This document shows, one piece after another, positions 1-64,000 of a stretch of DNA of 64,000 nucleotides. Position numbers and translations under genes: made by a program. A model generated the notes under the pieces. That model was not told the DNA's origin. It made no database searches and was given only the letters and a program-made list of their open reading frames with translations. This DNA comes from Jaminaea rosea (Eukaryota > Basidiomycota > Exobasidiomycetes > Microstromatales): NCBI RefSeq assembly GCF_003144245.1, contig NW_020289988.1, forward strand, positions 434,001 through 498,000, given 5' to 3'. Within the stretch, counting starts at the first letter, position 1, and the number at the start of each line of letters is the position of its first letter.

Positions 1-799
1 AGACGCCCTCGATGATGCCCGAGATGACGAGGAAGGTCCAGAAGAGGGCGAACAAGACGAGCTGGAGGGGCAACGTCTTGTGGAAGCGATCGAGTGGCTT
101 GAGAGCCTTGTGCAGCTTAGATGGCTTCGCAGTACCTCGCTTGGCGTCGTGAATGAGATGGCTCGCATCATCGAGGAGACGGTCGAGCTCCTTCGCATAC
201 GAGGTGACACTGAGCTGGCTCATGACGAAGCCCTGGCCATCAGCAGCAGAATGATGCCCGCGCATCACGAGAGCAGCATGAGCTCCCTGCGCATCACGGT
301 AGTTGTCGAGGATCGTCGCCTCCCACAACGGCTTGTCAAAGTCCCACGGCAGCGCTTCGACCTGGGCGATGTAATTGTCGAGCTCGACAGGCCCGGCAGG
401 CTCAGGCAGTCTCTTGAAGGCAACGTGGTTGCGGATATCAAATTGCATATCGGTCGTGAATTCAGATCCATGTAAGCGGCGGCCAGTATTGACGAGCTTG
501 GAGCGGTACTTGGGGAATTGATCGGTGAGCTTCCAAAACGAGTCGACGATAGCCTCGGTCGAGGGCTTCTCCTTGAGGGTATACGAGGCGACGCAGACAG
601 GATTGAACTCGTAGTGTGACAAGGCGAGCCACATGTTGTCGATGCCACCGATGGCTTCTCGCCGTGAGCGCACCTCGTCCTCTAGCCAGTCGCCGCAGGA
701 GAGGAGCTGACGCGACAGGGAGCCGCGTACGCCGCCCTTCCTAGCCTGAGCGTGCAGGTGCTCGTCAAGGCGATGCTCGACCGCATCGAGCCACGACAT
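1..799 (-). CDS. Wax ester synthase/diacylglycerol O-acyltransferase (WS/DGAT) family protein, 3' end outside the window
   Basis: The frame is open from an ATG at 799 to the left edge (about 266 codons) with no stop. The protein contains HHSAADGQG at about residues 182-190, which fits the HHxxxDG active-site motif of WS/DGAT enzymes. These transfer a fatty acyl group from acyl-CoA to a fatty alcohol or diacylglycerol to make wax esters or triacylglycerol. Upstream residues such as WDFDKPLWEATIL are also typical of the family's condensation-like fold. A hydrophobic stretch near residues 245-262 suggests a membrane-associated segment. The C-terminal half is missing because the window ends, not because the gene is visibly broken. 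It lies beyond the 3' end of the nitrate transporter, on the same strand and 324 bp away. I see no functional link to nitrate use. The family call is fairly firm; the true substrate is unknown. Confidence 0.82.
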   Translation of the reverse strand, partial: MSWLDAVEHRLDEHLHAQARKGGVRGSLSRQLLSCGDWLEDEVRSRREAIGGIDNMWLALSHYEFNPVCVASYTLKEKPSTEAIVDSFWKLTDQFPKYRSKLVNTGRRLHGSEFTTDMQFDIRNHVAFKRLPEPAGPVELDNYIAQVEALPWDFDKPLWEATILDNYRDAQGAHAALVMRGHHSAADGQGFVMSQLSVTSYAKELDRLLDDASHLIHDAKRGTAKPSKLHKALKPLDRFHKTLPLQLVLFALFWTFLVISGIIEGV

Positions 800-1123
800 G
801 GGAGATGACTCCTTGGAAGCCACTCTGCCGTTGCGAGCCTCCATGTCGGCGTTTGGTGAGGAAGAGAGGATGGCGGAGAGGACGGAATGGATGGATGGAT
901 GGACGGACGGACGTTCCGAATTGGCCCTCGACTGAATCGATGATCGAAGCCAAATCAGCTTCCCCGCATCGATTCATGCACGTCATCACGCGCCGGAGTC
1001 CGCGGAGGCAGATCGAGCGAGAGGCAGCGGGCAACGATCGGACGCAACGACGATTCCGAAGTCGATGGTATTCGAGATCTACTTCTACAATTTCTATCGT
1101 CTACACACGTGGGACGGGCCAGA
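800..1123. other. Gene-free stretch between the WS/DGAT gene and the nitrate transporter
   Basis: No gene is supported here. It should hold the promoter of the WS/DGAT gene (start at 799) and the 3' UTR of the nitrate transporter (stop at 1124). It contains the ATGG/ACGG microsatellite at 887-913 and one CCGCGGAG at 1000-1007, which resembles the reverse complement of the CTCCGHGG site described for the Aspergillus nitrate regulator NirA. A single match is weak evidence. Confidence 0.5.
887..913. repeat. ATGG/ACGG tetranucleotide microsatellite
   Basis: Four ATGG units are followed by three ACGG units (the last incomplete), in the non-coding stretch upstream of the WS/DGAT gene. Confidence 0.85.
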
Positions 1124-3027
1124 TCATGCAGCATCACCCATCGGTACCCAGGAAAAGAGGAGGATCCCAGCAATGTTTACCACGCCAGCGATCCAGAACT
1201 TGTTGCCCAGCGTGCGAGCGGCCTTGGTACCCGGCTGGGTCTTGAACAAGCCTGTGTAGCACAGACCGCCGACTGCTCCGCCTGATCCTACAAGGCCAGC
1301 CACGAAACCGATGTTGCGTGGACGCAGGTGAGAGTAGACGGAGTAGGCGCCTGCGTTGGCCACGAAACCCGTGGCCGCGATGCCGACGATGAAGCCTATG
1401 ACGCCGCCGATGGACTGGTGGGATGAGTGGTTGACGTACATGCCCAATCCTACCATGAGTAGGCCTTGCATGATGTTGGTCACGATCATGAGCATCACTT
1501 TGGCGCGCAGACCGTATCCGAGAGGCTTGTACTTGCTGTACAGCATGTCAGCGAAGACGCCGCCGGCAGGCCGGAAGATGAGATTGAGCAGACCGTACGT
1601 TGCGGCCGCGAAGGCGGCGTCTTCTGCAGTAAAAGTAGGGCCGCCGAAGAGACCGAAGAGGAGTTGCGGCAGGGCAGCATCCATTGCTGTCTCCAAACCA
1701 AAGGAGAGGAGGTACGAGACGGCGCAGAGCCAGACGCGCAAGTCGGTCAGCACTTGAACTGCCACCCGCGGCGTGAGCGGCTCGCTGACTGCCGTGTCGA
1801 CCTGATCGTACTTTTGACCAGGCTGCAGCTCAGAGAAGTCGGAGCCCTTGACTGGTGCCGCTGAGGTAAGCATCTTCTCGTTGCTGCCGCCATTCTCGCC
1901 ACCGGCCTGGTTGCGCATACGCTCCTGCTCTTGGACCTCATTGTGGTCGAGGTGTACAGCGCGGCCAGCAGCGACCTCGTAAGCCGTGCCTGCAAGCTGG
2001 TGGCGCTGTGACCATTTGCCGGCCGGGTGATCCTTGCCAAAGATCATGATGACGGCGGCGGTGACGAAGAGCAGAGGGACGGGAAGGACGACGAAGGAGA
2101 GGCGCCAGGCCATCCCTTGCGTGTAGCCCGATTTGCGGAGGCGCTCGTAGAGGCCGATCATGACCTGCGCGCGCAAGAAGATAGGGTCATTCAGTATGAA
2201 GCGAGTAGGGTGAGGGTCTCGCGCGTGGGACTCACAGCAGGTGTCACTCCGCCACCCATGTTTCCCCAACCTCCGGAGAAAGCATTGGCCGTACCGACAA
2301 TGTTCTTATCAAAGAAGGTTGTAGTCCACGACTGACAAGGCACGAAAGTTCCACCAAGGATTGAGATGAAGAAGCGGATCGCCTTGAGGGAGGGCAAGTG
2401 GTGGACGACGGGCATGAGCGCGGTAGGGATGGCGCCCATGCAAAGCAGGATGGCCATGACCTTGCGCGGGCCGTAGCGATCAATAGCGTATCCGGCGATG
2501 ACGCGAACAAAGGCGGTGCCTCCGAGAGAGGCCAAGTTGGAGTCGGCCACTTGGGCGGGCGTAAGCTTGAGGTCGACCTTGATTGCCTCGGTCATGAGAG
2601 CGGCCGCGGCGAACCAGCCGAAGAAGGCGACGAAGAAGCCTGCGCGGCAGCGAGAGGAATAGGTGTGGGCCGGTTAGCACTCGCGATTGTAAACTAGGGA
2701 GTCCAGTCTTCGCGACTCACCCAGCGTCGCGAGCCAGAACTGAGTTGAGTAGGTGTCCCAGAAGCGAAGGATGGGGAAGGTGTGCGACTTGCCATTGATA
2801 GGGTTGACGACGGCCGGCTGGTAGAGGGAGCTCCATCGGAAGGCGTAGTAGCCAGCTTGGGCTCGCCTCTGACTGTCAGAGACGTAGCCTTCAACGGTTA
2901 CCGCACCTGTTGTGCCTCGAGGCTGGTCGGGACTTGGCGAGCTGTTGCCCGACGCCTTCTCATCGACGTTGATGTCGTCTTCAGGGGCGTAAGCCGGAGC
3001 AGGTTGCTGCTGTGATGAAGGCGACAT
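1124..3027 (-). CDS. nrt2: High-affinity nitrate transporter (NRT2/NNP family, major facilitator superfamily)
   Basis: Three exons (3027-2721, 2639-2236, 2164-1124) join to 583 aa; introns at 2640-2720 and 2165-2235 are GTGAGT...CAG. The protein is a 12-helix MFS carrier of the nitrate/nitrite porter family, which imports nitrate with protons across the plasma membrane. Family glycine-rich signatures are visible: GGWGNMGGGVTPA in the fifth-helix region and GLVGSGGAVGGL in the eleventh. A hydrophilic loop of roughly 90 residues lies between helices 6 and 7, as in fungal NrtA/CrnA. The gene is divergent from nitrite reductase across a 943-bp promoter region and forms one end of the three-gene assimilation cluster. 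The product is clear; the gene symbol follows basidiomycete usage. Confidence 0.93.
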
Positions 3028-3970
3028 GGCGAGATGTGGGGGCTGGGGATGAGAAATGAGATGCTTGTGGCGTTCAAGTCCTTATAGGAAGGAAGGACGT
3101 CGCGAAGGGAGCGCGAAGAAAGCGCGCTTCGTGTGGTCGCTCAAGCTGTCATCTGCGCAAATGTCTGCGCATGACTTGATCGATTGCAGCCCGTGCCGGC
3201 CATTGATCATCCATCACCTCTTTCAGAGGCCGTTGGCGTGAGAAGCGGGACCCTAGTTGGGCTAGACCTTGCGTCCCGTCTTCGAGCGCCTCAACGATTG
3301 CTCTCATGCTCCTCGTCGTAGATTGTCCTCTGCCTCTGCCGTGCTACCTGCCTCTGCCATGCTTCCTGCCTCTGCCATGCTTCCTGCTCTCTTCAATCGT
3401 CGTCCGCCGAGACTCGCAGCAGTTGCTCCGCTATCACAAGTCGCCCTTGCGTTTGTGACTGAGGTCACCGCGTCCCCCGTGGTCGCCACGGTTTCGTCGC
3501 GGTATCGAGAGAGATAAGAGCGTGGTGAGAGAGAGCCACACTGTGAGAGAGACGCGGCTGCGCCCTGGGTTGCGCCGGCTCGGCTGCAGCGGCTGCGCCC
3601 GATTCGAGTCGACAGCTCGATGAAATGGCCGGCGGCAAGGAAGTGCGAGGCGCGTTGTGTTCCTCCGCCTTTCCTTATCGCAGCAATTTCCAATCCAAGT
3701 TCAAACGACACCATTGCCACGCTGCGCCAGGTGAGATGAGCGCCGAGCTTGGCAACGAGGGTAGCGCATTGAGGGTGGGGGCCCTCGATCACTTCTCACG
3801 GTGAGGCGCGGGGGAGCAGACACCGCGAGACACAAGAGATAGGAACCGTGATCGGAACATGGCAGGCATTTCGAGCTAAGGGATGAGGGGCAAGCGGGGA
3901 TGCTTTGAAACGTCGTGTCGAGATTGCATCCCTTTCCTCTTCGCCACCACTCACCTCGTCACATTCCAAC
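3028..3970. promoter_or_regulatory. Divergent promoter region of nitrate transporter and nitrite reductase with GATA-type sites
   Basis: This 943-bp non-coding stretch separates the two divergent starts. Sites fitting WGATAR occur at 3431-3436 (CTATCA, reverse strand), 3512-3517 (AGATAA) and 3837-3842 (AGATAG). In other fungi such sites bind AreA/Nit2-type GATA activators that relieve nitrogen catabolite repression, so the placement is plausible. Three matches is only slightly above chance for this length. Confidence 0.45.
3329..3389. repeat. 18-bp tandem repeat in the nitrate divergent promoter
   Basis: Two identical 18-bp copies, 3347-3364 and 3365-3382 (CCTGCCTCTGCCATGCTT), are flanked by a degenerate copy before and a partial one after. 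They sit in the middle of the divergent promoter. Confidence 0.85.
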
Positions 3971-6900
3971 ATGGCTCCCATTGCGACTGGCCAATACTCT
4001 GAGGCGTCGTCCTCGTCATCACCATCACCCTCAGCCTCGCCAAAGAAGCGATGCGTCGTAGTTGGCTTTGGCATGGTGGGTGTCAGCTTCGTCGAGAAGC
4101 TGCTCAAGTACGATCTTGAAGGGCAGCGCGATCAATGGGAGGTTACAGTGTGAGTGTCGTACGACCCCCAGAAGAACGACCGCTCTTCGATCATCGTTCG
4201 CTCACACCGCTTGCGCAACAGTATCGGCGAAGAGCCTCACATCGCCTACAACCGAGTTGGACTCACCACCTATTTTGAACAGCGCAATGTCGAAGCACTC
4301 TACCTGAACCCTCTCGAATGGTACTCATCACACACGCCCGGCAAGCTTGCATATCACACCTCGGACCCCGTCGTCTCCATCCTCTCTGACAAGAAGGAAG
4401 TCCTGACCGCCAAGGGCCTTACTATACCGTACGACGTCTGCGTGCTCGCCACTGGCAGTGATGCAGCGCTACCTCCCTACGTCACGAAAGACCGCTTCCA
4501 CCGCACGCAAGGCGCATTCGTCTACCGCAATCTTGCCGACCTCGATGCCATGATCAGCTACTCCGAGAAGAAGAAGATCAAGAGAGCGGCTGTAGTCGGG
4601 GGTGGTCTTCTGGGTCTGGAAGCGGCACACGCGCTCTTGAACCTCGAGACCGTTGACCAAGCAGTCATCGTCGAGCGCAACAACTGGTGTCTGTCCCGTC
4701 AGCTCGACGCAGAGGGCGGTACCCTCGTGCTCGAGAAGGTCAAGGCACTTGGTGTTGAGGTGCTCCTCCGAGCTCGCGTCAAAGATCTCATCACTACCGC
4801 CAAGGAAGACGGCAGCGACGTGCTCACGGGCATTGCTCTTGAGAGTGGAGAGCCGTACGACCTCGACATGATCGTCTTTGCAGTCGGTATCAAGCCGCGG
4901 GATGAGCTTTCCAAATCGACTGGCCTGGAGGTGTCGCCTCGAGGAGGCTTCACCGTCACAGATCATCTTCAAACCAATCTCCCTGACGTCTACGCCATCG
5001 GGGAGGCTGCAAGCTACAAGGGCGAGACGTATGGTCTCATCGCTCCCGGCGTCGAGATGGCCGACGTCCTCGCCTTCAACCTTACGGAGGGCCCTCATCA
5101 CGCCCTGCGATCCATGACCCCGCCGGACCTGTCCACCAAGCTGAAGCTGATGGGTGTCGACGTCGCCTCGTTTGGCGACTTCTTTGCGGATCAGGGCAAA
5201 ATCACGCGACCACTTCCCAAGGAGAGAGGCACGAAGCGCGACGAGTCGACACCGCCCAAGGTCAAGGCCCTCACGTACCGAGACCCCTTTTCAGACCACT
5301 ACAAGAAGTACATCTTCACCGAGGACGGCAAGTACCTCCTCGGCGGCATGATGGTCGGCGACTGCAAAGACTACGTCAAGCTGGTCAGCATTTGCAACAA
5401 GCAGAAGGCCCTCGAGATCCCTCCATCGCAGCTCATCCTCGGCGCCAAGAAGGAAGGCGAGGAAGAGGGAGACGATCTCGATGATGATGCGCAAGTGTGC
5501 TCGTGCCATAACACCAGCAAGGGCGACATCGTCAAGAAGGTCAAGGACGGCTGCCGTGCCTTTGGCGAGATTAAGAGCACGACGAAGTGTGGCACAGGCT
5601 GTGGTGGATGCGTGCCCCTTGCTACTTCCATCTTCAACAAGGCAATGAAGGATGCAGGAGCAGAGGTGTCCAACGCTCTCTGCCCTCACTTTAAGCAGTC
5701 TCGCCCTGACCTCTACACGATTGTCAAGTTCAAGAAGCTCAAGACCTTCCGCGACGTCATGGAGTCGGTGGGCAAGAAGCCGGACAGCCTAGGCTGCGAG
5801 GTGTGCCGACCGGCCGTCGGGTCTATTCTCTCGCTGCTGTACAACGAGTGGATCATGGCGCCGCAACTCCGTCAGACGCAAGATACCAACGATCGTTTCA
5901 TGGCCAATTTGCAGCGCGACGGGTCGTACTCGGTCGTGCCTCGCCTCGTAGCGGGAGAGGTGACGCCGTATCAGCTCAAGGTGCTTGGAGAAGTCGCCGA
6001 AGATTTCTCGCTCTACTCAAAGATCACGGGAGGGCAGAGGATCGACCTTTTCGGAGCGAAGAAGCAAGACCTTCCCGCTATTTGGGAGAGGTTGGTCGCA
6101 GCAGGGTTCCAGACTGGCCAAGCATACGGCAAGTCCCTCCGTACCGTCAAGAGCTGCGTCGGCTCAACGTGGTGCCGTTTCGGTGTGGGCGATTCGGTAG
6201 GACTAGCCGTCGAGCTCGAGCAGCGCTACAAGGGCATCCGCGCCCCGCATAAGTTCAAAGGCGGTATGTCGGGATGCGTACGAGAGTGCGCCGAAGCTCA
6301 GAGCAAGGACTTCGGTGTCATCGCAACGCCCAAGGGCTGGAATGTCTACGTCGGCGGCAATGGCGGTGCCAAGCCTCGACACGCGGACCTCCTCGCCGAA
6401 GACGTGCCCAAAGCCATGGCCGTCAAGCTCATCGACCGCTTCCTCATCCTCTACGCGCGTTCGGCCGACAAGCTCATGCGAACAGCACGCTGGATCGAGG
6501 CCTACCCGGGCGGCATCAAGGAGCTGCGCGAGGTCATTGTCAAGGACAAGCTGGGCATCTGTAAGGAGCTCGAGGACGAGATGGATGAGCTGGTTGGCAC
6601 CTTCCATTGCGAGTGGACGGAGACGGTCAAGAATCCGGAGAGGCGCAAGGTCTTCCGCCAATTCGTCAACACCGAGGAGACTCAAGAGGTGTCTGAGAAG
6701 ATCGTTCAGCGTTCTCAGCGTCGTCCTGCCGACTGGCCGGAGTCTGCTCCACCGCTCAAATTCGACGTCAATGACATTGTGCAAACGGCGACGTGGGAAT
6801 GGCGCAAGGTGTGCAAGTACGCCGACCTCGACCCGTCGCAAGATGCCACATCGTCAGCCGTCGTCAAATACGGCGACACGCAGATTGCCATCTTTTCAAT

Positions 6901-7381
6901 TCCTGGTCGAGGGCTCAGGGCATCGCAGAACATGTGCCCGCATAGGCGCGCTTTCGTCCTTGCCGACGGTCTGATTGGCGAGGACTCTCAGGGGCGGGAC
7001 TACATCTCTTGCCCGTTGCACAAGCGCAACTACACGCTTTCGCACAAAGTCGAAGAGGACGGTGGGCACTGTAATGACCCAGACTACCAGATTATGACAT
7101 TCGAGGCCAAGGTGGATGAGGAAGGGGACGTGGTACTGCGACTGCCCGACAGCGATTCGCTCGACGCTGTTCTCTCGACGACAAAGTGGATGTTGCGCAA
7201 GGCCAAGGAAGAGTCGGACATTCTGGCTCAGGATGCCAAGGGCTCATCAATCGAGATCGAAGGGCCGAGCAAGGTGGTAGAGAAGGAGGCTCAAAACGCC
7301 CAGCGGGCGAGGCGTGGGCTGGCCGAGGTGAGCGAGAAGCAGCAGAAGGCATCGTGCGGAGAGACTTCGTTGGATTGGTAA
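3971..7381 (+). CDS. nir1: Assimilatory nitrite reductase [NAD(P)H]
   Basis: Two exons (3971-4149 and 4222-7381; intron GTGAGT...CAG) give 1112 aa. The enzyme reduces nitrite to ammonium in the cytosol using NAD(P)H, FAD, an iron-sulfur cluster and siroheme. Domains in order are: an FAD/NAD(P) disulfide-reductase fold (about 30-370) with a GFGMVG dinucleotide motif; a BFD-like [2Fe-2S] domain (CSCHNT near 485, CGTGCGGC near 516); ferredoxin-like halves; the siroheme/4Fe-4S site with CVGSTWC near 704 and CVREC near 745; and a C-terminal Rieske-type domain (CPHRR near 963, CPLHKR near 989), as is usual for fungal nitrite reductases. Splicing restores VTVIGEEPHIAYNR across the junction, which supports the intron. 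It lies in tandem 606 bp upstream of nitrate reductase. Confidence 0.96.
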
Positions 7382-7987
7382 CAGGGCGTGTGAAATGCGA
7401 TCAGACCCTTGGCTCCTCGTTGTACGTGGATTTGTTACGTGGATTCGTTATCTCATTGGAATACAGAAGAGCGCGAACAACGCGAGCCAGTAGCCTATCT
7501 ATGCAGGGGCGGCGGCGGCTGGCCGGCCGGCGTTTAAATTGAGACGAGCAGCGCAGCGGCAGCGGCAGTGGTGCAGCGTGCAGCCAGTCTGGCGTGCGAC
7601 GATTCGGCTCTCTTTCAAAGGCCGGCAACTCTCTGCGACGACACTAGACGAAGATGTGCTATCTCTGACGCGCGCCACTATCTCCACCACCACGACGACG
7701 ACGGGTGTACGTACGCTGCAATGCTTGGACGGCAAGTCGCAGATAGATGACAAGGGGTTGTGTCGTTACGTGCGTGTGGGGGCGACAATGGACGAGGGCT
7801 TGCCGATTTCGAATGTGCCGTTGCGAGAGGGGTGAAGAGCTTTCAGGGAGGCGCGAGCGGGCCGCTTTGCCACGGGAGAGGAGGGGCGTGCTGTGTGGGG
7901 AGCTTAGCTTGCAGGAGAGAGCGTAACAAGAAAGCTGGAAGAATGTCGTCTGCCTTTTTGTCCACCTCATCGTAACGCTTCACGACG
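7382..7987. promoter_or_regulatory. Nitrate reductase promoter region with a cluster of GATA-type sites
   Basis: This 606-bp stretch between the nitrite reductase stop and the nitrate reductase start has five WGATAR matches on either strand: 7448-7453 (TTATCT), 7495-7500 (CTATCT), 7659-7664 (CTATCT), 7678-7683 (CTATCT) and 7741-7746 (AGATAG). About one is expected by chance. In ascomycetes, clustered GATA sites upstream of niaD bind AreA/Nit2; the same role here is inferred. Confidence 0.55.
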
Positions 7988-10985
7988 ATGACCGTTGCCA
8001 TCACGCCCAGCTCGTCGTCATCATCATCACCACCCATGACTGCCAGCCCTACGCCGGCGCGCTCTAGGGCGACCTCGTCCTCTTCCGGCTCGTCAGGCTC
8101 AGGCTCAGGCTCGGCCTCGAGCTCCCACTACGCTCGCTCAACGACTTCAAGTGGCGCTTCTCTCTCTGCCGTTACCCCTGCGGAGGAAGCAGAGCCTGAA
8201 TTCAACGAGTCGTCCTACACCAAGCAGCACCCGCCCATCCCTGCTGAACCTGCCATCTCCCAGCTAGGCATCGACGCTGGCACGCCCGACGCCTGGGTGG
8301 CCCGCGATCAACGCCAGGTGCGTCTGACAGGCAAGCATCCGCTCAACTGCGAGCCCGCGCTCGCCGACCTCTGGAATGCCGGATGGCTCACACCACAAGC
8401 ACTCTTTTACGTGCGCACTCATGGTGCAACGCCACGTGTCAGCGCCCAAGAGGCCAAGGATTGGAAGCTTCAGATTCATGGTCTAGTCGAACGTGAGATG
8501 AGCTTTACCATCGATGACTTGAAGCGCTTGTTCCCCACGGTGTCGGTGCCGGTCACGCTCGTGTGCGCAGGTAACCGCCGCAAAGAGCAGTAAGTGCGCA
8601 TGCGAAGAGAGAGTCGTATGGGCGACGTTGACCACCGCACCGTTCACCATCACAGGAACATGGTAGCCAAGGGCCTCGGTTTCAACTGGGGAGCTGCCGG
8701 CGTGTCAAACGGTATCTTCACGGGCGTGTACTTGGCCGACGTGCTCGAATACTGCAAGCCCATTAGACCCATTGGCGCCTTCCCCTACGACCGTCACGTG
8801 CCCGGTCGCGCACGGCACGTCATCTTCGAAGGGTGCGATGAGCTGCCCAAGGGCAAATACGGCACATCTCAGCGCCTCGTCTGGGCCAAAGATCGCAGCA
8901 AGTCGATGCTCCTTGCGTGGGGACTCAACGGCGAGCCACTCAGCCCAGACCATGGCTTCCCTTTGCGACTCGTAGTACCCGGCCAGATCGGCGGTCGAAT
9001 GGTCAAGTGGCTCAATCGCATCGAAGTGAGCGACCAAGAGTCTCAGCACCATCTTCATTTCCACGACAACAAGGTTCTGCCCGCTGGCGTGTCCGCCGAC
9101 GAGGCTCGATCTGAAGAGGGCTTGCACTGGTGGAAGGACCCAAAGTACATCATCAACGACCTCAACACCAATGCGGCGGTGACTGTACCGAACCATGACG
9201 ACTGTATTGATGTCGCAGAGGGTGCCATGACCAAGGTGCAGGGCTACGCATACGCCGGTGGCGGGAGGAGGGTCAATCGCATCGAACTGTCCCTGGATGA
9301 TGGCCAGACATGGGAGTACCCGGCGAAGCTCATCTACCCGGAGGACTCGTATCGCGAGAGCCCAATTCGCGGTCATCCCTACTTTGGCGACCTCGACTTG
9401 AGCGAGACGGAGATGTCATTCTGCTGGTGAGCCGATGCGGTTGACCGAAGGCCCAGCGTCGTTTTCGAAGCTGACCACATCTTCTCGCGCACGCAGGTGC
9501 TTCTGGGAGTTTGAGATCAGCACCGAGCGACTGCGGGACTCTGCCGCAGGCTGCATCACGTTACGCGCCACGGACGAGTCGCTCCATACGATGCCTGACC
9601 GTCTGATCTGGAACGCGTACGGCATGATGAACAACTGCATGTTCCGCGTCGCCATTCACCACGACGAGGCCACGAACAAGCTGCGCTTCGAGCACCCAAC
9701 ACAGCCTGGCACGCAGAGTGGCGGCTGGATGGCTCGCCTCACAGAGGAAGGGCAAGACCCCAAATACCCCGTTTTCAAGGCTGCCGCTGGCTCGGCATCG
9801 AAGAGCAACAGCGCGCCTCCCCCGCCCAAGGTGGACGTGCGCACACTCATGGAGGACCCGGCCAAGTCTACGCACATCGTGAGCGCGGAGGAGTTTCGCG
9901 AGCACGCAAATGAGCACTCGCCCTGGTTCGTCGTCAACGGGCACGTCTACGACGGCACGCCCTTCCTCAAGGAGCACCCTGGTGGCGGGGAGAGCATCAC
10001 CCTCGTTGCAGGGGAGGACGCCACGGAAGACTTCATGGCCATCCACTCGCTCGACGCCAAGCGACGGATGTTGGGCTTTCACATCGGCAAGCTGGCAGAT
10101 GGAGCGCTGGACCATCAAGCTAACGCAGAGAGTCTCGTTCCCAACGAGGCGGCGACTTTCCTTAACCCCAAGGCATGGAAGAACAGCAAGCTCGTCTCGC
10201 GCACCGTCATCTCTCACGACTCGCGCATCCTGCGCTTTGCTCTGGACCACGAGGATCAGACGCTCGGCTTGCCCATCGGGCAGCACGTCTACCTCCGCAT
10301 AAAGGACAAAGAGGGCAACGTTGTCGTGCAACGCGCCTACACGCCCTTCTCAGGCAATGAGCTGCGCGGCTTTGTGGATATCCTGATCAAGGTCTATCAG
10401 CCCACGGCGCAGTTCGCGACTGGAGGAAAGATGACGATGCTCCTCGAGAAGATGGAGGAGGGCGTTGACTCGCTGGAGATGAAGGGTCCGCTCGGTGGGT
10501 TCACTTTCCTCGGTGACAGCACGGTACGATGGCGCGGCCAGGAGCGCAAAGTGCGCAAGCTGGCACTCATTTGCGGCGGATCCGGTATCACGCCCATCTG
10601 GTCGACGATCAAGGGTCTGGTCGAGTGCGGAAATTCAGCCGAGACGGAGTGCTGGCTCCTCAACGGCAACCGTACAGAGGCGGACATCCTTGCGCGCACA
10701 CAGATCGATGAGCTTCAGCAGCGCTTCCGTGGCAGTGGGAGACGCTTCGATCTCTGGCACGTACTGTCGGGTCAATGCGCTGATGACTGGGCGGGCGGTA
10801 AAGGTCGTGTAAATGTGGATCTGATGCGCAAGCATCTCCCACCACCTCCGCCTGTCCGCGGCGAGGGTGACGAGCTCGAGGACACCTTGGCGCTCGTCTG
10901 TGGGCCGCCGGCGATGGAGGAGGCAGTCAAGAAGGGATTGGCAGAGATTGGGTGGGACGTTCCGAATACTGTCGTGTTCTTCTAG
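7988..10985 (+). CDS. nar1: Assimilatory nitrate reductase [NAD(P)H]
   Basis: Three exons (7988-8589, 8656-9426, 9497-10985) encode 953 aa. The enzyme reduces nitrate to nitrite in the cytosol, passing electrons from NAD(P)H through FAD and heme b to a molybdenum cofactor. Visible parts are: a low-complexity Ser/Gly-rich N-terminus; the molybdopterin (sulfite-oxidase-like) domain with the conserved CAGNRR segment near 195, where the cofactor-ligating Cys lies; the dimerisation domain; a cytochrome b5 domain with heme motif EHPGGGES near 614; and a cytochrome b5 reductase-type FAD/NAD domain (RAYTPFSG near 737, CGPPAMEEAV near 925). Both splice junctions rebuild conserved sequence (RRKEQNMVAKG; SFCWCFWEF). 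The gene ends 44 bp from the convergent MSH1 stop. Confidence 0.96.
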
Positions 10986-11029
10986 ATTGTGTACGATGCG
11001 CGATGCGATTAAAGATTAGCGTGCCCATA

Positions 11030-14000
11030 CTATGTCACGACTTTTTGCGACCCGATGTCTTCTGCTCTCAGTCTGTTGAGAGTATCGCGGGCTGTTTGAA
11101 GCGCTCCCGGAGGCATGCCAGCCAGAGCGGCCACGGTGAGCCCGTGTGACTCGCGATTGACGCCTGGTCGAACGTGGTGTAGGTAGGTGACGGAGTCCTG
11201 GCGGCGTGACGGGCGGACGCGGTCAGTAGCTACTTCAAATCACTCGCCACCGCCACGCGCACTCACCTCGCTCCCCTCGACGTCCGTACTTGCAAAGCGC
11301 ACATACCTCCACCCCTCTCCACCAGTCTCTCTCCCCTCCTCCCACCCCATCATGTCCGCCAACTCATGCAAATGGCTAGCGAACAGCGCCCGACACCCAA
11401 TCTCACCCATTTCCTTCAGAGTGGCAAATGCAATGGCGATGCCCACCTGCGTGGTCGTCCCCCGGCCGATCTCATCCGCAACTACGAGACTACGCCGCGT
11501 AGCGCGACGAAGAATCTCGGCCGTCTCGAGCATCTCGACCATGAATGTTGAGCGATCACGGAAGAGGTCGTCTTTTGCGCCTACGCGGGAGAAGAGGCGA
11601 TCCACAATGCTGAGTCGGGCCGATTGCGCGGGGACGAAGGAGCCGGATTGGGCCAGGATAGCTATGAGGGCGTTCTGGCGGAGATAGGTCGATTTGCCGC
11701 CCATATTGGGGCCGGTGATGAAGTGTAGGCGAGACGTGGCATCCATCTTGAGGTCGTTGGCATGAAAGGTTCGACCTCGCTCCAGTAGTCCGCCTTCGAC
11801 GCCGATGTGTCTGCCGCCTACAACATCGAACACGCAGCCTGAGCCGTCGTAGTGCTCGTCCGCCTCGCTGAGCATCGTCGGCCGCACCAGCCTCAGGTCA
11901 AGGGCAAGCTGTGCCCAGCCCGCGAGACAGTCGACCTCGTCCACCTTGCGTGCATTTCCGCGCAAATCAGCACCAGCGGCCACTACCCTCGCTCGCAGCC
12001 TACGCAATTCAGCATTTTCTGCCCGCTTGAGGTCTTCCTGCAGTTTAGCCAAGCGTGACCCGATGCGACTCCACGGCTCGTGATAGTAAGTGCGCGTGCT
12101 CTTTGTGCGGTACGCCAGCGTGAGGCGGAGCTCTTGATCGTTGCTTGGCTCTTCGCCCGAGGTGGGGACGGTGGTGTGGACTACGAAGCCTTGCCCGAGA
12201 AGATAGCGGAGCGAGGTGCGAGGGCCTATGCGATAGCGTAGGGAGGACTGAAGGGAGGAAGCTTCATGGCGCAGACGCTCGTACTCTGCTGTAAGGGCTG
12301 AGAGGAGGCGTGAGGAGGAAGGTCGAATGAGGTGCTCAAAGGGGGCGCCCCAGGGTTCGTCGCCGCGAGGTGTAGGCGGCGGCGGAAAGGCTGATAAAGA
12401 TGATGGCGTAGGGGAAGGGGTGGTCTCCGCCTCCTCGTCTGCGTTCTCAGCTCCAAGCAGGCCTTCCTCCCGATCCAGAGCCTCCATCGCCCGTAGTCGC
12501 TTCTCCATGACTCTCTCATCAATCGCATCGCCCAGCTCCTTGCCTAGCCCAGTCAAATCGACCAGACCCTCCAGCCTCGCAGCGAGCTCTCGATGCCCTT
12601 CCTTTCCTTCACCACGCAGCTCCCGTCCCCACTCCTTCACTGCGCTGGTGAATCGCACAAAGTCCCTCACCTCGAGCAGATCCTGCTCATCATTCCTTGC
12701 CGTAGCAATTCGCTGCAGAGTGCGCGAGATATCTCCCCTCTGCACCTGTCGAAGGAGGGTGCGCAAGTCTTCCAAGGCGTAAGGGTGCGTGACGAGATAC
12801 TCGACGATGGCATGCCGCTCTGTCACCAAGGCGTGCGATGTGCTGGGCGCAGTGAGCCAGTCGACGAGCAGGCGCGCTCCGCCCTTTGTCAGGGTTCGTC
12901 GCACCGTGCTGACTAGACTACCCCTCACTCCCCCTTCTCGTGTGGTCTCACGCACCTCGAGGGCGTCTAATGTGTTGGCGTCTATGAGCATCGTCTCTTC
13001 CGGTGCATGATGCCGCGCGAGTCCCGAGCCGATGAGTTCGTCCAGCTCTTGCCCACCGTGTGAGGCGACGTCCAAGAGTCGGGTGCTGAGGTGTTCGGTC
13101 AGATTGGCAATTGCCGTGCGCTCGGCCGCGAGGTAGGTATGTGTGGCTTGACGCTCAATTGCGGAGGGCGTGGTTGGTTTGCGTGAGCTCGAGGAAGGAG
13201 GGAGATAGGAAATCAGAGTGCGTTGCAGGTCGAGAGCTTGGAGGAGAACGTCTTGACCAGATTGTAGGGCGCTTGATGAGGGCAGCCGCATACGCTCTAC
13301 AGCGTCTGCCTCGAGAATGATCTCCGAGGGGCTGACACGCTTGACCTCGTCCCTCAGACTCTCAACGTCGCTGCAGTGCGTGATGTGAAGGTCGGATGTG
13401 CTCAAGTCGAGCCACGCGAGGCCAATGGTGGGCGCACCTCCCCGCGCACCTCCCCGCTGCTCGCCCTCGCCAACCGCGATACTGAGGATGAAGTTGTTCC
13501 TCATAGGATTTACCCACTTCTCGTCAATGAGCGTTCCCGGGCTCACCACCCTAGTCACTCGCCGCACAATGTCCACCTTCTCGTTCAGCGTCGCCCTGTT
13601 GACCAGATTGATCGTCTTCCAATCCTCTGGGCTCCTCGTCTCCCCTCCTTCCTCATCTGGTCGAAACTCCTCACAAATCGCCACGAGCTTTCCGTGGTCA
13701 TGCACCAGCACCTTGAGGTACTTTTCGAGCTGGCTGAGCGGGAAGCCCGCCATAGCGACAGAACGCCCGCCCCATGTCCGGTTGGCTAGCTTGATGCCGA
13801 GGAGAGAGGAGAGGAGTGGCGCCTGCTCGAAGTAGGACTCGTAGAAGCCTCCGACACGTGTGAGAAGGATGCAGGACCCAAAGCGCGCCATATTGCTCAA
13901 GACGTCTTTCGCGAGTGGGGGCCAGGATTGACCAGAGGGGCCGACTTCGTCGATGCGTGAGGGCGGCGCGGCGAGTGCGGCAGTGCCTGCTGGCGCGAAG

Positions 14001-14359
14001 TCATCGCTTTGCACAGCCTCGTCTTCCTCCTGGGTCTTCTTCTTTCTTGATGCCCGCTTCCTGCGAGTCTGAGCGACAAAGGGCTCAAGAGGAGGCATGT
14101 CCAGCCCTGTATTTGCATCGAGGGCCGCCGCAGGGAGCTCAGTGTAAAGCTTCGTTGAGCGGCGCGGCTTGGTGGGGATAGCGGCCCCTGCATCGCTCTG
14201 CTTAGCAAAGAGGCGGACGACCGATCGTCTGCTGCTCGAGGCAGCTCTTGATATCATCATGATGGCGGCATTGCTGCGTTCTGGAGTGGCGAGAAGAAAG
14301 GAAAGGCGGACTGAGCGTCTCTCGAACCTCTTTGAGCCTTTGAGCGCGTCTCCGCACAA
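11030..14359 (-). CDS. MSH1: Mitochondrial DNA mismatch-repair protein MSH1 (MutS family)
   Basis: Two exons (14359-11267 and 11197-11030, intron 11198-11266) give up to 1086 aa. The second exon supplies the conserved MutS tail (SVTYLHHVRPGV, then HGLTVAALAGMP), which is absent if the 3120-bp open frame alone is annotated. MutS proteins recognise mispairs; Msh1 acts on mitochondrial DNA. The order is MutS domain I (mismatch binding, GGFYESYFEQ near 170), connector and lever domains, then the ABC-type ATPase with Walker A GPNMGGKSTY near 882 and Walker B VVADEIGRGTT near 962. Two starts are possible: 14359, or the ATG pair at 14260/14257, which opens a basic Ser/Arg-rich segment (MMISRAASSSRRSVVRLFAK) like a mitochondrial presequence. 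I favour the inner start for the imported form but cannot prove it. Confidence 0.92.
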
Positions 14360-14445
14360 GCCACGCGCTCCAGTCCGCCTTCCTCCTGCCGCCGCTCCTT
14401 GATGCCGGTCTTGCCTCTTCTCCGTATCCTCGCAACTCGCACGCC

Positions 14446-17148
14446 ATGACCCAGTCTCAGCCTATGCTCCTCAGCGAGCAGACGGCAACGCCCTTGCCGG
14501 ATGCGCCCACGTCTGAGCAGTATCTAGCCGGTGCGGCGTACAGGGACAAGGCTCCAGTCGTCATTGATAATGGTGAGCGCCAGGAATACGAGGGTGCATT
14601 GCGTCGAGCAGACGCTGATACCATTCTTCCCTCTACCTGACAGGCAATTCCGAGCTACGAGCAGGCTTTGCGAGTGACTACGATCCTTCTTCTTCCTCTT
14701 CCTCCTCCTCAACCTCGCTACCACCTCTGCACTTCCCACCCGTCGTTGCACGCTACAAAGACCGCAAACGCTCAGCAAACATTCTCCTCGTGGGACCCTA
14801 CGTCAATATGGATCACGAGTCGAAGAGCAAGGCTCGCACTCCTAATGAGAACGGACTGCTCGTCGCGCAAGATGTGCTGGAGAATGTGCTGGACTTCACC
14901 TTTGCTCGATTGGGCATCTCTTCCGGAGGGGAAGAGGCAGAGGGCAACGTGGAGCACCCAGTCGCTATGACTGAGCAGCTGTGCAATCCTGGATACTGTC
15001 GTTGCCTCGCCTCCGAGCTCCTCTTCGAGGCATATGGCGTGCCTGAGGTGGCCTATGGGCTCGACTCACTCTTTGCAGCTCATGCGAACGGTGTAGGCCC
15101 AGACGGGCTGGTAATCAGCAGCGGCCAGTCCACCACTACGCTCGTACCCATGGTAGGCGGCAGGGGGGTCTTGGCGAGTGCAAAGCGGCTCAATTGGGGA
15201 GGGAGCGCTGCTGCGGACCACCTGCTGCGCCTTCTCCAACTCAAATACCCGGCTTTCCCCGTGCGCCTCTCCTCGCAGCAGGCAAGCACCCTCATCGAGA
15301 CACCCGGCCTCTTCTACGCTCATCCCGGTGGGCAAGACGGCGACTACGCGGAGCATGCTCGTCGCCTCTCTGAGCTGAAGCAACTGCAAGCGGAGGGCAA
15401 GACGATCCAAATCCCCTTCACGGTGCCCGAGTCGCGCAGGGGGAAAGAATTGACGGATGAGGAGAAGGCAAAGCGCGAGGAGAGGAAGAGGGAGAGCGGG
15501 CGCAGACTGCAGGAGTTGGCGCAGAAGAATAGATTGCAGAAGGTGCGTCGCTTTCGGGCAATTCGCGTGATGAGCCAGAACTGACTGCCCTCCTCCCCAC
15601 GCAGATGATGGAAAAGGAAGAACAGCTCCGTACATTCGCCGAACTCAAAGAGTACAAGAACAAAGAGCGTAACAGCGACTGGCTGAAACGCCTGGAGTCC
15701 GCCGGCTACCCTTCCGAAGAGGAACTCATCAAGGCCGAGAAGCGCATTCAGTCCGCCCTCAAGCGCTCTCGGCGCAGAGACGACGGTGCAGCCGACGAAG
15801 GAGGAGCAGAAGAGGAAGCCCCACCAACCTTTCCCCTCATCGACGTCCCCGACCACGAGCTGAGCGAGGAGTCCATCAAGGAGAAGCGACGCCAGCGTCT
15901 CCTCAAGGCGGGGTACGATGCTCGCATGCGCGCGAAAGCCGAGAAGCGCGAGGAGAAACGAGCGGCTGAAGAGCGTCGCCTCAAGGACGAGGAGGAGCGA
16001 GCTACGAATCTGAAAGAGTGGTGCAGGGCGAGGAGAGGCGAGTACGAGGAGACGATCGAGCGTATCAAGGAGCGCAAGCGCAAGCGAGAGCTCCTCGCGG
16101 ATAGGAAGAGTAGCGTTGCACAGCAGAGGATGAAGAGTATCACAAGCCTTGCGAGCGAGGGTAAAGGCGGTGCTGGCGGGACAGCAGGAGGGGGAGAATC
16201 GTCCCGAGGAAAGCGTAAACGTGGAGCAGCTGCGGCAGCTGGCGGCGCTTCACGTGGGGAGGGCGGTGACGACGACTTTGGTGCAGATGACGAGGACTGG
16301 GCCATCTATCGAGACATCCAGGGGGCGGAGGACTCCGAGGACGAAGAGGAGGACGAACAGCTCCTCGTGACCCTCGAAGCGAAGCTCCTTCAGTACGACG
16401 CGGCCTTCAGTCGCGCGGACACGCTCGCTGCCCGCCTGGCACGTAAGCGGGCGCTCACCCGTACCTTCTTGGGGGGCACACCAGAAGGAGAGGAAGATAT
16501 AGCTGCTGCGGCGGCCGAGAAGCGTAAGGCTGATCGAGCGAAAAGAGCCGCTCAGGCTGGTGTGGCGGTCACTGATCTCGCGGACGAAGATGATGAGGAG
16601 GGCGGAGCGAACGGCGCGGATAGCCTCGAGGAGAAGTTGGCCAAGCAGCATCAGATCACGCTCAATGTTGAGCGGGCGAGACTGACGGAGGTTTTCTTCC
16701 AGCCTAGCATGGCGGGTGTGGATCAGGCTGGACTGGACGATATTGGGGAGATGATCGTGAGGGGTTTCGAGGATGAGGAGTTGGGGAGGAGAATGGTCGG
16801 GGTGAGTTCGGCGCGCATAGAACCACACATGACCAGGCGAGGGGCACGTACTGACTTTGCTTGATTGCCCCCCTTCTGACGCGGCAGAACATCTTTCTCA
16901 CTGGCCGGCACACCTCCTACTCCGGCCTGCCCGAGCGTCTACGCAACTCTCTGGCCTCACTCATGCCTGCGTCTTGGTCCTCATCAATCAGTGTACGCAG
17001 CGCAAAGGATCCGCGCTTTGATGCTTGGAGGGGGATGGCTAAGTGGGCGAGGGAGGATCGCAAGGAGGGATGGATCAGCAGGGCAGAGTATGACGAGATG
17101 GGTGGGGAGTATATCAAGGAGCACAGGTTCGCGAGCGCGGGATGGTGA
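14446..17148 (+). CDS. ARP5: Actin-related protein 5 (INO80 chromatin-remodelling complex subunit)
   Basis: Four exons (14446-14572, 14644-15542, 15605-16801, 16888-17148) join to 827 aa. The actin fold is split by a long charged insertion (about residues 290-660, Lys/Glu-rich, probably coiled coil), which is characteristic of Arp5. Family signatures are visible: VVIDNGNSELRAGF at the start of the fold, VISSGQSTTTLVP, KRLNWGGSAAADHLLRLLQ and the C-terminal NIFLTGRHTSYSGLPERLR followed by AKDPRFDAWRGMAKWA. In yeast and animals Arp5 binds Ies6 and couples the INO80 ATPase to nucleosome sliding in the nucleus. The divergent MSH1 start lies only 86 bp away, so the two probably share a promoter. 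All three introns follow GTGxGT...CAG and keep phase. Confidence 0.94.
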
Positions 17149-17390
17149 GGCTTGCGAGTCAGGGAGGGGAAAGAGACGCAGAATGAGGAGCTGCGATCCA
17201 GCACACTGAGCTGCGATTCAACACAATGAGCTACAATCGAACACGATGAGATGGTAATGAGTGTGGTTTTCCGCGCATCGAGGCAACAAAAAGAGATGAG
17301 AGACGAATAGACAAGGATCGACGAGGGAGAATCAAGGAGACCAAGACAAGAACGAGGGACAGCGCCCCTCCCCCGGTGCTGACCGCCGCA

Positions 17391-18475
17391 CTAACAGCTA
17401 CACCCGCTCTGAGCATTATCCGCATCGATCCTGATCGGATCGGGGTAGTCGGCATACAGCTCCTGCTCGGCCTCCTGCGCGAGGGCATTCTTGGCGATGG
17501 TCTGGAATGCCTGCTCGACGTTGATGTTCTCCTTGGAGGACGTCTCGAAGTAGGGGAGGTTGCCCTTGGACTGACACCAATTCATCGCACGCTTCTGCGA
17601 GACCATGCGCTTTGACTCTTCGACGTCGATCTTGTTGCCGAGGACGACCTGCGAGGGAAGAGTGGGTGTTCAATGGTCAGTGAGTCGGGAGGAGGAGGTT
17701 CAGTGGTACAGAGTGGGGCGCTACTCACGAATGGGAAGTTGTCGGGGTCGTGCGGCGAGGCTTGGATGAGGAACTCGTCGCGCCACGAGTCGAGGGTGTC
17801 GAATGACTTGGCTGAGTTGACATCGTAGACGAGAACGCAGCAGTCTGCACCGCGGTAGAAGGCTACACCGAGAGATTGGAAGCGCTCTTGTCCGGCCGTG
17901 TCCCAGAGCTGAGTGTGAGCGGGGAATGCATTTGCTCAGTACGGTGATCGGTGGGCGAGGAGCTTGGGCGCGGGCGCGGCTCACCTGCATTGTGACGAGA
18001 CGGTCATCAACTACGACTTCGCGAGTGAGGAAGTCGGCGCCGATAGTAGCCTTGTACGACGAGGAGAAGCGCTTGTTGACGTCTGGCAGGGGGCAAGGTG
18101 AGAACATGGATTGTCAAGGGAGAACATTGAGGGGGAAGCGGAGCTTGCTGCGCGTACACACATTGGTTCATCAACGAGGTCTTGCCGACGCTGCGGGGAA
18201 GCAGTGGGGAGGTAGGTGAGCACAAAGTCAGCTGTAGCACGGTCGTAGATGCTCACCCAGAGTCACCAAGGATCTGAAATAGTGTGGATGCGGACGAGCA
18301 GAGGGATGAGTGACATGATCTGTGTGGTGGTGGGGCTGACAAGGGGTAGGTGACTTACGATGACCTGGAGGGCGGGAGAGCAAGGATGAGGGGAAGTCAG
18401 CTACAGTGGGGAGCGGGACGACAGCTGCAGCGCTCTCGAGCTCACCTTGAGCAGCACCTTCTTCCTTGTGGCCAT
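17391..18475 (-). CDS. YPT7: Rab7-type small GTPase Ypt7 (late endosome/vacuole)
   Basis: Seven exons (18475-18446, 18364-18359, 18273-18257, 18190-18162, 18082-17985, 17908-17729, 17648-17391) encode 205 aa. Exons 2, 3 and 4 are only 6, 17 and 29 nt, yet splicing yields the expected Rab7 N-terminus [20 protein letters not shown] followed by KTSLMNQYVN. GTPase motifs are intact: P-loop GDSGVGKT, switch [15 protein letters not shown] and the ETSSK guanine-binding loop. The C-terminus SGCSC carries the CxC double geranylgeranylation signal. Rab7/Ypt7 directs late endosome and vacuole fusion through HOPS. All six introns (66-85 bp) have canonical GT-AG ends. The region between this start and the Skt5-like gene is a 926-bp divergent promoter. 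Confidence 0.95.
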
Positions 18476-19401
18476 GATTGCGATCTCGTGTGGAGAGGGG
18501 GAGGAGGAGGAGGATGCGAGTCGAAAGGGTCCAAGATCCGATTGAATGCCTTCAAGGGCGATGAAGCGATGTTGTGATGCCGCGTCGCTGCTGCTCGATC
18601 ACTGGGAGGGGAGCAGTGGTGTCGCAGTGAGATGCTCCTTATGCGGTGGTGCCGGATCTCTCGATGACTATCGCTGTCGCTGAGGTGAGATGGAGGCGAT
18701 GGTGTTGGTTGCAAGGGCCCACTGCTGCTCGCACACTCGCTCTCTCAGGGCCCTGTCCTGTCCGCCCCTCTCTGACTGTTCAGCCGCATCGATTCGAGTG
18801 GCTCGCTCGCCTCGCCCTCCCGCTTAGCCGCCCACGCCTGCCTCCGCCCGGCCCTCCTCGGCATCTCGACTCGACGATGTCGACGTTAGCTTACCAGGGC
18901 ATGAGACCAAGCAAGAGGGGGGAGGGACTGCGTTATCGTCGAAGCAATCAGTGAGGAATCACAATGATGCTGAAGAAGAGCGTGTTGACGTCGAGGTGTG
19001 TGCTACCACTCCCCCTCTGGCTGCTGTGGGATGACGACGGGCCTCGCCCTGGGCGCTGCTGCTACTCGGTCGTCGCCCCGGCTTGCATAGCTCCCCTGGC
19101 GCGGGCTTTGGCTGGACGGGCGGGGCGGCCGGCGGACGAAAGTGAGATTGACACCGCCTGCGTGACGTCGAGGGACGTCTAGACTCCTTTCTCTCCCAAC
19201 ACCAACGGCAAGGACGCAAGAAGCGCTCGCGACCTCTCCTCCTTGCTCTCACTCCCCTCAACAGCATCATCGTCGCTCTGCATCACTCTTTCCTGGCCAT
19301 TTCTTGATTCATCACATACCACGGCCAGCTCGAATCCTTCCCTGCCCTTCTGCGCATGATTGTCACGCCGCGAGTCTCTCATACCATCCCTCGCTCTCAC
19401 A
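18476..19401. other. Divergent intergenic region between YPT7 and the SKT5-like gene
   Basis: A 926-bp stretch with no supported gene. Several open frames occur in the GC-rich sequence but none shows family conservation. It presumably holds both promoters and 5' UTRs. An alternative in-frame start for the Skt5-like protein lies at 19360. Confidence 0.5.
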
Positions 19402-21782
19402 ATGACATCGACGGCTGCGTCCAACGTCTATGATCCAAGCCGGGATGGGTCGTATAGCAACGATGGCGGCGGAAGCAGCAGCAGATATCAAGGCGGCGCT
19501 CATCCACCCCCTCGTTCACGGCAGGCCAGCATGGGACGTGAGTTCCAAATCGAGAGACGCCGAGATGACCTCGAGATTGCAATGCTGATTGTCATCTCCT
19601 CCCGTTCAATTAGCCCCGCAAATGTACTCCCAGTCAAACACTTCGGCGCCGGGCTTCGATCGCCAAGGGTCGTCGAGTCAGGGTCCACCATTAGCAGACG
19701 ACTTCATGGCTAGGTCCTTCGACCAGATGAACCTCGGTGGGCCCCAAAATGTAGGATCATCGCCAGGCATGGGTCCCGTCCACTACAGAGCTCGTTCACC
19801 AGGAGCAGCGAGTGCTCGATCCAGCTCAGCAGCAGGACAAGCCGGCAGCGCTGCGCCTGGCTTCGGTAGTGCTTCAGGTAGCGTAGATCGTGCCAACGCC
19901 CTCTATGCTCAGCAGGAGATGTACCAGTCGGCTGCAGAGGTCAAAGACGAGAACAGTCTTGCCGCCATTGCCGACGAGATTGACCAGACGGCGGCCGACA
20001 TCAGACAAGGTGGAGCTTCCACACCTGCACCACCGCAAGATCCCAACTCTTGGCAGTGGGCTGGCAATGGCGGCGGAGGGGCGAATCCCAATGCGAACGG
20101 CGGCGGTTGGGAATGGCAGCAGCATCAACAGCATCAGCATCCTACAGCTTGGCAGCAACAGCAGGCGTATCAGCAGGGCATGTGGCAGCAGCAGCAGGGT
20201 CAGTGGGGCGGTCAGGCGGGCTCGCAAGATGGCCACTACTATCAGCAGCAGCAGCAGGGTGGAGGAGATCAAGGCTACTACGAGCAAGGCGCATACGATG
20301 CTCAGTCGAACCCTTACTATGCCGCTGCTGCCGGGTACGGCATGGACTACCCTGGCCAGCCGCAGCAGCACGGCCAGCAGACACCTCCCTCTCTTTCTCG
20401 CCATCAGAGCGGGGCATCGCATCATCTCGGCATGACGCCCATGACTCCTGGTCCTGGCCCGCAGCCCGGCCTCTTCCGACAGGGAACAACAATGTCTGTT
20501 GGCTCCAATCACTCCGGCGGGCCAGTCTCCGGCGGACGTCGTCGCAGTAGCAAGGACGTGGGGCTGCCTCAGCAGACACTCCCGTACAGCAAGGACTTTG
20601 TCAACGAGTATCGGGCGAGGATGAAAGCAGACCCAGATCCCGAGGAGCAATTCCGTGAGTCGCCGCGTGTCCCCCGTCCATCCCCTCGCCCACCTGCTCA
20701 CGTTTCCCGCCCCTTCTCCTTATCACGCAGGCTTCGCTCGCTACCTCATCGAAGCCGCGAAAAAGATCCAAGACCCCAAGGATGGCCCGAAGCAAGCGCG
20801 CAAATACCGGGACGCCCTTCTTTCAGAGTCGCTCAAACTGATCAAGCGCCTCGCCACAACAGGCATGGGGTTAGGCAAGCCCCCTTACGCCGAGGCCCAG
20901 TTCTTCCTGGCCAACTGCTTTGGCAACGGATCACTCGGCCTGCAGGTGGACCACGAGAAGGCCTACAACTTGTACGTCCAGGCCAGCAAGCAGAACCACC
21001 CTGCTGCGACCTATAGGACGGCAGTGTGTAACGAGGTGGGAGCTGGGACGAGACGCGACCATCATCGGGCCGTACTCTTCTACCGCAAGGCCAGCGCACT
21101 GGGAGATACGGCGGGGATGTACAAGTTGGGCATGATCTTGCTCAATGGACTGCTCGGACAGCCGCGCAACGTGCGCGAAGCCATCGTCTGGCTGAAGCGT
21201 GCCGCAGGGCAAGCAGACGAGGACAACCCGCATGCGCTGCACGAGTTGGGTCTGCTCCACGAGAAGCAGAATACCGTCGTACCGCACGACGAGGCGTATG
21301 CGCGGGAACTCTTTACTCAGGCGGCGCAGCTTGGCTATGCGCCTTCGCAGTTCAAGCTGGGCAGTGCATACGAGTATGGCGCCCTCACCTGCCCGGTGGA
21401 CCCGAGGCGATCCATCGCTTGGTATACCAAGGCCGCAGGACGCAACGATGGCGAGTCCGAACTGGCGTTGAGCGGATGGTATCTCACTGGCTCGGAGGGT
21501 GTACTCAAGCAAAGCGACGCCGAGGCATATCTCTGGGCACGTAGAGCAGCGGCCAAGGGTATTCCCAAGGCAGAGTATGCTGTGGGGTACTACAGCGAGG
21601 TGGGCATCGGCGTCAAGGCGGATCTGGATGAGGCGAAGCGGTGGTACATGCGGAGTGCGGCGCAGGGGAACAAGAGAGCGATGCAGCGATTGACGGAGCT
21701 CAAGAAGATGGGAGCCAAGCCTGCTAAGAGGCCAGCGAGGGCTACGAGGGGGGACGCTGAAAAGGAGTGCGTGGTGATGTAG
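19402..21782 (+). CDS. SKT5: Skt5/Chs4-like chitin synthase activator (Sel1-repeat protein)
   Basis: Three exons (19402-19537, 19614-20654, 20731-21782) give 742 aa. The N-terminal 400 residues are low complexity, rich in Gln, Ser and Gly, with His/Gln runs. The C-terminal half begins FARYLIEAAKKIQDPKDG and has Sel1-like helical repeats (for example NCFGNGSLGLQVDHEKAYNL and YKLGMILLNGLLGQPRNVREA). The last residues ECVVM form a CaaX box; yeast Skt5/Chs4 also ends in a CaaX box and is farnesylated. In yeast the protein brings and activates chitin synthase III at the bud neck. The first intron ends TTAG and the second CAG; both keep frame. An upstream in-frame Met at 19360 would add 14 residues. 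Confidence 0.9.
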
Positions 21783-22752
21783 ACGCGGGGACGGTCGTAA
21801 TGTCATGATGTGTGACCCGCAGCGATGGCGAGACGAGCGAGAGTGCGGCAGCGACGTGCGTGGACGTGACTACCACCAGCGTGATATCACGCCAACCGCG
21901 ACGTGATGGTCACGAGCTCGCACAGGACCCTCGAGTCGGCAATCGAGGCGGGTATTCTCAAGGTGCTGCTTCTTGCCCTTCTCATGCTTCCCACTTGCAT
22001 CCTCGCACCTAGGCTGGCTGTGCCCTTGGCCCTCTCCATGCCGCGGCCTCCTGCCAAGCTTGCCCGCCGCGCTCTTGCTGCGCTCTTGGGTCTGATCAGC
22101 TGAGCCGTGGTGCTGTGCCTGCATCCGAAAAAGCTCCTGGCGACGCAATTCCAGCGGCCGCACCCTGCCTCCCCGCCGCTTCTCCGCCTGCGAGTGCGTG
22201 TTTGGGTCATCTGTCGCCCATTCTCCGCCCGTCCGCTCGCGAGTGGCTCCCCCTGCGTTCCCCTTTCCTTCGCTCTCCCCCCTCCCCTCCCCTCCCCCCT
22301 ACCTCTTCCTCTTCCTCTCCGCTCCAAATTGGCGCAGCGGGCGTGCGCAAGGACAGGCGGCGTAAAGGACTCGAATTGAGTCAAGTCGAGTCGAGTGGCC
22401 TCACGTTGCACGGCTGTCCAACGATCCATCCTCATCCGCTGGCATTGATGGGCGTCTTGTCCTCCTTCTTTCCCTCTTAATCCTCACTCCCCCCCTCCCC
22501 CTTCGCTGCCCCTCTCTTCGTCCCTCCCTCCGGCTTCCCCGTACGGCTTCTCATAGAAACGCCCTCAATAAGCGCCGAAGAGCAGACGCGCCGTACGAGC
22601 CGCCTCTCGTCTGCGCCCCCGTCTAACTGCGGTCACCTCACCTCATCTCCCATCTCGTTCAGCAAGACACTTCCTACCCTGCTACGCACGACTGGATCCC
22701 CAAAAGGTAGTGAAGGCGCCACATTACCGCCGAGCCCCACTCCTCGTCCACC
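21783..22752. other. Gene-free, pyrimidine-rich stretch upstream of the aspartic protease
   Basis: A 970-bp stretch with no supported gene. It includes long polypyrimidine tracts (about 22258-22325 and 22478-22530, strings of CCCTCC, CTTCCT and similar). CT-rich leaders are common in basidiomycete promoters and 5' UTRs, so this is probably the protease promoter. Confidence 0.5.
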
Positions 22753-24333
22753 ATGGTGTCCCCCTCTTCTACGCGCCTCGACGGCCGCCTCTACACCCTC
22801 GTCACCTTCGCCCTCATCCTCACTGCCCTAGCCAACTGCGCATCCGCCTCGTCATCTCATTCCAACCGTATCGACTCCCGCACGACCATCAACAGTCATT
22901 TGCGCCGAGCCACCTCCTCCAACCAAGTCACGGTTCACCACTCTCCACCCGCCCGAGGCTCAGTCTGGGATGCCTCAACTGGCAAGCTACGCGGTCGCGC
23001 TCGCGGCCTCCTCCATCACAGGTGGCACGGCGTCGAAGCAGCGCAGAAGCGTGACCTCATCTCTGATGTAGTGGACACGGTCTCAGGCGCATTGCGCATC
23101 GATACCGACGACAGCTGGGGCGTCTCGGTCGCACGAGCGCAGAATGACCATCAGGACAACGAGTGGCTGGTCACGGCCTCGTACGGCACGCCGGCGCAGC
23201 AGATGCAGGTGGTTCTGGACTCGGGATCCGCAGACGGGTACGTGTACAGCCCGGCGTGCTGCTATGCGTCCAACCACTCCGCTTTCGATCCAGCACGGTC
23301 GAGCTCGTTCAATAACCGTACGCTGGATGGAAAGACGGGCAGGCAGGTGAGAGCCCCAGCAGGCACGCCCGGCACAGAATGGAATGTCACGTATGGCTCT
23401 GGGAGGGGCATTCAGGGCTACCTCGGCCTGGACACGGTGTCCTTCGGCTCAAACCTCCGCATAGAGAACATGACCTTCGCCCTCGCCACGGGCGCGACTG
23501 GCGGCTCCTCCTCGGGCAAGATGGAAGGCCTCATCGGCTTCGCCCCTTCACGCTCTTTAGACCCGTACTACCCAGGAGGATGGAACGACCCACTCGAGGA
23601 AGGGGTGCGGGAAGGCAAACTAACAAAGCCTTACCTTACCGCTACGCTGGTGGAAGCGGAGCGTCGTACTGGCCTCGGTGGGGGAGGACGCTACACCTTT
23701 GGCAGTCTGGACAGTGCAGCTGCAAGGACAGAGCCGACGTGGCTCAATGCCACCAGCTCCAACTACTGGGGCATCTCCTACGACTCGATTCGCATTGGCT
23801 CAACGGACGTGGACGACCCAGCGGACAAGTACCACCGCATGATCGTTGACACTGGAACCGCTCTCGTCTTGTTCAGCGAGACGATCACGGACAAGATCAA
23901 CGCGCAGATTGCAAATAGTGTCAAGCTACAAGATGAAGGCGGCGAAGAAGGGGCGGGAAGCACGAGCAATCCATGGCTGGTCCCTTGTCGTACGGGCTTG
24001 CCGGAGTACGAGGCCCGTCTGTCGGCCGACAAGCGCAACAAGCCCTTTAGCATCACACTCGGCGGGCAGGAGTTCACCGTACCCGTGAGCAGATTCGTCT
24101 TCTGGCCCTTGGAGCCACGGCCGACCATGAACGCCACGGTTCCCTTCGAGGACATGTGCCTCTCGGCCTTCCAGCCCACGAGTGCGCCCTTTGCCGTACT
24201 GGGGGACGTCTTCATTCGAGGGCACGTCGTGACCTTTGATACGGGAGTGCCCGTTCCCGCTAACCAGACAAAGGCGAGTGCAGCCTTCAGTGGTAGGAGG
24301 ATTGGGGTGGCGAAGAGGAAGGGGGAGCCGTGA
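22753..24333 (+). CDS. Secreted or vacuolar pepsin-like aspartic protease (family A1)
   Basis: A single exon of 526 aa. A hydrophobic segment after a short basic N-terminus (about residues 13-33, LYTLVTFALILTALANCASA) looks like a signal peptide or anchor. It is followed by a propeptide of about 100 residues. The mature region starts with the family's EWLVTASYGTPAQQMQVVL. The two catalytic aspartates lie in VLDSGSADGY (near 157) and IVDTGTALVLF (near 367). The first motif is DSG rather than the usual DTG, and the next residues differ from the standard DLWV. Several N-glycosylation sequons (NHS, NRT, NVT, NMT, NAT) support export. The flap glycine and WGISYDSIRIGS strand are present. The exact substrate cannot be told; it may be a yapsin-like or vacuolar enzyme. 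Confidence 0.88.
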   Translation: MVSPSSTRLDGRLYTLVTFALILTALANCASASSSHSNRIDSRTTINSHLRRATSSNQVTVHHSPPARGSVWDASTGKLRGRARGLLHHRWHGVEAAQKRDLISDVVDTVSGALRIDTDDSWGVSVARAQNDHQDNEWLVTASYGTPAQQMQVVLDSGSADGYVYSPACCYASNHSAFDPARSSSFNNRTLDGKTGRQVRAPAGTPGTEWNVTYGSGRGIQGYLGLDTVSFGSNLRIENMTFALATGATGGSSSGKMEGLIGFAPSRSLDPYYPGGWNDPLEEGVREGKLTKPYLTATLVEAERRTGLGGGGRYTFGSLDSAAARTEPTWLNATSSNYWGISYDSIRIGSTDVDDPADKYHRMIVDTGTALVLFSETITDKINAQIANSVKLQDEGGEEGAGSTSNPWLVPCRTGLPEYEARLSADKRNKPFSITLGGQEFTVPVSRFVFWPLEPRPTMNATVPFEDMCLSAFQPTSAPFAVLGDVFIRGHVVTFDTGVPVPANQTKASAAFSGRRIGVAKRKGEP

Positions 24334-24695
24334 GGCGCAGCAAGAGGGAAGAGGAGATGGACCCGATTCGTATCCCTTTAGCCCGCGCCAGTTGTGGCAG
24401 CAAGGACTTTGTAGAGTGGACAGATGACAGACTTGGGGTCGCCATCCGTATCACGTAGCTAGCTTAGCATCTTTGGGCAACTCAGTGGCGAGACCCCGTA
24501 GTCGTAGTAGAGTAGTCACCTTTTTTCGTAATCGAAGCGATGCATGGGCGCATCATCACACCACACCACACTCTCTCGTGTCGCCGAATGACTTCGCTGT
24601 GGCGGGATATCGGGCGTATTGATTTGATCGTGAGAGGAGAACGACAAAACAAGAGCGAGCGCGGGACCGGACAGCCTGTCGAGGGTTGGCACGCC
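24334..24695. other. Convergent 3' region between the aspartic protease and PNO1
   Basis: A 362-bp stretch holding the two 3' ends. It is more AT-rich than its surroundings. Nothing else is recognised. Confidence 0.5.
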
Positions 24696-25690
24696 TCACG
24701 CACGCTGGCGTTGCCTGGCAGCGACCGTCTTGAGCTGTCGGAGCGAGAGAGCAGGGTCAGGATCGCAGCATGTCAGCGCAAGAGCTCTTGTTACGCGTCC
24801 TTAGGTATCGTGGGCTCGGACAAACTCACATGCGCGTATACCTTTCCAGGCGGGCTACCCAAGACAAGACTGACACAGGCATTCCTGGCAGTCCTGATAG
24901 CCTGGAATCCCCCCAAGATATGAATACGATCGTCCGCCAAGACGATACGAGTGCGAGTAGCATTCTCAATCGCATATCGCGTCCTCCCATCCTTTCCCGC
25001 CAATCGTCCAATAGCCCTACTCAGATGATCCCCCTGAAGAGTCTTGACGTCCTTAATCTGGAACGTGTCAATGAAAACGTCGTCCAATCTCAGCAGGGCA
25101 ACAGCGTCGTCCGCCTCAAATCCCAAGGCGTAAGCGCGAAGCATGTCTGCCCCCTTCTGTACCAGTCCTACATCAGGGGTGTGAGGGGAGGAACGGATCT
25201 CGACGCATTTGCGAGGTACGTTCATGCGTACTTGGAGGTGGGCTACGTCCACTAGCGGGGTGTAGAGTTTGGGCCAGTCCGATTTGAGAGGGGTGAGACG
25301 ATGTGGAGGGATGGGGATGCGGCGTAGCTGAGATTGCTTGGAGGAAGAGGAGGACGACGACGAGGCCGCAGATTGTTGGGTACGGGAGAGGGGGGCGAAG
25401 GAGGGGCGGGAGGATGAGCCTGACTCTGCGGCTGCTGAGCCAGCTTCGCCGTCGTCGAGGTCCATCCCGCCGTTGATGCCTGCGGCGCCTTCAGGTGCAG
25501 ACGGGACGGTCGAGCTCGACCCGATCAAGAGGTCCTCATCGTCGTCGTCATCAACGCCGTTGCGAGAAGCAGCCGGCATGCTCGCCTTGGTACTGCTCCC
25601 GACGATGGACGACTTGACCGATTCTTTACCCTTGGAGACGGAGGAGAGGGTGCGAGGCGCTACGCTTGATGCTGATGAGGAGGAGACCAT
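24696..25690 (-). CDS. PNO1: Pno1/Dim2 KH-domain ribosome assembly factor
   Basis: Two exons (25690-24830 and 24734-24696, intron 24735-24829) encode 299 aa. The KH-type fold carries family hallmarks: LHRL-like PPHRLTPLKSDWPKLYTPL, MNVPRKCVEIR, KGADMLRAYALGFEADDAVA, IGRLAGKDGRTRYAIENATR and ILGGFQAIRTARNA. A short 12-residue final exon supplies the conserved basic tail LKTVAARQRQRA, which would be lost without the intron. Pno1/Dim2 binds the 3' region of pre-18S rRNA in pre-40S particles and works with the Dim1 methylase and Nob1. The first 130 residues are acidic and Ser-rich and vary between species. The open frame runs further upstream to 26155, but that extension is low in conservation, so I chose the Met at 25690. 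Confidence 0.93.
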
Positions 25691-26386
25691 TATGCTGGGT
25701 GACGTTGCGGTGGAGATGGAGGGGGAGGATGCAAAGGTGGCTAAGCAACGGCGGGCGAGCGGGCGGGCTGCGAGGCTGTCCAGAGAAATTTGACTTCGAG
25801 GCGAGGCGAGGTAAGGCGAGGCGAAGCGGAGGGCCGCGCTCGGAACGGAGGCAGAGGGGGTTGAATTTAAGTGGGGCTTGTCATCCTTGTGCAGGGTGCG
25901 CCGATTTGTATTCATTCGATATCGATGTGTAGTCATTTTCGATTCGATTTGATTTTTCATTGGAGTCGACCGAGCAGCGATAGGGGCGTAACACAATCGA
26001 AGGTCAAGTCGAGTCGCGAGGAACGGAGGGGAGAAGGGGAGGTGGGGATATGGCGGAGGGAGGGAGAAGGAAAGACACAGAGGCGGGGTTGAAAGTTGTA
26101 GAGAGATGGCGAGGAGATGAACAGGGGCGTGGCTCGTCGCGGTCGTCGTCGTCATCGTCGTCTTCGTTATTCGTGCGTGCGAACGGAAGAGGGGTGAGCC
26201 GGGGCGGTAAGGAGCTGACAGAGATGCTATGCTGGCTTGATGCAGCCTCTAAGCGTCTCTTCCTCGCTGCACCGACATCCCGTCCTCATCACCTTGTCGC
26301 CCACCTAAAGCACGCAGCGCCTGGCCATGACGCCTGCAACCCCCTTCTATGCGCCAGCGCTGCGCTACACCTAAGTCGCCGCACGC
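25691..26386. other. Intergenic region between PNO1 and YOP1
   Basis: A 696-bp stretch holding the PNO1 promoter and the YOP1 3' UTR (both minus strand). It contains GAGG-rich segments and a TCG-rich run near 26140-26165. No gene is supported. Confidence 0.5.
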
Positions 26387-27359
<973 letters not shown>

Positions 27360-28054
27360 TGTTGCGAGTCTGAAAAAGTGGGGGCGTGAAAGGGTAGCTC
27401 TTGATGTGATGTCGTTTCTCTCAGAAGTATCTCAGCAAACGCTGTTGGGTCGTGATGATCTCGTGAGTGTGAGTTGATGAGAAGATAGAAAGGAAGGACG
27501 ACGAAGCGGGCCACACAGACAACGACGAGCAGGGCGGCCGAGGCGCACGGCAGAAGGCCAGCGCTGCTGCTGGCTGAGTGAGTGACTGAGTGTCATAGGG
27601 TCGACCCTCGCTCGCTCCCTCTCTCTTCGCTGGTGCCTCGACAAACTAAGCGGCATGGCGGGGCGGGGCGGGGCGGTGCGGTGCGAGGTGCGGGCAAGCA
27701 AGACTGCAAAGTGGAGCCGCCCGCTCACTCAACTCGACGCTCGATGGCTCAAAGGAAGGAGCCCGCGTGAGAGAAGCACAATCAGAGCACGCGAGTCGAA
27801 CCGTTCGCTCAAATGGAGCAGGCATGACGATGTGGTAGCGACGGGGGTGACGAGTCCGCACTCGTCGCGTTGGACAGCCTTGTTGCGGGCCGTCATCCCT
27901 GTTGCCTGAACTATCCCCTGAGGGCAAAGGCCTCGCTCGCGCCCGCGCTCTCGGCGCCGCCCGACATCATCGAGGCTGCGTGGGCGTGGCTCGTGCACGG
28001 GCGCTCTCTGGCTGAGCCAACACTTTTTGTCTTCCCTTTCCACCACTCGCAGCC
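27360..28054. other. Divergent promoter region of YOP1 and CUL4
   Basis: A 695-bp stretch with a GGCGG-rich tract near 27658-27690. No conserved frame is seen; it should hold both promoters. Confidence 0.5.
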
Positions 28055-30800
28055 ATGACCATCGCTGCGCCTAGAGGGCCGCTATCGCAGGCATTCGCTC
28101 GCTCTTCGACATCACCAGCTTCACCTTCGTCTGCCTCGTCGTCGTCTGCTTCTCCCTTTGCCGCCCTCTTCGGTGCTGGTCAGAATGGCGGCAACGCAGC
28201 AAAGCGCCACCGAGGCCTGGCTCCCTCGATTGCCGTCAAGAATGCCAAGGGTGTGTGCAGACGATCTCTCTGACAATCTGTGTGCACTCACTCATGCCTC
28301 TCGCTCCTCGACCTGCTCAGCGCCTTCCGCAATCAAACCCAACTTTGCCCCTCAGAACCTGGCACTCGTCTCTCGCTCTCTGCGGACCATCCTTTCCTCC
28401 AGCTCCAGCAGTGGGCAAGAATTGACCATCTCCTTGGAGCAGCTCTACAATGTCGTCGAGTCGCTCGTCCACGTCGCAAACGTCGGCGCAGACTTGTACG
28501 AGCGAGTCAAGATGGAGGGGGAGAGGGCTGCCGTTGAAGTGGCGCGCGATCTAAAGAATCAGATGAGCAGTTCAGCGTGGTTGGCGGCGTTGGCTACGGC
28601 GTGGCAGCAGTGGCTGCGGAGAATTGTGAGCTGGCGCCCGAGAACTGTAAGCGGAGAGCATGCTGACGCCTCATTGCGCTTCCATACCCGCAGGCTACTG
28701 TCTCTGATGTCCTCGTCACTCTCGACTCTGGTTACGTCCTCTCGCATCCCGAGCTGCAGACCTCGCACCGCCTCCTCATCGATCTGTTCACGCACCACGT
28801 CATCGACGATCAGGCTATCCTGGACAAGGCCCTTGGGGACTTGTCCAAGAGCATAGACGGCGAACGAGATGGCTCCCTCACAGCTGCGTATCGCCCTCTG
28901 CATACACCCCTCCTCGCCCTCTTCCTGCGCCTCGATCGCTACTCGGCGATGGAAGAGCGAATCCTCACCGACACACGCACCTTTTACTCGCTCGAAGCTG
29001 CCAATCTGGCGTCTCAAGGTGCCACCGCATCTTCAGCAGAAGCGCTCGAGACGTACCTCACTCACGCTCAGAAGCGCATCGAGGAGGAGACGCAGCGAGC
29101 TCAGTGGCTACTGGAGGTGCAGAAGGGGCGCGAATGTCTCGTGACCACGACTCGCGAGGAGCTCGTCAAGAAGCAAGCAGAGTGGCTTACGGCAGGGCTG
29201 CCCACCCTTCTCCTCGCTGGCGGCAGTGGCGCGCACCTCGGCCCTCTTTCCCTCTTGTACCGCCAGCTCCTCTCCGTCGGCCTTCTCGAGCCCCTCACAA
29301 AGGTCTTTGTCGATCACATTATTGCTGTGGGAACCACAATCGTCAATCCGCCCTCAGCTGCCAAGGCATCGAAGGTCCCTCACCCACCCAAGAGCGAAGA
29401 GGACAAAGAGCTGCTTCGCCTCGCTGCAGCAGACGAGGACGCTCTCATTGAGCGCTTGATCGATTTCAAGGACACCATCGACGCAACCGTGGAGCAAGCC
29501 TTCGAGAAGCACGACTCTTTCCTCGTGAAGCGCAAGGAAGGCTTCGAGCGTGTAGTCAACTCGCGCACAGGCGGAGGAAAGGTGGCCGAGCTCTGTGCCA
29601 AGTACCTCGATGTGAAGCTCAAGAGCGGGAACAGGACAATGAGTGATGAGGAGCTGGAGAGATGCCTCGACGCTGCGTTGACCCTCTTCAGATACACGCA
29701 TGCGAAGGACATGTTTGAGGTAAGCCCGCGCAGGGAGATGTCAATCGGCCTAGCCTGCCATTGCTGACGACGTTGCCGCCCCTTTCTCCCTCCTCGCTCG
29801 CCACCAGGAATTTTACAAACGTCACTTCGCCAAGCGCCTCCTCCTGAATCGCTCCGCCTCAAGTGACGCCGAACAGTCGATGCTGCTCAAGCTCAAAGAC
29901 GAGTGCGGCCCCGCCTTCACGCAGCGTCTCGAAACAATGCTCAAGGACATCACGCTGAGCGACGAGATGATGAAGGCCTTCTCCTCCATGCAGAGCAAAG
30001 CGCTCAGCGAGACGGAGGGCGAAGACTTCGAGCTATCAGTCAACGTGCTCACTCAAGCGCACTGGCCCACCTACCCGATGGTAGAGGTTAGAATTCCTCC
30101 TGCGATGGCCACCGCGACGGAGCGCTTCCAGACCTTCTACGGTGCTCGAGCCGCAGGAAGAAGACTGCACTGGGCCCACTCCCTCGGTACATGCGTGCTG
30201 CGCGCCTCCTTCCCCACCAAGGCAGGCAAGGGCAAGCCAGCAGGCGAAGACGTCAAAGAATTGCACGTCTCTGAATTCCAAGCAATCGTCCTCCTCCTCT
30301 TCTCCGACCTTGCACCGGGGGAGAAGCTCCACTACTCTGCCATCAAAGAGCAGACGGGGCTCGACGATACGGAGCTCAAACGCACCCTCCAATCCCTGGC
30401 TTGCGGGCAAATCCCCACACGCGTCCTCCGCAAAGAGCCTCAGGGTCGCGAGGTGGACGCAGAGCTGGACTCGTTTGGTCTCAACGAGCACTTCAAGAAC
30501 GATCGACATCGCGTGCGTATCAATCAGATCCAGATGCGAGAGACGCGCGAAGAACAGGCATCGACCCAATCCCGCGTTCTTCTGGATCGCGATCTCGTTC
30601 TGCAGGCCGCGGCGGTTAGGGTGCTCAAGGCGCGCAAGCAGTTGACTCATGCTGAGCTGCTTCAGGAAGTGGTGGACGCGATCAAGAGTCGGTTCCATGT
30701 GGATGTGGGTGAGGTGAAGAAGACGTTTGAGAAGTTGATTGAGAAGGAGTATATGGAGAGGGTTGAGGGGCAGAGAGGGGTGTATCGTTACTTGGCGTGA
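28055..30800 (+). CDS. CUL4: Cullin-4-type ubiquitin ligase scaffold
   Basis: Four exons (28055-28250, 28321-28625, 28694-29719, 29808-30800) encode 839 aa. The cullin repeats are followed by the cullin homology domain, which contains DEELERCLDAALTLFRYTHA, EFYKRHFAKRLL, SLACG and NQIQMRETREEQ. These segments resemble Cul4 more than Cul1 or Cul3. The C-terminal winged-helix domain holds the neddylation region (VRVLKARKQLTHAELLQ, with the Lys after VRVL) and ends YRYLA. Cul4 with DDB1 forms CRL4 ligases acting in DNA damage response, chromatin and replication control in the nucleus. I placed the second donor at 28626 because that gives the length expected between TAW and SDVL; another in-frame donor lies at 28647. 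The stop is 23 bp from that of convergent SEC20. Confidence 0.9.
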
Positions 30801-30823
30801 CGTGACGCGACGTGCCATTTGAT

Positions 30824-32538
30824 TCAGAGCTCGTCGTGCTGCGCGGGTGCATTTTGCTCGGGCGAGTTCTGCTCGGCCTCGATCACTTCCTCGACGATCT
30901 CCGGCTCCTCTTCGACGAATACGACCTCCTCTACTACTTCCTCCACCACCGCGTCATCGTCATCGTCGTCGTCACCGTACTGCTGCTGCATTCCCGCCGG
31001 CGTTTCCGCAGAGAAAAAGGAGCTGACCACCTCGTCGACCGCTTGGGTTAATGGCTGCGCCGTCTCCCCGGCCGCTGCGGCTGCCGATCCGGCTGCGACT
31101 GCCGCTTCGGCCGCTGACGATGCGCGGGCTGCCGCTTCCATAGATGAGGAGGACGACGACGAGTATTGGGCTGCTTCGACGGATGAGAGACGAGCTGCTT
31201 CCTCGACGGACGAGACTCGAGCCGCTTCCGCAATCGAAGATGCGCGAGCGACCTCCTCCATTGACGATACTCGCGCTGCCTCCTGCATCGACGAGACGCG
31301 GGCTGCTTCTGCGGCAGAGGACTGCGCTGCCTCCTCGCTGGCTCTGCTGGCTGCTGCGGAGAGGGAGGATGATGACGACGAGGAGGAGGAGCTTGCCGCG
31401 GCCGCCGCCGCTACCGCCGCCGCAGATTGAGCTGCCGCTGCAGCCACCTCGCTCGCCTTGCTCTTTGCCGCCTCTGCCAGACTGGCTGACACGACGCTGC
31501 TGCTACTACTCTTGCTAGCCGCAGCGGCGGCGGCCACCGCCTTCGCTGACTCCTTTGCAGCAGCCTGCGCCGCCCCTTTGGGCCCTAAGATGCCCACCCC
31601 TCTGAACAAGAGGGCCACGACGGCCATACCGCGATCCCAGATCCTGACCTTGAGTACGTAGCCCACACAGGCAAAGAAGAAGAGGTAGGCCGCCATTAAC
31701 ATGAGGAAGTCCCATCTATCCCTGCTCTTCATGCCTTTCAATATCTTGCCCGAGTTGGTCATCAGCAGCTGGAAGGAGGCGTAGTCCATTCCTAGCTCTG
31801 CGAGGGATTGGGAGCTTTCGTCTAGGAGGGTGAGGGAGTGGGAGGATTGGACTAGGGAGTGGGAGAGGGTTTGTAGCGTGGATTGGAGCGAGGAGGTGAG
31901 CTGAGAGCTGTGTTGCGCAGCAGAGGTGCTGTCGGGGTCGTTTGAGGTTGGTTTCGCGTTGCGAGATGCGGGTTGGAGACCACCGTTGATTGGCTTGTAC
32001 GAGGGAGGAGGAGCGGATGAGTCGGAGCGTGGGACTTCTTCCGCTGGAGGTGGGCGTCGTTTCGTCTTGTTCTCGGCCAGGCCTCGACGAGCGGAGAGGA
32101 GGGCTTGTCGAGCAGAAGAGCGGACGCTGGCGGCGATGCGAAAGGAGACACGCTCTGATGAGCATACGCTTTGTGCTCTCGCGCAGTCGAGCTAACTCAC
32201 CTAGCATACTGCGCCTTTACCCTCGCCCACTCGACCTCAAGGACCTCATCGCTCCCACCCCTCTCGTCGCGCACCTCATCCAAGATAGCATCGCCTTCCC
32301 TCAGAAAGCGCTTGCAATCATCCAGAGCATCGTTGAGTTCTTGCTCGTAGCCGGCAAAGGCGGCCTGAGCTTGCTGGGCGGAGGCTGGGGACGAAGAAGA
32401 GGATGAGGCGAGGCGAGGGAGTTGGAAGGACTGGACGTCTCGCAGGCGGAGGGTAAGGGGTGTGATGAGGGCGCTGAGCTCGGGAGGGAAGCGTGAAGAT
32501 TGTGTTGGCTGCGTTGACGCTGTTGCCGTAGCCATCAT
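30824..32538 (-). CDS. SEC20: Sec20-type SNARE of Golgi-to-ER retrograde transport, with HDEL tail
   Basis: Two exons (32538-32201 and 32126-30824) encode 546 aa. The N-terminal cytosolic region is helical. A Sec20/BNIP1-type SNARE region (LTLLDESSQSLAELGMDYAS to LLMTNSGKILKGMKSRDRWD) leads into one membrane anchor (FLMLMAAYLFFFACVGYVLKV). The roughly 250-residue lumenal part is Ala/Ser-rich with a nine-residue repeat, then an acidic region, and ends HDEL, the ER retrieval signal also carried by yeast Sec20. Sec20 works with Use1, Ufe1 and Sec22 and the Dsl1 tether to receive COPI vesicles at the ER. The start could be either of two adjacent ATGs (32538, 32535). It is divergent from the GET1 fusion gene, 195 bp away. 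Confidence 0.93.
31175..31310 (-). repeat. 27-bp coding minisatellite in SEC20 (nine-residue repeat)
   Basis: About five successive units of nine residues are visible in the lumenal domain: AARVSSMQE, AARVSSMEE, VARASSIAE, AARVSSVEE and AARLSSVEA. Boundaries are approximate. Confidence 0.8.
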
Positions 32539-32733
32539 TGGGAGGCAGCTGGTGTTGGTTGCGAAAGAAAGAAAGAAAGCAGGCGCGATTCGAGGCACGC
32601 ACGCATCGGCCCTCGACTTGCTGCGACGTGGAGGCGAGACGCGGACCGCGGGCGGGGCTGGCGATGATTGCCTTTGATCACTTCTTCCTTCGCCATCAAT
32701 TCATCCCATCCAACGACTTCGCGCCCGCCAACA

Positions 32734-34503
32734 ATGGACGCAGTAGTGGACGAGGTCATAGCGGAGAGTGCCGATCAAAGCTTCGAGAAGGCTGCCTCGA
32801 CGATCGGCCACCTCACCTTGCCCAGCACAACCCTCTGGCTTCACCCGGCCATCGTCATCCTCCTTACTGCCTCCCTTTCGCACACCCTCAAGTCCATCGG
32901 GAGTGAGGCGATTCTCACCTTTCTCGTCCAGCCCACCCATTCTTTCCTCTTTCAGCGAGGACTCGCTCGCAAGCAAAGCGTATTGAAGCGTGACCTCTTT
33001 GAGACGCGCCAACAATTAGGAAAGACGAGCAGCCAAGACGAGTTTGCCAAATGGGCCAAACTGCGTCGTAAAGTGGACAAAACGCTGGCCGAACTGGAGG
33101 GGGTCAACAAATCCCTTTCCTCGTCTCGATCCACGCTGAGCATGATTGTCAAGGCGCTTCTGTTCATCGTGACTACCTTGGCGCCCTTTGCGGTGACAAC
33201 GTATTATAGGAAGACGCCCATCTTCTGGCTTCCTCCGGGAGCGGCTATTCCACCAATGGCGCTCATTCGTGGGGGCAAGAAGGCCGGTGGGACGGCTGCG
33301 GCTAATTGGCTGGGTCCGATGGGATGGGTGCTTAGCTTGCCGAGCGCACCGGCCGGTACGTAGCGGCGAGGGTCGCAAACATCGTCCCTCCACGCTCTGA
33401 CCCTTCTTCTCCTTTCCTCCTTCGTCATCGCAGGCGCCGTCTCCGCCACAGTCTGGAATATGGTCTGTGGCCGCATCCTCGGCATGCTCACCTCCCTCCT
33501 CAAGGACATGGTCCTCCTCGCACTCGCCCTCGTCTCACCAGTCGACGATTCTAAGCTAAAGCCAATCAGCTCCGCCTCCTCCTCGGCCCGCACCCTCTGC
33601 TACTCCATCGGCCTCGCCTCATGCAGCTTCGCCTTCTCACAGTTCGCCCAACTAGAGATCCTAGCAGGGATAGACCTAAGCTCGCAGTTTGGAGGTCACT
33701 ACCAGTTCCTCACCAACCTCAGCCTCGCATTCACTTTCGCCACATTGCTCGCCTCACTCGCCCACACCCTCTCCCCCTCCGTGCGACCCCTGCGAGTCGT
33801 GAAGCGCCTCCTCGCAACCTTTACCCTCCCCGCAGAGCTAATGGTCTCCCTCCTCTACTGGACCGTCCTAGCGATCAACCCCTCTCTCCTCATTCCCGAA
33901 CGAGAAGTAGCCGACCCGCTCAACCCAGGTCAATTCGTCATGGAACCCGTTCGCCTACCCTGGGTAGTAGACCTAACCATGCACGCCTTCCCCGCCATCT
34001 TCCTCGTAGTGGATTTCCTCTTCTTCTCCCCACCTCTACCCCTCTCGGTGCGGAGGCTCACGACGAGCTGGCCAACGTACAGTGCAGGGTTGGCCGTATT
34101 CGCCTATTGGGGGTGGGAGAGCCTCTGCGCCTCCAAGAATGGGCATTACCCCTACCCCTTGTTGGGATTGATGAGTACGACGCAACGGGCCCTGTTCCAC
34201 GTAGCGTGCGTCTTTGTTACGGTGGCCGTCTTGTTGGGGATCAATGCTGTGCATGGGGTCATGGATAGGAAGGTCTTGGGCAGGCGATGGACGTGGGGGA
34301 GTGAGGAGGCAGTGCAGGCTGAAGCGAGGGTGAAGGCCGAGAAGAAGGGACAGAGCGAGAAGCGGGAGAAGGAAGGTATGGAAGAGCCCGTCGCGCAGTC
34401 GATCAAGACGTCAGCTGTACCGGCTGCGTCGGAGGGAGAGCAGCTGCGGCAACGCCCCGTCGGTACAGGTGCGACGTCAGGGAAGGAACACGATGAGCTG
34501 TAG
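32734..34503 (+). CDS. GET1: Get1 fused in frame to a FAR-17a/AIG1-like membrane hydrolase domain, ending in HDEL
   Basis: Two exons (32734-33355 and 33434-34503; intron GTACGT...GCAG, 78 bp) give 563 aa. Residues 1 to about 225 are a complete Get1/WRB: lumenal N-terminus, first helix, a cytosolic coiled coil with the family core SSQDEFAKWAKLRRKVDK, a second helix, then GPMGWVLSLPSAPAGAVSA leading into the third. The splice lies inside this last motif, so the intron must be removed to finish Get1. The frame then continues without a stop into a six-helix FAR-17a/AIG1 domain (about 245-495). This keeps Thr301 in QFLTN and His391 in DLTMHAFP, equivalent to the Thr/His pair of human AIG1/ADTRP, which hydrolyse fatty-acid esters of hydroxy fatty acids. 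The charged tail ends KEHDEL. Get1 with Get2 is the ER receptor for Get3 carrying tail-anchored proteins. Confidence 0.88.
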
Positions 34504-34662
34504 TTGCGCGGATGAAGCAGCGCGCCCGAAAGAAACACACGCCCTGTTCTCTGAAACGAGGCCCCGCTCCCAGTGGAGAGATCTCACTCTTGTAACCACA
34601 CCTCGCATTTCACCGACAGTTGCACAACCACACACTGCTTCTTCTCTGCCTCGCTCGGCCTC

Positions 34663-35969
34663 TCATCCCTTGACCTGAGCCGCACACCAAATAGTCCCAC
34701 ATCCCAGCACGAAGACCAGCACGGCGACATCGTCTACGCACGTGCCGAGGAGGGTAAGCCAACGCTTTCCCGTCACGACGACGAAGCGGAGTGTGGGTGG
34801 GAGGAAGTTGAGCAACATTGAGAGTGGGGATCCGTCCATTGCTTGCTGGCCGTGTGGGGAGGTAGAGCCGGCGAAGGGCGAGGGGAGAAGGAGAAATCGC
34901 AGGGATTGGAGGAAAAGCTCGAGGAGGAGGAAGAGGAGGAAGAGGGGCTGTTTGTGTGCCGTGTGAGGAGGAGAAGTCAAGGTCAGTCAAAGTGACGGGA
35001 GAGGGAGGGAAGATTGCCAGCGGGGCTCGCACAACTCACTACCGGCCCTTCCAATCCTACCCTCGCGCCATCGATATCGAAATGTCTTGCCTGCACCCCT
35101 CCCCCACCAGTAGCCGTCGCGCTAGCCACTGTGTTTGGTCGATAATACGCCAAGCTGGCCCAGCTGTTCAACCTCTGCCTGCTCTCCACCTCGCGCATCG
35201 CCACGTCCATATGCTGCTGAGCGGTGGGAACGCCAAGCAGGGCAGTGGAGACGGCAAAGTACCCCAAGGCGAGGAAGACGACTGTGTGCAAGAGGGAGAA
35301 GAAGCGCGTGGAAAGCCAAGAAGTAGGGGCAGGTTGGCGTTGTTGCATGAAGGGGGGAAGAGGAGGCATCCCATCGGCGCTTGCTTGACCAGGTTGGCCT
35401 TGTTGTTGTTGTTGTTGCTGCATAGCCGCAAAGAGCTGGGAAAGGTCGGGCATCCCACCCATTCCTGCTTCGCCTCCTGATGCACCCGATCCGGCGCCGC
35501 CGCCAGTCAAAGCAGCCATCATCTGAGCAAAGGGATCCTGGGGCATCGGTTGTCCTCCCTGACCCTGTCCCGCCGCGCTCTGCTGCTGCTGCTGTCGCTG
35601 CCAAGCCTGCATGGCTCCCTCCATCTGTTGATCCATCCTCGCCTGATCACTTATATCGATCTCCTCCGGATCGTCCTCATCCCCTCGCCCTCCCGCCTTC
35701 CTAGCCTGAGATGGAGCCCCACCCACAGCCGGCGGTGGGGTAGAAGGATAAAGCAGTTCTGCCTCATCCCCCCGAGCCTGTTTGGTCAGCTTGGCCAAGC
35801 GATCCGTACCTTTCCCCAAGATGCGGGCTTTGCGCGCTTCGCGACGGGCGGCTGCATCGCTTGGTGTGCCCGAGGTCGGGGTGGAGGGTGAGGAGGAGGA
35901 GGAGGTGATGGGAGGCGTTGAGGCTGTGCCACCGCCGCTTGTGCTGGCGTCGAGGGAGGAGGAAGACAT
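34663..35969 (-). CDS. GET2: Get2-type subunit of the tail-anchored protein insertase
   Basis: Two exons (35969-35040 and 34947-34663; intron 34948-35039) encode 404 aa. The N-terminus has a Ser/Thr-rich leader followed by the basic segment AARREARKARILGKGTDRLA, the Arg/Lys-rich Get3-binding motif of Get2. A long acidic, Gln- and Gly-rich linker follows. Three hydrophobic segments come next: WLSTRFFSLLHTVVFLALGY; PLFLLFLLLELFLQSLRFLL (second exon); and VAVLVFVLGCGTIWCAA near the C-terminus. This is the Get2/CAML plan: flexible cytosolic arm, then three helices. The second exon is needed for helices two and three. The gene is convergent with the GET1 fusion (159 bp between stops). Get2 sequences diverge strongly, so the call rests on the motif, topology and neighbour. 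Confidence 0.86.
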
Positions 35970-36213
35970 GCTGCGGTGTGATGAGGGGTGAGGAAGGAAG
36001 GGAAGGAAAGGAGCGACGGACGGACAGAGAGCGCCGAGGCCAACGCATCGGACGGACAGACGCGTTGCTGAGTGGAGAAGAGTCAGCGCTCACTCGAGGG
36101 CTCACTCACGCCTCGTCGACCGCTACACACTCCTGCGCTACAATCGATCCGCATCGTGCGTCTCTGCCTAAAGATACAACATGAAAAGAGACATCCCGCT
36201 AATCTCCCCCGCC

Positions 36214-37860
36214 CTAGATACGAATCGCATAACTGCTCCCTGTGACACCTCCCGCCCTACTCACGTACCTCACCCACTTGATACTCTGATACCCGCTCTT
36301 CTCCCACACCTTCAAGTACCTCACCAACAGCCCACTCGCCGTAAGCATCAGCACTTCAAAGTCCATCTCAATGGGCGGTCGACTCCACGCCTTGCGCACC
36401 GTCGTTGTGCTAGTCAAGGTGGCCTCGGCCGTAAGCGTCGCGTCGCTCATTCCTTGGATGCGCGGCATCTTCCACAGGATCTGGGAGGAGGAGGAATCCC
36501 ATTTGGCTTTGCCTAGGGCAACTTCGCATTTCACGCCAGTGGTGTTGGGTGGGGTGGGGATGCGAACCACGACGTCTGTGCCGTGCAGCTTGGCGTCAAA
36601 GTTGGCTTTGAGGTGGACGGTGTACTCTACCTTGGACTTGCCGACCTCCTCCACAATGGGGTGGACCTGTGAGCGAGCGAGCAGCGCGGTTGTCAGTCAT
36701 GTCGCACAGTCACACGCCTCTCTCGCGCCGCCTCTACGCACCTTGAAGGGCAAGTTCACGTTGTTAGTCGAGCGATATCGCATAAGCTCGAATGCCCCGT
36801 CCGGCGGGGTAAAGGAGATGGACCTGTCCGTGTCGTATTTGTTGAGCTTGACGCACTGGTGGAACTGACAGTCATCCAGCTCTACGGCTCCCACGGCAGA
36901 AGACTCGTCGCCCAGACCGGGACAATCTCCCATGCTTTCGCCATTGCGCTGCTTCTTGCGGTCGAGAACGAGCTTGTCGTTGAGACCGAACTTGCACTCG
37001 GGCCTGTGCGTGCGGGGCAAGGGGGGCGCGATGGTTAGAGTGAGGATGGTGACACAGGGAGGCCGCCTCGTCACACTCACATTCCGGTGAGATAGGCACG
37101 CATTAGGATTTGGCCGTCCACGTCTGCTCGTAGTACCGTGCCTGCAGCGGCCAAGCCGACGAAGAGCAACACCTTATCAGCTCAGCTCTCGCACGTACGC
37201 CCACACGCTCTCTACTCACCCTTGCTACTCATCAGCAAATTCACATTCTCCACCACGTCAACGAATGCCTCGTTCTTCCTGTACTTGACATCCGCCCTCC
37301 TCCAACTCGTGGCCCCTGTAGCCTGGATAGTAATCTTGGCCGAATCCTCCCTCACGGCCTGCTCCGACTTCACGCCCTCGGTCGTGATGTACATTTTCAG
37401 AGTGTCCGTCTCTGAGTTTTGAGGGTAGCCGAAATCGAGGATTTCGTCGAGGAGCTCGTAGATGAGGACGAAGTTGTTCTTGACGCCTGGTGAGAATAGA
37501 CGTGGGGAAAGGGCAGGGTGAGCTGGAGGCAGTGCCCTCTTGGCGCCTCTCGCGCCTCTACTCACTCTCCTCGTCCAACTTGCCGAAATAGCTCCTCCCG
37601 ATGCCTATCAGTCTATAGCAAAACTCGAACACCAGCGCCGCATTGGCATTGTTCTTAGTCACGGCCACAAGGTAAAGGTTCTCATGTCGCACATGGAAGA
37701 AGGAGGTGCTGCCCAGAGTGATGATCGGGGAGCGCACCGAAGGGTTGGAGATGACTTGGATGCGGAAGATCTCTGCGATTGATCGCTTGATGTCAGGGCG
37801 GTATAGGCGAGAGATGAGGACGTCGCCCTTTTGTGTGAAGACGAAGAAGGCGCTGATCAT
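36214..37860 (-). CDS. APM4: AP-2 clathrin adaptor complex subunit mu
   Basis: Five exons (37860-37566, 37486-37220, 37141-37081, 37003-36742, 36666-36214) encode 445 aa. The N-terminal longin-like domain has [20 protein letters not shown] and [20 protein letters not shown] (typical of mu2), followed by a linker that in AP-2 carries the regulatory Thr. The C-terminal mu homology domain contains [36 protein letters not shown] and [10 protein letters not shown]. Mu2 binds YxxPhi sorting signals and phosphoinositides at the plasma membrane during endocytosis. Introns are 75-79 bp. AP-2 rather than AP-1 is chosen from the longin domain. Its start faces a 1-kb gene-free region. Confidence 0.95.
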
Positions 37861-38912
37861 CGCGACGACGAGAGGGCGAGAGCTGCGATGGTAGCGCCTG
37901 AAGGTGGGGTAAGAGGGGGGGGGGGGGGGGGGCAGGGGATCGCACGTCAAGTTGTTCGCCCGCCGCCAGTCGCTGGGCGACGCCCCATGTCCATCTGCAC
38001 GAGCCAGGCCATTTGCCGCCGGCCCCCCGCCACGCCTCGCTGCGTGCGCCCTGCTGCTCTCGACCCCCGGCCTGTTGCTTTGTTCGCTCGCAGTCACCAA
38101 GAAAGGGCAGCCCTTTGTCCACATAGACTCGAGCAGATGATGCCAGCCTGATGACCATCTCCCCACCTTTGTCTCTCCCAAGAGCTGACACGGAAGCGCA
38201 GCTTGAATGGAAATCTCTCGAGCGGGACGGTCTGGCTTGGCGTACAAGGGGGCCCGTGATCACGCTCAGACTGGGAAGCGCTGGAGGACCGCCACCACTA
38301 TTGGGTCAGAGCGAAGGCATCTTTGTCGTTTCGACATTCTCGCCCCGACCATTGACGTTTGACTTCTCGGAAGTTGACTCTTTTCGCATCGACGCCTTCT
38401 CAGCGCGACGCCATGACCTCTTGTGAAAGAGCCCCTATCCGAGCCCTGACCCGCAGATCCCCTCGTCGCAGCATTCAGGCAAGCAGCTCTATCTGTCTTC
38501 GGGGAATGATCGAGGCAAGAGGGAATGCAGGTACAGGATAGAACAGAATGCGACGAGGTGTTGCGGAGGGTACCGGGAAGAAGGAAGGAAGAAAGGAAGG
38601 AAGAGACTGAGACTCGGAGGGGAGAGAGGCAGAGGGAGGTCGCCGTGCTGACTGCCCGCTTGCGTGCGAGAAACGCCCGCCGCCCATTACTGATACTAGC
38701 GCGAAGATCTGCCGCTCGCATCGCTATAAGAGGGATCGAGCTCCTCTTCGCAGCAATGTCTCACGAAACTCATCTTCCTTTCTCCCCCCTATCCCTCTCA
38801 TTGCACCCCTGAGCCCACTCCCAAGCCTGGACGTAGTCACCCACACTCCTTGAACACTCTCACGTTAACGAGCGCCACTCAACCAACCTCGCTAGAACAC
38901 ACGCACGCCGTC
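37861..38912. other. Gene-free stretch between AP-2 mu and the orphan secreted protein
   Basis: A 1052-bp divergent intergenic region. It includes an 18-nt poly-G run (37915-37932) and a purine-rich AAGG-type tract near 38573-38612. The leader before 38913 is CT-rich. No additional gene is supported. Confidence 0.5.
37915..37932. repeat. Poly-G homopolymer of 18 nt
   Basis: Eighteen consecutive G residues lie about 55 bp upstream of the AP-2 mu start. Run length is prone to sequencing error and slippage. Confidence 0.85.
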
Positions 38913-39647
38913 ATGCGCTTCACCACCTCAACCAGTATCGCTCTTCTGACCATCGCAGCCGCCTTCTCTCCTGCAAGTGCTCTCCCCTCCTCCTCGTATT
39001 CCCCCTGCAGGGTCAAATACAACTTCGACTCGTCCAACCCGCTCGATATGGACCTCCGCAGCTTCGCCCTCACCCTACAGCAAGGCTCAGCCTGCGCCTA
39101 CGACCAGGTGCACACAGCTTCCACAACCTTTGCCGCCTACGCTCAGCAGGGGGCCAGCCTCGCGGTGGCAGGAGCAGCCAGTGGAGCCTCAACGGTCGAA
39201 AGCAATGCCCAAGCAGCCGCCCTCGCCGGCTCACAGTACGCCCAACAATTCGCAGCAGAAGTGGCTGCCTCGTACACTTACCTTGCCAGGCTTTACGGGC
39301 AGGCAAAGACTTTCTTCGCCACGTACGAGACACAACTTGCCGCCTCCGATGTTGGACAGGCCGTGGCTTCTTTCCAAGCCCTGTACCTCGCCACATGCAA
39401 AGCCCTCGCCGATTTCAAGCCGTACGCCCCATTCATGACGAGTGCGCAACGTGCTGTACGCGATTTGGATGCGGCAGAGGCGGATTTCACCAGCTCGCTG
39501 CAGAGGTATGGTGGTAAGGTGTATGCGAGGGTGCAGCCCGTTGCGGGGGATGCGGAGCAGGCATTGGGGGAGATGGTGGGGGCGATGCGTAAGGGGGAGC
39601 AGGCGGTCAAGAATTTGGGGAAGGACGCCGTGGGAGTGCAGGTGTAG
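38913..39647 (+). CDS. Orphan secreted alanine-rich protein
   Basis: A single exon of 244 aa from the ATG at 38913. MRFTTSTSIALLTIAAAFSP with cleavage probably after SPASA is a clear signal peptide. An upstream in-frame ATG at 38850 would bury it, so I reject that start. The mature protein is rich in Ala, Gln, Ser and Tyr and looks all-helical, with long stretches such as AAALAGSQYAQQFAAEVAAS. It has three Cys (near the mature N-terminus, in SACAY, and in LATCKAL), and no Lys-Arg processing series. I do not recognise the family. It could be a cell-wall, surface-active or effector-type protein. There is no membrane segment after the signal and no obvious GPI site. Confidence 0.72.
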   Translation: MRFTTSTSIALLTIAAAFSPASALPSSSYSPCRVKYNFDSSNPLDMDLRSFALTLQQGSACAYDQVHTASTTFAAYAQQGASLAVAGAASGASTVESNAQAAALAGSQYAQQFAAEVAASYTYLARLYGQAKTFFATYETQLAASDVGQAVASFQALYLATCKALADFKPYAPFMTSAQRAVRDLDAAEADFTSSLQRYGGKVYARVQPVAGDAEQALGEMVGAMRKGEQAVKNLGKDAVGVQV

Positions 39648-39779
39648 AGGAGGGGGGGGGCGCTCCATCATACCATTCATAGCGCTTTGCGTCGTCTACT
39701 ACCCATTCACGATGGCTATCATGCTTCATATTGGATACCAATCTCTGTCATGCTTTAATCTTCACGCCGGCAGGAGCGG

Positions 39780-41998
39780 CTAGGCATCACTCTCCTCTGC
39801 CCCATCCCCTCGCTGCTCATCCTCATTATCGCTCCTCTCCGTAGTAGCATACGTCTTGCTTAGCCAATAGTCGCGAGAGCGCTGTCTCTTCAAGCCTCTC
39901 GCGGAGGATGTGGCGCCGTTTGTGGCGCTGCCCTTGATGACTACCTGCCCCTCCTCCGGTGAAGAGCCTGAGCCACCCTCGCCCACCCCACCGTCGCTCT
40001 CGTCCATCTCGCTCCCACTGCCGCTATCCGATTCCTCGCTGACGTAGCGACGCTTCTGCCTCTGCTGCCTCTGCTGCTGCTGCTGCTGCGACGGCTGCCT
40101 CCTCCTCGTAGCAGCATACCGCGAGTCCGTCTCCTCGTCACTCTCATCGCTCGAGTCGATGCGGATCGCCGGACCCACGCCATGATCCCTTCGCCCTCCT
40201 CGCGGGGTACTGTGACGAGATGACGATGCGGACCGCGCTGCCCCGCGGATGTTGATAACACTTTCCACCCCGCTAGAGGAGGACGACGAGCCATTGCGCG
40301 GTCCGTTCTCTCCGGTGGAAGGATCACGTGGGGGCTGGGGCGGCGGGGGAGGAGCGGGTGAGGGAGGCGGGTAATGTGGCTCTGGCGGTCTATTACTGCG
40401 ACTGGATGGCCCAGGGCTGGGCGATCTACCCGGCGGAGAGCGACCCAGCTTGGCCTGCAGAGCGCCAGAGTCGTATAGCTGGGCGATGTCCTTGCGCGCC
40501 TTTGTGAGGTCGCGACTCACACCGATGATGCTTCCCAGGAGGGACTGAGGGTCGCGGTCGCTGCGTGATGACGATGAGGAGGAGCCCTGACTGCCTGAGA
40601 GAAGGGCGGCGCGCGCTTCCTCGTCGGGGTCAAAACGGACATGTTGCTGCTGCGAGGCTGTGCCCCGTATCCTGTTCGCTCCGCTTCGCCCCCTCGCCAT
40701 GTCAATCCCTCGCTGGCACACGGCCGCAGTGAGCAAGTCGAAGGCGCCAGAGAGGGCCGACCTGATGCTCAAGATGTTGTACGACCCCTTGGAGATGTCA
40801 TTGTCCGCAGCCTGGGGATCCTCAATGCAGAGCTTGTACGGCTTGCCCTGATCTACCCAGCCTCGATTCGACTTGCGGAAATAGCCCCCACCATCCCTCA
40901 CTGTAAGCCCCGTCTCATCGTACCCAAAGTTCTTGCCGTACAGCTCCAGAAATTCGAGGAAGAGCACACCGAGGTTGAAGCAAGGGTCTATCTCTCCTCG
41001 CTGGACTTTTGGGTGGAGCTGTAAGAAGTTGATGACCATGAGGATCACGGAGAAGGAGCCTAGCCCGCCCGTGTAAACTTCGCTCATGCCGCGTTGTTGA
41101 AGGAGGTGCTTTGTGATTAGGATGAGGGGGCGAATGGCGGGCATCTCGCTTTGCATGCGATTCACCCAGTCGGCTGCTTGGAGGCCATTCACCTGGTTGA
41201 CAGAGATGTCGCAGCGGTATCTGGCGCGGCGTAGGAACAGAGTGAGAGGATCAGTTGTGCGCTCTATGAGGGCTCTCAGAGTCTTGAGGAGGCGCGCACT
41301 CACCGCCCGTATGTGCAGACGAACTTGATGATGGGCACCTTTGCTTTGGCAATGACCTGCACGTCCGTTGCAAGATTGTTGCGTCTGAGACAAGCGGCCA
41401 TACTCCTGAGTACCCCCTCCCTCCTCTGCATCTCCATGGCTTCACAAACGACGACCAAATCAATGTCCCCTTGCGGCAGATAAAGCTCAGTATCCTGACT
41501 ACCAAAGCTGTGCACCTTTGCATCACGCCATTGCGACGTTATTGCGTTGCGGATGAGATCGATGACCATCTCTCTGCATGCGTGTTCCTTGCGCGTCGGG
41601 GAGAGCCACCCTTCGAAGGCGATGAGCTCGCGGTTGAGCTGCTGAGCTGCATTGCGTGCTGTGGACCAATTGACATCGATGCTCCACGGCGTGCCGCGAG
41701 CTGCTGCTCTCTCTCTCTCCTTCTTTGTCATGCCATCGTCCGGCGGCATCGTTGCTTCATCGCCGTATTTGCGCTTGCGACCACCGCCACCACCACCTCC
41801 GCTGGTAGAGGGGGAGGTGTGGCGAGACTGACGGCGGGAAGGGGCGGCTGATGACGAGGTGGTAGAAGGACCGGCCTCTGCCGAAATGGCTCCGCTGCCA
41901 CTGCCGCCCGCTAAGTCGTCGCCACCGCCGAGATCGAAGCCCACAAAGTCCTCTGCGCCGAAGCCGGGGCGTGGAGGAGGAGTGGCCACAGCTGTCAT
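39780..41998 (-). CDS. TRF4: Non-canonical poly(A) RNA polymerase of the Trf4/Trf5 (PAPD5/7) type
   Basis: Two exons (41998-41304 and 41220-39780) encode 711 aa. A Gly/Ser-rich leader is followed by the nucleotidyltransferase core. The catalytic motif is FGSQDTELYLPQGDIDLVVV, with the GS and the DxD acid pair, and a third Asp in RCDISVNQVNG. The central domain has RPLILITKHLLQQRGMSEVY and a PAP-associated segment (GVLFLEFLELYGKNFGYDET). The roughly 330-residue C-terminal tail is disordered, with Pro, Ser, Gln and acidic runs. In yeast, Trf4/5 with Air1/2 and Mtr4 form TRAMP, which adds short A tails to nuclear RNAs and feeds them to the exosome. The start faces the UBE2W-like gene across a 387-bp divergent promoter. 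Confidence 0.93.
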
Positions 41999-42385
41999 GG
42001 ACACGAGGCGGAGGGTGAGGACGTGGTGGTGGTAGTGGTGGTGACGGCAGAGTGAACGCACGTCTCGCTCGCCCCTTCCGCGCTGAGAGAATTTGTGTCC
42101 GCCCGTCCGAGGCGGAGGGCGGAGACGAGGCGGGAGGCGGGCAGCAGGGTGCGTCGTCGAGCCGCGTGTGGGCGTGGGCGCGGGCGTGGGCGTGGGTGGG
42201 CGTAGGTGGCCTAGCGCAACTGCAGGCAGCGAGCGAGGCCAGAGAGCGAGCACAAGCCACTCACCGACGACGCTCCCTCACACCTCGCTCCTTGCCCTCC
42301 TTACCATCACTCACACTCGACCCCTCGCCCCCTCGCCCCCTCGCCCCCTCGCCCCCTCGCCCCCCTCTGCCTGCGCATGCCAACA
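41999..42385. promoter_or_regulatory. Divergent promoter region of TRF4 and the UBE2W-like gene
   Basis: A 387-bp non-coding region between two divergent starts. It contains GTGGGCGTGGGCG-type purine tracts (about 42168-42210) and five 8-bp CCCCCTCG units (42321-42359) immediately before the UBE2W-like start. It probably drives both genes. Confidence 0.5.
42321..42359. repeat. 8-bp tandem repeat (CCCCCTCG)n before the UBE2W-like gene
   Basis: Five head-to-tail units, the first lacking one C, about 27 bp upstream of the chosen start codon. Confidence 0.9.
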
Positions 42386-42985
42386 ATGCGCATCGCATCC
42401 AAGCGTCTAGCCAAAGAGCTCTCCGACCTACGCTCGGGCGCACTCCCAACAGGTTGCACCATCCTCCAAGCCGATGACTTGCAGACGTGGATCTTCCAAA
42501 TCGAGACGCTAGGAGAGACTGTATTCAAAGGGGAACGATTCGCGCTGCGCTTTCGATTCGACGATCAGTACCCTATCGAGTCGCCCGAGGTCGTCTTTGT
42601 GGTCAGCGATGGATGGAAAGCGCCTGAGGCGTCGCATGTCTATTCTAATGGGCATCTCTGTGAGTGCCGCGGGCGGGGAGCAGAGTGCGAAAGAGAGGGT
42701 AGATTGTACTGACCAGGTGGTGTCGCTCGCAGGCCTATCCATCTTGGGCGACGAATGGTCGCCAGTCATGTCCGTCTCTAGCGTCCTGCTGAGCATCCAG
42801 AGCATGCTAGCCAGCCAGAAGGTGAGCCCGCGTCGTCCCATTTCAACTTAAAGCCAGCCTAGAGCTCACCTCCCGCGCTCACCTCGCAGCAAAAGGAGCG
42901 ACCACCCGACAATGACCGCTACATGAAGCATGCCCCGCTCTCTCCAAAGGACTCTCGCTTCGTCTACCACGACGACACAATCTAG
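42386..42985 (+). CDS. Ubiquitin-conjugating enzyme E2 of the UBE2W type
   Basis: Three exons (42386-42659, 42733-42821, 42890-42985) encode 152 aa, close to human UBE2W (151). The UBC fold carries YPIESPEVVFVV, the active-site Cys in SNGHLCLSILGDEWSP, the helix MSVSSVLLSIQSMLASQ and the UBE2W-like tail RPPDNDRYMKHAPLSPK ending VYHDDTI. UBE2W is unusual in attaching ubiquitin to the alpha-amino group of disordered N-termini; the flexible C-terminus needed for this appears present. An upstream ATG at 42377 would add only MPT. The active-site Cys codon is interrupted by the first intron and restored by splicing. Confidence 0.93.
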
Positions 42986-43216
42986 ACGCGCGCGCGTGGC
43001 ACGCCACGCCACGCCACTGTCCCTCCTTTCCAACCTCCCAAGATACCACTCCCTAACGTCGAACGGCAATGTCATCCATCCCAGCAAGCACGGAATGGTC
43101 TTCAATCGATCAAAGTCTGACGTCGTTGGCGTCGCCGGCTCAAAATAAAGGACTTCCATTTACCATCGCTTCCCTACACTCGACTACATTCCAGCTCACC
43201 GCCCCGCTCTCGCGCA

Positions 43217-45233
<2,017 letters not shown>

Positions 45234-45570
45234 GGCTAGTGCGAGAAGAAATGGGGGGATGGTGGTGTGAGGGGAGAAAAGGAAGAAGGCAAGATGGTGC
45301 ACGAGCACGATGGGGTTGCAGTTGGTCCGCTGCTCGTTGCCCTCTCACTTTCTCCACCTCGCATCACACTCGACTGGCGCCACGCCCACGCACGCCGCCA
45401 CATCACGGCTGCCTGGCTCAGGCCAAGCCTGAGATTGCCGGCCCGCCGGTGCCGCTCCCGCCATTCCAAATTGTTGGCGCTACCACGAGGGCGAGAAGCA
45501 CGCAAGACGAAGACGTGGGACGTAACGAGATGGTATCGACGATGATATTAGCGAGGGGAGAGGGTGGGGT
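45234..45570. other. Intergenic region between PGI1 and dynactin p27
   Basis: A 337-bp stretch upstream of PGI1 and downstream of the dynactin p27 stop, both on the minus strand. It holds the PGI1 promoter; nothing else is recognised. Confidence 0.5.
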
Positions 45571-46624
45571 TCAGACTATGGCTCGCAACTTGTGCGACTT
45601 GGGAATGGCTGTCAAAGCGGGATCAGTCAAGTCAGCCTGCTTGCCTCCCTTCATCTCACGCTCATCCCCGCCCGCCTCACCTTGTCTGAGGTAGTCTAGA
45701 TGCTTAGCATGCAAAGCTTCCTCTTGTAAACGGCCTTGCCCACTCCAGACGCCGACACTGCCTGTAAAGACCGTGTAGTCAGGTAGCGTAACGACTGGCG
45801 CGGCACTCGGAGCTGTCACAGCCTCTCCTCCACCTTCTCCTGCTTCCCCTTCCTCCCCCTCCTCGAGGATCGTCTCCGTAGCTCCAGACGGGGTGCGCTT
45901 CATTGCTCTTGCCCCCACCTTCAGCCCTGCCTCCGCCTCTTCATCGTCATCCCCCAGTAAATCTCCCAACTCCTCCTGCGTATAACCCCTGGTCCCCGCA
46001 GCCGTCGCTGCACAGCCCGCACTGATCGTCGTGAAGGAGCCGATGGCAACCTGCGACGAGACGCGCGATTTCACTTCAAACGTATTGTGATCTCCTATCG
46101 AGCGTGCTTCGATGTGCGAGCCTACTTCGAAGAGGTTGTGTGAGCCGATGACCAGAGGGGAGGGCGATCTGCGTGCGAGGGCAGGGAGGGTGTGAGTGGC
46201 AGCAGCAACGGGATGCGAAGGAGGGAAAGAGTGCCCACCTGTTGATGATCGTCACATTCTCCTCAATGATACAGCTTGCGCCAATTGTAATCGGACCGCT
46301 CAGGGCGAGGATCGCCGCTTTCGGGTGGACGACGGTGCCTGTGAGCGGGTTTCAGGGATTGTCAGTGCGGCCATACCACGGAGTGATCTCCCCAGAACGT
46401 CCCCTCACCTGTGCCTATGGTAACATGACCTCTGCGAGACAACAATCTGTCAGAGTGTGGGCTGGACGACGTGGGCTCTCGATTCCTCACCTGATGTCCA
46501 CGTCCTGCGGGAGCGTCACCTTGGACCCGACGTCGAGACGATCCTTGGTGGAGCTGCGGGCGAGGGTGGAGCTTGGTCAGAGCGAGAAGAACGCAGCGTG
46601 TGCGCTCGCGGATGCGCACCTCAT
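45571..46624 (-). CDS. Dynactin subunit 6 (p27, left-handed beta-helix protein)
   Basis: Six exons (46624-46620, 46553-46491, 46431-46409, 46338-46239, 46168-45681, 45608-45571) give 238 aa. The first coding exon is only ATG plus two bases and the third is 23 nt. Joined, they read MSSTKDRLDVGSKVTLP, then DIRGHVTIGTGTVVHPKAAI, giving the hexapeptide repeats of a left-handed beta helix. Later turns include GASCIIEENVTIIN, HNLFEVGSHIEARSIGDHN and VFTGSVGVWSGQGRLQEEAL. An acidic insertion of about 65 residues separates the last turns. p27 pairs with p25 at the pointed end of dynactin, which helps cargo adaptors engage dynein. The last intron (45609-45680) is 72 bp and has no in-frame stop. The call is solid; the 5-nt first exon needs RNA support. 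Confidence 0.86.
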
Positions 46625-46867
46625 ACGGTGGGCTGAGCAGATGAAGAAGTGACAAGGAGGAAGAGAGCAAACGACGACGACCTGAATGGAGTTTCAGCTT
46701 TGTTCGCGAGCGAGTTCAGCTTTGTTTCCGCTCCTCGCTCGCCCCGGTCTGCACGGGCCGCCGTGGGAGTCAACGAAAGGCGGAAACGAGAGATCAACAC
46801 GTCGCCTCGCCTGGGCCTCGCGCCTCAATTTACCTCATTCCTTCTCGCCTTCACCTGCCACCTCGCG

Positions 46868-49084
46868 ATGCAATGGACCTCGTCAACCTCACGCCAAGGC
46901 AGCGCCAACTCTACTCCACGCCTCACACCAGCAGTCTCGGCGATTCATAGCGCCCTCGCCTCCCCCACAGCCCCACTCAGTCGCGCCGCTTCGCCCGGTC
47001 TTCTCCGTCTGCCCAATGCCAGCCAGAAGACGCCCGTCGTCGAGGTTGAAGATGATGCCTTCGCTGCTGCAACCGCCGCGGAGGATCTGCCTGGCTCTAC
47101 CCCGGATATGAGCCAAGATGATGCGGGGAGCTTCCAGGCTCGACTGGCTGCGAGCTCCCCGGCTCCTCCGCTGCAGCCTACGTCTACTGCACCAGAGGCT
47201 GCGTCGAGCTCGTCATTCCCCGGCGGGAGCCTATCGCATCGACTCGGTGAGACGCTCGTCATCAGTGGCGGCTCAGGTTACAACGACCTGCTAGGCGCAA
47301 CACCCGGTAACACGACGTATGTCCTACCCATCTCGGACAATGTGAGTGCGAGAGGAGGTGCCAAGGACACCCCCGCAACGCCCCTGCTGATCCTCGCGAC
47401 CTCGACGCTGGCAGGGCGGCTCCTCATCGGAAATCATCCGCACCCTCTCCGGCCCCTCGATTGGAGACATTCGCTCCCGTCTGGTCCGCCTGATCCCCCT
47501 CACCACCTCACCTCGCCTGCCCGGTCGACCTGTGCCCCCAGCGTCCAACGACGCCCTCCACGCTCTCCTCTCCTACCGCCTCCCCACCACCGGCCGCACC
47601 CGCGACATCAAAGCGGAATGGCTTGACATCCTCGAAGGGCGTCATCGCCTATGGCGGGGAATAGAAGCGGACCGCAAGGAGGTAGTACGCGGGATGCTCG
47701 TCCACTTGTCGTCGGAAATCCTCCGTCGCGCACATCGCAACTTCAACCTTCGCGGGCTGAGCATCGGCAATGCCTTCCTCTCTGCGGCGCAAAAATTCTT
47801 TCGCTCAATACAGTCGGCCATCTTCCTCTTTTCGGCAACGACCCTCGTGGCGGGCAGCGGGAGCAGTGTGCTCCCTTGCATCAATACGAATCATACGGCT
47901 ACGATTGCGGCCGAGTTGGAGGATGGGAGTACCATAGTTGGGCAGTGTGAGATTTCTCATCCAGCGAGGCCGGCGCGCCAGGGACCAGCAGCAGCGCAAG
48001 GGGACAAGACGATGTCCCCTTGGACACTGACCGTTCCCCCCTCGGGACTGGAGACGCCTTCGTCGGTCATATTCGATCCCCTCGCCAACCTAGGCTCGGA
48101 CTTGGGAGCGGCACTCTCTCGCTCACGCGTGGATCAGGGGCACCGTTGGCAGGAAGATCGCGTTGGTGCGGGGAGGAAGACGGTGGGCACGCTGCAAGAC
48201 GGGCTGGAGCCGGATGACGATGATGCTGCGAGTGAGGCGGGCAATGATGGTGGCGAGGAGGACGACGATCAAGACTCGGAGGGAGAGACGAGTGCGGCTA
48301 CGGGCGGAAACATCGTGTTTTCCAAGGACAAGGGAGAGGAGGTTCCGCTGCCCAGTCGTATCAAAAGTGCGTTGCGCAGCGCATGACGTCTCCCTCGATG
48401 CTGACCTTGTTCTCCCCCACCCGCACGCCGCACGCCGCGCGCCTAGATCTAGTCTACATCAACTCCTACCGCAACGTCGTCTGGCCCGCCCCGAACATGT
48501 CCTACCTCTCCTCGCTCTCGCGCTGTCGAACGCTCATCTACTCTTGCGGCTCCCTCTACACCTCTCTCATCCCCTCGCTGGCGTTACGCGGCGTGGCCAC
48601 ATCCATCGCTCACTCCCCCTCGCTGCGCTACAAGATCTTGCTGCTCAACACGACGAACGATCGGGAGACGCCTGGGTATACTGCGCTGGATTTCGTGCGG
48701 GCGATTGGGCATGCGCTGAATATGAGCGATCGGCCGCACGAGGAGGAGGGGCAGGAGGAAGGGTATAAGTCGCGTGATTTTATTACCCACATCGTCTACT
48801 ATCCACGAGGGGAGGTCGTGCTGGACCGGGACAAGGTGGAAGCCATGGGAATCGAGTGCGTGGCGGTGGGCGGGCACGCGAAGACAGCGCCAGCCAAGCC
48901 GCCAAAGTTCACCGAAGAGGACGTGCGATGGGCCCTGGACCGGATCGTACGGGAAGCCCCGCCGCCACCCACCAATGCAGGGAGTCGACGACCGAGCATC
49001 ACAGGCGAGGCGGCCGCCCCTTCACCGTCACCATCATCACCGCGTCATCGGATGGAAGGCTTCACCTACTTGACGCTCAACTAG
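46868..49084 (+). CDS. CofD/YvcK-like family protein (UPF0052)
   Basis: Three exons (46868-47341, 47415-48366, 48447-49084) encode 687 aa. After a Ser/Ala-rich leader the core begins ETLVISGGSGYNDLL and continues VLPISDNGGSSSEIIRTLSG, IGDIRSRLVRLIP, NFNLRGLSIGNAFLSAA and VLPCINTNHTATIAAEL. It resumes in exon 3 with NLVYINSYRNVVWPAPNMSY, YSCGSLYTSLIPSLAL and LLLNTTNDRET. This is the Rossmann-like fold of bacterial YvcK and archaeal CofD (phospholactate transferase). The fungal proteins have no established reaction that I know of. An acidic insertion (PDDDDAASEAGNDGGEEDDD) lies between the halves. Residues that bind nucleotide or F420 precursors in CofD cannot be checked by eye. Its stop overlaps that of the next gene by 8 nt on opposite strands. 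Confidence 0.87.
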
Positions 49085-50944
49085 CGTCACGCTTCCACGC
49101 CCTCTTCCCTGCAATCCACGTCTCCTCGACGCGCGCGGTCACCAGGCCCTCTCCACCCCCTTGCGCAATGACATCCACGTCCAGTATCGCAAAATCGGCA
49201 TACATCCCCGCCTCGAGCCTGCCCACCTTGTCCTCCGCACGACAGGCATAAGCCCCACCCCTCGTGGCACCCTGCACGGCCTCGAGCAGCGGGAGGGCCC
49301 ACTGCGGCTCCGTCGGCGGGAGGCTGGCATCGCGAGGCGCCTTGCGCGTCTGGGCGACGTACAAATTCTCTAGCGCGCTATAGGCTGTAGTGGGCGCGTC
49401 GGTACCCAGCGCCAGCTTGACGCCTTGCTGGAGAAAGTCAGAATATGCATACGCTCTTGTGCAGCGTTGGTGTGGGTCCTTCTCTCCACCGAGCTGGGCG
49501 CGCCAGTTTCCCTGAACAGAGGGGCAAGCATGCACGGGCTGGATCGACGCAATGACCCCCAGCTGCGCAAGGCGGGGCACGCTTGCCGCGCGTGTGAGCT
49601 CGAGGTGCTCGATGCGATGTCTTCTAACGCCCTCGACTCGCGGGCCATTGGAGCGCACGGCCGCCTCTATGCCGTCGAGGGCGTTGTCCACGGCCAAGTC
49701 GCCTATGGCGTGGATGGCGAGCTGGAGGTCCAGTGAGTCGGCGAGGATGCAGACGGGTGCGAGGCGGGAGAGGGGCCAGATGGGCTGCGTTAAGCGGCCT
49801 GAGGCGTAGGGTTGGTGGAGAGCGGCGGTGCATGAGTCCTGGTGGGGCGGGGCGAGGCGGGACGAGGGAGGGAGTATCAGCTTGACCACGCATACATCGC
49901 CGCGCCTCAGCACCCACAATCACGCCATCCCCAATGATCTTGATGCCCGTGATGCGCAACCAGTCCGTACACCCCTCTGCCTCCAGCTCGGCCTGAAGCT
50001 CTTTTGCCCTCCGCACCTGCTTCACATCCTCTTCCTGCGTCCCCGTCGGCTGGACGAGCCAATGTGCCACAACCCTGCAGGGCAACCTGCCCCCTCTCTC
50101 CCTACATATCCCACGCAACAGCCGCAGATCGTCCTCATTCATGGCCATATCCACGACTGTCCCGACTCCCTGCTCGAGCCAGGAGTGTAGAGCGCGTAGC
50201 AGCGTGGCAGAACGTTGCGCATCGGTGTAGAGGCGGGGAAGGTGGGACCAGACGTACGTGAAATGAGCGGATTCCTCGAGGACGCCAGAGGGGAAATCGA
50301 TGCTACCCCCGGGCGGTGCAGGCGTGTCCGGGGTGATGCCGAGGGAGGACAGGGCGGCCGTGGAGAGCCAGCTCTGCGTGCGTGCGGGCGTGCGGATGTG
50401 CAAGAGGAGGCAGTTAGCTACGTCAGCTGCTCTCACGGCGGGCTACGCGTCTCACGCTATGCAAATCCCTCGCCTCAACGACGATCCCGACTTTGCCCCC
50501 TTCACTGCATTCATCCAACCATTCCCTCCTCATGCCATCTTCACGCCCACGTCCAAGCATCTGTGGAACGAATCGTTTTGCCTGGATACGCAGCACCTCC
50601 CCCCGGTCCCCACCAGCAGCAGCAATGCCATCTCTCAACCGTCCTTGTATCTCCTCGAGTGAGGAGCACCCATCCAGATCCACCTTCTCCAGGCCGACGC
50701 CCTGCAGGGATATGTGGACGTGCGAGTCAAGAAAGGTAGGGAGGAGGAAGCGATTTCGAAGGTCGACAGTCTGGGTTTCGGAGAAGGCGACAGCTTGGGA
50801 TCGCACCGCGTCCTCATCGCCTACTGCGAGGATCTTACCGGAGGAAGGGTCGCATAGGATGGCTTGACCCTGCAGTGATGGGGAGGATGGGGAGGAGCCC
50901 GTGTAGATTGGGCCGTTGATGAAGAGGAGATGTGGGGAGGACAT
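49077..50944 (-). CDS. YtcJ-like metal-dependent amidohydrolase (amidohydrolase 3 family)
   Basis: Three exons (50944-50456, 50373-49918, 49838-49077) give 568 aa. Metal and catalytic features are in place: LPTFLDSHVHISLQG (HxH pair), KIIGDGVID (the bridging Lys region), AIHAIGD, RRHRIEHLEL and LGTDAPTTAYSALENL (late Asp). Splicing joins ARDLHS to SWLSTAALSSLGI and DGVI to DSCTAAL, both matching the family. These enzymes hydrolyse exocyclic amide or formamide bonds, but substrates of fungal YtcJ-like proteins are mostly unknown. Starts further upstream (51041, 51160) would add a hydrophobic Val-rich segment; I prefer 50944, where family similarity begins. The C-terminal codons overlap those of the CofD-like gene, antisense. 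Confidence 0.88.
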
Positions 50945-51187
50945 GGCGGCGGCGACGACGACGACGACGACGAGTGGCGGGGTCAAGAGGGAAGAGGGAC
51001 GAAGCGTGAAGCGCGAAGCGCCGGCGCACGGCGCACGCGACATCAACTCAACGGCAACGACGGCGGTCGGAGTCACGCCGCGCCGCCTCAAAGTGGAGAA
51101 CAACACTTTCGCTGCGCCACGTGGGGCAGAGGCTACATCGAATGAACGCGAACGACGCAAAGAGGGAGAGAAATGCTCATTTAGTTC

Positions 51188-53556
51188 TCACGCCTTGCCC
51201 CTCGCGCCACCACTCGCCATCGCTTCACCCTCGACTGCATCGTAGAAGCCGTCCGACGAAAGTTGGAAGCCTGTGTACGGGCAGTGTGCGGGCGAGGCGT
51301 CAGTCAAGAGAGGAGAGGATGAGGGCGAGGTAGCGCCCGCGTCTGCAGCTTGAGCGCACTCACCACTGCTCTCCCACCCATCCATGCTCGCCTCTTCTTC
51401 GCGGGCTTTGCGTCTTCTTTCCTCGTCCACTGGATCACTGACAGCGAGAGGGTGCGACCCCTTGGCGACTGACGGGGTAGGCGGCGCGACGAATAGAGGC
51501 CTGCCCTCCGCCTCCGCCTCCTCCTGATCATTCATCGCAACGCGACTATATCCCTTGCCCTGCCCCTCCTCCTCCTCGCCATCCTCTCCACGCAAGCCCT
51601 GCTCCTCCCTTTGCTCCTTGCGCTTCAAGCTGCGATACTTGATGTAGTTGTACGCCGCAATCCCGCCTATGGCTATGCAGAGGCCCGTGATATTTACGGG
51701 TGTGAGGCGATCGTCGAATATGACCGAGGCGAGGATGACTGTTAGGACTTCTTTGAGGATGCCGGCCACGGAGAGGGTCACGACCGAGGTGCGTTGGATC
51801 AGGCTGTGAGGGCGGGAAGGAGCAGGCCTCGCTCGTATCAGTTTCGGATCTTCACTCTCCCTCTAAGCCCTCTTCTCCCCGCGCGTACGTACGCATACTC
51901 GCTCAGGCTCATGCAGAAGGCGAGAAAGCCAGGGAAGAGGATCATGGCGAGTGTCTTGATGAGGTGCCAAAGCCCATTGTGGAAGCCTTCGGAAGCAAAG
52001 ATTGCTCCCCAGCTCTCAACGATGCTGGAGGTGACGAGGAGGAGGAGGGCCATGGGCGGGCAGAGCCAGAAGATTGTGGCGACTGGATTGTTCATGCCGA
52101 GCTTCTCCCTGGGGGGCGAGAGTGAGGAGCATGAGGGAGGGGAGCAGTCAGTGGGGGGAGCAAGTGGGCGGGTAGACGGAGGGCTCGCGGTACGCACTTC
52201 TCTAGCAGCATCTGCGTGAGAGCCCAGCGCAAGCCGCCCATGCATGATGCGAGGAGCACCTGGACCGCTCCAATGACCACCAGCTCCGTCTCGGCGGAAA
52301 CCATCATGATGACCTGCGTGCGTGAAGCAGATCAGCCTTGAGCTGACAGCGTACCCATTCGGGGTTCCTCGGCCCGCAACTCACCCCAACGGTGATGATG
52401 ATGATGACGGCCACGAGATTCCACCTCAGTTTCTCCAGCTTGAAGAGAAAGGCGAACAAGAGCACAAAGACGAGGTTGGACGACTTGCACATCGTGTAGA
52501 GGGTGAGGGTAATGCTCTTTAGCGACGTGTTGGACAGGCCGATATCCAGCGCCGTGGCTAGGGCGCAAGGGAAGACCTTTGATCTGCGGGCGGGAGTCCT
52601 CAGCATTCAACACGGGCTATCCCCCGCCTCTCATTGCGCGCACTCACATCCAATCCTTCCCACTGGGCCTCCTTCGTCTCCCGTTCGGCTGCCGCGGTAT
52701 CAGCTCGACGTTGCCGTTGCGGTCGAAGAGGGCGAGGAGGGAGGCGGCGATGCTGAACTGGACTATCATGTGTATCGAGGTGACGAAGATCGGGTAGGGC
52801 AGAACGCGTTTTGATGGGTCAAACCTGCGCGCGTGGTGCGGGGGGATTGCGAGAGGCGGTGAGTCGAGGGGAAGGAGGTGCTAGGGGACGTCGAGGCAGA
52901 CGTACATCCACTTGTTGTAGACCGAGATGAGCCTGCGCGCGAGGGGTGCGATTAGCGAGATGTTTCAGCTGCGAGCGAGCGTTGCATGCTCACATTGAGA
53001 AGAAGTCTGAGCACCACAACGCAGCAAGCAGGGTTCAGCCATCGTCCCGCTTCTCTCACCCTCTTCACGCGCACTTACACCAGCTCAATATCAACGCCCC
53101 CACCACGACGCCCCGTTTCCAGAATTCCTCCTGCGTCTTGATCCTACTCGGCTGAGCTAACATCCTAATCTCCTCCGGCTCCCTCCTCAACAAATGGCTC
53201 GCAGAGCGCAACAGTGGAGTGGATCTCTCCGGCTGGTCGTAAGGGTACTGCGGGGGAAGACGTAGCCGACCGCCAGAGAGGCTCTCCTCTTCGTCTCTAT
53301 ACCGCGAGGTTGACGAGGAAGATGCTGCCACTGCTTGCGCCGCCGCGTTTGGCGCCTTGGGACGGTCCATCGAAGAAGCTCGCGGAGGAGGACGAGCAGC
53401 CTTGCGCTCGCTGCGCAGTCGTCGTGAGGACGACGAGGAAGAGGAGGAGGAAGATGCTGAGCCTTCTGCCGAGGACGACGAATCCTGCGAGTCTCGCCCA
53501 ATGGAGTGATGCGGCGCCTCCCTACCTGACGGCGGGTAGGAGGACGACGGGGTCAT
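51188..53556 (-). CDS. SLC35C2-type nucleotide-sugar/triose-phosphate translocator family protein
   Basis: Nine exons (53556-53079, 53006-52994, 52932-52906, 52824-52648, 52583-52385, 52313-52198, 52108-51893, 51803-51364, 51270-51188) encode 582 aa. Exons 2 and 3 are 13 and 27 nt; with them the first helix reads GALILSWYFFSMLISVYNKW followed by MFDP, the classic start of this family. About ten helices follow, with DIGLSNTSLKSITLTLYTMC, CMGGLRWALTQMLLEKEKLG and SVAGILKEVLTVILASVIFD. Ser-rich and acidic tails flank the core. SLC35C2 relatives sit in the Golgi or ERGIC membrane; the transported substrate is uncertain. The last intron (51271-51363) is 93 bp, with no in-frame stop. The start at 53556 is a choice among several Mets in a disordered leader. 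Confidence 0.88.
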
Positions 53557-53974
53557 CGAGTGGAGCTGCGACACGACGTCGCGATGAGGAGGATGAAAGG
53601 GCGTAGCGCGGCGTGGCGTGGACAAAGGAAAGGAAAGTGCAGCGCAAGAGCAACAGAAGCACAAAGGCGCCCACTTGATTGTGCTTGCGCCGCCGCCGCC
53701 GCCGGGCCGAGCTTGACCCCCGTCGTCCCCTTGTCTCTGTCCCTCGTCCGCGCGTCCGCCCGTCTCTTGGCTCACACACGCGCAGCAGGGATGGCTCGTG
53801 CGCTGCAGGGGCGCTGAAGCAAGAGGAAAGCATCGCAGCATCGCTCGCAGCATTGCGATTCTAATACAAAAAAAAAAGCAGACGAGTACGAAGGATAGCT
53901 AAAGTTCCGTCAAGGAAGGAGCACGTGTATACGCGAAGGGATGGCTGGGGGTATATTCTCGCTCGCCGCGCTGC

Positions 53975-56649
53975 TCAAAGCGCCAGCAGTGCCCACCGCT
54001 GCGCCGCATCGTTATGGTCCTTGATCTCCATCTGTCCAATCTCTCCCTCTATCCCGACATCCTCATCACCGCGCTCGTCCCCTCCCAGATCAGCATAGTA
54101 GTGCCAGCTGGAACGCCTGTCGAGCTTGATGGCCGACGTGTACGGGTTGATGACGCGGCCCAGTGCGTGATCGGGCGAGGTGATGTAATTTTCGTGCTCC
54201 CCAGCCGCTGAGACGCCCTTCTCATCCACGTCGGGCGTACCAGCTTCCTCACGCTTCTCGCGCGTAGGCATCGGCTCGAGATGGAACGACGTGTTCAACA
54301 GCTTGGCGATAACGCTCGCGCTACGCGATCTCCTCCTCTTGTGCGTCTCCTCCTTTTGCCTCGCGTAGTACTTCTCCGCCTTCAACGGATCGTACCGACG
54401 TCCAACGGCGCCGAGCTTGCCAAAAGTCTCGCTGGCCACGAGTCCAACGAGGAGGACGGCGTACGCCGTGAGGAAGTGGGTGTTGGGCATCTCCTCGTTG
54501 AGCGGGATGACGGCGAACCCGGCGCTCACAACGAAGCGGAGGGCGATGCGCGCATGGTAGGGCCACTTTGCGCTACCTGCCTTGTCGAGGTTCTTGTGCA
54601 GTAACCCCAGGATGGCAATCACGCCCAGAGAGGTGGCCATGGACCCGCCAAAGAACCATCGAACACCTTCCTTGGAGTGAACCTCGTGGATGAGGCCAGG
54701 TAGGGCAGAGGACATGAGGATGAGGGAGCCCGTGAGGACAAAGTGAGCAAGGTTGAAGCTGATGGCCGTGAATGGGTTGCGACGCAGTGCGTGCACGAAG
54801 CAGCGGGAGCCATCCGCGTCAAAGTAGAGCCAGATGAGGGTGAATCCCACGATGACGGCGAGGACGGATCGCCCGTACTCCTGGCTCAAGCCGAGGGAGT
54901 CGGGTTCCGCCTTGAACGTCGCGTTGAGGATAGACTCGCCGATGACTAGCAGCGTGAAGAGGAGGGAGCGCTCCATGCTGTGCTCGACGCTCGTGACGGG
55001 AATGAACGTGTCCCCCGAATGGCCGTGACGTTTGGCCCTGCCATGCCAGAACTGCATCGTGTACGAGATGCCGAACCGGAAGAGGATGTCGCAGACTATG
55101 CCGGCGACGAGGAGCCAAAGGAGCATGGCCGGGTCGGCGACAGGGATGGCAGGGATGGGCAAGTAGATGGCTGCGAGGCAGACGGTGGGCACGATGCTCA
55201 GCCACAGGGAACGGCGGAAGCGCGGGAGGGCAATTCCGTAGACGAAGAGGAGGAGGACCTTCAAGAGTTTGGAGGCGAGATTGAAGACGCCTGCTGCGAT
55301 GATAGCCGAGAGATACCCCTCTGCAAACCAGAGGCCCGTTTTGCCTAGAGGTACGGCGAGGAGGGGCAACGACTCGTCGCCGGCGCCGTGAGCGAGGTGA
55401 GGGGAGGATTCGGAGGAGGACTCGGCGAGGGTGAGGAGGGCCATTCCTTCGGGCACGATGCCCTTGTGCTCGCTGATGATTTCGACGGCGGTTGCGTTGG
55501 CTGTGTACCCCTGTGTGGCGGCGGAGGCGGCGGCGAGGGAGATGATGAGGTGCGGTGATGAGAGATGGGGACGTGCGGCGATGAGAGATGGGGAGGTGAA
55601 GCGATGAGAGATGGGGAGGTGCGGCGATGAGAGATGGGAAGGTCAGTCTCAAGCAGCGCTTCCAGATGAGCGCGCGCTACTCACGATGAGGAGAAGCATC
55701 TGGAGGAGCAGGTAGAGGCGACACCACACGTCGTCGAGGCCAGAGGTATTGATGTAGGAGCGCACGTCGAGCGCCACGCTGTATGCTGGGTAGTAAATGA
55801 GTGCGAACTTGAGGAGCTGGAGAGCGCGACCTGACTCGGCTTCACCCAGGCCGTCTGCGAGTTGGTGGATGATGCCCTGCGCGTGCGGCGAGAGAGAGGA
55901 CGTGGTGAGCAACCTCGCAGCTCGCAGCAGACGGCCTGTCATGTCGTGTGGCTGCCACGCTCACTCACCACAAAGCACAAGTCGAAGAAGAGCTCGAACC
56001 GCGAGCTTTCCCTCTCAAATTTTTCGCGATAGATGCGCCCATCGCTGAGGAATTGACGAATCACCGGCCGGCGAAAGAGGTGGCTCAGGCGAATAGGCTG
56101 CTGCTCGTCGTACACTTCAATGAAGGACACGGCCGGTGCCCCATCCTGGCTACCGGGCTTCTTGCGCCTGCCGTGTGCGAGCTGAAAGATCTCCGACTCG
56201 TCGCGCACTTGCTGCTGCTGGCTGTGGTGTTGTGGGTGGTTGTAGGCTTGCGCTGATGAGGCAGATGAGGAGGACGTAGGCTGAAGGGGGGCGGGGGAGG
56301 GTCGCACCACCTCCTCGGGTTCGGCAGTCATCTTCTCCGTGTCTGGAAGCATAGCCTTGCCCACCTTCTCGTCGCTCACGGTGCTGTTGTCAGTATCGCT
56401 TCTCTTGGGGGCGGGTGCGGGCTCGTCCTCGTAGTTGAGGGAGGCGGGTCGAGGCGGGGTCGAGTCGATGGTATCCTCGTGGTGTGCGTGGTTCGCGTGG
56501 GCGTGGTGGACGCGGTATCGTGTCTCGACGAGGGGATAGTCTGGCTCTCGTCGTGCGTGAAAGTTGCCAACGAGGTTCGGGTCCTCGATCAGGGCGCTGT
56601 CCTGGCGACGAGGCGAACGCCCAGGGTCGGCGTTGGTATTGTTGCTCAT
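53975..56649 (-). CDS. Low temperature requirement A (LtrA) family multi-pass membrane protein
   Basis: Three exons (56649-55969, 55876-55685, 55510-53975) encode 802 aa. A disordered N-terminus of about 200 residues precedes the LtrA domain, which opens ESSRFELFFDLCFVGIIHQL and contains numerous helices, for example LIYYPAYSVALDVRSYINT, VLLLFVYGIALPRF and VLAVIVGFTLIWLYFDADGS. LtrA was named from a Listeria gene needed for growth in the cold. Fungal members are widespread but have no settled function. The C-terminal 100 residues are hydrophilic. The second intron (55511-55684) contains a four-copy minisatellite. Confidence 0.88.
55550..55642. repeat. 23-bp minisatellite inside the second LtrA intron
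   Basis: Four imperfect copies of a unit close to GGTGCGGCGATGAGAGATGG plus GGA, arranged head to tail inside the 174-bp intron. Boundaries are approximate. Confidence 0.85.
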
Positions 56650-57026
56650 AGCGGCGTCGAGCTGGCGAAGGGAGTGGCAGGAGGTCCGAGTCAGGCTGGC
56701 ACAGGACGGCGCGTGGAGTCAGCGGCGTGGTAGCAAAGGTAGGATGGGGGAGGTGTGGGAGCAAAGGTAAGATGGAAAGGCCGGGGGGCGCGCGGGGGGA
56801 ACGGGAAACGGACACGAACGGGCAGAAGGGGTGGTGATTATGAAGGTGAGATTGAGAGATCGAGAAGGAGATTGAGCGGGGGGGTGCAGCAGCCCTTGAC
56901 CAAGGCTGTGCGTGCTTGCGTGCGTGCATGCGTGCAACTAGGCAATTTTTGGCATCGTAAAGACAGGAGGAGGAGAGTGAGGAGCAACACCCGCACACAG
57001 ACGCGGAGAGAGAGGAAAGCTCCGAC

Positions 57027-57074
<48 letters not shown>

Positions 57075-57564
57075 TTCGAGATTCGAGTGTTGGACCGACC
57101 GGACTCTGGATGCTCTGGCTCTTCTGGCTCGACTCGATCGCGGACCCACAGGGGGGCGCGCGCCCACTCACGACTGGGGCTTGGCGCGCTGCTGCCTGAT
57201 TTCTCACGGACATTGGGCGCTCAATCTCACGGGCATTGAATTAGCGTTGCGGGTAGGCGAAGAAGACGGGAAGGCTAATCGTGGAAGGCGTAGAGCACCC
57301 AGAGACTGGGAAGAGATCCAAGTCACAATCAGGCTAGCACGAAGGATGAGGGCAGGGGTGAAAGATCATTCACCCGCTCGAGCTAGCAGAGGGAGTGAGC
57401 ACGATGCGATCCCGCTAGCAGGGCGAGGTAGCGAGCGATGCCACCCTTCGCTTCGCAATGAGATAGGGCAGCTAGCATGCGATGGCATTAAATGGCTCTG
57501 ATAGCTGCCTCGTTCCCTAACGCCGCCATAGCACCCGTCTATCCCCGCCGCACTCGCCCCGCCG
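56650..57564. other. Gene-free stretch between the LtrA gene and CCT2
   Basis: A 915-bp region upstream of the LtrA gene and downstream of CCT2. It contains a GTGCGTGCAT-type tract (about 56906-56936), the CCG microsatellite at 57031-57074 and four GCTAGC palindromes between 57333 and 57476. Open frames across it are low-complexity and unsupported. Confidence 0.5.
57031..57074. repeat. CCG trinucleotide microsatellite (about 15 units)
   Basis: A 44-nt uninterrupted CCG run in non-coding DNA upstream of the LtrA gene. Confidence 0.9.
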
Positions 57565-59355
57565 CTAGAGGGCATCGCGACGACGAGGCGCCGCACGCAG
57601 CACGGCATCCGTCCTGAGGATGAGCTCGCTAGCCTCGCTCGCCGACAGAATCACCTGCCTCTTCAACTTGTAGCTCTCCGTGACACCGCGCTCCACCATG
57701 CTCGTAACCGTCCCCTCGTCCAAGTTGAGGCCAGCATCCGTCTGTCCCTCCTGATGCGCCGCCCTCAATCGCGATACGAGGTCGCTCGCGTCCAGCCCAG
57801 CATTGGTAGCCAATATGGTAGGGAGCTGTCGCAGGGCATGCGCAAACGATTCGACGGCCAATGCCTGCTTGCCCGGCGTTCTCCTCGCCACCTCGTCCAC
57901 ACGCTTCGACATGGCCATCTCCGAACAGCCGCCACCGAGGGTGGTGCGCGTCTCCTTGACAGTCTGCGAAAGCACAGCGAGGGCGTCGTGGAGGGATCGC
58001 TCCGCCTCGTCGACCATCTGCGTCGACGCTCCCCTGAGGACGACGGTGCACGCCTCTCCCGCGGCCACGCCCGAGAACTTGATGAGGCGGTCCTCGCCAA
58101 TGATGACCTCCTCAATCACATCGCAGTGTCCCAGCTTGACCAGCTCCGGGTGGTCAAATGTCGACGCAATCTCTCCCCCAGTGACAAGGCTCAGTCTCTC
58201 CACCCCTTCAAAGTCCGCATGCTCAATGCTCATGATCCCGCTGTCGGCGAGAATGGCCTCCGGGTAGTTGTAGATGAGCTGACGGTTGATAAAGCAGTTG
58301 ATCCCGTGAGACTTGATGCGCTCCACCTTGGCCTTCATCTTTTCCCTCTCAGCGCGCTCCAGCTCGGCCAGCTTGCCTGTGCCCTCTACACGGACGCGCG
58401 CGCCAAAGACCTTGATCTTGTCCGTGTCCATGGAAGTGTTGGCGATGAGGATCTTGGCGTTTGTCATGCGCTTTGGGCAGTTGGTCCCGATGCGCTTGTC
58501 GAGGATGAAGCCCTCGTCGAGGTAGCTGGGTGCGCAGAGACGGGGCGTGTTAGCTGGCCTGGCGTGGCGTAGCGAGGCGTCGCCACTCACGAGTCTGTCA
58601 GCTTGCCGCCAACTTTCTTGATGATTTGAATGTTCTCGAGGTTCGTGGAGCCCTTGAGACGGAGCACGGCGTCGACTGCGAGGTTAGCGAAGTAGTCCTT
58701 GTCTGCAGAGAGGACCTTGGATGAGAGGGTGGTACGGGCGATGTTCATGAGGTCTTGGCGGAAGAGGTCTTGGTCCTTGCTGTAAGCGTGGCAGACGTGG
58801 ACTGGTTAGCACCTTGCACGTACTTGCTCCCCTCTGCCTCGAACGCACCCATTGTCCTTGGCCGCCTCATCTAATGCCTCGAGTGCCGCCTTACTCGCGA
58901 TACGATACCCCTCGACGATAGTCTGGGGATGAATCCTCTGCTCAATCAACTTCTCCGCCTCTCTCAACAGCTCTCCCGCCAAGACGCAGACAGTCGTCGT
59001 CCCATCGCCCACCTCGTCGTCCTGCGTCTTTGAGATGGAGACGAGGATCTTGGCCGAGGCGTTGTCGAGTGGGATTGACTTGAGGATCGTGGCCCCGTCG
59101 TTTGTGACTGTGATCTCTGATGTTCCTACAGATTGGACGAGCTTCGACATGCCCTTGGGGCCGAGCGTCGTCTTGACTAGGTCGGCGAGGGCTGTCGCCC
59201 CTACGAAGGCCGAGAGGCGAGCAGACTCAGCGCGCTCTTGGGTGCCCTGTCAGCGTGATGTAGCGTCGACGAGGTCAGCCTGGTTGGGGACGACTTGCTA
59301 CTTATGCGAGTCTTCGCCTCGCACTCACCTCATCAGCAAAGATGGGCGCAGACAT
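57565..59355 (-). CDS. CCT2: T-complex protein 1 subunit beta (CCT2 chaperonin)
   Basis: Four exons (59355-59329, 59246-58849, 58779-58591, 58525-57565) encode 524 aa. Group II chaperonin hallmarks are: [48 protein letters not shown] (ATP-binding Asp), and [16 protein letters not shown] near the nucleotide site. The beta-subunit type is indicated by [20 protein letters not shown] and [21 protein letters not shown] folds actin, tubulin and many WD40 proteins in the cytosol as a double ring of eight different subunits. The first exon codes for only nine residues (MSAPIFADE). The start is divergent from the mitochondrial HMG-box gene, 340 bp away. Confidence 0.95.
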
Positions 59356-59695
59356 GGTGACTAGGCTGCGTATCGAGGTGCTTGCAAGAAGAAGTCGGAA
59401 GAGCGTCGCAGCGTCGCAACACAACTCTCAATGCTCAACCCGCTCGCTGCTTCCACTCCAACTCTTTGTCCGCGCGCGTGGCTGCCCCTCGCCACGAGGC
59501 TTGCTCGTCTCCACCGCTCCTCGCCCACTCTGCATCCGCCCGACTGGCTCGACTCGCGCTTGAGCCCGCCCGCCCGCCGCATTGACCCACTGACAGGACA
59601 TCACATCCGCTCGCGATCGCATCTCGACATCCTATCCATCCACACGACCTCATCCACGGAATTCGACCCTCTCATCCCCTCGCAACGCGCCCAGC
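59356..59695. promoter_or_regulatory. Divergent promoter region of CCT2 and the HMG-box gene
   Basis: A 340-bp non-coding region between two divergent starts. No distinct motif is recognised; it should serve both genes. Confidence 0.45.
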
Positions 59696-60909
59696 ATGGC
59701 AGCGCAACTCAATCGCCTATTCGCGCAACGTCTCGCTATCACGACGACCGCTCGCACTCTCCTCCCCCCGATCACCGCCGCACACGCGTCTTCACGCGTA
59801 GCTCTGCCACTCGCCGCGCCCGCCATCTCATCCTCGTCCTCCTTCGCTACAGCCGCTGCCACGCAAACGCAGACGCCAGCTCAGAAGAAACGCGCCGCAG
59901 CAGCAGCAGCGAGGGAAAAGGAGCGCGCACAAAAGGCAAAGGAGAGGGAGAGGGCCCGGGCGGCTAAGCTCAAGGAGAAGGAGAAGGTCAAGGCTGCAAA
60001 GGAAAAGGAGAGGGCCAAGGCGAGGCTGGCCAAGGAGCAGGCCAAGGAGGCCAAGAAGCTCAAGCCATGGGAGCTGCTTGATGCAGATGGAAAGAAGGGT
60101 GGGCAGCGCGGCGGCGGGGCGTAGAGGCCATGCTGTAATGATTCGCGTGCTAACCAAGACTCCCCCTCTCTCGCGCCGCCAGTTCCCCTCCCTACCGAGA
60201 CCCGCCCTCGCATTCAGAGCGCTTGGATTCATTTCCTCTTGCAACGTCTCCCCACCCTCAAGTCGGAGCTGGAAGCAGCTGATCCATCGTGAGTCGCAAG
60301 GCGCTGCGCGCTGCGCAGGCTCCAGCTGATCCCCCCTCGCACTCCGCTGCCCGCAGCCAAGTCCCCATCGGAGCCCCCGCCGTAGCCCGTCGCGCCGCTG
60401 ACGAATGGCGCAGCATGTCCGACTCTGCAAAGGAGCCCTACACATCCGCAGCCGCCCGTCAGATCGCTGAGCGTCCCGCCAAGCTGGCCGAGTGGGAGGC
60501 CAGCCTCACGGCGCAGGATCGCGCCCGTATAGCGGCGTACAATCGCCATCTGGGCAAGGTGGGGGGCAAGAACCAGATCAAGATCACGCGCGACCCGAAG
60601 CGACCTGTGAAGCCTGCGACTGCTTTCATGAGGTTCTTGAGTGCGAAGAGGGAGGAGTATGATCAGGAGGGGGTTGGGAGGGGAGTGCCGCAAGCTAGAA
60701 AGGCGGGCGAGGAGTGGAATAGGCTAGGCGAGGAGGCGAAGAAGGTAAGACGGGCGGGCGCGTTGCGTACTAGCGTTGCGAGATGAGCTGACGATGCGAC
60801 TCCCTCCCCCCACTCTTCGCAGACGTACGAGGCTGCCTACCAGGCTGAAATGCCTGCTTACAAGGCGGCCCTGGATGAGTACCTGCGATCGACGACGGTT
60901 GCGGCGTAG
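59696..60909 (+). CDS. Mitochondrial HMG-box DNA-binding protein (Abf2/TFAM-like)
   Basis: Four exons (59696-60098, 60183-60288, 60357-60744, 60823-60909) encode 327 aa. The N-terminus (LNRLFAQRLAITTTARTLLP) is basic and hydroxylated without acids, a good mitochondrial presequence. A Lys/Glu/Ala-rich helical segment (about 65-125) follows, then two HMG-box-like regions: a divergent one (IQSAWIHFLLQRLPTLKSEL to DEWRSMSDSAKEPY) and a better one (KRPVKPATAFMRFLSAKREE to GEEWNRLGEEAKKTYEAAYQ). Abf2 and TFAM wrap and package mitochondrial DNA; the same role is inferred here. The charged helical segment could be a coiled coil. Confidence 0.85.
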
Positions 60910-61297
60910 TCGTGCGCGGCGCGCGACGCGGCAGCGACAGGTGTCATCTAATGTATTGAAGGCGGTGTCTGGCGATTCTGAATCTATCCACTTCTGATTG
61001 CGATGCGTGACACTGCGATGAGTGTGGAGCAGGCGGCGCTGGGTGTTGCTTTTGCTCGCCGCGGTGACGCACGGATCCAGCGTCGAGCGGGCAGACACAG
61101 GCACGCGGCCAAGGCGGGGCGGGGCGGGTAGGCAGGCGGGCGGAGTCGATGGCTGCGTGAGGCGCCGCGTGAAGGGGCGGCGGACGAGGGAGCGAGCGAG
61201 CGATGGAGGGAGCAGCGCAAGCGACTTTCATTCCCTTCTTTCATTCTCGTCCGCATCCCCCTCTGTCAACCCTGCTCACCACGCGCCTCGCCCCGCC
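60910..61297. other. Intergenic region upstream of the MDV1-like gene
   Basis: A 388-bp stretch with no supported gene. The open frame of the next gene extends into it, but similarity and leader composition favour the ATG at 61298. Confidence 0.45.
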
Positions 61298-63831
61298 ATG
61301 TCATCACGGCGACGACGTGAGGCCAGCGGCACCAACGCCCTCAACGCCAATGGGGGCAGCAGCACCGGCGGCGGCCCAGGCTCGGGCACAGGCGCAGGCT
61401 CCTCGTCCTCCTCGTACCTGCAACCCTTTTCAACGGCCGTCTCCCAATCCCTCTCCTCCACGCACGCCAGCTCCGGCTCCCAATACGAGTCGACGCGCCT
61501 CCTAGCCGATCTGGCTCCGCACATCATGAAGCCCCGCATCCTAGCAGCGGCAACAAACGCCTCCTCCCACGTCACATCCGCCGTCTCGTCCAACGCCCTC
61601 GTGGGCTTCCTACCCATCCCGCTCAGCTTCAAGGGTCAGGGCTTCTCCCTCGTACAGCCGGCACGCAATCTCGTACGAATAGGCAACGCGATACGACACG
61701 GGCCGGTGACGAGTAACGATCTGCTGGCGTTGGAGAGTAGTCACCAGATTTTGGCCGATGCAGCGTTGAGTATGACGGCTGGGTATGCCGACGAGGAGGA
61801 GCACGTTGCACTGCGAGCCATCGAGGGGAAAAAGGGCGAGCCGTCGTCGCCTTCTCAGATCTCACTGCTGCGCGGTTTCGAGGCTACGATCCCCTCTGCC
61901 ACGCTGGGAAGGGAGCGTCGGCGCAAGGAGCGGGCGAGGGAAGGTCCGCGTATGGGACTCAAGACGATGGGCGATCGAGCGCGTGGCCTGCTCACCGATG
62001 TAGGCGACGATTCTCTCGACGACGCCTCGTCCGCCAACGCAGCCTTCGTGGACCGCGAGAAGCGCAAAGAGCAACGAAGCCAGCTACGCGCGAAGCACAA
62101 GGACGTCCCGCTGAAAGAGGGGGATCTACTGCGCCAGGAGAGCGAAGTGAAGCGCGAGAAGGAAGATATCGATATTCGGCGCCGACTCCTGCAAAAGGAA
62201 ATTGCGACCGTGGACGTCAAGATTGCGGAGCTGCAGGCAGTCAAGGACGGACTGACGGGCAACCTGCTGGGGTTGAAGGAGGAGGAGCTCGAGTTAGACG
62301 ACGAAGCGAGTGGGATTGCAGAAATGCTCAGCTTGCAACGCCATCGTCAGGGCATGCCTGGTGCGGCGGGCAAGGTGGCTGCAGCAGCGCACAAGCAGCA
62401 GCGCGTCGTCACCACCCCGGCCAGCAGCAGCGATTCGACTCTTAGCTCGCGGCGTCGCAAGGGCCCCATGTTCCTGCCCAGCGAGCACGATGAGCTCCCT
62501 TCTGGCGTGGCATTCATGACCCTTGCGGGCCACACGGCACCCATCTCCTCGCTCGACTTTTCAGAACCGTACGGCGCTCTGGTCACTGCGGGCGGCGAAG
62601 GGGATGCAACGGTGCGCGTGTGGGACCTCTCTTCTGGCACCCAGGTGGGACTCCTCCGCCACGATGCGGTGGTCAAGGCGTTGCAAGTCGAGGACGAGCT
62701 GTGCGTTACGGGCGGTGCTGATGCGAAGATTAAGATTTGGGATCTGAGGAAGGTCGAGGACTGGGAGACGCGCCTCGAGATGAAGGCGAATGGGGAGTGG
62801 AGCGACGAGCCGCAAGTGAGCCGTGACGACGGTGAGCGAGGTGGTGACCGTGAGGGCACACGATCCCGCGAATCCTCGACGACGACGGCGGCGGCAGACT
62901 CGGAGCGAGACCCGCGCCTCTCAGCGCTCGAGGGACATAGCAAAGAGGTGACGGCGCTGTACTTTGATGAGACATGCCTCGTCTCGGGCGCAAACGACAA
63001 GACGTTGCGTCAGTGGGACCTCAATACGGGGCAATGCGTATTGACGATGGACATCCTGTGGGCCATCAGCAATCCCTCCGCCTCACAAGCCCTCGGCGAG
63101 TACTCCCCGCCTGCCGCGCCCGCTTCGCCCGACTTGCCCAGCTTCTCCTCGACGGACTCCTTCGGCACACCGTCGCGACGTCATGGCGGTGGTGGCGGCG
63201 GGAGCAACATGGCGCGCAGTGCCGTCTCGGACTGGTCTGGCAACTTCTCCTTCCCCACCCCAGCAGCAGCCGACGGTAGCTGGGAGCTCTATACCGACTT
63301 TGTAGGCAGCTCAGCCATTCAATTCTGGGGGTACGCCCTCGCCTCGGGGTCCGCCGACGGTGCGGTGCGCATGTGGGATATGCGAACTGGTCAATCCCAC
63401 CGCACCTTGCTAGGCCACACCGCCCCCGTTACGTGCCTTCAGTTCGACGAGACGCACGTCATTTCGGGGAGTCTGGACAAGAGTGTGAGGATATGGGATC
63501 TGAGGACGGGGGGGATCAGCGAGACGATCAAGTACGAGCATGGGGTTACGGCTTTGCAGTTCGACTCGAGGAAGATCGTGGCCGCCACGGGCGAGAATGG
63601 CGTTGATGTGAGTGCAGCGCAGCGTACAGAGGCCAGCTTGGGCGGGCGAGGCAAGGAAGCTGACTATTTCACTCCCCCCGGCGGCGCGCGCAGATCTACA
63701 ATCGCACGACGCTGCAACACTCGACGCTCAATGTCAATGGCCACATGAAGCCCGTGGAGCGGCTGCGCTACATGGACCGGTATGCTGTCAGTGGGGGCAA
63801 GGACGCCGTCGTGAAGGTATGGGCGCTGTAG
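61298..63831 (+). CDS. MDV1: Mdv1/Caf4-like WD40 mitochondrial fission adaptor
   Basis: Two exons (61298-63607 and 63694-63831; intron GTGAGT...GCAG) encode 815 aa. After a Ser/Gly-rich leader, an N-terminal helical region (about 60-190) corresponds to the Fis1-binding part. A charged coiled coil follows (about 270-350, with EKEDIDIRRRLLQKEIATVD and LKEEELELDDEASG). The C-terminal seven-bladed WD40 propeller runs from about 405; repeats include FMTLAGHTAPISSLDFSEPY, LSALEGHSKEVTALYFDETC, YALASGSADGAVRMWDMRTG and HVISGSLDKSVRIWDLRTGG. The second exon gives the last blade (NGHMKPVERLRYMD to VVKVWAL). In yeast, Mdv1 and Caf4 link Fis1 on the outer membrane to the dynamin Dnm1. A low-complexity loop interrupts the propeller at about 600-665. 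Confidence 0.92.
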
Positions 63832-64000
63832 ATCGCGCGTGCAATGCAATGCAATCGCGCAATCACGGGAGAGTAGCAGGTGAATGTCTCGAGCCTCATT
63901 CGATTGAACGCAGAGCTCGCTCCAGGCTGGCAGGCAGCGTCTCGTCTCCGCCCCTCACACCCCACGAGACGGCGTAGCAACCCAGGAGCATCTGAAGCTC
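63832..64000. other. 3' flank of the MDV1-like gene to the window end
   Basis: 169 bp after the stop codon. No gene start is recognised before the edge. Confidence 0.5.

Follow-up and report, generated by a model that had tools for sequence, protein, structure and literature searches.

A predicted fusion of a Get1 insertase subunit with an AIG1-type domain in a basidiomycete fungus

Get1 proteins cross the membrane with three helices and carry a coiled coil on the cytosolic side, which would place the C-terminus in the cytosol, and the known members of the family end soon after the third helix. The AIG1 and ADTRP proteins are described as separate proteins in the available text of the review in which the residues T43 and H134 of AIG1 and T47 and H131 of ADTRP are reported for FAHFA hydrolysis (PMC8123165); the corresponding part of a second paper gives other histidine numbers, 181 and 149 (PMC8394805). 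Instances of the Far-17a_AIG1 family in fungal genomes have long been known and appear in tabulated form in the accessible part of an earlier survey (PMC1854895). In the window, by which we mean the whole stretch of 64,000 bases (G+C 60.5%) of Jaminaea rosea DNA that was analyzed, these two families meet in a single reading frame. Judged from the sequence, the locus is probably a two-exon nuclear gene that encodes one endoplasmic reticulum (ER) membrane protein with nine predicted helices, consisting of Get1, a linker and a complete AIG1-type domain.

According to the proposed gene model, exon 1 (32734-33355, plus strand) encodes the Get1 N-terminus, the first transmembrane helix (TM1), a predicted cytosolic coiled coil, TM2, a predicted luminal loop and the start of the third-helix region, and exon 2 (33434-34503, plus strand) encodes the remainder of the third-helix region, the linker, the AIG1-type domain and a charged tail, followed by the stop codon. 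The exons are separated by a canonical 78-nt intron (33356-33433, plus strand) with the donor GTACGT, the branch-like site CTCTGAC and the acceptor GCAG. The two underlying open frames span 231 codons (32668-33363) and 379 codons without a stop (33364-34503). Removal of the intron, as proposed in an earlier note on this DNA, indeed restores the motif SLPSAPAG/AVSATVW (the slash marks the splice junction), and the frame then continues from the start Met at 32734 to the TAG at 34501-34503. Translation of the joined exons yields 563 amino acids with a computed mass of 61,206 Da (61.2 kDa), in agreement with the approximately 62 kDa given earlier. A Pfam search with the whole fusion protein (E up to 0.1) retrieved exactly two families, CHD5 and Far-17a_AIG1. 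On this sequence evidence, the N-terminal 240 residues of the fusion are the Get1 (WRB) subunit, and the AIG1-type domain carries the charged tail.

The assignment of the first half is anchored in a strong match to CHD5 (Get1, PF04420; E 7e-40, 136.9 bits against a cut-off of 29.3), which falls into two stretches, the best of them covering residues 41-175. Among sequences in the PDB, those similar to the Get1 part include the Get2-Get1 chain 8odu (E 2.5e-15) and human WRB 6so5 (E 8.7e-8). Hydropathy peaks lie near residues 34-52, 137-155 and 218-240, and the charged stretch between the first two contains 15 K/R; this layout of three helices and a coiled coil agrees with the alignment to 8odu and 6so5, the sides of the loops being predicted. 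The translated coiled coil between TM1 and TM2 (TSSQDEFAKWAKLRRKVDK, encoded on the plus strand in exon 1), which we take to bind Get3, is nearly identical to 8odu in the segment TSSQDEFAKWA. From the name of the chain and the accessible text of PMC10646013, we read 8odu as the Chaetomium thermophilum complex. The third-helix motif aligns with this chain on both sides of the splice junction, LSLPSAPAG/AVSATVW in the fusion corresponding to VSFPNAPMGSVSIVVW in 8odu; removal of the intron is needed to complete this motif, which aligns across the splice with the Chaetomium Get1 sequence PNAPMGSVSIVVW.

The resemblance to Get1/WRB therefore comprises the coiled-coil signature TSSQDEFAKWA(K/R)L, TM2 and the third-helix signature APxGxVSxxVW, and extends to the genomic context, where a GET2 gene adjoins the fusion gene. 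The difference lies at the C-terminus: the fusion runs about 320 residues past the third helix and carries a second domain there, whereas the Chaetomium chain 8odu has 43 residues beyond the last aligned residue, tags perhaps included. A lesser difference is found between the two aligned stretches, which are separated by 26 residues in the fusion as against 5 in 8odu. NCBIfam returned only a sub-threshold match for exon 1 (15.1 bits versus 200). A search of viral contigs with exon 1 retrieved eight stretches at two loci (L001 and L002), each a 33-residue alignment within a long frame that, by our reading, resembles a phage DNA polymerase; we consider these chance matches.

The neighboring genes are packed closely around this locus. 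The convergent GET2 gene (34663-35969, minus strand; Met at 35969) encodes 404 amino acids and contains a predicted intron at 34948-35039 (GTGAGT...ACAG); its Pfam match has an E value of 1.9e-9 for the spliced protein and 4.8e-7 for the main frame. The divergent neighbor, SEC20 (30824-32538, minus strand), has a candidate start Met at 32538 or 32535 and a splice near 32200 whose position is approximate, and the frame 30824-32191 matches the Pfam Sec20 family with E 3.2e-15. The SEC20 protein, as read from its translation, has a membrane helix followed by a long segment rich in Ser and Ala, and ends in QHDEL. About 160 nt lie between the stops of the fusion gene and GET2, and SEC20 and GET1 start about 195 nt apart. 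In our judgement, two insertase subunits side by side with a Golgi-ER SNARE form an unusual grouping. Elsewhere in the window, a protein resembling nitrite reductase, in which Pyr_redox_2, Fer2_BFD, NIR_SIR and Rieske domains are recognized, is encoded at 4154-7381 (plus strand), and an LtrA family protein, of a family named from bacteria, at 53975-55642 (minus strand; E 4.1e-13). CofD is a family of archaeal and bacterial cofactor F420 synthesis; two frames at 47391-49084 (plus strand) match it in Pfam (E 6.5e-12 and 1.3e-8), in a window of eukaryotic type.

The second half of the fusion protein contains a Far-17a/AIG1 domain at residues 263-479 (33598-34248, plus strand), with a Pfam match (PF04750; E 1.2e-27, 97.2 bits against a cut-off of 24.5) that covers positions 5-203 of the 206 in the profile. 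Thr301 (33712-33714, plus strand) and His391 (33982-33984, plus strand) are the counterparts of the reported catalytic Thr43 and His134 of AIG1. That these residues are retained, in the contexts QFLTN and DLTMHAFP and with a spacing of 90, had been noted before and is borne out; all 33 near-full-length bacterial relatives in the alignment also have Thr and His in these two columns. The likeness to AIG1, ADTRP and the bacterial proteins thus consists of a complete domain, a Thr/His pair placed alike 90 residues apart and a PYPxL motif; the difference is that the domain sits here on Get1 and the protein ends in HDEL. The six additional hydrophobic segments claimed in the earlier note are compatible with the family alignment and with the six membrane segments predicted for ADTRP in the accessible text of PMC8123165, but a Kyte-Doolittle scan (19 residues, mean 1.4) flags only four separate regions in the added part, at 299-321, 337-361, 382-413 and 462-480. 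Structure prediction for exon 2 from the single sequence (mean pLDDT 46.7, pTM 0.27) is uninformative either way. NCBIfam gave no match for exon 2, and the nine PDB sequences retrieved at E up to 1 are all named as Get1/WRB or as Get2/CAMLG-Get1 fusions, with no AIG1-type structure among them.

The bacterial relatives were collected by searching bacterial genomes with the PF04750 profile (E up to 0.001), which yielded 53 loci (L120-L172); matches occurred in 0 of 1, 0 of 8, 17 of 299, 9 of 398, 28 of 198 and 28 of 198 records or genomes of the respective samples, the last two of which consist largely of the same genomes. We aligned the 33 loci with near-full profile coverage with the window domain; clustering at 80% identity leaves 32 groups, and their identity to the window domain ranges from 14.9% to 25.8%, with a median of 21.6%. 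A profile built from these 33 bacterial relatives alone scores the fusion protein at 29.2 bits; none of 1,000 shuffled versions of residues 256-490 scores above 7.8. Among the 14 columns that are invariant in the 33 relatives, the window domain retains five, namely Thr301, Leu305, Trp350, His391 and Tyr448, and departs in nine, for example with Ser437 in place of Glu and Gly452 in place of Asn. These nine differences may partly reflect the distance between bacteria and eukaryotes or local misalignment; with so many invariant positions changed, it is also possible that the activity of the AIG1 domain is altered. The remaining 20 loci (L120-L136 and L143-L145), which match mainly the second half of the PF04750 profile, were left out of the alignment count. 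Of their 20 rows, 10 were viewed by eye: all 10 have the His, and each of the 5 that extend far enough to include the Thr region has the Thr. A second bacterial group comprises L120-L136, L143 and L145, the 10 viewed rows keeping the His together with a PYPF motif, and looks from its sequences like a distinct PF04750 subfamily. A search of genome contigs for exon 2 relatives produced 102 stretches that matched a pattern, none of which was confirmed, and no relatives were found in viral contigs.

The linker (residues 241-262, about 22 residues; 33532-33597, plus strand) is predicted to be cytosolic and contains three K/R and two D/E. Counted from the last residue aligned to the Chaetomium Get1 (230) to the start of the AIG1 match (263), only 32 residues (231-262) intervene, too few to accommodate the stop and 3' end of one gene and the promoter and start of another outside coding sequence. 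This presence of both complete domains in one frame, 32 residues apart, is in our view the strongest sequence argument for the fusion. The earlier note had argued from the splice, which is needed to complete Get1, that simple mis-joining of two genes was unlikely; the last exon does belong to Get1, but the splice by itself is no proof of a fusion. Neither is the open linker strong evidence on its own, because 48% of 32-codon off-frame stretches (2,274 stretches) are likewise free of stops.

Codon usage adds to the argument. With nine long frames of the window as the training set for log-odds, the true frame scores above zero (0.13 to 0.41) in all 13 of the 30-codon windows that start at 33436-33796, and in the other frames over 33436-33525 and 33526-33615 nine of ten scores are negative, with one at +0.18. 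A point against the fusion frame is its score of -0.21 over 33801-34200, compared with +0.11 for the next frame, although the Thr/His columns and the Pfam match both lie in the true frame. The better-scoring alternative over that interval is the overlapping frame 33555-34268 (plus strand, 237 codons). It covers the stretch that encodes the AIG1 domain, which is recognized by Pfam and carries its Thr and His in the true frame; we therefore rejected it as a gene of its own and regard it as a by-product of composition.

Two explanations dispense with a genuine fusion protein. The locus could give rise to two products, so that an AIG1-type protein distinct from Get1 results from an internal promoter or from processing and the joined frame is a side product. 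Three methionines upstream of the first AIG1 helix, Met217, Met225 and Met233, are possible starts for such a protein, and retention of the intron would end Get1 at the in-frame TAG 33361-33363, yielding a product that lacks the third helix. A separate complete Get1, however, needs a stop after this helix, yet the first one in the frame is at 34501; a separate AIG1 gene would have to begin at one of the three methionines, all within or at the end of the Get1 third-helix region; an alternative intron in 33434-33640 was looked for and none was seen (0 of 7 GT sites read GTRNGT, and no CTRAY branch-like site was found); and the promoter would have to sit inside the GET1 coding sequence. We consider this explanation improbable. 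Less credible still is an error of sequencing or assembly, in which a lost stop or a small deletion joined two adjacent genes: a single record stands behind the sequence, but such an error would have had to take out a stop together with intergenic DNA and a promoter and yet keep the frame, whereas both domains are complete and share one frame, and codon use across the linker is of coding type. With these points weighed, the fusion gene is very likely real, as far as sequence can tell.

With respect to topology, the end of Get1 and the start of the AIG1 domain would both be cytosolic, so that they could be joined without inverting either half. The charges of the AIG1 loops, with limits set by eye (four and two K/R in the predicted cytosolic loops; zero, two and two in the predicted luminal ones), fit, as expected, an N-in, C-in arrangement in which the domain starts in the cytosol. 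However, charge alone does not decide the topology, because the tail of the fusion protein is neutral (15 K/R, 15 D/E) and, contrary to the positive-inside rule, five K/R and no D/E are found in the Get1 loop that is predicted to be luminal (158-192). If the topology is right, Thr301 and His391 would lie towards the luminal side.

The HDEL at the C-terminus of the fusion protein (34489-34500, plus strand; by translation) sits uneasily with this arrangement. Yeast Sec20 has an HDEL end, and only 2 of the 630 stop-to-stop frames of at least 60 amino acids in the window end in H/K/R-DEL, namely the fusion and SEC20. On a predicted cytosolic tail, the motif would be unreadable by its receptor and would thus misfit the simple topology; either the HDEL of the fusion is due to chance or the topology is different.

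Assuming the simple topology, the Get1 part of the predicted fusion protein would start in the lumen, cross the membrane three times and end in the cytosol, from where the AIG1 domain would begin its six crossings. The Get1 part would form a pair with the product of the adjacent GET2 gene and accept tail-anchored proteins delivered by Get3; in that same piece of membrane, the AIG1 part would use its Thr and His to split a fatty-acid ester. As an origin of the gene, the most economical assumption would be the loss of a stop and an intergenic stretch between two neighboring genes on the same strand. The tight packing of the locus, with gaps of about 160 nt and about 195 nt, eases such a deletion, and this favors the possibility that the fusion is real and functionally neutral, a single chain that arose by chance loss, with halves that work independently and a join that provides shared expression and a shared address only. 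The retention of the whole AIG1 domain with its Thr and His is likewise expected if each half is simply conserved. Nothing speaks directly against neutrality, given that the topological match between the end of Get1 and the start of AIG1 is expected under it as well. We regard neutrality as a serious possibility, if slightly short of an even one; it overlaps with the preferred reading of one fused ER membrane protein, which leaves coupling between the halves open.

Membrane thinning has been reported for the GET insertase in the accessible text of PMC10646013. If the two halves of the fusion co-operate, the likeliest route would be a local change of lipids beside this membrane-thinning insertase. 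Co-operation is, however, something that we only infer, and a neutral fusion is at least as likely. A more elaborate proposal is a bifunctional insertase-hydrolase, in which the AIG1 domain promotes or gates tail-anchored insertion by altering the lipids where the Get1/Get2 groove opens, SEC20, GET1-AIG1 and GET2 are clustered for ER-Golgi traffic, and the HDEL ties the complex to retrieval; we think this rather unlikely.

As for novelty, the earlier statement that no description of such a fusion is known stands within the scope covered: no description of a Get1-AIG1 fusion was found among the matches listed in a search of titles and abstract starts of the openly licensed literature, and a functional study of the Far-17a/AIG1 family in fungi was likewise not found among the matches listed there. 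According to the accessible part of PMC12313070, one of its figures deals with the domain architecture of Get1 from several phytopathogenic fungi, and the terms aig1 and basidiomycet are absent from the main text of that paper. The same architecture may already be present, unremarked, in fungal sequence databases. What is new about the fusion is the combination of two known families; it does not represent a new kind of system.

Proteins whose domains are fused in one organism often turn out to interact as separate partners in others. The gene described here therefore leads to a suggestion that can be tested in yeast and human cells, namely that Get1/WRB may meet AIG1/ADTRP proteins. If the chain is made as predicted, the insertion of tail-anchored proteins would be physically linked with an enzyme family that splits fatty-acid esters. 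Furthermore, should the bifunctional reading prove true, the fusion would be a Rosetta-stone clue that separate Get1 and AIG1 proteins also work together.
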